From NCBI GenBank assembly GCA_017480445.1, contig JAFVAO010000032.1:1-38195 (forward strand): DNA of 38,195 bases. Reading direction: 5' to 3'. Each line of letters opens with the position of its first letter. The stretch's first letter is position 1. A program made the position numbers and the translations under genes. This document shows positions 1-38,195 of this stretch, one piece after another. This stretch comes from Lachnospiraceae bacterium. Its GTDB lineage: Bacteria > Bacillota > Clostridia > Lachnospirales > Lachnospiraceae. The notes under the pieces are model-generated. The model did no database searches, was not told the DNA's origin, and saw only the letters and a program-made list of their open reading frames with translations.

Positions 1-4
1 ATAA

Positions 5-94
5 GCAGGCACTAGCGAGCCGTCGGTACTTAGGTGCCGTACTTTGGCACCTTATGTACCGCTACGAGCGAGGTTGTAGCGAGAGCGTGCCTGC
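5..94. repeat. Nested palindromic element, three-way-junction-like
   Basis: An outer stem GCAGGCAC (5-12) pairs with GTGCCTGC (87-94). Inside it are two hairpins. The first spans 24-61: CGGTAC pairs with GTACCG, and AGGTGCC (32-38) pairs with GGCACCT (46-52), around a 7-nt loop. The second pairs GCTAC (61-65) with GTAGC (76-80). No coding frame in it looks like a protein. It could be an intergenic repeat of the palindromic or MITE class, or a structured transcript end from a gene lying before the window. There is no T-run after the hairpins, so a simple intrinsic terminator is unlikely. Confidence 0.5.
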
Positions 95-100
95 GATGGT

Positions 101-130
101 ATATACAATGTGCACAATGACACTTATATA
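101..130 (+). repeat. 30-bp repeat, copy A (inverted copy at 9399-9428)
   Basis: These 30 bases are identical to the reverse complement of 9399-9428. The match stops at both ends. The sequence contains the 8-bp palindrome TGTGCACA and is otherwise AT-rich. Both copies point the same way relative to the nearest downstream gene (xth here, thiT there). The function is unknown; it could be a fragment of a dispersed repeat or a shared protein-binding site. Confidence 0.7.
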
Positions 131-192
131 GAATCTGCGTTTCGCAATTACCTATTTTAAAAAAATTTGAGAAAGGATTGTGCAGCCTGTAT

Positions 193-220
193 TTGAAATT
201 CACCCGATATAAGGTATAAT
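193..220 (+). promoter_or_regulatory. Predicted sigma-A promoter of xth
   Basis: TTGAAA (193-198) and TATAAT (215-220) are separated by 16 bp. Transcription would start near 227, about 40 nt before the chosen xth start codon. Confidence 0.6.
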
Positions 221-266
221 GGAAAAGATAAAAAGCAAGCAACAAAGCGCGGAAAGGACAAATGAG

Positions 267-1022
267 ATGAAACTGATTTCATGGAATGTAAACGGATTAA
301 GAGCCTGTATGCAGAAGGGCTTTATGGATTTTTTTAACGAAGCGGACGCGGATGTGTTCTGTCTGCAGGAGACGAAGCTGCAGGAGGGACAGATTGAGAT
401 GGAGCTGCCGGGCTATCATCAGTATTGGAATTATGCGGTGAAAAAGGGGTATTCCGGAACTGCGCTTTTTACGAAGCAGGAGCCCATCCGTGTGACGTAC
501 GGAATCGGCGTGGAGGAACATGATCAGGAGGGACGTGTGATCACGGCGGAGTTCGCGGATTATTATGTGGTGACGGTGTACACGCCCAACTCGCAAAGGG
601 AGCTGACAAGGCTTGCGTATCGCATGGAATGGGAAGCTGCGTTCCTGAATTATGTGAAAGGCCTGGCGGAGAAGAAAGGCGTGATCTTCTGCGGAGATCT
701 GAATGTGGCGCATGAGGAGATTGATCTGAAGAATCCGAAGACCAATCACAAAAATGCGGGCTTTACGGATGAGGAGCGGGCATGCTTTACCACTGTCGTG
801 CAGAATGGTTTCATTGACAGCTTCCGGCATTTTTATCCGGATCAGACCGACGCCTATTCCTGGTGGTCCTATATGGGCAATGCCCGCGCCAAGAATGTCG
901 GATGGCGGATCGACTATTTTGTGGTGAGTGAGAGCCTGCAGGACAGACTCGAGGACGCGAAGATCCATCCGCAGGTGATGGGATCGGATCATTGTCCGGT
1001 GGAGCTGGATATCCGGTCGTAA
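267..1022 (+). CDS. xth: Exodeoxyribonuclease III (AP endonuclease, EEP family)
   Basis: A 251-residue protein of the exonuclease III/ExoA family, which cuts DNA 5' of abasic sites and removes 3' blocking groups in base-excision repair. Visible motifs are WNVNG (residues 6-10), LQETK with the metal-binding Glu35, [13 protein letters not shown] in the middle, the R-DYFVVS strand, and the C-terminal GSDHCPV catalytic Asp-His pair. The length is normal for the family. A longer frame opens at 219, but the ATG at 267 has GGAAAGGA at 251-258 directly upstream and begins with the conserved [11 protein letters not shown], so it is preferred. The predicted promoter at 193-220 would overlap the longer start. 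The next genes, addB and addA, are also DNA-repair genes and are co-directional. Confidence 0.95.
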
Positions 1023-1100
1023 CGACTGCGGGATAACGGGAGCGATCGGCAGAGGCAGCCGGAGTGATAGTATAAGAGACGGTGCCGAAGGAGTGAACAC

Positions 1101-4100
1101 ATGAGTCTGCGGTTTTATTTCGGGCCCTCGGGCGCGGGAAAAAGTACACAAGTGTATAAGGAGATTCTGGAGCGTGCGGGAAAAGATCTGCGGACCAATT
1201 ATCTTGTGATCGTGCCGGATCAGTTTACGATGCAGACGCAGAAGGAGCTGGTGACGCGTTCGGCCTGCGGCGGCATCATGAACATTGATGTGTTGAGCTT
1301 CGGACGTCTCACCCACAGGATCCTGGAGGAAGTGGGGTGGGAGAATGTGCCGGTGCTGGATGACACGGGGAAGAGTCTGGTCCTGCAGCGGGTTGCCGGA
1401 ACGCTTGCGGAGGAACTGCCGACGCTGGGAGGCTTTCTGAAGCGTCAGGGCTACATCCATGAGGCGAAAAGCGCGATCTCGGAATTCATGCAGTACGGCA
1501 TCGGGACAGAGGATGTGGCCGAGCTGATTCGATTCGCCGAGGGACATGGCGCACTGGCGCGAAAGCTGCGCGATCTCGAAGTCCTCTACAAGGGATTTAT
1601 GGAGTATATCAGCGGAAATTTTATCACCACGGAGGAGAAACTGGACGTGCTCACGCGTTCGCTGGGAAAGTCGCGGCTGCTCCCGGGCAGTGTGGTGATC
1701 TTTGACGGATTCACGGGATTCACCCCGATTCAGAATCGGGTGATTCGGGAGCTGATGCGCCTGTGCCGGGAGGTGATCTTCACGGTGACGCTGGGCGAGG
1801 GGGAAAATCCGTATGTGTTGGACGGGGAGCAGAAGCTGTTCCATCTGAGCAAGAAGACCGTGGCGGATCTGGAGCGCATGGCGGGGGAGAACGACGTGCC
1901 GCGCGGAAGAGATGTGTTCCTGACAGGAGGGACAGCATCCGGCGCACAGAATCGCTATTGCCGGGAGACAGAGGTTGTGCTAAATACGGCCCACCGGTTC
2001 GCAGCCTCCGGCGCACTGGAACATCTGGAGCGCAATCTGTTCCGGTATCCGGCGGCGGTGTATGCGCAAGATGCGCAGGATGAGATCCGTATCAGTGAGA
2101 TGCTTTCGCCCCGGGAGGAAGTACATCAGGTCGGTCTGGAGATCAGCAGGCTGATTCGGGAACAGGGGATGTTATATCGGGATATCGCGCTGGTGGCGGG
2201 GGATCTGGCAGGGTATGCGCCGTATGTGGAGACGGAATTTGCACGCATGGGGATCCCGTGCTTTTTGGATCGCACCAGAGGGATCGTGCTGAACCCCGTG
2301 ATTGAATATATGCAGAGTGCGCTGGAGGTCTATGCGCAGGATTTCTCTTATCAGTCGGTGTTTCACTATCTGCGCTGCGGGCTGTGTGACATAGCGCGGG
2401 ACGATGTGGACGCGCTGGAGAATTATTGTATTCAGACCGGAATCCGGGGAGAGAAAAAGTGGAGCCGGCTGTTTACGAGGAAGACAAAACAGATGGGGCA
2501 GGATGAGGAGCAGCTCGCGCAGATCAATGCGGTCAGACAAGCGTTCTACGAGCAGATCAGCGGGCTGGATATTCCGCATAAGGCGCCTGCCGGAACGTAT
2601 GTGGAGAAGCTGTACGCCTTCTGTGAGGCGAATGCTGTGCAGCGGAAGCTGGATCAGTTCGCGGAGCGGTTCCTTGCGGAAAACGAACCCTCCCGCGCCA
2701 AAGAGTATGAACAGATCTATCGACTGGTCCTACAGCTGTTGGAGCAGATTCACGACCTGTTGGGTGAAGAGGAGGTCACGCTGCAGGAGTTTCAGGATAT
2801 TCTGGCGGCGGGCTTCGGGGAAATTGAGGTCGGAACCATTCCGCAGAATGTGGATCGTGTGACGGTGGGTGATATCGAGAGAACGCGTTTAAAGCAGGTG
2901 AAGGTGTTGTTCCTTCTGGGGGTGAACGACGGGAATATCCCGAAGGGAACCTCCAAGGGCGGCATTATCTCAGACATCGACAGAGAATACCTGAAGGGCG
3001 CCGGGCTGGAGCTTGCGCCGTCGCCGAGACAGCAGATGTATATTCAGAGATTGTATCTATATTTGAATCTGACCAAGCCTTCTAAGCGGCTGTATCTGTC
3101 CTACGCGAAGGTCAACAGCGCGGGCAAGAGCCTGCGGCCGGCATATCTGATCGATGTGATCAAGGGACTGTTCCCCGCAGTGCGCGTGGACTATCCGCAG
3201 GAGCGTCCGGTGACAGAACAGATCGTCAATCCGGTACAGGGCAGGGAATTTCTGGCCAGGATGCTGCGGGAGTATGTTGAGGGGACGCTGCCGGTGCAGG
3301 AGGAGGTATTCGCTCCGATCTACAGAGTGTACGGGCAGATCGACGGCGGGGAGGATCGGAAACGACTGGAGGAGGCCGCGTTTACAAGGTATCAGGACAG
3401 TGGATTGTCCCGTCTGGTGGCAGGCCTTTTGTATGGCAGACAGCTGCAAAACAGTGTCAGCCGTCTGGAGACGTTTGCCGCTTGTGCGTACCGGCATTTT
3501 CTGCAGTATGGACTGTCGCTGAAGGAGCGGGAGGAGTTCGGCTTCGAGGCGGTGGATATGGGCAATATTTACCATGATGTGTTGGAGCACTTCGGGCATG
3601 GGCTGCAGGAGAGAGCGTACACATGGTTTGATTTTCCGGAGGCGTATGCGGGGGAGGCTGTGCGCCGCGCGCTGGAGAGCTGTGCGGCGGAATACGGCGA
3701 CACTGTGCTCTACAGCAGCGCCAGAAACGAGTATGCCATCACGCGCATGGAGCGGATTCTCACCCGCACGGTGCTGACGATCCAGAGACAGCTGCGGAAG
3801 GGGAGTTTTCGGCCGGAGGCCTATGAGCTGTCGTTTCGGTTCACCGATGATCTGGAGAGTGTGCATATCGCGCTGTCCGAGGAGGAGAAGATGCACTTAA
3901 ACGGCAGGATAGACCGTCTGGACATTGCGGAGGACGATGCGCATGTGTATGTGAAGGTTGTGGATTATAAATCGGGGGATAAGGATTTTGACCTGGTAGC
4001 ACTGTACTATGGCTTACAGCTGCAGCTGGTGGTGTACATGAATGCGGCGATGGAGCGGGAGGCGAAACGGCATCCGGACAAGGAGGTTGTGCCGGCTGCG

Positions 4101-4559
4101 ATGTTATATTATCATGTGGAGGATCCGATGGTGGAATCCGTGGAGGAAATGGATGCGGAGGAACTGGAGGAAAGGATCCGCAGGGAACTGCGTATGAACG
4201 GTGTGGTGAACGCGGATCCGGCCATTGTGGACAAGCTGGACAGCGCGCTGGAGAAGACCTCTGATGTGATCCCCGTGTCGCGCAATAAGGACGGCAGCTT
4301 TTCCCGCAATTCCAGCGTGATGACGCGGGAACAGTTCCAGGTGGTGTCCGATTATGTGGGGCGCAAAATCGTGGACATCGGCAGGCAGATGCTGGACGGC
4401 TGTATCCGCGTGAATCCTTACGAGCGGGGAACGCAGGAAGCGTGCACTTATTGTCCGTACAAAAAGGTTTGCGGATTTGACAGCGCGATTCCGGGGTATG
4501 AGAAACGGAAGCTTCACAAGATGGAAGCAGATGAAATTTTTGAGCAAATGAAGGAATAG
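1101..4559 (+). CDS. addB: ATP-dependent helicase/nuclease AddAB, subunit B
   Basis: A 1152-residue AddB subunit. AddAB is the RecBCD-equivalent machine of Bacillota that unwinds and resects double-strand breaks up to Chi and loads RecA. The N-terminus carries a Walker A motif, GPSGAGKS (residues 8-15). The RecB-type nuclease site near the C-terminus has VVDYKSG with Asp955 and Lys957, followed by YYGLQLQLVVY. Four cysteines fit the AddB iron-sulfur cluster: Cys795 in FAACAYRHF, and Cys1115, Cys1118 and Cys1124 in CTYCPYKKVC. The length is typical (about 1150). AAGGAG at 1090-1095 sets the ATG. addA begins 4 nt after the stop, so the two are almost certainly translated from one message. There is no sign of truncation. 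Confidence 0.97.
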   Translation: MSLRFYFGPSGAGKSTQVYKEILERAGKDLRTNYLVIVPDQFTMQTQKELVTRSACGGIMNIDVLSFGRLTHRILEEVGWENVPVLDDTGKSLVLQRVAGTLAEELPTLGGFLKRQGYIHEAKSAISEFMQYGIGTEDVAELIRFAEGHGALARKLRDLEVLYKGFMEYISGNFITTEEKLDVLTRSLGKSRLLPGSVVIFDGFTGFTPIQNRVIRELMRLCREVIFTVTLGEGENPYVLDGEQKLFHLSKKTVADLERMAGENDVPRGRDVFLTGGTASGAQNRYCRETEVVLNTAHRFAASGALEHLERNLFRYPAAVYAQDAQDEIRISEMLSPREEVHQVGLEISRLIREQGMLYRDIALVAGDLAGYAPYVETEFARMGIPCFLDRTRGIVLNPVIEYMQSALEVYAQDFSYQSVFHYLRCGLCDIARDDVDALENYCIQTGIRGEKKWSRLFTRKTKQMGQDEEQLAQINAVRQAFYEQISGLDIPHKAPAGTYVEKLYAFCEANAVQRKLDQFAERFLAENEPSRAKEYEQIYRLVLQLLEQIHDLLGEEEVTLQEFQDILAAGFGEIEVGTIPQNVDRVTVGDIERTRLKQVKVLFLLGVNDGNIPKGTSKGGIISDIDREYLKGAGLELAPSPRQQMYIQRLYLYLNLTKPSKRLYLSYAKVNSAGKSLRPAYLIDVIKGLFPAVRVDYPQERPVTEQIVNPVQGREFLARMLREYVEGTLPVQEEVFAPIYRVYGQIDGGEDRKRLEEAAFTRYQDSGLSRLVAGLLYGRQLQNSVSRLETFAACAYRHFLQYGLSLKEREEFGFEAVDMGNIYHDVLEHFGHGLQERAYTWFDFPEAYAGEAVRRALESCAAEYGDTVLYSSARNEYAITRMERILTRTVLTIQRQLRKGSFRPEAYELSFRFTDDLESVHIALSEEEKMHLNGRIDRLDIAEDDAHVYVKVVDYKSGDKDFDLVALYYGLQLQLVVYMNAAMEREAKRHPDKEVVPAAMLYYHVEDPMVESVEEMDAEELEERIRRELRMNGVVNADPAIVDKLDSALEKTSDVIPVSRNKDGSFSRNSSVMTREQFQVVSDYVGRKIVDIGRQMLDGCIRVNPYERGTQEACTYCPYKKVCGFDSAIPGYEKRKLHKMEADEIFEQMKE

Positions 4560-4563
4560 ACGT

Positions 4564-7500
4564 ATGGCGATCGAATTCAGTCCGGAGCAGGAAAAGGTCA
4601 TTCAATTACAAAACAGAAATATTCTGGTGTCGGCGGCAGCGGGTAGCGGCAAGACGGCCGTGCTGGTGGAGCGCATCGTCCGGATGGTCTGCGACGAAGC
4701 GCATCCGGTGGACATCGACCGGCTGCTGGTGGTGACATTCACCAATGCGGCGGCGGCGGAGATGCGGGAGCGGATCGACGCCGGACTGGCCGCGCAGTTA
4801 AAGGCGCATCCGGATTCGGAGCATATACAGCGGCAGACTGCACTGCTGCACAACGCACAGATCTGTACGATCGACAGCTTTTGTCTGTTCCTGCTGCGGA
4901 ACCATTTTCATGAGATCGGTCTGGATCCCGCCTTTCGTGTGGCGGATGAAAACGAGGTGAAGCTGTTAAAACAGGATGTGCTGGCGAATTTGATGGAGGA
5001 GGCCTTCGCGGGGAGGGATCCTGCGTTCTTGCGCTGTGTGGAATTTTTCTGTCCGAAGGGCAGGGAGAGCGTGCTGGAGAATCATATCCTGTGGCTGAGT
5101 GAACAGGCGGCAAGCGGCCCGTTTCCGGAGAAGTGGCTGCGGGAGCACAAGGCGGATTACGGCGCCGCAAGAGACGGGATCGTGCTGCAGGAGGACGTGC
5201 AGACCTATCTGATGCATTATCTGCGGGAGATGTTAAAGGGTCTGGCGGATCAGATGGAGGCGGCGCAGCGCCTGTGCGAACAGCCGGACGGTCCCTATAT
5301 GTATGGTGAACTGATCGAGCAGGAGCGGGAGCAGATTCTGTGGGCGCTGCAGGCGGCGTCCTATGAGGAGTATGCCGCGCGTATCCCCGGTATCAGCTTC
5401 GGGCGGCTGCCGTCTAAGAAGGATGACAGTGTGGATCCGGCGAAGCGCGCGTTGGCACAGGAGATACGCAATGCTGTGAAAAAAGAGATCGCGGATCTGC
5501 TGGCGGACTTTTTTGCCGCGTCCATGACCGTTACGGCGGAGCGGGCGAAGGGGTGCGCGGACGCGCTGGATACGCTGATCGAGCTTGTGATCGCATTTGA
5601 CGCGCGGGTGCGGGAGGAGAAGGCCCAAAAGAAACTGGTCGACTTCTCTGACATGGAGCATCTGGCGCTGGAAATTCTGCTGGGTGCGGAGGGAGATCCG
5701 GACAGACCCGGTAAGGTGGCCGAGGAATATCGCGACTTTTTCCATGAGATCCTGATCGATGAGTATCAGGACAGCAACCTGGTGCAGGAAGTGATCCTCA
5801 GAGCGATCTCAAAGGAGCAGACGGGAAGAGGCAACCGCTTTATGGTGGGCGATGTCAAGCAGAGTATCTACGGGTTCCGGCAGGCGAGACCGGCTCTGTT
5901 TTTGCAAAAGTACGATACCTACGAGCCGGATGGCGAGGCGTGCTGCCGGATTGACTTAAGCCGCAATTACCGGAGCCGCGCGCAGGTGGTAGACTCCGTA
6001 AACAGTGTGTTTGAGCGTCTGATGAGCAGAGAGACGGGCGGTCTGGATTACGATGTGAACGCGCGCCTGTATGCGGAGATGCCGTATCCGGCGACAGCGG
6101 GGAATGAGAGTGAATTCCTGCTGGTAGAAAAGCCTGCGGGAGACAATGCGCCGGATCCGAAGCAGGCGGAGGGCTTAGCGATTGCGAGACAGATCAAGGC
6201 GATGCGGGGAAGTCTGCAGGTGACGGATCGGGAGAGCGGCGCGTTGCGGCCGCTGCGTTATTCCGACGTGGTGATCCTGCTGCGCACGAATCAGGGCTGG
6301 GATGAGCCCTTTCGAAAGATGCTGGAGGAGGAAGGGATTCCGGTCCACGTCACCTCCAAGACAGGGTATTTTGCCGCGACGGAGGTGCAGGAGCTGCTGC
6401 AGGTGCTGCGGGTGCTGGACAATCCAAGACAGGATATCCCGCTGTACGGGATGCTAAAGTCTGTCTTCGGCGGGTTCTCGGAGGAGGAGATCGCGCAGAT
6501 CCGCGCAATCAAGCGGACGGGCAGTCTCTATGAGGCACTGTGTGCCGCGGCGGGCAACAGGGAAAAAGCGGCGGAAAGCGTGGTAGCGGCAGAAAGCGGG
6601 GAACAGGCGGATCCCGCGGGTGCGGGGCTGTCTGTAAAGGCGGCAGCCTTTCTGGAGAAATTAAACCGTTATCGGGATGATACGGTTTATATGCCGATTC
6701 GGGAGCTTTTGCAAAATCTGCTGGAGGAGCACGATTATCTGAATATTGTCGCGGCGCTTCCCGCGGGCGGCAAGAGAAGAGCCAACGTGGAGATGCTTTT
6801 AAACAAGGCGTCGGATTTTGAGAAGACGAGCTATTTCGGTCTGTTCCATTTTGTGCGGTATATTGAGCTGTTGGAGAAGCACGAGGTGGACTACGGCGAG
6901 TCGGATATGATCGATGAAAATGCGGACGTCGTGCGCATTATGAGTATACACAAATCGAAAGGACTGGAGTTCCCGGTCGTGTTTGTCGCGGGGCTGGCGA
7001 AGCGTTTTAACGAAAAAGACGCGACAAAGGCACTGATCGCCCATGCGGATATGGGTCTGGGCGTGACGTACGTGGATCCGGTGCGGCGCGTGAAGGGAAA
7101 GACCCTGCGGCAGCAGATTGTCTCCTGCCGGCTGAAGGAGGAGATGCTCGCGGAGGAGCTGCGCATTCTGTATGTGGCGCTCACCCGAGCCAGGGAGAAG
7201 CTGATTCTGACAGCCTGTGTGGCGGATGCGGCAGGCGTGTGGGGACGGGCGGCGGCCTACCCGAAGGAGCGTCTGGGGTATCAACCGTTTATGAGTGCGG
7301 GGAGCTTCCTGGATTTCCTGCTGCCGGTGATGGCCAATACCTGTTTTCAGGTGCAGATCATCGGAGAGACCGAGCTGGGAGAGCGCGCGGCGCGGGAACA
7401 GCTGGATCTGGCATTGCGCCGTGCACAGCTGCAGGCGTATGACGCAGCGGAGAACACATTTGACGGGACACAAATGCCGGATGGACAGAGCATAACCGCA

Positions 7501-8331
7501 GACAGCGGCCGTGGGCATGATGTGCACACCGCTGAAGAGCAGCTGTGGGAGAGACTGCACTTTATATATCCGCACCAAAATCTGGAGCGACTGTACACCA
7601 AGACGACCGTATCGGAGCTGAAGGCGGAGGCGATGGCGGAAAAGGATGAGGAAGCGCATGAACTGTTTGCTTCGCGCGAACGGGAGGAATATGTGCCGGC
7701 GTTTGCCCGCAAGGAGCGGCAGGTGAGCGGTACCCTGCGGGGAAGTGCGTTCCACAGAGCGATGGAGCTGTTGGATTTCGAGGCGATTCTGCAGCCGTGT
7801 TTTGCGGTGTTCCCGGAGAACTATGCCGCCTATGCGTCCGTGCTGCAGGATCCGGCGATGCGCATTGGCAATAAAGCGCGTATTGAGACATTTTTGCAAA
7901 GTGAGAAAGAGAGCCTGCGGCTGGCAGGAGAGTATTATGATGCGATTGATCCGGAGCGGATCGTGGACTTTTTGGAGCAGGAGTGTGCGTACCGCATGTG
8001 GCGCGCGCAGAGAGCGGGTCTGCTGTATCGGGAGCAGCCGTTCGTGCTGGGCATTGACGCGAAGGAATTAAAGGGGCGTTTCGACCAGGATGCGCCGGAG
8101 GGAGAGACGGTGTTGATCCAGGGGATCATCGATGTGTTCTGGATGGAAGGGGATCAGATCATGCTGCTGGATTACAAGACCGACCGAATCGGCAGTATGC
8201 AGGAACTGTGGAACCGGTATGAGGCCCAGATGGATTATTATAGCCGGGCACTCAACCGGATCCTTTCCAAACCCGTCGCAGAGCGGATCCTTTATTCGAC
8301 CGCGCTGGGACAGGAAGCCGCAGCGGAATGA
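4564..8331 (+). CDS. addA: ATP-dependent helicase/nuclease AddAB, subunit A
   Basis: A 1255-residue AddA subunit, a UvrD/RecB-type 3'-5' helicase with a C-terminal nuclease domain. Helicase motifs in order: Q-motif FSPEQEKVI (about 5-13), Walker A AAAGSGKT (24-31), motif Ia VVTFTNAAAAEM, motif II DEYQDS (Asp399, Glu400), motif III GDVKQSIYGFR, motif IV LSRNYRS, motif V IMSIHKSKGLEFPVVF and motif VI LYVALTRAREKLI. The nuclease domain carries GSAFHRAMELLDF and LLDYKTD (Asp1203, Lys1205). Its ribosome binding site, AAGGA at 4551-4555, lies inside the end of addB, indicating tight co-expression. The stop codon is only 5 bp from the stop of convergent thiT, and no intrinsic terminator is visible between them. 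Confidence 0.97.
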   Translation: MAIEFSPEQEKVIQLQNRNILVSAAAGSGKTAVLVERIVRMVCDEAHPVDIDRLLVVTFTNAAAAEMRERIDAGLAAQLKAHPDSEHIQRQTALLHNAQICTIDSFCLFLLRNHFHEIGLDPAFRVADENEVKLLKQDVLANLMEEAFAGRDPAFLRCVEFFCPKGRESVLENHILWLSEQAASGPFPEKWLREHKADYGAARDGIVLQEDVQTYLMHYLREMLKGLADQMEAAQRLCEQPDGPYMYGELIEQEREQILWALQAASYEEYAARIPGISFGRLPSKKDDSVDPAKRALAQEIRNAVKKEIADLLADFFAASMTVTAERAKGCADALDTLIELVIAFDARVREEKAQKKLVDFSDMEHLALEILLGAEGDPDRPGKVAEEYRDFFHEILIDEYQDSNLVQEVILRAISKEQTGRGNRFMVGDVKQSIYGFRQARPALFLQKYDTYEPDGEACCRIDLSRNYRSRAQVVDSVNSVFERLMSRETGGLDYDVNARLYAEMPYPATAGNESEFLLVEKPAGDNAPDPKQAEGLAIARQIKAMRGSLQVTDRESGALRPLRYSDVVILLRTNQGWDEPFRKMLEEEGIPVHVTSKTGYFAATEVQELLQVLRVLDNPRQDIPLYGMLKSVFGGFSEEEIAQIRAIKRTGSLYEALCAAAGNREKAAESVVAAESGEQADPAGAGLSVKAAAFLEKLNRYRDDTVYMPIRELLQNLLEEHDYLNIVAALPAGGKRRANVEMLLNKASDFEKTSYFGLFHFVRYIELLEKHEVDYGESDMIDENADVVRIMSIHKSKGLEFPVVFVAGLAKRFNEKDATKALIAHADMGLGVTYVDPVRRVKGKTLRQQIVSCRLKEEMLAEELRILYVALTRAREKLILTACVADAAGVWGRAAAYPKERLGYQPFMSAGSFLDFLLPVMANTCFQVQIIGETELGERAAREQLDLALRRAQLQAYDAAENTFDGTQMPDGQSITADSGRGHDVHTAEEQLWERLHFIYPHQNLERLYTKTTVSELKAEAMAEKDEEAHELFASREREEYVPAFARKERQVSGTLRGSAFHRAMELLDFEAILQPCFAVFPENYAAYASVLQDPAMRIGNKARIETFLQSEKESLRLAGEYYDAIDPERIVDFLEQECAYRMWRAQRAGLLYREQPFVLGIDAKELKGRFDQDAPEGETVLIQGIIDVFWMEGDQIMLLDYKTDRIGSMQELWNRYEAQMDYYSRALNRILSKPVAERILYSTALGQEAAAE

Positions 8332-8336
8332 TTCAT

Positions 8337-9200
8337 TTATTCGCCGCAGGCGAGCCGTTTGATGGTCGCCATCGCTTTCCTGACAGGCGGCAGCAGCAGG
8401 ATCACCACCGTGACAGCAGCCTCCGCAAAGATATAGATCGCGTTGTAGACGAGGGAGTACGGAAGTGCGCCCCAGCCGTCCCACGCATAGGTGCCGAAGA
8501 AGAGATAGCCGGAGAGTACGGCAAAGGCGTACCGGCCGACCACGGCCACTGTGTAGCCCCGGATCAGATTATCTTTTACAACAAAACCGATGACGATTAC
8601 GGTCACATAGAGTATAATGAATAAGATCGCGAACAGCAGGTTGTAGTTTAAGGACGATTCACTGTCAATTGGATTGGAAAAAAGGAATAAGCCGGACAGC
8701 ATGGCGAAAATATACCCGATTCCGGTGGACACAATGTAATTCTTGACCTTGCTGCCGTCGGATTTCGCGAACAGGCCGGAGAGACCGAGCGCGCCGAAGG
8801 CGAGGATGTAATCTACCACGAGCTGTGTCGGATACAGGATATACGGATCGATCAGCATCTGCAGAATACCGTAGGCGACACCGGTCAGGATGCCGACGCC
8901 CGCGCCGAACCAATAGCCGGGCAGACAGACTGCCAGCATGGAGAGCAGTGTGATGGAACCGCCGGTGGGAAAGTGGAACAGTTTGACATAGGACAACAGT
9001 GTGCCGAGCGCCAGACACATCGCGCAAAAAGCAAGCTGCTTGGATGTGAGCTTCAGCGTGCGCTTACCGGTGTGCTTGCCGGCGAGTACCACGGCCAGTC
9101 CCAGCAGTGCGACGATCAGAATGACGAGCAGGATTTTGCCCGCCAGTGTAGGGACGTAGGTTGTTTCGCCCCAGTCATTGACAACTACATTGTAAAGCAT
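8337..9200 (-). CDS. thiT: Energy-coupling factor thiamine transporter S component ThiT
   Basis: A 287-residue multispanning membrane protein, the substrate-binding S component of an ECF transporter for thiamine. After an N-terminal membrane helix (about 20-41) comes the ThiT core: KLFHFPTGGSITLLSMLAV, a loop GAGVGILTGVAYGILQ, then YPTQLVVDYILAFGALGLSGLF, and near the end RYAFAVLSGYLFFGTYA and YSLVYNAIYIFAEA. The ThiT family is usually nearer 180-200 residues. Here there is an N-terminal extension and an insertion of about 50 residues in the middle that adds membrane segments. The ECF ATPases and T component are not in the window and must be shared from elsewhere. The TPP riboswitch upstream independently supports thiamine as the substrate. 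This is the only minus-strand gene. Confidence 0.9.
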   Translation of the reverse strand: MLYNVVVNDWGETTYVPTLAGKILLVILIVALLGLAVVLAGKHTGKRTLKLTSKQLAFCAMCLALGTLLSYVKLFHFPTGGSITLLSMLAVCLPGYWFGAGVGILTGVAYGILQMLIDPYILYPTQLVVDYILAFGALGLSGLFAKSDGSKVKNYIVSTGIGYIFAMLSGLFLFSNPIDSESSLNYNLLFAILFIILYVTVIVIGFVVKDNLIRGYTVAVVGRYAFAVLSGYLFFGTYAWDGWGALPYSLVYNAIYIFAEAAVTVVILLLPPVRKAMATIKRLACGE

Positions 9201-9228
9201 AAAAAAACCTCCTTTTTACGCAAGGAGG
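9201..9228 (-). terminator. Riboswitch expression platform: terminator hairpin containing the thiT SD
   Basis: On the minus strand CCTCCTT (complement of 9222-9228) pairs with AAGGAGG (complement of 9208-9214) around a 7-nt loop. This is followed by seven U (9201-9207) and then directly by the thiT ATG. AAGGAGG is also a perfect Shine-Dalgarno sequence 7 nt before that ATG. The same hairpin could therefore stop transcription and, if read through, hide the ribosome binding site. Confidence 0.75.
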
Positions 9229-9239
9229 GACACAAAGAG

Positions 9240-9337
9240 GTTGCCTTCCTACGCCGGTATTATCCGGTTCAGGTAGTGAGGGTCAGAAGAAACCGCGCGC
9301 GGCGTCTTCAATCTCAGCGATGTGCTCCCCTGGCGAT
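9240..9337 (-). ncRNA. TPP riboswitch (THI element)
   Basis: Read on the minus strand, the conserved TPP aptamer blocks appear in order: GGGGAGC, CTGAGA (complement of 9312-9317), a variable P3 stem-loop, GACCC, ACCTGA (complement of 9269-9274), CCGGATAATACCGGCGTAGG, then GGC. It lies between a strong promoter and the terminator/SD hairpin of thiT. TPP binding is expected to turn thiT off. The ends given are approximate because the P1 stem is short. Confidence 0.93.
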
Positions 9338-9353
9338 CATTATTTTTGTATCT

Positions 9354-9382
9354 AATATAGAGGAAGAAGGAAGTTTTGTCAA
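9354..9382 (-). promoter_or_regulatory. Predicted sigma-A promoter of the thiT riboswitch transcript
   Basis: On the minus strand TTGACA (complement of 9377-9382) and TATATT (complement of 9354-9359) are separated by exactly 17 bp. Transcription would start near 9347, just before the riboswitch aptamer. Confidence 0.75.
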
Positions 9383-9404
9383 TAAAGTTTTGTGTAATTA
9401 TATA
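9376..9404 (+). promoter_or_regulatory. Predicted promoter of the two-component operon
   Basis: TTGTCA (9376-9381) and TATATA (9399-9404) are separated by 17 bp. The -35 hexamer lies on top of the thiT promoter's -35 on the opposite strand (9377-9382), so two RNA polymerases could not occupy both promoters at once. The -10 and start region lie in the 30-bp repeat. The leader to the ATG at 9504 would be about 90 nt. Confidence 0.5.
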
Positions 9405-9428
9405 AGTGTCATTGTGCACATTGTATAT
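9399..9428 (-). repeat. 30-bp repeat, copy B (inverted copy of 101-130)
   Basis: The reverse complement of these 30 bases is identical to 101-130. It includes TGTGCACA (9413-9420) and the direct repeat CATTGT at 9410-9415 and 9419-9424. It sits between the shared -35 region and the response-regulator gene. The rest of the 9201-9503 gap is accounted for by the riboswitch and two promoters; nothing is recognised in 9429-9488. Confidence 0.7.
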
Positions 9429-9503
9429 GCCCAATTCGACGCTTCGTATATGGCGTTTTGGAATTTCCTAGTAGCAAGTTATAGAGTCGGGAGGGAAAAC
9501 AGT

Positions 9504-10178
9504 ATGAGACTTTTACTGGCGGAGGATATACAGGAACTGGCGGATGCGCTGTCGATGATCCTGAAACACAGTCACTATTCGGTGGATGTGGTCTACAACG
9601 GGCAGGATGCGCTGGATTATCTGATGGGGCAGGAGTATGACGGCGCGGTCATGGATATCATGATGCCGAAGATGGACGGGATCACCGTATTAAAAAAGAT
9701 CCGGAGTGCAGGGAATACGGTGCCGGTATTGCTTTTGACAGCCAAATCCGGTATCGATGACCGGGTGGAGGGACTCGACAGTGGCGCGAATGACTATCTG
9801 CCCAAGCCGTTTGACACCAGGGAGCTGCTCGCGAGAGTGCGCGCCATGACCAGGCAGCAGACCATAGGCGCGGATAACCAGCTGCGCTGCGGCAACGTCA
9901 CCCTCGACCGCAGTTCTTTCGAGATGGAGGCGCCCGGCGGCAAGGTGCGGCTCGGCAACAAGGAATATCAAATGATGGAGATGCTCATGGCCAATCCGGG
10001 ACAGGTGCTTTCTGTGGATCGCTTTATGGAGAAGGTCTGGGGATATGACAGCGACACGGAGATGAGTGTGGTCTGGGTGAATATCTCTTATCTGAGGAAA
10101 AAGCTGACTTCCCTGGACGCAGACATACAGATCAAGGCAGTACGGAACCAGGGGTACTCGCTGGAAGTGAAGTCGTAG
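9504..10178 (+). CDS. OmpR/PhoB-family response regulator
   Basis: A 224-residue two-component transcription regulator. The receiver domain covers about residues 1-118, with acidic pocket Glu7 and Asp8, phospho-acceptor Asp51 in MDIMMPKMDG, LLTAKS, and the conserved Lys in YLPKPF. The C-terminal winged-helix DNA-binding domain covers about 125-222, with LGNKEYQMMEMLMANPGQVLS, WVNISYLRKKL and VRNQGYSLEV. The open frame extends far upstream over the riboswitch, but the ATG at 9504 begins the receiver fold and has GGGAGGG at 9489-9495, so it is the start. The cognate histidine kinase follows after 66 bp. The regulated genes cannot be told from the sequence. Confidence 0.95.
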   Translation: MRLLLAEDIQELADALSMILKHSHYSVDVVYNGQDALDYLMGQEYDGAVMDIMMPKMDGITVLKKIRSAGNTVPVLLLTAKSGIDDRVEGLDSGANDYLPKPFDTRELLARVRAMTRQQTIGADNQLRCGNVTLDRSSFEMEAPGGKVRLGNKEYQMMEMLMANPGQVLSVDRFMEKVWGYDSDTEMSVVWVNISYLRKKLTSLDADIQIKAVRNQGYSLEVKS

Positions 10179-10202
10179 GCGGATGTCCGCAGAAGCATGT
10201 AA

Positions 10203-10241
10203 GGCAGAGTAAGAAGGCAGGATAAGAAAGTAGGGTAAGAA
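10203..10241 (+). repeat. Three tandem 13-bp repeats between regulator and kinase genes
   Basis: GGCAGAGTAAGAA (10203-10215), GGCAGGATAAGAA (10216-10228) and AGTAGGGTAAGAA (10229-10241) follow one another without gaps and end 3 bp before the kinase ATG. Each copy holds a purine-rich core, and the last one supplies the only visible, weak ribosome binding site (AGGG at 10232-10235). Slippage duplication of the RBS region is a simple explanation. Confidence 0.6.
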
Positions 10242-10244
10242 CGT

Positions 10245-11513
10245 ATGATCAGAAATCTTCGCAGAAAATTTATTGTGGTGGCGATGAGCTCCATGTTAGC
10301 GGTGTTGATCATCATTGTATGCGCGCTGAATGTGGCTAATTATGTCAATACGGTCACGCGGGCGGATAAAATACTGGCGATGCTGGCGGAGAACGGGGGC
10401 CATTTTCCGGACGGCTTCGGAGAGAATTTTCAGCAGAAGGACAGGATGCCCGGCGGCATGAAAAAGCCGATGTATGCGCGAGAATTCTCTGCGGAGACGC
10501 CCTATGACACCCGGTTTTTCTCCGTGAAGCTGGATGCGGACGGGGAAGTAATCACAGTGGATACGGGGCGGATTGCCTCTGTCAAGACGGAGGAGGCGGT
10601 CGCCTACGCGCAGAAGATACACGCAGCGGGACGCAGCAAGGGATTTGTGGAGCATTATCGCTTTTTGGAAACCGTTGACGATGCTGGGTGCGGCAGAGTG
10701 ATTTTTGTGGACTGCGAGAAAGAGCTGGAGTCGCACCGGCATATGATGCTGGCCAGCGCGGGCGTATCGGTGCTGGGCATACTGGCTGTCTTTGTGTTGG
10801 TACTGGTTTTTTCCAAACGGGTATTCAAGCCTGTGGAGCTGAGTTATATCAAGCAGAAGCAGTTTATCACAGATGCCAGTCATGAGCTGAAGACGCCGCT
10901 CACGATTATCTCAGCCAATGTGGATCTGCTGGAGATGGAGGGAGAGCCCAATCAGTGGACGGGCAGTATCCGCAATCAGGTGAAGCGGCTGCGAGGACTG
11001 ACAGAGCAGATGGTGACGCTCTCGCGACTTGAGGAAGAGGGCGAAAAGCAGTTTGTCTCCTGTGATCTGTCCCAGATCGTAGCGGAGACAGCGGGGACAT
11101 TCGAACCGCTGGCAATGGCCCAGAGCAAGCGGGTGCTTTTGCACATCGCGGATGGGATCTCCTGTATGGGAGAGGAGGACAAGCTGCGGCAGATGGTATC
11201 CCTGTTGATGGATAACGCGTTGAAATATGCGTCGGCAGACGGAGAGATCCGCGTGGAGCTCGCACCGGCAAAACGCGGCGCGCATGCCAAGCTCACCGTA
11301 TGGAACACGGTCAGTGCGGACAGCGGGATCACGAAAGGCAATCAGGATATTTTGTTTGAGCGGTTTTATCGCGCGGACAGTTCCAGAAATTCCAAGACCG
11401 GCGGCAGCGGCATCGGATTGTCGGTGGTGAAGGCGATCGTGGAGCGGCACGGCGGGAGAATCACGGCCGAGAGCGCGGACGGGGAGTCGATCTGCTTTAC
11501 GGTGCGGCTGTAA
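10245..11513 (+). CDS. Membrane sensor histidine kinase
   Basis: A 422-residue HisKA-type sensor kinase, the partner of the response regulator upstream. It has a membrane helix at about 9-31, an extracytoplasmic sensor of about 130 residues with no recognised fold, and a second helix at about 167-189. The dimerisation/phospho-acceptor helix FITDASHELKTPL carries His213. The ATPase domain has the N-box MDNALKYA, an F-box-like DILFERFYRADSS, and the G-box KTGGSGIGLSVVKAIVERHGG. There is no clear HAMP domain; only about 15 residues separate the second helix and the HisKA region. Translation probably depends on the weak RBS in the 13-bp repeats. The signal it senses is unknown. Confidence 0.94.
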   Translation: MIRNLRRKFIVVAMSSMLAVLIIIVCALNVANYVNTVTRADKILAMLAENGGHFPDGFGENFQQKDRMPGGMKKPMYAREFSAETPYDTRFFSVKLDADGEVITVDTGRIASVKTEEAVAYAQKIHAAGRSKGFVEHYRFLETVDDAGCGRVIFVDCEKELESHRHMMLASAGVSVLGILAVFVLVLVFSKRVFKPVELSYIKQKQFITDASHELKTPLTIISANVDLLEMEGEPNQWTGSIRNQVKRLRGLTEQMVTLSRLEEEGEKQFVSCDLSQIVAETAGTFEPLAMAQSKRVLLHIADGISCMGEEDKLRQMVSLLMDNALKYASADGEIRVELAPAKRGAHAKLTVWNTVSADSGITKGNQDILFERFYRADSSRNSKTGGSGIGLSVVKAIVERHGGRITAESADGESICFTVRL

Positions 11514-11573
11514 CTGTCTGATGAATGGTCTGTCATCCATATATAAATCCATATAGAAAGTAGCATCCAAAAT

Positions 11574-12500
11574 ATGAACAAGCAAGAACAATCTTCACAG
11601 CTCACACATTCTCTGATCCTTCTTCTGACGGCGATCATATGGGGGACGTCGTTTGTCGCCCAGTCGGCGGGAATGCAGGTTGTGGGTCCCATTATATATA
11701 ACTGTATCAGAATGTTTCTCGGCGGATTGGTTTTGTTGCCGATTATCTTCGCCCGAAATAGCATACGTAAATCCGGGAATCATCCGGTGGCACCTGCAAA
11801 GGATTCTGTCAGCAAAGGGATCCTGGCCGGAATCATACTTTGCATAGCCAGCAATCTTCAGAACATTGCCATGATAGACGCCTCAGCCGGAAAAGCCGGC
11901 TTTATGACGGCATTTTATATTATACTGGTTCCGATCGTCGGGATATTCCTCGGAAAGAAAACCTCTTTCCTCACCTGGGTCAGCGTCATATTGGCACTTG
12001 CCGGCTTATACTTTTTATGTATAGGGCGCGGCGGTGCACTCTACTTTGCGCCGTCCGATCTGCTTCTGATCGGATGTGCTCTGTTTTTCTCCTTTCACAT
12101 CCTTTATGTAGACAGGATAAGCGGCGACACAGACGGACTCACGGTATCGTGCACGCAGTTTTTGGTCGCCGGAATGATCAGCATCCCGTTCATATTCCTG
12201 ATCGATATGCTGGTATTGCATATGGAGCCATCCGTCGCATCCCTTCGGTCGGCATGGTTCCCGATCGCCTACTCCGGATTTATGAGCTGCGGGGTTGCAT
12301 ATACGCTCCAGATCATCGGTCAGAAGGGGGTACATCCAACCCTTGCTTCGCTGATCATGAGTCTGGAATCCGTTGTGTCGGCGATATCCGGACTGATCAT
12401 TTTGCAACAGAAATTGTCTGTAGACGAAACGATCGGCTGTATCGCCATGTTTACGGCGGTGATTCTGGCACAGCTTCCGACACCCTCAAAAAAATTTTGA
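11574..12500 (+). CDS. DMT superfamily (EamA-type) transporter
   Basis: A 308-residue inner-membrane protein with about ten hydrophobic segments in two EamA repeats, the drug/metabolite transporter architecture. Hallmarks are the start LLLTAIIWGTSFVAQSAGM, the centre ASAGKAGFMTAFYIILVPIVG, and the second repeat GVAYTLQIIGQKGVHPTLASLIMSLESVVSAISGLIILQ. The family exports amino acids, nucleobases or other small metabolites; the substrate cannot be deduced. The RBS is poor (GAAAG at 11557-11561). By eye the gene is AT-richer and uses more ATA and TTT codons than its neighbours, which may point to a separate origin; this was not computed. Confidence 0.88.
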   Translation: MNKQEQSSQLTHSLILLLTAIIWGTSFVAQSAGMQVVGPIIYNCIRMFLGGLVLLPIIFARNSIRKSGNHPVAPAKDSVSKGILAGIILCIASNLQNIAMIDASAGKAGFMTAFYIILVPIVGIFLGKKTSFLTWVSVILALAGLYFLCIGRGGALYFAPSDLLLIGCALFFSFHILYVDRISGDTDGLTVSCTQFLVAGMISIPFIFLIDMLVLHMEPSVASLRSAWFPIAYSGFMSCGVAYTLQIIGQKGVHPTLASLIMSLESVVSAISGLIILQQKLSVDETIGCIAMFTAVILAQLPTPSKKF

Positions 12501-12594
12501 AAAAAATTTGAAATTTAAAGTTCATTTTAAGTTTGCCCTTTACAATGACCTCAGAACGAACGAGAAGCGCATGAGGAGTAAAGGAGTGATCGGT

Positions 12595-13410
12595 ATGAGT
12601 TATCAGGATATTTTTAAGCGCTATGAAATGAAATACATGCTGACGAAGGAACAGAAAGAAATCGTTCTTCGCGAGATGGCGCAATACATGAAGCCGGATG
12701 AATACGGCAGAAGCACTATCTGCAATATCTATTTTGACACACCGGACTATCAGCTGATCCGTCATTCGCTGGAGAAACCGGTATACAAAGAGAAGCTCAG
12801 GGTCAGAAGCTACGGACCGGCAACAGAGGATGGCACCGTGTTCGTTGAGCTGAAGAAAAAGTATAAGGGCGTGGTTTACAAGAGACGTATCAGCGCGAAG
12901 CAAAAAGACGCCATGGATTATCTGCTGAACGGCGCCGAGCTTCCCGAGCAGGGACAGATTACCGACGAGATCAGTTATTTCAAGCAGATGTATCAGGGAC
13001 TGCGGCCGGCCGTGTACCTCTCCTATGACAGAGAAGCCTTCTACGGAATCGAAGACAGAGAGCTGCGGATCACGTTTGACCAGAATATCCTCTGGAGAAA
13101 AGAGAACTTAAGCCTTTCATCGGAGGTATACGGAACGCCGATCCTGGAGCCGGGATGCGCACTGATGGAGATCAAGATCGCCTCCGCGATGCCGATGTGG
13201 CTTTGCAGGGTGCTCTCGGAAAACGGTATTTATAAAACCAGTTTTTCCAAATACGGCAGAGCCTACGAAATGATCTGTGAAGCGGAACCTATGCAGGAGC
13301 AGGTTGTCAGTCGGGTATACGATGGCCAGACGGCGGCTGTGGATGTGCCGAAGCCGAGATTCGGAGAGCATCGCGGAACCCGAGGCAGAAAACAGACACA
13401 GATCGCGTGA
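12595..13410 (+). CDS. VTC-domain (polyphosphate polymerase-like) protein
   Basis: A 271-residue protein of the VTC domain family, a triphosphate-tunnel fold that in yeast Vtc4 makes polyphosphate from ATP. The alternating charged residues of the tunnel strands are present: Glu11 and Lys13 (RYEMKY), Lys67, Arg69 and Arg71 (KLRVRSYG), Glu85 and Lys87 (FVELKKK), Arg97 and Arg98, Arg146 (YDREAF), Arg158 and Thr160 (LRITFD), Glu192 and Lys194 (MEIKI), and the terminal SFSKYGRAY. AAGGAG at 12581-12586 selects the ATG at 12595 over in-frame starts upstream. No membrane segment is visible, so it is probably cytoplasmic, perhaps docked to the DUF4956 protein encoded next. Polymerase activity is inferred; some bacterial VTC proteins have no demonstrated role. 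Confidence 0.88.
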   Translation: MSYQDIFKRYEMKYMLTKEQKEIVLREMAQYMKPDEYGRSTICNIYFDTPDYQLIRHSLEKPVYKEKLRVRSYGPATEDGTVFVELKKKYKGVVYKRRISAKQKDAMDYLLNGAELPEQGQITDEISYFKQMYQGLRPAVYLSYDREAFYGIEDRELRITFDQNILWRKENLSLSSEVYGTPILEPGCALMEIKIASAMPMWLCRVLSENGIYKTSFSKYGRAYEMICEAEPMQEQVVSRVYDGQTAAVDVPKPRFGEHRGTRGRKQTQIA

Positions 13411-13470
13411 GCAGAATCAGGCGGAATGTGAGTCAGATAGCAGATAGATATCAGATTGGAGGAATGAATT

Positions 13471-14163
13471 ATGATGAGTACATTATTTAATGGTGTGTTT
13501 GATACAAGTGCACAGAGTGCATTGTCGGTGGGAAACTTTTTGCTTTGTCTGGTGGTGTCATTATTGATCGGACTGTTCATCACGGCGGTATACGGTTACA
13601 AGAGCCGGTCCAGCCAGAGCTTTCTGGTGACCTTGGCACTGTTGCCCGCGGTGGTATGTGTGGTGATCATGATGGTGAACGGTAATGTGGGCGCGGGCGT
13701 CGCGGTAGCAGGCGCATTCAGTCTGGTGCGCTTCCGTTCTGCTCCCGGAACGGCGCGGGAGATCGGCGCGATCTTCCTGGCTATGGCAGCAGGACTGATC
13801 ACCGGTATGGGATATCTCGGGTATGCGGTGTTGTTTGTTGTGATCCTCGGTGTGATGAACTTTGTATATGAGAGTATCAGCCGCAGAAAGGCAGAGAGTG
13901 CAACAGGCAAGACACTGCACATCACGATTCCGGAGAATCTGGATTATACGAATGTATTTGACGAGATTTTTGATCAGTATACAAGAAGCTGCGAGATGCT
14001 GCATGTGAAGACGACGAACATGGGCAGCCTGTTTAAACTCACCTATCAGGTGGAACTGAAGGAAGGCGTTTCTGAGAAGGAATTTATCGACAAGCTTCGC
14101 TGCAGAAACGGCAATCTGGAGATTCTGCTGGCCAAGCAGGAGAGCGCCGGATTTGAGCTGTAA
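13471..14163 (+). CDS. DUF4956 membrane protein
   Basis: A 230-residue protein with an N-terminal membrane half (helices at about 20-43, 50-70, 76-90, 100-130) and a cytoplasmic C-terminal half of about 90 residues. The most family-like stretch is GAGVAVAGAFSLVRFRSAPGTAREIGAIFLAMAAGLITGMGYLGYA, which identifies DUF4956. GGAGG at 13458-13462 precedes the first of two adjacent ATGs. Genes of this family are commonly found next to VTC-domain and CotH-kinase genes; here the VTC gene is upstream and a beta-helix lipoprotein follows. The function is unknown. A membrane anchor or channel partner of the VTC protein is a reasonable guess only. Confidence 0.87.
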   Translation: MMSTLFNGVFDTSAQSALSVGNFLLCLVVSLLIGLFITAVYGYKSRSSQSFLVTLALLPAVVCVVIMMVNGNVGAGVAVAGAFSLVRFRSAPGTAREIGAIFLAMAAGLITGMGYLGYAVLFVVILGVMNFVYESISRRKAESATGKTLHITIPENLDYTNVFDEIFDQYTRSCEMLHVKTTNMGSLFKLTYQVELKEGVSEKEFIDKLRCRNGNLEILLAKQESAGFEL

Positions 14164-14222
14164 AGATTGGCGATGGCGAGCGACCGGTTTCGGTGCGCGA
14201 GGGAAAAGGCAGGGTGTGTGTG

Positions 14223-16103
14223 ATGAGAAAAATGGAAACACGTAAAAACAGAAGTTGTGTGGGTGGAGGGAATGTGCGCTGGAGAAGTGCATATGGAAGA
14301 TATAGGAAGTGTGCTGTGACCGCTATATTGACCGCGGGGATGATGCTCTCCGGATGTGCGGACAGCGCTTCCGGCAGCACAGGCGGGGACGGCGCTTCCT
14401 CCGGCGGATCGACGATCGTGGCGGAGCAGAGCGGAAGCGCGTCGACATCCGCGGCGGCGGGAGAGGTAACCCTCCTCGATGTAGCAGACATGTTTACCAA
14501 CCGTGACAAGGAGGTGGGGTATGACGCCTCTGACTGTGTAAAGATCACGTTACAGGGCGCTACCGCAGTGTCTGATGCGGGCAGCGTGCAGGTCAACGGA
14601 AACGTAGTCACCATCACGGAGGAAGGCACCTATCTGTTGTCCGGAACTTTGCAGGGACAGATCATGATAGACGCGGCGGACAGCGACAAAGTACAGCTGG
14701 TGCTTGACGGTGCGAATGTCTCTTGCGAAAGCAGCGCGGCACTTTACGTCAAACAGGCGGATAAGGTGTTTGTGACGACGGCAGCCGGCAGCGAAAACCT
14801 GCTGGAAACCACGGGAAGTTATGTGGCGATTGATGAAAAAAATATTGACGGCGCCGTGTTTGCCAGAGATGATATCACCTTAAACGGAGAAGGTACCTTG
14901 ACGGTAAAATCCGCGGAAGGAAATGGAATCGTCGGCAAGGACGACCTGGTAATCACCTGCGGAACCTATGTAATCAATGCGGCAAACCATGGCCTGCAGG
15001 GCAAGGACAGCGTCCGGATCGCGGGCAGCGACATCACCATCACGGCAGGTGAGGATGGCATCCACTCAGGCAATGATGAAGACGAGACAGTGGGATACAC
15101 ATATATTGCAGGCGGTGACATCACCATTACGGCGGGCGATGACGGCATCCATTCTGACACGCAGCTGGTGATTGCGGATGGGAATCTGACGATTACAGAC
15201 AGCTATGAAGGATTGGAGGGCTGCGAGATTGAGGTGGCAGGAGGTGTTGTCACGATCTATTCCAGCGACGACGGACTCAACGCCGCAGGCGGCAACGATG
15301 GCAGCGGAACACAGAATATGGGGCGCGGATTCGGAGAGGATCCCTTTGCAGCCAATGAGAATAATCAGATTATCATTTCCGGCGGGGTGCTGCAGGTCAG
15401 TGCGCAGGGTGACGGCATCGACTCCAACGGCAACCTCTATGTGAACGGCGGAGAGATCGTCGTGAACGGTCCGACCAACAACGGAAACGGCGCGCTCGAC
15501 TTTGGCGGCAGCGGCTATATTTACGGCGGATCGGTTATCGCGATCGGCGCCAGTGGAATGGCGGAGAACTTCTCCTCTGAATCCACACAGTGTTCCATGT
15601 TGGTGACGACACAGACAACGCAGGAAGCCGGCACCGGTGTGACCTTGAAAAACGCCTCCGGAGAAGTGCTGCTCAGCACCGTATCGGAGAAGACCTTTAA
15701 CAGTGTGGTATTCAGCTGTGCGCAGATCCAGGTGGGAGAAACCTACACGGTGGAGATCGGCAGCGAGACAATGGAGATCGAGATGACCGATACGATCTAC
15801 GGATCCGGAAACGGTATGGGCGGATTCGGCGGAGGCCCCGGCGGCATGGGTGGTCGAGGCGGATTCGGCGACCGGGAAAGAATGAATGGCCAGAATGGCT
15901 TTGACGGACAGGAAATGCCGCAGATGCCGGATGGCCAGAACGGCTTTGGCGGCCGGGAAAGAATGAATGGCCAGAACGGCTTTGACGGACAGGAAATACC
16001 GCAGATGCCGGACGGCACGGATGGCCAGAACGGCTTTGGCGGCCGCGGCGGAAAACATCAAAAGGACAATGCGCAGGATGCGCAAGTATCCGGCAGCCTA
16101 TAA
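14223..16103 (+). CDS. Cthe_2159-like carbohydrate-binding beta-helix lipoprotein
   Basis: A 626-residue secreted lipoprotein. The signal AVTAILTAGMMLSGC ends in a lipobox (LSGC, Cys45) after a basic N-region. After a linker come beta-strand-turn repeats rich in Gly, Asp and Asn, such as GNGIVGKDDLVITCGTY, GEDGIHSGNDEDE, GDDGIHSDTQLVI and SDDGLNAAGG. This is the Ca-binding parallel beta-helix type of Cthe_2159 (polysaccharide-binding). The C-terminus from about residue 535 is low-complexity Gly/Met/Asn/Gln with two 27-residue repeats. The ATG at 14223 follows AGGG at 14210-14213; a GTG at 14193 in frame is a less likely start. It closes the VTC-DUF4956 operon and would display the system's surface component. 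No CotH kinase is present in this copy of the cassette. Confidence 0.83.
   Translation: MRKMETRKNRSCVGGGNVRWRSAYGRYRKCAVTAILTAGMMLSGCADSASGSTGGDGASSGGSTIVAEQSGSASTSAAAGEVTLLDVADMFTNRDKEVGYDASDCVKITLQGATAVSDAGSVQVNGNVVTITEEGTYLLSGTLQGQIMIDAADSDKVQLVLDGANVSCESSAALYVKQADKVFVTTAAGSENLLETTGSYVAIDEKNIDGAVFARDDITLNGEGTLTVKSAEGNGIVGKDDLVITCGTYVINAANHGLQGKDSVRIAGSDITITAGEDGIHSGNDEDETVGYTYIAGGDITITAGDDGIHSDTQLVIADGNLTITDSYEGLEGCEIEVAGGVVTIYSSDDGLNAAGGNDGSGTQNMGRGFGEDPFAANENNQIIISGGVLQVSAQGDGIDSNGNLYVNGGEIVVNGPTNNGNGALDFGGSGYIYGGSVIAIGASGMAENFSSESTQCSMLVTTQTTQEAGTGVTLKNASGEVLLSTVSEKTFNSVVFSCAQIQVGETYTVEIGSETMEIEMTDTIYGSGNGMGGFGGGPGGMGGRGGFGDRERMNGQNGFDGQEMPQMPDGQNGFGGRERMNGQNGFDGQEIPQMPDGTDGQNGFGGRGGKHQKDNAQDAQVSGSL
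15872..16033 (+). repeat. 81-bp tandem repeat in the lipoprotein tail
   Basis: Two copies with an 81-bp (27-codon) period begin at 15872 and 15953, each encoding RERMNGQNGFDGQE followed by PQMPDGQNGF or a near match. The second copy has an extra Gly-Thr-Asp insertion. Because the reading frame is kept, copy number can change without disrupting the gene. Confidence 0.75.
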
Positions 16104-16128
16104 GTATTTGGATACACTCCCTTCCCTG

Positions 16129-16163
16129 AAAAGAGATTGTCGCAAGTCGGCAATCTCTTTTTT
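16129..16163 (+). terminator. Rho-independent terminator of the VTC-DUF4956-lipoprotein operon
   Basis: AAAAGAGATTG (16129-16139) pairs with CAATCTCTTTT (16151-16161). The stem continues inward for three more pairs to a 5-nt loop and is followed by a T-run. It starts 26 bp after the lipoprotein stop. Confidence 0.9.
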
Positions 16164-16174
16164 ATGGTATAGTA

Positions 16175-16203
16175 TTGACATTCTCGATTATCGAGAATAC
16201 AAT
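16175..16203 (+). promoter_or_regulatory. padR promoter with palindromic operator in the spacer
   Basis: TTGACA (16175-16180) and TACAAT (16198-16203) are separated by exactly 17 bp. Those 17 bp (16181-16197) are the perfect dyad TTCTCGAT-T-ATCGAGAA. A repressor bound there would block RNA polymerase completely. The likely ligand is the PadR protein encoded 40 bp downstream. Confidence 0.85.
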
Positions 16204-16243
16204 GACTAAAGATAATTCTATTTCTGAGAATGGAGAGTTGAAA

Positions 16244-16567
16244 ATGCCCAGAGCAAAGTTCAATACACTGACAGAGCAAATGTTTTATGTGCTGCTGTGT
16301 CTGCAAAGAGAATGCTGCGGAATGGATGTGCTGGAGCAGATTCCTGTGATGACGGGAGGCAGGGTACACATCGGTTCCGGAACATTATATGATCTGTTGG
16401 AGCAGTTCACGGATGCCGGACTTATACGTGAGACGAAGCATGAGGGACGCAGGCGAAGTTATGTGCTGACAGAGGCAGGAGCGCTGATGCTTCAAAAGGA
16501 ATACGGCAGACTTTGTGCACAGGTACAGGATTATCAAAACTATTTCGAGGTGAGAGGGAATGCGTGA
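16244..16567 (+). CDS. PadR-family transcriptional regulator
   Basis: A 107-residue winged-helix repressor. The PadR core is clear: LTEQMFYVLLCLQRECCGMDVLEQIPVMTGGRVHIGSGTLYDLLEQFTDAGLIRETKHEGRRRSYVLTEAGALML. The recognition helix lies around IGSGTLYDLLEQF (about 46-58), and the wing carries HEGRRRSYVLT. A longer frame opens inside the promoter at 16175. The ATG at 16244 has GGAGAG at 16232-16237 and begins with the family-typical MPRAKFNTLTE. The gene overlaps the DUF2812 gene by 8 bp, so the pair is one translational unit. Autoregulation through the dyad in its own promoter is likely. The inducer is unknown. Confidence 0.92.
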   Translation: MPRAKFNTLTEQMFYVLLCLQRECCGMDVLEQIPVMTGGRVHIGSGTLYDLLEQFTDAGLIRETKHEGRRRSYVLTEAGALMLQKEYGRLCAQVQDYQNYFEVRGNA

Positions 16568-17903
16568 CAAGAAAAAGAGCCTGAATCTTTATCTGTTGTA
16601 TGATCGGCAGGGAATCAAGAGGCATCTGGAAGAAATGGCCGAGAAGGGGTGGATGCTGGAAAAAACGCCTAGCCATTTTTGGACTTACCGAAAGATCGAG
16701 CCGCGGAAGATAACTTTTGAGGTGGTGTATTATCAGAAGGCGACGAGCTTTGATCCGGAACCGAGTGAGGAACAAAAGGAGTTTATAGCGTTTTGTGAAC
16801 AGACGGGGTGGAAATTTGTGTCATCTTGGGCACAGATGCAGTTCTTTTATAATGAACAGCAAAATCCGATCCCGCTTGACACGGACCCGGTCATGGAGAT
16901 CGAAGCGATCCACAAAACGATGCGCAAGGGATTTTTGCCTGTTTATTGGTGGCTGGTGATCTTGGCTCTTTTTGGGTGCATGAGTGGCTTGCTTAGTATG
17001 ATAAATCATCCCATTAATTTCTGGGGGAATTTTATACACTGTTTTACATTGGCTACATGGGTGATGTGTCTGGCCTTTTATATAACGGAGATCCTAGCGT
17101 ATAACAGCTGGCGCAGGCGGGCCCGATCTGCCGCGCAGCACGGAGAGTTTCTTGCGTCGGCAAACACAGCAAAGAAACAGAAGATCAAAGGGGCAATATT
17201 GCTTGCCTGGGTTTGCATTGGAATAGGGCACTGGGCGTTTTCGGGAAATATATTATATCAGTTGATCGGTGTGGGAAGTGTGTTGTGTATGCTTCTTCTG
17301 ATCCTTGGGGTACAGGGAACAAAGGCGTACCTGAAGAAAAAGAAGGTTTCTGCGCGTAAAAATCTTGTCATAACTTTGCTGGTGGATGTGGTTTTGGCAG
17401 TGCTTTTGTATGGTACGTTTCTTTTTCTTGTAATAAAATTTTCCATACAGTTTGCTTCGACGAAACAGGCGGTGGATGTTGAGCGTGTCGCGCTGTACAT
17501 ACAGGATTTGCTTCCGACAGGTTATGAGGAATACGGAGTAGATGGGGTTAAACATGAAGAGTCGATCTTTCTTGTGCATGATACGGTGTATCAATATGCA
17601 TGGGATGAGGAAACCGATGAGGAATGGTATTTTGATTACGAAACGGTGCAGGTGAAGGTCCCTTTGATCTATGAGATGTGCAAAAAAGAGATGCTCTCAC
17701 ATGTAGATAATGAAGCATGGGCGTATGCGCAGATCGGAGCGGAGGAATGGCAAGCGCGGGAGGTATATCAGGCGGTCTCATTGCAGTATGGATCATGGCC
17801 GATGTATTTGATTTGCTACGATGATCGGATGGTTGAGGTGGTGTTGGACTGGGAGCCGGACAAGGAACAACAGGCATATATTGTTGAAAAGCTTGCGCGA
17901 TAG
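16560..17903 (+). CDS. DUF2812 membrane protein
   Basis: A 447-residue membrane protein whose N-terminal 110 residues form a DUF2812 domain (LYDRQGIKRHLEEMAEKGWMLEKT, ITFEVVYYQKATSFDP, FIAFCEQTGWKFVSSWAQMQFFYNE). Membrane helices follow at about 125-145, 150-177, 215-255 in two segments, and 263-290. A final C-terminal part of about 150 soluble residues contains several Trp-Tyr and acidic motifs (DEETDEEWYFDYETVQVKV). DUF2812 genes are regularly paired with padR genes, as here by overlap. The function is unknown; the padR partner presumably controls its level. The soluble C-terminus is probably outside the membrane or a ligand-binding domain, but this cannot be decided by eye. Confidence 0.85.
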   Translation: MRDKKKSLNLYLLYDRQGIKRHLEEMAEKGWMLEKTPSHFWTYRKIEPRKITFEVVYYQKATSFDPEPSEEQKEFIAFCEQTGWKFVSSWAQMQFFYNEQQNPIPLDTDPVMEIEAIHKTMRKGFLPVYWWLVILALFGCMSGLLSMINHPINFWGNFIHCFTLATWVMCLAFYITEILAYNSWRRRARSAAQHGEFLASANTAKKQKIKGAILLAWVCIGIGHWAFSGNILYQLIGVGSVLCMLLLILGVQGTKAYLKKKKVSARKNLVITLLVDVVLAVLLYGTFLFLVIKFSIQFASTKQAVDVERVALYIQDLLPTGYEEYGVDGVKHEESIFLVHDTVYQYAWDEETDEEWYFDYETVQVKVPLIYEMCKKEMLSHVDNEAWAYAQIGAEEWQAREVYQAVSLQYGSWPMYLICYDDRMVEVVLDWEPDKEQQAYIVEKLAR

Positions 17904-17953
17904 TTCATGCAGAGGAAATACTCTGAATAGGGTGCATACAAGGGGACAGTAAG

Positions 17954-19000
17954 ATGGCAGTGACAGAGAATGAAAAAGTTTATTTTGACAGTGATTATAT
18001 CGCAGGAGCGCATCCGAAAGTGCTGGCCAGACTGGCGGAAACGAATCTGGAGCCGCTTGCCGGATATGGATGCGATCATTATTGCGACGAGGCGGCGGAC
18101 AAGATTCGGACAGCCTGCGCATGTCCGGAGGCGGAGGTCTGTTTTCTGACGGGCGGGACACAGACCAATCAGATCGTGATCAGTACCATGCTGGCGGAAT
18201 ATGAGGGCGTGGTGGCTGCCGGAACGGGACATGTGAGTGTGCACGAGGCAGGTGCGATCGAGTATACCGGACATAAGGTGTTGGAGCTTCCGGCGAAGGA
18301 TGGAAAGATAGAAGCGGGAGAACTACGTGATTTTTTGGAGAATTTTTATGCGGACGGCAACCACGAACATATGGTGTATCCGGGAATGGTCTACATCTCC
18401 TATCCGACGGAGTACGGCACGCTCTACAGCAAACAGGAACTGGCGGAGATCTCGCGCATCTGCGGGCGATACAAGATCCCGCTGTTTATAGACGGCGCAA
18501 GGCTGGGATATGGACTTGCCAGCAAGGAGGCGGATCTGACCCTGCCGGAGCTGGCCGCTTTGTGCGATGTGTTTTACATCGGCGGTACAAAGGTGGGGGC
18601 GCTGTGCGGTGAAGCTGTGGTGTTTACAAAGAACAACATGCCGAAGTATTTCATCACGCAGGTGAAGCAGCACGGTGCGCTGCTGGCCAAGGGACGGCTG
18701 CTGGGTGTACAATTTGACGCATTGTTTACAGATGGACTCTACATGGAGATCAGCAGACATGCCATCAAAATGGCGGAACTGTTGAAGCGGATTTTCCGCG
18801 AAAAAGGATATGAGTTCTTCCTGGAGTCCCCGACGAATCAGCAGTTTGTTATACTAGAGAATCAGAAGATGAAAGAGCTGAGTCAACATGTGGGCTTTAG
18901 CTTCTGGGAGAAGTATGATGAGAAACATACGGTGGTGCGATTTGCCACCAGTTGGTCCACGCGGGCGGAGGATCTGGAGGTATTGCAGGCGTATCTGTAA
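17954..19000 (+). CDS. ltaE: Low-specificity L-threonine aldolase family (PLP lyase)
   Basis: A 348-residue fold-type I PLP enzyme of the threonine aldolase/beta-eliminating lyase family, which splits L-threonine or L-allo-threonine to glycine and acetaldehyde. Motifs: the N-terminal FDSDYIAGAHPKVLARL and LAGYGCDHYCDEA, cofactor contacts LTGGTQTNQ, FIDGARLGYG with the PLP-binding Asp, and YIGGTKVGA with Schiff-base Lys213. AAGGGGA at 17940-17946 is the ribosome binding site. The length is normal. The following genes are co-directional with gaps of 61, 36, 14 and 27 bp, suggesting one transcript through tetR. Confidence 0.92.
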   Translation: MAVTENEKVYFDSDYIAGAHPKVLARLAETNLEPLAGYGCDHYCDEAADKIRTACACPEAEVCFLTGGTQTNQIVISTMLAEYEGVVAAGTGHVSVHEAGAIEYTGHKVLELPAKDGKIEAGELRDFLENFYADGNHEHMVYPGMVYISYPTEYGTLYSKQELAEISRICGRYKIPLFIDGARLGYGLASKEADLTLPELAALCDVFYIGGTKVGALCGEAVVFTKNNMPKYFITQVKQHGALLAKGRLLGVQFDALFTDGLYMEISRHAIKMAELLKRIFREKGYEFFLESPTNQQFVILENQKMKELSQHVGFSFWEKYDEKHTVVRFATSWSTRAEDLEVLQAYL

Positions 19001-19061
19001 AATTGCAAAACAGATGCGGCCTGAAAATTGTACGTAATAGAGACAGAGGGGAGTTGGAGAA

Positions 19062-19427
19062 ATGATTTTGATGCACATTGCGTCTGCGGAAAAATCTGCT
19101 GCTGTGCGCAGTATAGCAGAGCAGATTGGAGAGACGGTCAAGCTGATCGGCTATCAGGACTTGAACCGTACACTGCTTGGCTTACATACAGGCAAGCCGG
19201 TGACAAAAGAGATCAAACTACCGCCTTTGTATCAGATGCCGGAGCTTTTGGTGTTTGTCGGGATGCCGGGGGAGCGGTTGGATCAATTCTTGGATGCGTA
19301 TCGGGCCGCAGGGATAGAACCGGTGGCGCTGAAAGCGGTGAGCACCCTGCATAACAGCGGTTGGACGGTGTTCGAATTGATCGAGGCGCTGAAAGCGGAG
19401 CGGGCAGGGATTAAGGCACAACAGTAA
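19062..19427 (+). CDS. DUF3783 domain protein
   Basis: A 121-residue soluble protein. The central and C-terminal part, MPELLVFVGMPGERLDQFLDAYRAAGIEPVALKAVSTLHNSGWTVFELIEALKAER, matches the DUF3783 pattern of a short alpha/beta domain (about residues 57-112). Its N-terminus (ASAEKSAAVRSIAEQIGETVKLIGYQDLNRTLLGL) resembles the preceding variable part of that family. The ATG has GGAG repeats at 19050-19059. No catalytic motif is visible and the function is unknown. It lies between threonine aldolase and the Nim-like flavoprotein in the probable operon. Confidence 0.8.
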   Translation: MILMHIASAEKSAAVRSIAEQIGETVKLIGYQDLNRTLLGLHTGKPVTKEIKLPPLYQMPELLVFVGMPGERLDQFLDAYRAAGIEPVALKAVSTLHNSGWTVFELIEALKAERAGIKAQQ

Positions 19428-19463
19428 CGCGATAAATGAGCAATTGATTGGGAGGAGCAGAAC

Positions 19464-19943
19464 ATGGAATTTCGTAAAATGCGCAGGACAAAGCAGGAGA
19501 TCAGCAAGGAGGAATGCTTTCAGATCTTGCGGACAGAGAAACGGGGAGCGCTTGCTGTGATCGGAGACGGCGGATACCCGTACGCGATACCGCTGAATTT
19601 TTATTTTGATGAGGCGGAGGAGAAGGTGTATTTCCACTGCGCGAAGGAGGGACACAAGCTGGATGCTATCAAGAGCTGTGACAAGGTGTGTTTTACGGTG
19701 TGGAACCAGGGAGAGCAGAAGGACTGCGACTGGTCTTATTATGTGACCAGTGTGGTGATCATGGGCAGGGCGGAGCTTGTGACGGATGAAAAGATCACTT
19801 ATGAGAAGGCAAGAGAATTAGGACGAAAATATTTTCCCACGGAGGAAGAGGTCAATGAAGAACTGGAAAAGGCTGTTCAGCGTGTGCAGATGGTAGGCAT
19901 TCGCATTGACCATATGACGGGAAAGCATGTGCATGAGCGGTAA
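19464..19943 (+). CDS. Pyridoxamine 5'-phosphate oxidase-like / Nim-type flavoprotein
   Basis: A 159-residue split-barrel flavin-binding protein. The core is KRGALAVIGDGGYPYAIPLNFYFDEAEEKVYFHCAKEGHKLDAIKSCDKVCFTVW, the pattern of the NimA/PNPOx-like family, with the conserved His in HCAKEGHK. Members bind FMN or related cofactors and reduce small molecules; some confer 5-nitroimidazole resistance by reducing the nitro group, but most are uncharacterised. GGGAGGAG at 19450-19457 gives a strong RBS. The substrate is unknown here; a resistance role should not be assumed. Confidence 0.88.
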   Translation: MEFRKMRRTKQEISKEECFQILRTEKRGALAVIGDGGYPYAIPLNFYFDEAEEKVYFHCAKEGHKLDAIKSCDKVCFTVWNQGEQKDCDWSYYVTSVVIMGRAELVTDEKITYEKARELGRKYFPTEEEVNEELEKAVQRVQMVGIRIDHMTGKHVHER

Positions 19944-19957
19944 GATAGGAGTGCGCG

Positions 19958-20764
19958 ATGAACAACATTGAAATTGCGAAACAGACCATGAAGATCACGA
20001 AAGAGAAAGCATATGAGATCAGCGGTAAGCGGATCGATCTGCCGGAAATGGATTTTCGGGCTGTGGAGGTGTTCTCGCCGAAAGCAGGGAAAGACTTGCT
20101 TGCGTGGGATATCTCGGAGAAGTTCGGGGAGCGGATGTGCCGGATCAGCGTGGTGAATGAGGATTCTTTTCAGGCGGCGCGGAGATTTGAAAAGCCCTTC
20201 GTGATGAACTTCGCCAACGCACATACTCCGGGCGGCGGCTTTTTGCTGGGTGCCAATGCGCAGGAGGAAGCGCTATGCAGGTGCAGCACTTTGTATGCGT
20301 CTATTACGTCCAAGGCGGCTTCAGAGATGTATGTTTATAACAATACACGCTTGGCTTCTGTAGAGTCGGATTATATGCTGCTGTCACCGCAGGTGTGCGT
20401 GTTCCGGAATGAGAGGTATGAGCTGTCAGAACCGGAGAAAATATTTCAGACAGCAGTCATCACGATACCTGCGCCAAACCGCTTTGGGGCGGCGATTATG
20501 GCTTCCGGGAAACTCATTGAGGAGACAATGGTGCGCAGAATCCGCATCATGCTGCGGATCGCGGCGAAGAAGGGATATCGCAATCTGATCCTCGGCGCGT
20601 GGGGATGCGGAGCGTTCGGAAATAAGCCGGGGGATGTATCTGGGTATTTTCAAAAAGTGCTGATAGAGGAAGAGTACGGACGATGCTTTGATGAGGTGTG
20701 TTTTGCGATTTACGGAAGTACGGACGGGAAGAATATTACAGCGTTTCGGGAGCGTTTTTCGTGA
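19958..20764 (+). CDS. Bacterial-type poly(ADP-ribose) glycohydrolase (TIGR02452/DUF2263)
   Basis: A 268-residue macrodomain-fold protein of the microbial PARG family. The signature GGG-X7-QEE is intact: Gly92-Gly94, then Gln102, Glu103 and Glu104, with one of the glutamates expected to be catalytic. It is followed by ALCRCSTLYASI. The preceding NFANAHTPGG and the C-terminal NLILGAWGCGAFGNKPGDVSGYFQKVL match macrodomain ligand loops. Such enzymes remove ADP-ribose polymers or ADP-ribose from targets. The start has AGGAG at 19946-19950, 14 bp after the Nim-like gene. No ADP-ribosyltransferase gene is in the window, so the modification it reverses is not known. Confidence 0.88.
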   Translation: MNNIEIAKQTMKITKEKAYEISGKRIDLPEMDFRAVEVFSPKAGKDLLAWDISEKFGERMCRISVVNEDSFQAARRFEKPFVMNFANAHTPGGGFLLGANAQEEALCRCSTLYASITSKAASEMYVYNNTRLASVESDYMLLSPQVCVFRNERYELSEPEKIFQTAVITIPAPNRFGAAIMASGKLIEETMVRRIRIMLRIAAKKGYRNLILGAWGCGAFGNKPGDVSGYFQKVLIEEEYGRCFDEVCFAIYGSTDGKNITAFRERFS

Positions 20765-20791
20765 TGGGACGGGCATAAAGGAGGAGACAAC

Positions 20792-21343
20792 ATGAAGAAA
20801 CGTACATCAAAACAAATTTTTGCGGAGACGCTGTTGGAATTGTCAAAGCGCATGCCGGTAGATAAGATCACAGTGAAGCAGATCGTGGATGAGAGCGGTC
20901 TCTCTTTGCAGACATTTTACAATCATTTTCTGGACAAGGCAGATCTGATCCTCTGGATCCATAAGTCCGTCTTTGATGAGATCCTGGACAAGGTCGGGAG
21001 AGACGGTTATACATTGCGTGACGCCACTCTGGACAATATCCGGTTTTATTATGAGCACCGGGAATTCATGCTGAACGCTTTGGAGAACACGCAGGGGCAG
21101 GAGTCCTATGCAAAAGCCTCCGCGGAGAATCTGTATCAGGTTTTGAGTAAGTTTATAAAGGACAGGCACGGGTTGAAGGAATTGTCGGAGAGGGAGATGT
21201 TTTGCCTGAAGGTGTATTCTGTTGCAGGCACCTATGCGTATGCCGAGTGGGCGTCTCATATGGAGAATACGCCGCCGGAAGTGTTTGCAGAGTATCTGGG
21301 AGACATCTTGCCTGCGCCGCTGGCGGTGTATTTCTCGAAATAA
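20792..21343 (+). CDS. TetR/AcrR-family transcriptional regulator
   Basis: A 183-residue repressor. The N-terminal helix-turn-helix reads TSKQIFAETLLELSKRMPVDKITVKQIVDESGLSLQTFYNHFLDKADLILWIH (about 4-56), the TetR pattern with recognition helix SLQTFYNHF. The C-terminal ligand domain (about 70-175) resembles the DhaS-like TetR C-terminal class but cannot be assigned a ligand. AAGGAGGAG at 20779-20787 gives a strong RBS. It ends the threonine-aldolase gene run and lies upstream of the flavoprotein gene at 21581. The inverted repeats in the gap between them are candidate operators. Confidence 0.92.
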   Translation: MKKRTSKQIFAETLLELSKRMPVDKITVKQIVDESGLSLQTFYNHFLDKADLILWIHKSVFDEILDKVGRDGYTLRDATLDNIRFYYEHREFMLNALENTQGQESYAKASAENLYQVLSKFIKDRHGLKELSEREMFCLKVYSVAGTYAYAEWASHMENTPPEVFAEYLGDILPAPLAVYFSK

Positions 21344-21388
21344 AATTAGAGTATTTTGCGATTAAATCCAAAAGTTGATCAATCAAAC

Positions 21389-21422
21389 AGATCCTGCATT
21401 GTATTCTTGCACAGCAGGATCT
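21389..21422 (+). terminator. Stem-loop after tetR, possible weak terminator
   Basis: AGATCCTGC (21389-21397) pairs perfectly with GCAGGATCT (21414-21422) around a 16-nt loop. It is followed by an AT-rich stretch rather than a clean T-run, so termination is uncertain. Confidence 0.4.
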
Positions 21423-21437
21423 ATTATATACATGAAT

Positions 21438-21494
21438 TGATTGCACACAATTTAATTGCATCAAAGTCAGGCTTGAAATCATTGTGTGCAATCA
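21438..21494. promoter_or_regulatory. 14-bp perfect inverted repeat upstream of the flavoprotein gene
   Basis: TGATTGCACACAAT (21438-21451) and ATTGTGTGCAATCA (21481-21494) are perfect inverted repeats around 29 bp. It could be a pair of regulator half-sites (TetR or another regulator) or an RNA stem-loop in the leader of the gene at 21581. Confidence 0.55.
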
Positions 21495-21580
21495 GTTCCC
21501 CCCTCTATAGGAAGAAGCATACCGTTTTTAAGAGATAGAGCGATTGGAAAAGAAAATACAGGGAAAGGACGGAACGAGAT

Positions 21581-22930
21581 ATGTATGATTATGATGTGAT
21601 TTTTATCGGCAGCGGACATGCGTGCAATCACGGAGCAATTGCACTGAAGATGGCGGGCAAGAAGGTTGCCATGGTGGAACAGTTTAAGAACGGCGGCACA
21701 TGTACAAATTTCGGCTGTGATGCCAAGATCGTGCTGGACGGTCCGTTTGAATATCAGGAGGGTCTGGAGCGCTATGCGGATCTGGGGATTGCGAAACCGG
21801 AAATTGACTGGAAGCAGTTAATGGCCTATAAGAAGCAGATCATCGGCGCATTTGACCCGATCCTGGAGCAGGCCTTTACCGGCATGGGAATCGATATGCT
21901 CAAAGGGCATGGAAAACTGACCGACGCGCACACGGTAGATGTGGACGGCAAGCCGTATACCACAGAGTACATTGTCATCGGGGCCGGTGCGCGGGATTCT
22001 AAGCTGGAAATTCCGGGGAAAGAGTTTATCCGCGACAGCAAAGATTTTCTCGATCTGGATGAGATGCCGGAGCATATCGTTTTCATTGGAGCGGGTATTA
22101 TCTCCATGGAGTTCGCGTCCATGGCGCTGCAGCTGGGTAAGAAAGTGACGATCATCGTTCACGGAGACAGAGCGCTGCGCCAGTATCCGCAGGAATATGT
22201 GGAGAAAATCATTGCCAGGATGGAGGCGCAGGGAGCAAAGTTCTATTGGAGAGAGGATATCGGACGGATCAATCAGACCGACGCTGGCTATGAGGTGCTG
22301 ACTGAGAGTGGACTGGCGGTTACATGTGACTATGTTCTGGAGGCGACAGGCCGTGTGGCGAATTATGAAGGACTTGGCCTGGAGGAGCTTGGGATAGCGG
22401 CTTCCCCGAAGGGGATTGTGGTCAATGATTATATGCAGACGGCGGTGCCGAATATCTATGCCAGCGGCGATGTGGTGGCGAAGCGTGTGCCGAAGCTGAC
22501 GCCTACAGCGGAGTTTGAGTCCAACTATATTGCGGCTCAGATCATCGGTCTGAGTGATGCGCCGATTTGCTATCCGGCAATTCCGAATCTGGTGTTCACG
22601 TTGCCGCGGATCGCACAGGTCGGCGTGACGGTGAGCGAGGCAAACGCTGCACCCGAAGCGTATAAGGTGGTGGAGGTTCCGTTCGGCCAGCAGAATGAGT
22701 GGGTGAACAACAGAGAAAAAGATGCTGCGATCACCTATATTTTTGACAAGGAGGGATATCTTGCGGGAGCGGCGCTCTACACCGCGGAGGCGGCGATGAT
22801 GCTGGATTTCCTGACACTGATCATCAACAAGAAAATGACGGCACTGGAGTTGCGTCAAATGATCTTTGCATTCCCGACGCAGACGTATTCGGTGGTTTCC
22901 GGATTGATTCCGCTTTTGAAGCAGATGTAG
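21581..22930 (+). CDS. Pyridine nucleotide-disulfide oxidoreductase-like flavoprotein
   Basis: A 449-residue FAD/NAD(P)-binding protein with the dihydrolipoamide dehydrogenase/mercuric reductase layout. The FAD-binding Rossmann motif VIFIGSGHACNHGA is at 7-20. The redox-active pair is Cys41 and Cys46 in GGTCTNFGCDAK. A second Rossmann motif IVFIGAGIISMEFA lies at about 168-181, and the FAD-pyrophosphate segment PNIYASGDV at about 290. The C-terminal dimerisation domain is present, but the motif that normally holds the catalytic His and Glu (HAHPTxxE) reads FAFPTQTY. Classical disulfide reductases need that pair, so the electron acceptor is probably different. GGGAAAGGA at 21561-21569 is the RBS. 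The physiological substrate is unknown. Confidence 0.87.
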   Translation: MYDYDVIFIGSGHACNHGAIALKMAGKKVAMVEQFKNGGTCTNFGCDAKIVLDGPFEYQEGLERYADLGIAKPEIDWKQLMAYKKQIIGAFDPILEQAFTGMGIDMLKGHGKLTDAHTVDVDGKPYTTEYIVIGAGARDSKLEIPGKEFIRDSKDFLDLDEMPEHIVFIGAGIISMEFASMALQLGKKVTIIVHGDRALRQYPQEYVEKIIARMEAQGAKFYWREDIGRINQTDAGYEVLTESGLAVTCDYVLEATGRVANYEGLGLEELGIAASPKGIVVNDYMQTAVPNIYASGDVVAKRVPKLTPTAEFESNYIAAQIIGLSDAPICYPAIPNLVFTLPRIAQVGVTVSEANAAPEAYKVVEVPFGQQNEWVNNREKDAAITYIFDKEGYLAGAALYTAEAAMMLDFLTLIINKKMTALELRQMIFAFPTQTYSVVSGLIPLLKQM

Positions 22931-22996
22931 GGGAGACATGTCGAGGCAGCAAAGCGTCGGTATTCGGTTGACAATTTGAAGTGTATTTTTTAATAT

Positions 22997-23053
22997 AAAA
23001 GCAAGCGGCAGAGGGCAAGGTTTGCTCGCCTTCTGTCCAGCTTGCTTTTTTGA
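22997..23053 (+). terminator. Rho-independent terminator of the flavoprotein gene
   Basis: AAAAGCAAGC (22997-23006) pairs with GCTTGCTTTT (23040-23049). The stem continues inward as a long, slightly bulged stem over GGCAGAGGGC and is followed by a T-run. Confidence 0.9.
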
Positions 23054-23093
23054 TTTACCGAATCATGCGGGCAAATGGTTTGGTGCAGTGTAA

Positions 23094-23244
23094 GATATGG
23101 CAAAATACACAATCAGATTATGAGTTTGCGCTGCGGAACTGAGACCAGTGAAACATTGGAAGCCAATGGTTCCAATGTTTCGCGCATTGGGCTCAGAGGA
23201 GCGTCCTGCGCATCCGAATAATCGTTTGTGTATTTCGCCATATC
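23094..23244. repeat. 151-bp nested inverted repeat (MITE-like or structured RNA)
   Basis: The arms at 23094-23112 and 23226-23244 are complementary over 19 bp with one mismatch. Further inside pair GATTAT (23115-23120) with 23217-23222, TGCGC (23127-23131) with GCGCA (23208-23212), CTGAG (23139-23143) with CTCAG (23192-23196), and GAAACATTGGAA (23150-23161) with 23170-23181 perfectly. Similarity of the ends continues loosely outward to about 23079 and 23260. The 22931-23376 gap also holds the terminator before it and the corA leader hairpin after it; no protein-coding frame is convincing. Confidence 0.75.
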
Positions 23245-23293
23245 GTAACTTGCAAACACCTCTTACATTTTAATTCTTATAGAAAATCGCGCC

Positions 23294-23333
23294 CGCATGA
23301 GTGCATATGGAGCAGGCGTTGGGCATTCATGTG
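23294..23333 (+). promoter_or_regulatory. Stem-loop in the corA leader
   Basis: CGCATGAGTGC (23294-23304) can pair with GCATTCATGTG (23323-23333) over 11 bp including two G-T wobbles, with an 18-nt loop. It lies 43 bp before the corA ATG. It does not resemble the much larger Mg-sensing M-box. Confidence 0.4.
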
Positions 23334-23376
23334 ACGATAACGCGGGGATATATAGGCGAATGGAAAGGATGAGAAT

Positions 23377-24294
23377 ATGTATTATCGTATCGGACAGACA
23401 ATGGAAGAATGTCGAGTTGAGGATTGCTTAAAAGGAGACAAAAAATATGTCGCGGTGCTCGGCATGGAGGAATGGCTGGAGCGGCGGGACAGCTTTGACA
23501 TGGGGATCGAGCAGGATATTGAGCTCTCGGAAATATACGGCACCAAGGCGGAGGTCAATTTTGACTCGCTTACGGGTACGTTTGCGATTCCCAACAGAAA
23601 TGATCTGTCGGCAGAGGATCATACCTTTGCGTTTGCGCTGGATGAGAAGGGAATCGTGTTTATAGACGAGAGCGGGACGGTGGAGGCGGTGATCCGGGGA
23701 ATCCGTCAGAAAAAACGGTGGAAGCTGCCCAGCTTGGAGCGGTTTTTGTATGATTTCCTCGAACAGATTGTGCACGGAGATCTGCGGCTGATGGAGAGTT
23801 ATGAGCGGGAGCTTGCGCAGATCGAGAGAAAGATAGCGGAAAACGCGGATGAGGAAGATATGCAGCGCGTGAATGACATCCGCAGCGATATCAGAGATCT
23901 GCGTATTCATTATGAGCAAATGATTGATCTCGGGCAGGAACTCGAAGAAAATGAAAACAATTTCTTCAAGGAGGAGAATCTTCGGTATTTCCGCATGTTT
24001 ACCAACCGGGTGGAGCGATTGTATGACAATGCCGCATATTTGCGGGATTACACGGTGCAGTTGGGGGACATGTACCATATGCAGCTCGAAACCACACAGA
24101 ACCGGATTATGTCTGTGCTGACGATCGTGTCCACGATCTTTATGCCGCTGACACTGATTGTCGGCTGGTATGGCATGAACTTTAAGTATATGCCGGAACT
24201 GGAATATCGGTATGCATACCCTGCAGTGGGAATTGTATGTGTGCTGATCGTCGTCGTGGGACTTGGATTTTTTAAAAAGAAAAAGTTGTTATAA
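23377..24294 (+). CDS. corA: CorA-family divalent metal ion transporter
   Basis: A 305-residue CorA-type channel for Mg2+ or Co2+. It has a long N-terminal cytoplasmic domain. A coiled-coil region (about 140-235; RELAQIERKIAENADEEDMQRVNDIRSDIRDLRIHYEQMIDLGQELEENENNF) leads to the stalk helix. Two C-terminal membrane helices follow, with the selectivity motif GMN at Gly266-Asn268 in GWYGMNF. The last residues, FFKKKKLL, form the basic sphincter region. Its length is typical for small CorA proteins. GGAAAGGATGAG at 23360-23371 is the RBS. Metal preference cannot be decided from sequence. Confidence 0.93.
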   Translation: MYYRIGQTMEECRVEDCLKGDKKYVAVLGMEEWLERRDSFDMGIEQDIELSEIYGTKAEVNFDSLTGTFAIPNRNDLSAEDHTFAFALDEKGIVFIDESGTVEAVIRGIRQKKRWKLPSLERFLYDFLEQIVHGDLRLMESYERELAQIERKIAENADEEDMQRVNDIRSDIRDLRIHYEQMIDLGQELEENENNFFKEENLRYFRMFTNRVERLYDNAAYLRDYTVQLGDMYHMQLETTQNRIMSVLTIVSTIFMPLTLIVGWYGMNFKYMPELEYRYAYPAVGIVCVLIVVVGLGFFKKKKLL

Positions 24295-24320
24295 TCATAT
24301 AAGTAGAATGATATAAGGGC

Positions 24321-24379
24321 TTGACAGATTGGTTTATCCAGAGTAAACTATAGAAAAGGTTTACTTTAGATAAACCAAT
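24321..24379 (+). promoter_or_regulatory. blaI-type promoter with two operator dyads
   Basis: TTGACA (24321-24326) and TAAACT (24344-24349) lie 17 bp apart. Two 17-bp dyads of the form GTTTA-N7-TAAAC lie at 24332-24348 and 24359-24375. Together they make a larger dyad from 24328 to 24379, with outer arms ATTGGTTTATC and GATAAACCAAT and inner arms AGTAAAC and GTTTACT. One site covers the spacer and -10 and the other covers the start region, as expected for a BlaI/MecI repressor. Confidence 0.85.
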
Positions 24380-24427
24380 TTTATTTTGTATATCATAACA
24401 AGATCGCAGAAGAGAGGAGATGGAGCG

Positions 24428-24790
24428 ATGTCAGATGTGGAGCTTGGCGCTATGCAGACGCAGTTCGCGGAAATTGTGTGGGAGAATGAACCGGTTTCTT
24501 CCGGGGAATTGGTGAAAATATGTGAAAAGGAGTTGTGCTGGAAGAAACCTACAACGTATACGGTTTTGCGGAAGCTTTGCGAAAAAGGTATTTTTCAAAA
24601 TGTAGATGGAATGGTTACTTCTGTTATGTCGCGGGCAGAATTTTATTCAATGAAGGGGGAGCAGTTTGTGCAGGATAATTTTGCGGGATCACTTCCTGCA
24701 TTCATTGCGGCGTTTGCCTCGCGGAAAAAGCTGTCTGCAACAGAAGTGGATGAAATTCAGAAAATGATTGATGCGTTTCGAAAGGAATAA
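24428..24790 (+). CDS. BlaI/MecI/CopY-family repressor
   Basis: A 120-residue winged-helix repressor of the penicillinase repressor family. The DNA-binding part is MQTQFAEIVWENEPVSSGELVKICEKELCWKKPTTYTVLRKLCEKGIFQNVDGMVTSVMSRAEF (about 8-72), and the C-terminal dimerisation/cleavage part is NFAGSLPAFIAAFASRKKLSATEVDEIQKMIDAF. In BlaI and MecI the partner protease signal leads to cleavage between Asn and Phe in this C-terminal region; the matching position here reads Ala-Phe (AAFAS). The ATG at 24428 with GAGAGGAG at 24413-24420 is preferred over 24386. The two dyads in its promoter point to autoregulation, and the M56 sensor follows after 45 bp. Confidence 0.93.
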   Translation: MSDVELGAMQTQFAEIVWENEPVSSGELVKICEKELCWKKPTTYTVLRKLCEKGIFQNVDGMVTSVMSRAEFYSMKGEQFVQDNFAGSLPAFIAAFASRKKLSATEVDEIQKMIDAFRKE

Positions 24791-24835
24791 GTGCGTTATA
24801 AGGAATAAGCGCGTTATGCGGAAAAGAGGAGAATT

Positions 24836-26659
24836 ATGACACAGATTTTTGGTAGAGTTGTGGAAAATGCATGGACGGCAAGCTATTTGATTCTGGCTGT
24901 GATTTTTTTGCGGGTGATGCTCAAAAAGGCGCCGAAGTGGATATCGTGTCTTTTGTGGGGATTGGTAGCGTTCAGACTGGTGTGTCCGTTTCATCCGGAA
25001 AGTATATTCAGTTTGATTCCGCATACGAAGGGGACAACTGCAGATCAGGAGATCATTGTCCAAAAGCTGGCGTCGGGAATACAGAAGTTAAGTGAAGGCG
25101 GGGAGGCGCTGCCGGCAGATCAGCTTCTGACCGCGCCCGCGGCGGATACAACATCGATGCAGGCGTGGGGCGCGACGTTCGGCGTGTTGTGGATATTGGG
25201 AATGGCTGCCATGCTTTTCTATGCATTATGCAGCATTTGGATTATGCGGAAAAAGCTTTCTGCATCCGTCAGACTTTTTGACAATGTGTATCAATGCGAT
25301 ACGATACCGGGTGCATTTATTATGGGAGTGTTCAAACCGCAGATTTACCTGCCTGGGAAGTTGGCCCCAAGTGAACGGGAATTTGTTCTTGCACATGAGA
25401 GCGCGCATATACGCAGGGGGGATCATTTGTGGAAGCCATTTGGCTTTTTGGTCCTGACCGTATATTGGTTCCACCCGCTTTGCTGGATCGCCTATATCCT
25501 TTTGTGCAGAGACATTGAATACGCCTGTGATGAAGTGGCTACCCGCAATATGAGCAAAGAAGAAAAAGCGGATTATTGTCAGACATTGCTTGACTGTACG
25601 GTGCATCAGAGAGTGATTACGGCCTGTCCGGTTGCATTTGGCGAGGTGAATGTGAAGGCGCGGATCAAGGCGGTGCTTCATTACAAAAAACCTGTGTTTT
25701 GGGTGGTGATCACAGCGCTTGCCGCATGTGTGATTGTGGGCATTTGCTTTGCGACGGATCCGCAGGAGAAGAAAGCAGGGATGCAGGAAGCGTCGATTCA
25801 GGCAGAGCAGCATCCGGAGACCGGAGAGACCGATGCAATCAAGCGCGCAGAGCAGGAAGCGCTGGAGGCGAAAGAGGAAGAGCTCGATGCACTCGTAAAG
25901 CGTGCAGAGCAGGAAGCGCTGGAGAAGAAAAGAGAGGCAGCTGTAGTATTGACCGAAGAGAAATATCAGGAGGAGATGAATGCCCAGGCGGCAGAGGGAA
26001 TACATAAGTGGGCGACGGCGTTTAGTGAGAGAGACGGCGAGACGATCCTCGCACTGTCTTCCGCGGAAGTACAGGACAGCCTTATCAGGAGAGAGTGGCT
26101 TACGGTGGGAGAAGACTGGGCATCCTTTGGATTTTCAAGCCCTATGGTCATTTGGGATGGAGATGTGATATTCGGCGTATCTGAGACGACGGAAAACGCT
26201 GCTGAAATCCTGTATTATGCATGGACATCCGAACCGCATGTCAGTGTATGGCGGGAGACCATCTCTTACAGCCTGCAGGACGGCAAGTTTGTGGTTACCG
26301 GTGAGGAGCTCCATTATTATGATCACATTGCGATGGGGGCAGAATACGATGACGCATATGCAGCAGGGATTCAGGGAACCCGAATGGATTACACAGCAAA
26401 TGGCATGGGGCAAAGCCTCAATGAGCATGCGGTTTCGAACAGCAGCAATCTGCATTATCGGGATCTGTTGGAGCCGACGGGTGCGGCCAGACAGCTGTTA
26501 AATTTACTGGACAACCCGAACAAAGTGAAGGTAGAGATGTCAGAGGAGGATGCCTCGGACGGCGTCAATGTCCAAATTACTTTCGCGGAGGACGACGTCA
26601 CGAGGACGGTGTCCATGATTCAGCCCTGGGGAGAATCGGGGATATGGGTTCCGCAATAA
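24836..26659 (+). CDS. BlaR1-like M56 family sensor metallopeptidase
   Basis: A 607-residue membrane protein. The BlaR1/MecR1-type N-terminal part has helices at about 10-28, 35-50 and 100-125, and the zinc peptidase motif HESAH (His187, Glu188, His191) in VLAHESAHIRRGDH, followed by a helix and the DIEYACDEVA metal-ligand region. A further helix at about 285-305 ends this half. Instead of the penicillin-binding sensor domain, the extracytoplasmic part has a charged helical repeat (KRAEQEALEAKEEELDAL, then KRAEQEALEKKREA; about 338-375). A domain of about 220 residues follows without a serine beta-lactamase-type motif. It should cleave or inactivate the BlaI-type repressor in response to an unknown signal. 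AAGAGGAG at 24823-24830 is the RBS. Confidence 0.9.
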   Translation: MTQIFGRVVENAWTASYLILAVIFLRVMLKKAPKWISCLLWGLVAFRLVCPFHPESIFSLIPHTKGTTADQEIIVQKLASGIQKLSEGGEALPADQLLTAPAADTTSMQAWGATFGVLWILGMAAMLFYALCSIWIMRKKLSASVRLFDNVYQCDTIPGAFIMGVFKPQIYLPGKLAPSEREFVLAHESAHIRRGDHLWKPFGFLVLTVYWFHPLCWIAYILLCRDIEYACDEVATRNMSKEEKADYCQTLLDCTVHQRVITACPVAFGEVNVKARIKAVLHYKKPVFWVVITALAACVIVGICFATDPQEKKAGMQEASIQAEQHPETGETDAIKRAEQEALEAKEEELDALVKRAEQEALEKKREAAVVLTEEKYQEEMNAQAAEGIHKWATAFSERDGETILALSSAEVQDSLIRREWLTVGEDWASFGFSSPMVIWDGDVIFGVSETTENAAEILYYAWTSEPHVSVWRETISYSLQDGKFVVTGEELHYYDHIAMGAEYDDAYAAGIQGTRMDYTANGMGQSLNEHAVSNSSNLHYRDLLEPTGAARQLLNLLDNPNKVKVEMSEEDASDGVNVQITFAEDDVTRTVSMIQPWGESGIWVPQ

Positions 26660-26755
26660 GGGAATGAAGAAACCGATAGGTCTTGCGCTTCGATACGATT
26701 TATGGGAATATAAGTATAGTTTTCAGTATGTATTGTGTGGAAGGAATCGGGTTCG

Positions 26756-27145
26756 ATGGAAAATAAAGCGGATTTTACACAGGGAAGTATCCCGAAAAAG
26801 CTGATGGGATTTATGCTGCCGATCCTGGGGGCACTGGTGCTGCAGTCTATGTACAGCGCGGTAGACCTGATGATTGTCGGACAGTTCGGCACGACGGAGG
26901 GGATATCCGGCGTGTCCACAGGAACGGGCATCCTGCAGCTCTTTACCTTCGTGATGGTGCAGGGACTAATCCAGTCGTTTCTGATCCGGCTGCCGGTGTC
27001 GTATTTGCTGAGTATACGGGAGAATGCGTCGCTTGCGGGACTCGGTCTGGCAGCGTCTTCCGCGACGGTGATCGGGATTGTGATCTGCGTGGGCTACTAT
27101 TTATATCTGGAGAAATATTGCTATTTTTCCTCGAGTTGTATATAA
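26756..27145 (+). pseudogene. MATE-family transporter remnant with internal deletion
   Basis: A 129-codon open frame made of the two ends of a MATE efflux transporter. Residues 1-62 (ENKADFTQGSIPKKLMGFMLPILGALVLQSMYSAVDLMIVGQFGTTEGISGVSTGTGILQL) are the usual N-terminus. From about 65 on, TFVMVQGLIQSFLIRLPVSYLLS and the rest match the penultimate part of the family, about 320 residues further along. The joint lies near 26944-26955 and keeps the frame. A MATE protein needs about 450 residues and twelve helices, so this product should not transport. GGAAGGAA at 26740-26747 still provides an RBS for the ATG at 26756. Loss of function is inferred. Confidence 0.85.
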
Positions 27146-27199
27146 TAATGAGTATGCGGACAATGGGGTCTGCGGAGAGACAAAGGGGAGGAATCGCGT

Positions 27200-27850
27200 A
27201 TGGAAATGTCACAGGATTTGCGGAGTATGATCGGCAACAATGAAACGGTGCTCTGGGCGGGAAAGCCGGACATGAAATGTTTTATACTCGAAGGGATTTT
27301 CAATCCCATGCTGCCGTTTGCGTTGATCTGGTTTTGCGTTGATGCGTTTGTTGCCGGAGGGGCACTTTTTGCAAGTAGCGGTGAAGGCTTTCAGATAGCG
27401 TTTTTCCTGATTCCGTTCCTGCTGATACATATGATGCCGGTGTGGATCTATCTGGGTGGATGCCTGTTTATATTTCGAAAATACAGAAACACAGAGTATG
27501 CGATCACCGATAAGGCAATTTATACAACCGGCGGAATGTTTACCAAAAACTTTGAGATGAAACCGTTTGCGGAACTCTCACATGTGACGATCCACCGCGG
27601 TATTTTTGACCAGTGGCTGGGTGTTGGCGATGTGAATACGGTATGTGAGCATATCAGTCATAATCACAACGGGAATCGTGCCGGACATGGTATGAATCTC
27701 TGTGATCTGCGGGATTACAATAAGGTGTTCAATATGATAAAACAGCTGCAGCAGGATATTTACTCGGATGTGATGTATCCCAATGCGATGCGGCCGGAGC
27801 AGAATCCGGGATATAATACGCAGTATACGGGAGTGAACCGCTTCCGCTAA
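27200..27850 (+). CDS. Bacterial PH-domain (bPH2/YdbS-like) membrane protein
   Basis: A 216-residue protein with two membrane helices at about 30-58 and 66-92. They are followed by a bacterial pleckstrin-homology-like domain: FRKYRNTEYAITDKAIYTTGGMFTKNFEMKPFAELSHVTIHRGIFDQWLGVGDVNTV (about 93-150). The pattern NTEYAITDKAIY...L..V.I..G..D...GVGDV is characteristic of the bPH2 family. The N-terminus carries MIGNNETVLWAGKPD, also typical. The function is unknown; such proteins sit in the membrane and may serve as scaffolds. GGGGAGGA at 27184-27191 is the RBS. Confidence 0.88.
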   Translation: MEMSQDLRSMIGNNETVLWAGKPDMKCFILEGIFNPMLPFALIWFCVDAFVAGGALFASSGEGFQIAFFLIPFLLIHMMPVWIYLGGCLFIFRKYRNTEYAITDKAIYTTGGMFTKNFEMKPFAELSHVTIHRGIFDQWLGVGDVNTVCEHISHNHNGNRAGHGMNLCDLRDYNKVFNMIKQLQQDIYSDVMYPNAMRPEQNPGYNTQYTGVNRFR

Positions 27851-27868
27851 ATAGAGTGCGGTGTGATA

Positions 27869-27895
27869 CGGGAGACAGACGCGGTCTGCCTCCCG
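27869..27895 (+). promoter_or_regulatory. Stem-loop between PH gene and GTPase-NYN gene
   Basis: CGGGAG-A-CAGAC (27869-27880) pairs with GTCTG-C-CTCCCG (27884-27895) with one mismatch and a 3-nt loop. There is no T-run. It may slow transcription, stabilise the upstream message or act in the leader of the GTPase gene 50 bp downstream. Confidence 0.5.
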
Positions 27896-27944
27896 CATGC
27901 GTTATGGGTACATATGGTGTCATCTGACAGACGAAAGGATATCT

Positions 27945-30653
27945 ATGGACGAAAAGAGACTGACAATCGGTATTTTGGCACATGTGGATGCAGGAAAGAC
28001 CACGTTGGCGGAATGTATGCTGTATCAGAGCGGCCAATTGAAAAAGATGGGACGCGTGGATCATCAGGATGCGTTTCTGGATCATTTCGCGTTGGAGCGG
28101 TCGCGCGGGATTACGATTTTTTCCAAGCAGGCGAGACTGCGGTGGAAGGAGATGGAGATCACGCTGCTGGATACGCCGGGGCATGTGGATTTCTGTGCGG
28201 AGATGGAACGGACGCTGCAGGTGCTGGACTACGCGGTTCTGGTGATAAACGGCACGGATGGTGTGCAGGGGCATACAAGGACGCTGTGGAAGCTGCTCGC
28301 ATACTATGCGGTGCCGGTTTTTATTTTTGTAAATAAGATGGATCAGGAGACGGCAGGGGAGGCTGCACTGATGCGGCAGCTGAAGGAGAAACTGGATGCC
28401 GGTTGTGTCTGCTTTCACGGCGCGTATACGCGGGAAGAGCCTGCGCGGGAAGGCGATGGCGCGACCGGTGCGGACTGGCAGGAGGAGCTTGCCACCTGTA
28501 GTGAGGAACTGATGAATTGTTATCTCGATACGGGAGAAATCCCGCAGGAGCTGACAGCACAGGCGATTGCCGACAGAAAGGTGTTTCCCTGCTATTTTGG
28601 CGCGGCGCTGCACGGGAAGGGCGTGGAGGAGCTGCTGGACGGATTGGAAGCCTATGGTATGATGCAGGAGTACGGGCAGGCGTTCGGTGCGCGCGTCTAT
28701 CAGATCGCAAGAGACAATGCAGGGTGTCGGCTGACACATCTGAAGATTACGGGCGGCAGTCTGCGGGTAAAGGCGATGATTGACAATCACGCCAGCGCGG
28801 GAAGCGAGGAGGAACGGTTTGCGGAAAAGGCGGACCAGATTCGTCTGTACAACGGAACGGGGTATGTGCTTGCAGAGGAGGTGGCGGCCGGCGAGATCTG
28901 CGCGGTGACCGGACTGGAACACACCTTTGTCGGACAGGGGCTTGGCTGCGAATCGGAGAATGCGCAGGCCGTGCTGGAGCCGGTGCTGACGTATCGCGTG
29001 GAGCTGCCGGAGGGAACGGATGCGATGAAGGCGCTCGGCGTGTTTCGGGTATTGGCCGAGGAGGAGCCGCTGCTGCATGTGATCTGGCAGGAGGAGAAAA
29101 AAGAGATTCATGTGCAGGTCATGGGAGAGGTGCAGATCGAGGTGCTGCGCGCAATCCTGTGGGAACGATTTGGCCTGGAGGCCGACTTTGGCGAAGGCAG
29201 TATTGTGTATAAGGAGACGCTGACGGAACCGGTGATCGGTTACGGTCATTTTGAGCCGCTCAGGCACTATGCGGAGGTGGAACTTCTGCTGGAGCCGGGA
29301 GAGCGGGGAAGCGGGCTGCAGTTCGCCAGTCTCTGCAGTGAGGATGTGCTGGACCGCAATTGGCAGCGGCTGATTCTCACCCATCTGGAGGAGCGGGTGC
29401 ATGTGGGTGTGCTCACCGGTGCGGCGATCACGGATCTGCGGATTCTGCTAGTGGCCGGACGGGCGCACAGCAGGCACACCGAGGGCGGAGATTTCCGGCA
29501 GGCGACCTACCGCGCGGTGCGGCAGGGGATGCGCAGCGGCAGCAGTATGTTGCTGGAGCCGGTGTTTGCCTATACATTGGAGGTGCCCACGGAATGTCTG
29601 GGGCGCGCAATGTCAGATATACAGCGGCTGCACGGCAGTTTCGAACCGCCGGTGACGGAAGGGGATCACAGTGTGCTCACCGGCAAAGCGCCGGTGGCGA
29701 CGATGCGGGGATATGCGAGGGCGGTCAGCGCCTACACCCATGGCAACGGACATCTCTCCTGTGTGCCGGATGGCTATGCACCCTGCCATAACGCCGAAGA
29801 GGTGATTTCGACAGCGGCGTATGATCCGGAGGGAGATCTTGCAAATCCTACGGGTTCGGTCTTCTGTGCGCACGGCGCAGGATTTGTAGTGGAGTGGAAC
29901 CGTGTGCCGTCGTACGCGCATGTGGTGGTGCCTGCGGAGATCCGGAGACTTGTGGAGAGACAGGAAGCAGGCGGTGCGGATGCGGTATCCGGTGCAGACG
30001 GATTGGGGACTGCGCCGGGGGCGGCGCGGGTGAGTCAGACCGGTTCGGCCGGCGGAGAACGCTATGTCACGCAGGAGGAGATTGAGGCGATCTTTCGGCA
30101 GACCTACAGCAGGCGGGAAAAGGACGAGCGCTCCCGCAGAAGATATCACATCACACATCGGGACACTGGCCGGAACGATTCCCGGACCGCAGGCGGGGCG
30201 CGGCCAAGCAGCAAACAAACGCCTTCGAAAAGTTGCCTTTTGGTGGATGGATACAACATCATTTTCGCCTGGGAGGAGCTGCGCAGACTTTCGGTGGACA
30301 ATATGGACAGCGCCAGAGACCGGCTGCTGGACATCATGAGCAATTATCAGGGAACCCTGGGCGGCGAGTTGATCGTCGTGTTCGATGCGTATAAGGTGAA
30401 GGGGAATCCCGGGAGCGTGATGAAGTATCACAACATTTATGTGGTCTATACCAAAGAGGCGGAGACGGCGGATCAGTATATCGAAAAAACAGTGCACGAG
30501 ATGTCGAAAGATTACCGGATCACGGTGGCGACGTCGGATGCGCTGGAGCAGATGATTATCTGGGGGGACGGGGCGCTGCGGATGTCCGCGGGCGGACTGT
30601 ACGAGGCAGTGGAGCAGAATATGGAGATGCTGCGTAGGGACTATATGGGGTAG
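27945..30653 (+). CDS. Tet(M)/EF-G-like GTPase fused to a Rae1/YacP-type NYN nuclease domain
   Basis: A 902-residue fusion. Residues 1-700 form a ribosomal-protection-type GTPase: G1 AHVDAGKTT (12-20), G2-like RGIT, G3 DTPGH (76-80), G4 NKMD (130-133), then EF-G domains II-V with a Tet(M)-like domain IV. A Gly/Ala/Arg-rich linker (about 700-762) follows. Residues 763-902 form an NYN domain like B. subtilis YacP/Rae1: LLVDGYNIIFAWEEL with Asp768 and Asn771, VVFDAYK with Asp814, and VATSDALEQ with Asp865, the acidic set of PIN/NYN nucleases. Rae1 is a ribosome-associated mRNA endonuclease cutting in the A site. AAAGGA at 27934-27939 supports the ATG at 27945. Tetracycline resistance should not be assumed. 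The frame is continuous, with no sign of a misassembly junction. Confidence 0.9.
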   Translation: MDEKRLTIGILAHVDAGKTTLAECMLYQSGQLKKMGRVDHQDAFLDHFALERSRGITIFSKQARLRWKEMEITLLDTPGHVDFCAEMERTLQVLDYAVLVINGTDGVQGHTRTLWKLLAYYAVPVFIFVNKMDQETAGEAALMRQLKEKLDAGCVCFHGAYTREEPAREGDGATGADWQEELATCSEELMNCYLDTGEIPQELTAQAIADRKVFPCYFGAALHGKGVEELLDGLEAYGMMQEYGQAFGARVYQIARDNAGCRLTHLKITGGSLRVKAMIDNHASAGSEEERFAEKADQIRLYNGTGYVLAEEVAAGEICAVTGLEHTFVGQGLGCESENAQAVLEPVLTYRVELPEGTDAMKALGVFRVLAEEEPLLHVIWQEEKKEIHVQVMGEVQIEVLRAILWERFGLEADFGEGSIVYKETLTEPVIGYGHFEPLRHYAEVELLLEPGERGSGLQFASLCSEDVLDRNWQRLILTHLEERVHVGVLTGAAITDLRILLVAGRAHSRHTEGGDFRQATYRAVRQGMRSGSSMLLEPVFAYTLEVPTECLGRAMSDIQRLHGSFEPPVTEGDHSVLTGKAPVATMRGYARAVSAYTHGNGHLSCVPDGYAPCHNAEEVISTAAYDPEGDLANPTGSVFCAHGAGFVVEWNRVPSYAHVVVPAEIRRLVERQEAGGADAVSGADGLGTAPGAARVSQTGSAGGERYVTQEEIEAIFRQTYSRREKDERSRRRYHITHRDTGRNDSRTAGGARPSSKQTPSKSCLLVDGYNIIFAWEELRRLSVDNMDSARDRLLDIMSNYQGTLGGELIVVFDAYKVKGNPGSVMKYHNIYVVYTKEAETADQYIEKTVHEMSKDYRITVATSDALEQMIIWGDGALRMSAGGLYEAVEQNMEMLRRDYMG

Positions 30654-30686
30654 CGGAAGACGCCGGGAAGGATTTCACGGGCAGGA

Positions 30687-30715
30687 TTGCGTTCTGTTTT
30701 TATTTGTGATAAGAT
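30687..30715 (+). promoter_or_regulatory. Predicted promoter of the envelope gene block
   Basis: TTGCGT (30687-30692) and TAAGAT (30710-30715) are 17 bp apart in the short gap after the GTPase-NYN gene. It would drive the LTA-synthase-like gene at 30736 and possibly mraY and greA behind it. Confidence 0.45.
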
Positions 30716-30735
30716 ACATCGTGGAGGATTAGGTT

Positions 30736-33201
30736 GTGATGAACTCGATCAAGAGGATATTCTTGCAGGGAAAGGAATTGCATAAGGGACGGCTGGCAGC
30801 GGGAATTGTTCTCTTTGTGGGAATTTTGTTGTACTTGTTCGGGACGGATGTACTTCGGGAGGAGCGCGTCAATTATCACACCGGCGAGGGGGCACAGGTG
30901 CAGGTGCTCTCGGATCAGAATGCGGAGTGGAGACAGACGTTTGTCCCTGCCTTCAGGCAGCTGCAATCGTTGAGTCTGCTGTTGGATCTGGAGACGGTCA
31001 GCCAGACAGACGGGGAAGTACACATTGTAGTGTCGGATCAAGTGGATACGATCTTGTTTCAGAAGGCGCTTTCGTTTGCGGAGCTCGCTGACGGGCGGTT
31101 TACGGACGTAGAGGTAAATCTTTCATTGTACACCGATGAAATCTACTATATAGATCTCTTTTTTATTCCGTCCTCTGCACAGGAATATCCTGAGCTGTAT
31201 GTATGTGATAAGGCGTATTATTTGCCGGAGAATCAGAAGCTGCTGTTTTTTGATGACGGCACATCGTATGATACGGGCGATCTGCAGTTGGTGTCAAGAT
31301 ATGTATATACGGATGTGCTTCCGGTCAGGAAAGCGGTCAAGGTGCTGTTTCTTGTGCTGTTGCTGGCGGTAGGTGTAGTGTATGGACTGCCGCAGAATCG
31401 GTGGATCCGCATTGCCGCCGTTGCAGCGCTGTTTCTGGCGGGTCCTTATGTTCTGGGAAGACGCTTGGAGCTGTTAACCTATAACGAAATGTATTATCTC
31501 CCGATGGCTATGCGCTGGAATGTGGGGATTATGTATGTCATAGAGTTGTTGCTGCTTCTGCTGACCCATTCGCCCAGGTTCTCTGTCGTTTTGATGAATG
31601 TGGGTATGACGCTGCTTTATTCGGCCAATTACTTTGTCAATATTTTCAGGGGAGCGCCTTTGCGCACAGGAGATTTCACCGCGATCGGAACGGCCGTGAA
31701 AGTGGCCGGCAACTATGACTTTCAGCCGAATGATCATCTGGCGTTTGTGTGGCTGTTATGCACAATTCTGGTGGTGTTCGCAGTGCAAACGAAGCATCCG
31801 TCGTCAGACACAGGGGCAAAAGAGGATCAAACGAAGAAAAGAACGGTCAGGAAAATTGCGTTTTATCTGGCGACGGGTGTGTTGGCGATTGCACTTGGAA
31901 GGGGTGCGCTCTATCTGCTGATCGATACGGATCTGCTGAGACAAGCTGGATTTTCGGATGAAAAAGAGCTCAAAGGAATTAACAGCAACCTGATCTATGC
32001 ATTTGACGGTTATTTGATCGGAAGCTGTATTGATTACAGAAGTACAAGGATCGAGCCACCGCAGGGTTATTCGGCCGGCCGTGTCAAGGAGATCCTGCAG
32101 CCGTATGAAACGGAACAAATGCTTTCCGATGCGGAGAAGGAGCAGCTCCCGCATGTGATTCTGATTATGAACGAAAGTCTGGCTGATCTGCGGGTATACG
32201 GAGAATTGGAACTGAATCAGGAATATCTGCCCTTTCTGAATGCACTGTCAGAGAACACGATCCGAGGTTACACCAATGTGTCGGTGTTTGGAGGAGGAAC
32301 GGCTAATTCAGAGTTCGAGGTGTTGACCGGATGCAGCACGGCGCTGCTCCCGACAGGATATTATCCCTATCAGCAGGGCATCAACGCAGCCAAGAATTCC
32401 ATGGTCAGTCAGTTTGAAAAGTACGGATATACGACATGGGCGATGCACCCTGCACCCAAAACAAACTGGAGCAGAGGAAAAGTATACGGTCTTTTGGGAT
32501 TTGATCAGACACTCTGGAAACAGGATTTTGAAGGAGCGGAACGGATCCACAGCGGTGTATCGGATCAGGCGACTTACGACAAGATTATCTCGCTTTACGA
32601 GGCGCGGCAGGCGGGGGAGCGCATGTTTGTATTCGATGTTACGATACAAAATCACGGCGGATATAACCGCCATGAGGTTCCCTACGCGATACAGGCGCAG
32701 AATGTGGTAAGTCCTGCGTTGGATGAATATCTGTCTGCCGCGTACAAATCGGATCAGGCTTTTGAGAATTTGCTTGCTTATTTTGAGAAGCAGGAGGACA
32801 AAGTAGTGATCTGTATGTTTGGAGATCATCATCCGTTTGTGACAGATCTCTTGCCTGCGAATACGGCGAACGGATCGCTGACCAAGGCGGAACAATATAT
32901 GAACCGCTATAAAACGCCATTTGTGATCTGGGCGAATTACGATATTGCGGAAGCGTGCGATCTGGATATCAGTGTCAATTATCTGGGCGGTTTGGTGATG
33001 GATACGGCGGGCGTGCCTCTGTCTCCGTTTTTTGCGTTTCTGCAGGAGCAGGAAAAAGCATACCCGATTGTGACGGTCAATGGCTATGTGGATGCAGCGG
33101 GAACACTGTATAACTGGGACGGGGAGGATGTTTTTTCATCCTACAGAATGCTGCAATATAATTTTCTGTATGATGATCGCAATTTTAAATGGGCATATTA
33201 G
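30736..33201 (+). CDS. LTA synthase-like sulfatase-family membrane protein (paralogue 1)
   Basis: An 821-residue membrane enzyme of the LtaS/phosphoglycerol transferase type. There is an N-terminal helix (about 17-36), then an extracytoplasmic beta-rich insert (about 40-195), then four or five more helices (about 205-400). The sulfatase-fold catalytic domain (about 465-770) has metal ligand Glu480 in IMNESLADL, nucleophile Thr522 in GGGTANSEFEVLTG, and Asp697-His698 in MFGDHHP. LtaS proteins move glycerol-phosphate from phosphatidylglycerol to a growing chain; the exact polymer here is unknown. The insert between the first two helices is not found in classical LtaS. GGAGG at 30723-30727 lies 8 nt before the GTG at 30736; the ATG at 30739 is a close alternative start. 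Confidence 0.87.
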   Translation: MMNSIKRIFLQGKELHKGRLAAGIVLFVGILLYLFGTDVLREERVNYHTGEGAQVQVLSDQNAEWRQTFVPAFRQLQSLSLLLDLETVSQTDGEVHIVVSDQVDTILFQKALSFAELADGRFTDVEVNLSLYTDEIYYIDLFFIPSSAQEYPELYVCDKAYYLPENQKLLFFDDGTSYDTGDLQLVSRYVYTDVLPVRKAVKVLFLVLLLAVGVVYGLPQNRWIRIAAVAALFLAGPYVLGRRLELLTYNEMYYLPMAMRWNVGIMYVIELLLLLLTHSPRFSVVLMNVGMTLLYSANYFVNIFRGAPLRTGDFTAIGTAVKVAGNYDFQPNDHLAFVWLLCTILVVFAVQTKHPSSDTGAKEDQTKKRTVRKIAFYLATGVLAIALGRGALYLLIDTDLLRQAGFSDEKELKGINSNLIYAFDGYLIGSCIDYRSTRIEPPQGYSAGRVKEILQPYETEQMLSDAEKEQLPHVILIMNESLADLRVYGELELNQEYLPFLNALSENTIRGYTNVSVFGGGTANSEFEVLTGCSTALLPTGYYPYQQGINAAKNSMVSQFEKYGYTTWAMHPAPKTNWSRGKVYGLLGFDQTLWKQDFEGAERIHSGVSDQATYDKIISLYEARQAGERMFVFDVTIQNHGGYNRHEVPYAIQAQNVVSPALDEYLSAAYKSDQAFENLLAYFEKQEDKVVICMFGDHHPFVTDLLPANTANGSLTKAEQYMNRYKTPFVIWANYDIAEACDLDISVNYLGGLVMDTAGVPLSPFFAFLQEQEKAYPIVTVNGYVDAAGTLYNWDGEDVFSSYRMLQYNFLYDDRNFKWAY

Positions 33202-33216
33202 AGGAGCGGAAGAGAG

Positions 33217-34182
33217 ATGGTCTATTATTTTGGATTCATGCAAAACAACAGTCTGATTGCGGCTGTCGGCATTGTATTTGCCTTTGCGGCAACGATTCTG
33301 GCGACAGCAAAGTTGTGTTCGTATTTGCCGAAGGACGGGGGACGGGAGTTTGCACATGACGGAAAACTGTCGGCGGGAAAACCCCGAGGGGCGGGAATTA
33401 TATTTGTGCTCGCGTTTGTCCTTTCGACGATTGTTTTTTTCCCTTTGCAGCCGGAACTGCTGATCTATCTGGTGCTGCTTACCTTGTGCATGCTGACCGG
33501 TTATCTGGACGATGCGGCAAAGGTTCCGTGGGGAGAGTATAAGAAGGGATTTTTGGATTTTTGTATTGCGCTGCTGACGGCGATGACTTACTTGAAATAT
33601 AATCCGGCTGTTGTGGAACTCGCATTTTTTCATGTGAAGTTTGTGCTGCATCCGGCGCTGTTTGCGGTGCTGGCTGTGATTCTGGTCTGGGTATCCGTGA
33701 ACGTGACAAACTGTGCGGATGGTGTGGACGGGCTGTCGGGGACACTGGCCATTGTGACGCTGGTGACGATCTATCTGATCGACCGTATCAAGGGACGGTC
33801 GGATCATTTTGCCTATGCGATTCTTCTGTTCGTGGTCTGCATTCTGGGGTACCTGTGGTTCAATGCGACGCCGAGTAAACTGATGATGGGCGACGCCGGC
33901 AGCAGGGCGATGGGATTGTTTATCAGCATTGCGATCCTGAAGACGGGATGTCCCGTGCTGTATATTCCGGTGGCAATCGTGCTGATTCTGGATGGCGGTC
34001 TGGGACTGATCAAGGTTTCACTTATTCGGTTTTTAAAAATTCATATTATGAAAAATATCCGCACGCCGCTGCATGATCATGTGCGCAAGGTGTGGGGATG
34101 GTCCAATACACAGACGGTCTTTCGGTTCGCAATCATTCAAATCATGATTGCGGTTGCCGTCGTGTACGGCATACAGATTTGA
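33217..34182 (+). CDS. mraY: MraY-type phospho-MurNAc-pentapeptide transferase
   Basis: A 321-residue polytopic membrane enzyme of the MraY/WecA superfamily, which transfers a sugar phosphate from a UDP-sugar to undecaprenyl phosphate. Signatures: LPKDGGREFAHDGKLSAGKPRGAG near the N-terminus, YLDDAAKVPWGEYKKG with the metal-binding Asp pair, VTNCADGVDGLSGTLA, MMGDAGSRAMG, and the C-terminal HDHVRKVWGWSNTQTVFRFAI. The GWSNTQTVFRF ending and the KPRGAG motif fit MraY (lipid I synthesis) better than WecA/TagO. This is a lone mraY, not in a division cluster, next to two LTA-synthase-like genes. A teichoic-acid linkage role therefore cannot be fully excluded. It follows paralogue 1 by 15 bp with GAGGAG at 33202-33207. 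Confidence 0.8.
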   Translation: MVYYFGFMQNNSLIAAVGIVFAFAATILATAKLCSYLPKDGGREFAHDGKLSAGKPRGAGIIFVLAFVLSTIVFFPLQPELLIYLVLLTLCMLTGYLDDAAKVPWGEYKKGFLDFCIALLTAMTYLKYNPAVVELAFFHVKFVLHPALFAVLAVILVWVSVNVTNCADGVDGLSGTLAIVTLVTIYLIDRIKGRSDHFAYAILLFVVCILGYLWFNATPSKLMMGDAGSRAMGLFISIAILKTGCPVLYIPVAIVLILDGGLGLIKVSLIRFLKIHIMKNIRTPLHDHVRKVWGWSNTQTVFRFAIIQIMIAVAVVYGIQI

Positions 34183-34220
34183 TCGGGAAGACGGATCGGG
34201 AAACAGAGGTAATGTAGGAT

Positions 34221-34721
34221 ATGTATGACAAATTGACACAGAGTGATATCAAAAAGATGGAGGAAGAGATCGAGTACCGGAAGCTCGTGGTGCGTCCGAA
34301 GGCGCTGGAGGATGTGAAAGAGACCCGGGCACACGGGGATCTGAGCGAGAATTTTGAGTATCATGCGGCGAAGCGGTACAAAAATCAGAACGAGAGCCGC
34401 ATCCGTTATCTGGAGCGCATGATTCGCACGGCCAATATCATTTCCGAGGAATCCGCGGAGGATGAGGTCGGCATCAACAATACGGTTACCGTGGCGTTTC
34501 TGGACGACGGCAGTGAGGAGACCTACAAGATTGTGACCACTGTGCGGGGCAATTCGCTGGCGGGGCTGATCAGCAATGAGTCGCCGCTCGGGAAAGCGCT
34601 CCTCGGCAAGAAGGTCGGCGATGTGGCGCATGTGCAGGTGAATGACACCGTCGGCTATGATGTGCGCATTGTGCGGTTTGAGAACACCGAGGATGACGGG
34701 GACAAAATAAGGAGCTTTTAA
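34221..34721 (+). CDS. greA: Transcription elongation factor GreA
   Basis: A 166-residue Gre factor that rescues backtracked RNA polymerase by stimulating transcript cleavage. The N-terminal antiparallel coiled coil (about 1-75) has LTQSDIKKMEEEIEYRKLVVRPKALEDVKETRAHGDLSENFEYHAAKRYKNQNESRIRYLERMI. The acidic tip GDLSENFEY positions the catalytic acidic residues. The C-terminal FKBP-like domain (about 80-160) has LDDGSEETYKIVT and SPLGKALLGKKVGDVAHV. The length matches GreA (about 158-165). The RBS of the next gene (AAGGAG at 34709-34714) lies inside the end of greA, and the stop abuts the next ATG, so the two genes are translationally linked. Confidence 0.94.
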   Translation: MYDKLTQSDIKKMEEEIEYRKLVVRPKALEDVKETRAHGDLSENFEYHAAKRYKNQNESRIRYLERMIRTANIISEESAEDEVGINNTVTVAFLDDGSEETYKIVTTVRGNSLAGLISNESPLGKALLGKKVGDVAHVQVNDTVGYDVRIVRFENTEDDGDKIRSF

Positions 34722-36263
34722 ATGAAAAAATATCTATTGTTTGACTTGGACGGAACGCTGACCGATCCGATGATCGGCATTACAAGCTGCGTACAATACG
34801 CGCTGCAGGCGTTTGGCATCGAGGAGCCGGATCTGCAAAAGCTGACGCCCTTTATCGGTCCGCCGCTGCGGGAGAGTTTCATGAAGTTTTACGGCTTTGA
34901 CGAGCAGCAGGCGGAAGCAGCGGTGGCGAAGTACAGAGAGCGGTTTCAAGATATCGGTATCTTTGAGAACGAGGTGTACGCGGGGATTCCCAGAATGCTG
35001 CACACGCTGCAGTCGAAGGGGATGTTTCTGGCGGTGGCATCTTCCAAACCGCAGGTGTATGTGGAGCGGATCCTGGAGCATTTTGATCTGAAGAAATATT
35101 TTAAAGTTGTGGTGGGGAGCGAATTGGATGGCACCAGAGAGCGCAAGGACGAGGTGGTGCTGGAAGCGTTGAACCGCCTTTTTGCGTATAAGCCGATTCA
35201 GAAAAATCAGGTCTATATGATCGGCGACCGTAGCTATGACGTGGCGGGCGCGAGAGTCATTGGCATCGAGAGTGTCGGCGTGACGTACGGATTCGGTGAT
35301 ATGGAGGAGCTCAAGGAGGCCAAGGCGGACTATATTGTGCGCAGTGTGGAGGAACTGGAGAAGTTTCTGCTGCGCGGTGTCGATGAGACACAGCCTGCGG
35401 ATCAAAAGAAGGGACTCACCTTCGCGGATATCTGGGTGATGCTGTATGTGTTCCTGCTTTTTATGGCGGTTCGCAGCATTGTGATGTATGTCGTGGATCT
35501 TCTGTGTATCCAGCTGTGGGGTGCACAGCTGCCGCCGGCGATCGACCGTTTGCTGTTTGACAGGAGCGTGGAATTGCCGGAGGGGGTGGAACTTGCGTTC
35601 GCGGCGGATCAGATCGTAATCAAATCCGCACTTGGATTTGTGGGCGGTGCGCTGGCCATCCGCAGGGAGGCCGCAAGGTGGATTGCGAAGACGGCGGAGG
35701 ATACCAAACTCAGTCACCTGCGCAAGGACGGTGCGGACAGCGTGCTGTTGTTTGCAGGTGCTTCGGTAGGGACGGCGCTGGGACTGAATCTGCTGCTGGA
35801 GCTGCTTGGACTGACGGCACAGTCAAATGTGTATCAGGCAGTGCGGACGGAGCAGTATGCGGCGAGCTTTTTGATCGGCTTGCTCACATACGGACTGATC
35901 GCGCCGGTGGCGGAGGAACTGTTGTTCCGCGGTGTGATACACAATTATCTGCGGAGACTTTTTGCACCGAAACAGGCACTTTTCATTTCAGCGGCGCTGT
36001 TCGGTGTGTATCATATGAATTATGTGCAGGGAATCTATGGGTTCCTGCTGGGCGGCCTGATTGCCTATGGGTATGAGTATTTCGGAAAATTCCGGGCGGC
36101 ATTGTTGATGCATGCAGGTGTGAATCTTCTGGTGTACAGTATCAGTTACGCCGCGGGGAGAGACAATGCGGCATGGCTGGTGAACTGGCCGGTGTGTCTG
36201 GTCATGGCGGCACTGGCGGGCGGATGCCTGTGGGCGATCAGTCGAAAGAAGAATGTATGGTAG
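34722..36263 (+). CDS. HAD phosphatase fused to a CPBP intramembrane protease
   Basis: A 513-residue two-domain protein. Residues 1-215 are a HAD-IA hydrolase of the phosphoglycolate phosphatase type: motif I FDLDGTLTD (Asp8, Asp10), motif II VASSKP, a motif III lysine in the ERKDEVV segment, and motif IV MIGDRSYDVAGA. After a linker (about 215-235) a membrane part begins with helices around 238-265 and 300-320. The C-terminal third is a CPBP/CAAX protease: EELLFR (Glu398, Glu399, Arg403), FGVYHMNY (His431) and HAGVNLL (His464, Asn468), all catalytic positions kept. HAD-CPBP fusions are unusual; the cytosolic phosphatase would be tethered to the membrane. The targets of both domains are unknown. 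It starts directly after greA. Confidence 0.9.
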   Translation: MKKYLLFDLDGTLTDPMIGITSCVQYALQAFGIEEPDLQKLTPFIGPPLRESFMKFYGFDEQQAEAAVAKYRERFQDIGIFENEVYAGIPRMLHTLQSKGMFLAVASSKPQVYVERILEHFDLKKYFKVVVGSELDGTRERKDEVVLEALNRLFAYKPIQKNQVYMIGDRSYDVAGARVIGIESVGVTYGFGDMEELKEAKADYIVRSVEELEKFLLRGVDETQPADQKKGLTFADIWVMLYVFLLFMAVRSIVMYVVDLLCIQLWGAQLPPAIDRLLFDRSVELPEGVELAFAADQIVIKSALGFVGGALAIRREAARWIAKTAEDTKLSHLRKDGADSVLLFAGASVGTALGLNLLLELLGLTAQSNVYQAVRTEQYAASFLIGLLTYGLIAPVAEELLFRGVIHNYLRRLFAPKQALFISAALFGVYHMNYVQGIYGFLLGGLIAYGYEYFGKFRAALLMHAGVNLLVYSISYAAGRDNAAWLVNWPVCLVMAALAGGCLWAISRKKNVW

Positions 36264-36272
36264 GAGCTTGAT

Positions 36273-38195
36273 ATGAAAAAGGCAACGGAGTGGATTGCGA
36301 ACATAGGAAAACAAGGAAGCGCGTGGTTCGTGGACCGGGTGCAGCACCATAGGGTCTGGATCGTGCTTGGCGTGCTATGGCTGCTGGTGGAGCTGGCATT
36401 GTTTCTGGGGACGGGGGTCCTGCAGGAGGATGAGGAGCATTTCCTGACCGGTGAGGGCTCCTGGGGCTTAGAAATGTCGGGAGCGGACAGTCAGGTGCGC
36501 CAGACGTTTGTTCCGGCGTTCGCCAGGCTGCAATCGGTGAGCTTCAGTATGGATATGACCAGATCGGTGCACGGGGACGGTACCGTCAGAGTCGCAGTCG
36601 AGGACGCGGCGGGTGTGCAGCTCTTTGAGACTGCCATTCCCTTTTACGAGGTGGTGAACTGTTCCTTCACGGATGTGACCACGGATCTGGAGCTGCGCAG
36701 AGGAGACACTTATGTGCTGGTGATCGAGGCACAGACGCCTTACGCGGACGAGACACCGTTTTTGAGTGTGTGCGGAAAAGAGTATGCACTTGCGGAAAAT
36801 AAAGATTTTGCGGCGGGCACCGCGCTGGAAGGACAGCAGTTGGTCACCAGATATCATTATGCGGACGCTGTGACAGGGGTGCGCGTGCGGAACGCGATTC
36901 TGCTCAGTGTCCTCACGGCGCTCGGCGTGATGTTCGGACTGCCCGGAGACAGGCGGTTCAAACGGCTGGTGAGTGTACTTTTGCTGGTCGCCGCGCCCTA
37001 TATTTTGGGGAAACGGCTGGAGCTTCTGAATTATGATCCGGCGTTTTACCTGCCCTTTTCCATGAAATGGAATCTGGGGATCATGTATGCGTTAGAGCTT
37101 GTCGTGCTGCTTGTGTCGCACTCGCCGGCGATCGCCACGGTTGTGACCAATATTGCATTGACAGCGCTGTACACGGCCAACTATTTTATGCGGATGTACC
37201 GCGGCACTTCGCTGCGCATGAATGATTTTACGGCGATCGGCACTGCGACGAAGGTGGTGGGCGCTTATGATCTGACGCCGAATTCACATGTGACGATGGC
37301 CTGGGCGATTCTGGCGCTGATCGTTGTGTGGAGTCTGCGGACGATCGTGCTGAAGCGGGAGAAAAAGCAGATCTGGAACACCTGGTGGGCTTACGCGGTG
37401 ACCATTGCGCTTGCGGCTGCCCTCCTGTTTGCAGGCGGACATAAGCTGCTTTATACCGATTATCTGGACGAGGTCGGCTTTGCGAACAAGGGAATCAGTG
37501 GATTTACCTATGAATTGATTTATTACTTTGACGGCTATCTGGTGGCGACCTGTATCGAGGTGAAGAACGCGCGCATTGTACCGCCGGAGGGCTATTCCAT
37601 CGAGCGTGTGGAGGAGATCCTGGAGACGGCAGTGGAGCAGGATGCGAAAGGCGCACAGGTACAGGCGGACGCGGCGGATTATCCGCATGTGATTCTGATT
37701 ATGAATGAAAGTCTGGCGGATCTGACGGTGTTAGACGGTGTGGAGCTGAGTGAGGACAATCTGCCCTTCATCCATTCGCTGCAGGAAAATACGGTGAAGG
37801 GCTATGTGAACACATCGGTGTTCGGCGGCGGCACGGCAAACTCTGAGTTTGAGGTGTTTACGGGGTGCAACATGGCTTTCTTCTCCGTGAATTACTATCC
37901 CTATCAGCAGGCGATCCGGAAACCGGTGAATTCCATGGTTAGCCGCATGAAGGAGAATGGCTATACGACGATCTCCATGCATCCGGAACGGCCGGGCAAC
38001 TGGAACCGGGAGAATATATATCGTTATTACGGCTTTGGTCAATCGTACTGGAAGCAGGACTTTCCGGATGCGTCGGTGATTCACAGCGGTGTGTCGGATG
38101 TGGCCACGTATGATAAGATCATCGAGCTGTATGAGGAGCGCAAGGCGGGAGAGAAGCTGTTTGTGTTTGATCTGAACATGCAGAATCACGGCGGC
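36273..38195 (+). CDS. LTA synthase-like sulfatase-family membrane protein (paralogue 2, partial)
   Basis: The first 641 codons of a gene that runs off the window end. The protein is clearly paralogous to the one at 30736: the same insert (RQTFVPAF-RLQS), the same helices (YILGKRLELLNYDPAFYLPFSMKWNLGIMYALEL), and the same catalytic start, with IMNESLADL (Glu479) and GGGTANSEFEVFTGC (Thr521). The Asp-His metal pair expected near the C-terminus lies beyond the window. The ATG at 36273 has AGGAG at 36262-36266, partly inside the stop codon of the HAD-CPBP gene, which indicates co-translation. There is no stop or frameshift within the visible part. The predicted topology and role are as for paralogue 1; divergence suggests different substrates or conditions rather than a recent copy. 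Confidence 0.88.
   Translation, partial: MKKATEWIANIGKQGSAWFVDRVQHHRVWIVLGVLWLLVELALFLGTGVLQEDEEHFLTGEGSWGLEMSGADSQVRQTFVPAFARLQSVSFSMDMTRSVHGDGTVRVAVEDAAGVQLFETAIPFYEVVNCSFTDVTTDLELRRGDTYVLVIEAQTPYADETPFLSVCGKEYALAENKDFAAGTALEGQQLVTRYHYADAVTGVRVRNAILLSVLTALGVMFGLPGDRRFKRLVSVLLLVAAPYILGKRLELLNYDPAFYLPFSMKWNLGIMYALELVVLLVSHSPAIATVVTNIALTALYTANYFMRMYRGTSLRMNDFTAIGTATKVVGAYDLTPNSHVTMAWAILALIVVWSLRTIVLKREKKQIWNTWWAYAVTIALAAALLFAGGHKLLYTDYLDEVGFANKGISGFTYELIYYFDGYLVATCIEVKNARIVPPEGYSIERVEEILETAVEQDAKGAQVQADAADYPHVILIMNESLADLTVLDGVELSEDNLPFIHSLQENTVKGYVNTSVFGGGTANSEFEVFTGCNMAFFSVNYYPYQQAIRKPVNSMVSRMKENGYTTISMHPERPGNWNRENIYRYYGFGQSYWKQDFPDASVIHSGVSDVATYDKIIELYEERKAGEKLFVFDLNMQNHGG

Follow-up and report, generated by a model that had tools for sequence, protein, structure and literature searches.

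A GTPase-NYN fusion protein as a candidate replacement for stand-alone Rae1 in gut Clostridia

One gene of the window (the whole 38,195-nucleotide stretch of Lachnospiraceae DNA that was analysed) encodes a protein in which an EF-G/Tet-type GTPase (residues 1-662) is followed, after a variable linker, by an NYN domain of the Rae1/YacP type. With modest confidence, this fusion can be regarded as the lineage's own Rae1, that is, the A-site mRNA endonuclease, now carried C-terminally on an EF-G/Tet-like GTPase in place of the free enzyme. Judged by sequence, a single protein carries intact GTPase and nuclease-site motifs, yacP has been lost from its usual slot, and the Rae1 tail has been eroded; ribosome binding, the order of events, the coupling to GTP and the substrate of the fusion are what we infer. 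Rae1 has been described as a ribosomal A-site endoribonuclease whose action depends on translation (PMC6613710) and has been proposed to enter stalled ribosomes (PMC10100781), and Tet-type proteins and EF-G are reported to occupy overlapping binding sites on the ribosome (PMC8161019). The features of the gene are as follows.

27945..30653, + strand: fusion gene of 902 amino acids, GTPase-linker-NYN, stop included (ORF reading, profile matches)
27935..27939, + strand: AAGGA, which probably serves the ATG at 27945 as ribosome-binding site (inferred from the upstream sequence)
27957..28649, + strand: G domain, residues 5-235, with the motifs AHVDAGKTT, DTPGH (His80) and NKMD (domain match, alignment)
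28977..29192, + strand: EF-G domain III, residues 345-416 (domain match)
29199..29537, + strand: EF-G domain IV, residues 419-531, the most conserved segment (domain match, alignment)
29457..29498, + strand: loop III of domain IV, residues 505-518, GRAHSRHTEGGDFR instead of the Tet-type loop YYSPVSTPADFR (alignment)
29550..29792, + strand: EF-G domain V, residues 536-616 (domain match)
29784..29930, + strand: C-terminal extension, residues 614-662, with invariant Cys614, Cys641 and His659 (alignment)
29976..30227, + strand: low-confidence linker, residues 678-761, varying in sequence and length (predicted model, alignment)
30072..30107, + strand: short linker helix, residues 710-721, consensus ELExIFxRTYG (alignment; model confidence only about 50)
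30231..30650, + strand: Rae1/YacP NYN domain, residues 763-902, with the Rae1 C-terminal tail mostly absent (profile match, alignment)

The architecture proposed in the first-pass annotation is confirmed by domain profiles: the window protein matches the NYN_YacP profile at 156.6 bits against a curated cut-off of 24.6, and the EF-G-like domain order of Tet(M)/Tet(O)-type proteins is present. That annotation had named the absence of an NYN fold at 763-902 as evidence against itself; such a fold is predicted there, and the modelled domain agrees with the solved Rae1 fold. The fusion ORF is separated by 94 bp from the ORF upstream, a scan for promoters and terminators around it stayed at chance level with none upstream of the start, and no tRNA or Rfam RNA was found nearby; an attenuator or leader was rejected on the gap and the scan. 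An antisense ORF (27729-29402, - strand) was judged a shadow frame. The fusion has no conserved operon partner, the most frequently shared neighbour occurring in 17 of 81 fusion loci (a count in which many flanks are short and the neighbours were named by eye).

Several other features of the window and its relatives may be recorded here. An ORF of 136 amino acids at 26735-27145 (+ strand) reads by eye as two MATE transporter ends joined, without a Pfam match, and MATE-like genes, again named by eye, lie near the fusion in 17/81 loci. Downstream of the fusion are a sulfatase-fold (LtaS-like) protein (30736-33201, + strand) and a family-4 glycosyl transferase (33217-34182, + strand), neither with an apparent link to it. 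A TPP riboswitch (9229-9341, - strand; 60.4 bits) lies upstream of an ORF (8337-9200, - strand) that by eye resembles a ThiT-type membrane protein gene, an ordinary arrangement.

Conservation was assessed using an alignment of 109 full-length fusions (106 distinct sequences, rich in Lachnospiraceae). Asp768, Asn771, Asp814, Asp843 and Asp865 of the NYN domain, together with His80 of the GTPase, are invariant in all 106 distinct fusions, and in a more diverse set the five NYN residues are kept in all 54 fused and all 29 stand-alone rows; we take these Asp/Asn residues to be the catalytic residues of Rae1/YacP. These residues give no sign of the nuclease-dead C-terminus that the first-pass annotation had also named as evidence against itself. 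The earlier claim of intact nuclease-site residues is thereby upheld, as is that of a ribosome-type GTPase: the G motifs and EF-G domains are found, the P-loop, the switch I RGIT, DTPGH and NKMD are at least 98% conserved across the 109 rows, and by its motifs the GTPase part belongs to the translational GTPases (EF2 family). Mean identity to the window protein is highest in domain IV (0.77) and the NYN domain (0.66), against 0.54-0.59 for the other EF-G domains, 0.47 for the C-terminal extension and 0.21 for the linker. The high conservation of domain IV and of the NYN domain argues for selection on both ends of the protein, and since domain IV is the decoding-centre probe in EF-G and Tet(M), its top identity argues that selection is strongest there. 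Loop III reads H-x-x-HTEGGDFR in 106/106 distinct fusions, and in the subfamily's stand-alone GTPases the loop stays close to HTEGGDFR, with small changes. Cys614, Cys641 and His659, which follow domain V and may form a metal site, are present in 106/106 distinct fusions and in 12/12 stand-alone subfamily members (L135-L145 and L153, leaving aside the more distant L146). Within the stretch 690-763, whose length ranges from 55 to 107 residues across the aligned fusions, Glu712 is invariant in all 106 distinct sequences, and the helix around it could be a docking element.

The first-pass annotation had suggested searching for the same fusion across Lachnospiraceae and held that restriction to one assembly would weigh against it. 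The fusion is in fact found in many assemblies and reaches beyond that family into further families, orders and classes within the phylum (a named case is Monoglobus, of the Monoglobales). The best 80 of 541 relatives are the same GTPase-NYN fusion, and among 61 relatives surveyed, fusions occur in the window's genus as well as in other families of the order. An assembly artefact was rejected, the fusion being present in many independent genomes. In a sample of 147 genomes of the class, where a fusion was scored as a YacP domain in a frame of 700 amino acids or more, 100 genomes contain a YacP domain: 53 fused, 46 stand-alone and 1 split. In 53/53 of the fused genomes the GTPase lies beside the NYN domain on the same contig (tables compared by eye), and in none of them is there a second YacP match over the cut-off. 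(In one genome, G293, a second, weak YacP match below the cut-off is not included in the class-sample list.) An order sample of 137 genomes gave a YacP domain in 122, of which 48 are fused, 72 have only a stand-alone form and 2 have frames of middle length. The phylum sample of 249 genomes gave matches in 136, with 16 in frames over 850 amino acids, a count that excludes a 714-residue frame below the cut-off (G349) and frames of 269-349 residues (G535, G504, G356, G557); 11 of these 16 lie outside the class, and all 7 that were fetched are GTPase fusions.

Before the fusion the two parts were probably not obligate partners. With at most 8 GTPase candidates scored per genome, and with second matches and rows at or below 37% identity (other subfamilies and the tet type) dropped, only 4/46 class-sample genomes with a stand-alone YacP also have a GTPase of the subfamily, and 4 have the GTPase but gave no YacP match; this weak co-occurrence before fusion argues that GTPase and YacP need not go together. 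Within the window's genus, five genomes (G017, G019, G020, G024, G033) gave no YacP match, and in two of them (G019, G033) the GTPase part is still present. In L160 (G123), from the window's own family, GTPase (654 aa) and YacP (190 aa) are separate genes, and the YacP has no rlmB or sigma gene nearby, as might be expected of a relocated copy or of a split; in L147 (G059) the GTPase frame is interrupted (243+454 aa), and in G220 there are a 588-aa GTPase frame and a 351-aa NYN frame, either of which cases may reflect decay or a sequencing error.

Insight into the origin of the fusion comes from the position of the stand-alone gene. Stand-alone yacP follows rlmB in 13/15 loci and precedes a sigma-factor gene in 14/15, and curated models confirmed these neighbours as RlmB and SigH, the ancestral order being rlmB-yacP-sigH (the labels mrnC, which has no NCBIfam match, and cysS were given by eye). 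In unfused genomes with a YacP domain, yacP lies beside the sigma gene in 10/10 loci fetched. The fusion sits elsewhere, among other neighbours, and in 14 of the 17 fused genomes examined the slot is empty, rlmB leading directly to the sigma gene; in the remaining 3/17 a partial yacP is found beside the sigma gene (G085, G056 and G037, the last with no rlmB found within the stretch examined). G149 and G167, which belong to the genus of G085, each have an intact stand-alone yacP in addition to the fusion (in G149 the fusion is cut by a contig end), and in the NYN tree the two stand-alone copies are united by a long branch (0.81). Together these states suggest a progression from duplicate through decay to loss. 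Against such a progression are four genomes with neither a fusion nor a yacP beside the sigma gene (G057, G048, G047, G017; loci L204, L207, L210, L213). (The sigma-gene survey covered 61 genomes, of which 46 gave a match and 15 none; 30 of the 46 loci were fetched.) A profile search of the window's genome recovered one YacP domain; with this genome at 83% completeness and no rlmB slot located in it, a second yacP is still conceivable. In G034, the best match among the whole genomes of the relatives surveyed (68% identical), the slot is empty (L224). The best reading of these gene arrangements is that the fusion replaced stand-alone Rae1 in the fused lineage, where it would usually be the sole Rae1 copy in many gut Clostridia.

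The fused domain also differs from the free enzyme at its C-terminus. All 29 stand-alone rows compared have a tail of 49-54 residues with a terminal Arg motif, whereas the window protein has 22 residues from Ser881 on, lacking the Arg motif. In the diverse set only 7/54 fused rows keep the Arg-motif tail and 20/54, the window protein included, are much shorter; the rule was set after inspecting the tails, and a simpler one gives 9/54 kept. In the Lachnospiraceae-rich set the tail is kept in 44/106 distinct fusions. Likewise, the match reaches Pfam position 159 of 166 or beyond in 46/46 stand-alone domains vs 19/52 fused ones (leaving out the contig-edge G246 and the split G220; Fisher's p for this comparison ignores relatedness), and tail state changes only 6 times on the GTPase tree. 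In B. subtilis Rae1 a change in the tail, the suppressor R166P, is reported to behave as a loss of function (PMC6613710). The tail may thus help free Rae1 to dock and become dispensable once the GTPase docks.

In a quick tree with two tet-type rows and one long EF-G-like outgroup, the fused GTPases all fall into a single clade (SH-aLRT 99), next to the stand-alone GTPases and apart from the tet-type rows (L101, used as EF-G comparator, is itself a divergent paralogue of EF-G-like type). This single clade argues that, on the GTPase side, one fusion event is likely. The NYN tree, whose root is not fixed, is less simple. It places two stand-alone rows on the fused side and requires 3 changes of state (bootstrap trees give 2-3, none of them 1), and the fused NYN rows form one group in 0% of 200 bootstrap trees.

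Within the best reading, the fusion is a housekeeping A-site factor whose GTPase has taken over docking for the Rae1 mRNA endonuclease. The GTPase would bind ribosomes whose A site is open or blocked, and its domain IV, bearing an invariant loop III of its own, would be placed in the decoding centre; after GTP hydrolysis domain IV would withdraw from the A site, and the NYN domain, tethered by a flexible linker of ~55-107 residues, would enter the freed site and cut the mRNA, after which trans-translation could clear the ribosome. (SmpB is present in the window's genome.) Because domain IV and Rae1 would compete for one A site, sequential action is favoured, with the GTPase first and then the nuclease. 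The shared site, which would make simultaneous action impossible, counts against this explanation in that a hand-off must be assumed; the poorly conserved linker, which fits a mere tether, counts against it as well. So do the weak association of GTPase and YacP before fusion, the unfused genomes with no yacP beside the sigma gene, the fusions that keep the tail, the NYN tree and the five genomes of the window's genus that gave no YacP match. The nuclease may be delivered to stalled or drug-bound ribosomes with GTP hydrolysis as timer, as had been suggested earlier. A more specific proposal, which is tentative and to which slightly less than even credence is given, is that of a GTPase-driven no-go-decay factor: it would recognise a block in the A site, clear it, and hand the site to the tethered Rae1, which would cut the A-site codon, with GTP ordering the steps and the tail dispensable after fusion, and in many gut Clostridia it would be the principal source of Rae1 activity, with part of the genes currently annotated as tetracycline resistance.

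An alternative, which seems unlikely but has some evidence in its favour, is that the two proteins are independent and share one chain merely for dosage or co-expression, the nuclease acting as free Rae1 does and the GTPase having its own task. The variable, low-confidence linker would be as expected for such a tether, and stand-alone GTPases of the same subfamily occur without YacP. A free NYN product is also conceivable: in the window, partial Shine-Dalgarno sequences accompany GTG codons in frame at residues 649, 654 and 670, the first two of which could give such a product, and further starts with a partial Shine-Dalgarno sequence are found inside the NYN domain at 779 (CTG) and 784. Between residues 641 and 790 of the window protein no in-frame ATG precedes 787, which is already inside the NYN domain, and a Met occurs within the linker in 39/106 distinct fusions; an internal start may exist but is not conserved. 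The single clade of fused GTPases and the long retention of the fusion across families, the erosion of the Rae1 tail, and the invariant Glu and conserved helix within the linker all argue against simple tethering.

Another alternative, and one that appears quite improbable, is antibiotic protection, in which the GTPase would displace tetracycline or another A-site drug while the nuclease cleared mRNA on drug-stalled ribosomes, a view close to the suggestion by Atkinson 2015 of resistance through RNase activity (PMC4342817). Consistent with it, tet_protect is the top NCBIfam match (residues 7-611), and a relative from Agathobacter rectalis is labelled a TetM-family resistance protein by NCBI. 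Yet the window protein scores 413 bits against the tet_protect cut-off of 775, and 265 against 1100 for tet_protect_M_W, and its loop III reads HTEGGDFR rather than SPVSTPADFR; the tet-type genes L148 and L149 have YYSPVSTPADFR there, and Pro509 of this loop in Tet(M) is reported to overlap tetracycline (PMC7456112, PMC8161019). The triple change S508A/P509A/V510A is reported to leave Tet(M) active (PMC4750697), so the loop of the fusion is evidence, not proof, against resistance. In addition, the fusion GTPase lies outside the acquired-tet clade of the quick tree, tet-type genes of 643-644 residues coexist with the fusion in 4/53 fused class-sample genomes (G061, G205, G217, G307), and no neighbour is common to more than 17/81 fusion loci. 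A match was found in 978 of 72,556 plasmid records; no more than 2 of them contain at least 80% of the fusion protein, on replicons of 252 kb and 518 kb typed as non-mobilizable, and 13 of the 15 plasmid matches listed cover the GTPase part only. NCBI naming of the two plasmid matches at or above 80% is divided between TetM-family resistance protein and 'translation factor GTPase family protein'. The A. rectalis relative at NZ_CP143948.1 24767-27568 is annotated as tetracycline resistance, a label that is possibly misleading; plasmids of Ligilactobacillus salivarius (NZ_CP097640.1 and others), outside the Clostridia, carry genes with the label TetM-family resistance that match the GTPase part only (residues 4-659 at 46% identity).

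The non-Tet loop III, the sub-cut-off score, the separate clade, the coexistence with tet-type genes and the replacement of yacP agree with the first-pass judgement that a housekeeping role is likelier than resistance, and the fusion's job is probably to cleave mRNA on stalled ribosomes and not to confer drug resistance. It is very doubtful that the NYN domain instead processes rRNA or tRNA with the GTPase as a ribosome-assembly factor: such maturation was once proposed for YacP-NYN domains (Anantharaman and Aravind, as cited in PMC4342817) and would fit the ancestral linkage of yacP to rlmB, but Rae1 has since been described as an mRNA A-site nuclease (PMC6613710, PMC10100781) and the best-conserved segment of the fusion is domain IV, the decoding-site probe of EF-G and Tet proteins.

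The earlier interpretation as a whole is thus partly supported, the exception being its remark that it was aware of no earlier account of the fusion. Atkinson 2015 reports YacP-NYN domains on Tet proteins in ten Clostridiales species (PMC4342817), so that the architecture has been known since 2015, before the 2017 work on Rae1. In the literature searched, whose coverage leaves out key Rae1 papers, the fusion was found described only in that article, as far as its available text goes, and no description was found of the yacP replacement, the tail erosion or the loop III comparison. Should the best reading hold, a translational GTPase and mRNA cleavage would be coupled within one enzyme in a large group of gut bacteria, and GTPase-controlled mRNA decay on the ribosome would become approachable in a single polypeptide, with unfused sister genomes as natural controls. 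Some commensal 'TetM-family tetracycline resistance' genes, such as that of Agathobacter rectalis, may then be a housekeeping factor that inflates resistance-gene counts.

In comparison with known systems, the Tet-NYN proteins of Atkinson 2015 have the same architecture, a Tet-type GTPase with a YacP-like NYN domain in Clostridiales; the RNase was read there as a possible resistance mechanism, whereas a housekeeping role is preferred here, and the Tet class of that study, in the text available, takes in more than the Tet(M)/Tet(O) criteria applied here (PMC4342817). Rae1/YacP of B. subtilis (PDB 5mq8, 5mq9) is a free protein of about 170 residues, encoded beside rlmB (yacO) and ending in a C-terminal tail; the fusion differs in being on a GTPase, elsewhere in the genome and with its tail eroded. 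Tet(M) and Tet(O) share with the fusion the EF-G-like domain order and a C-terminal extension, but the fusion is unlike them in loop III, clade, sub-cut-off score, the Cys/His set of the extension and the fused nuclease. The stand-alone GTPases of the subfamily (L135-L145, L153) resemble the fusion in loop III and in the Cys614/Cys641/His659 extension and differ from it in having no NYN domain, with frames of 655-729 residues.
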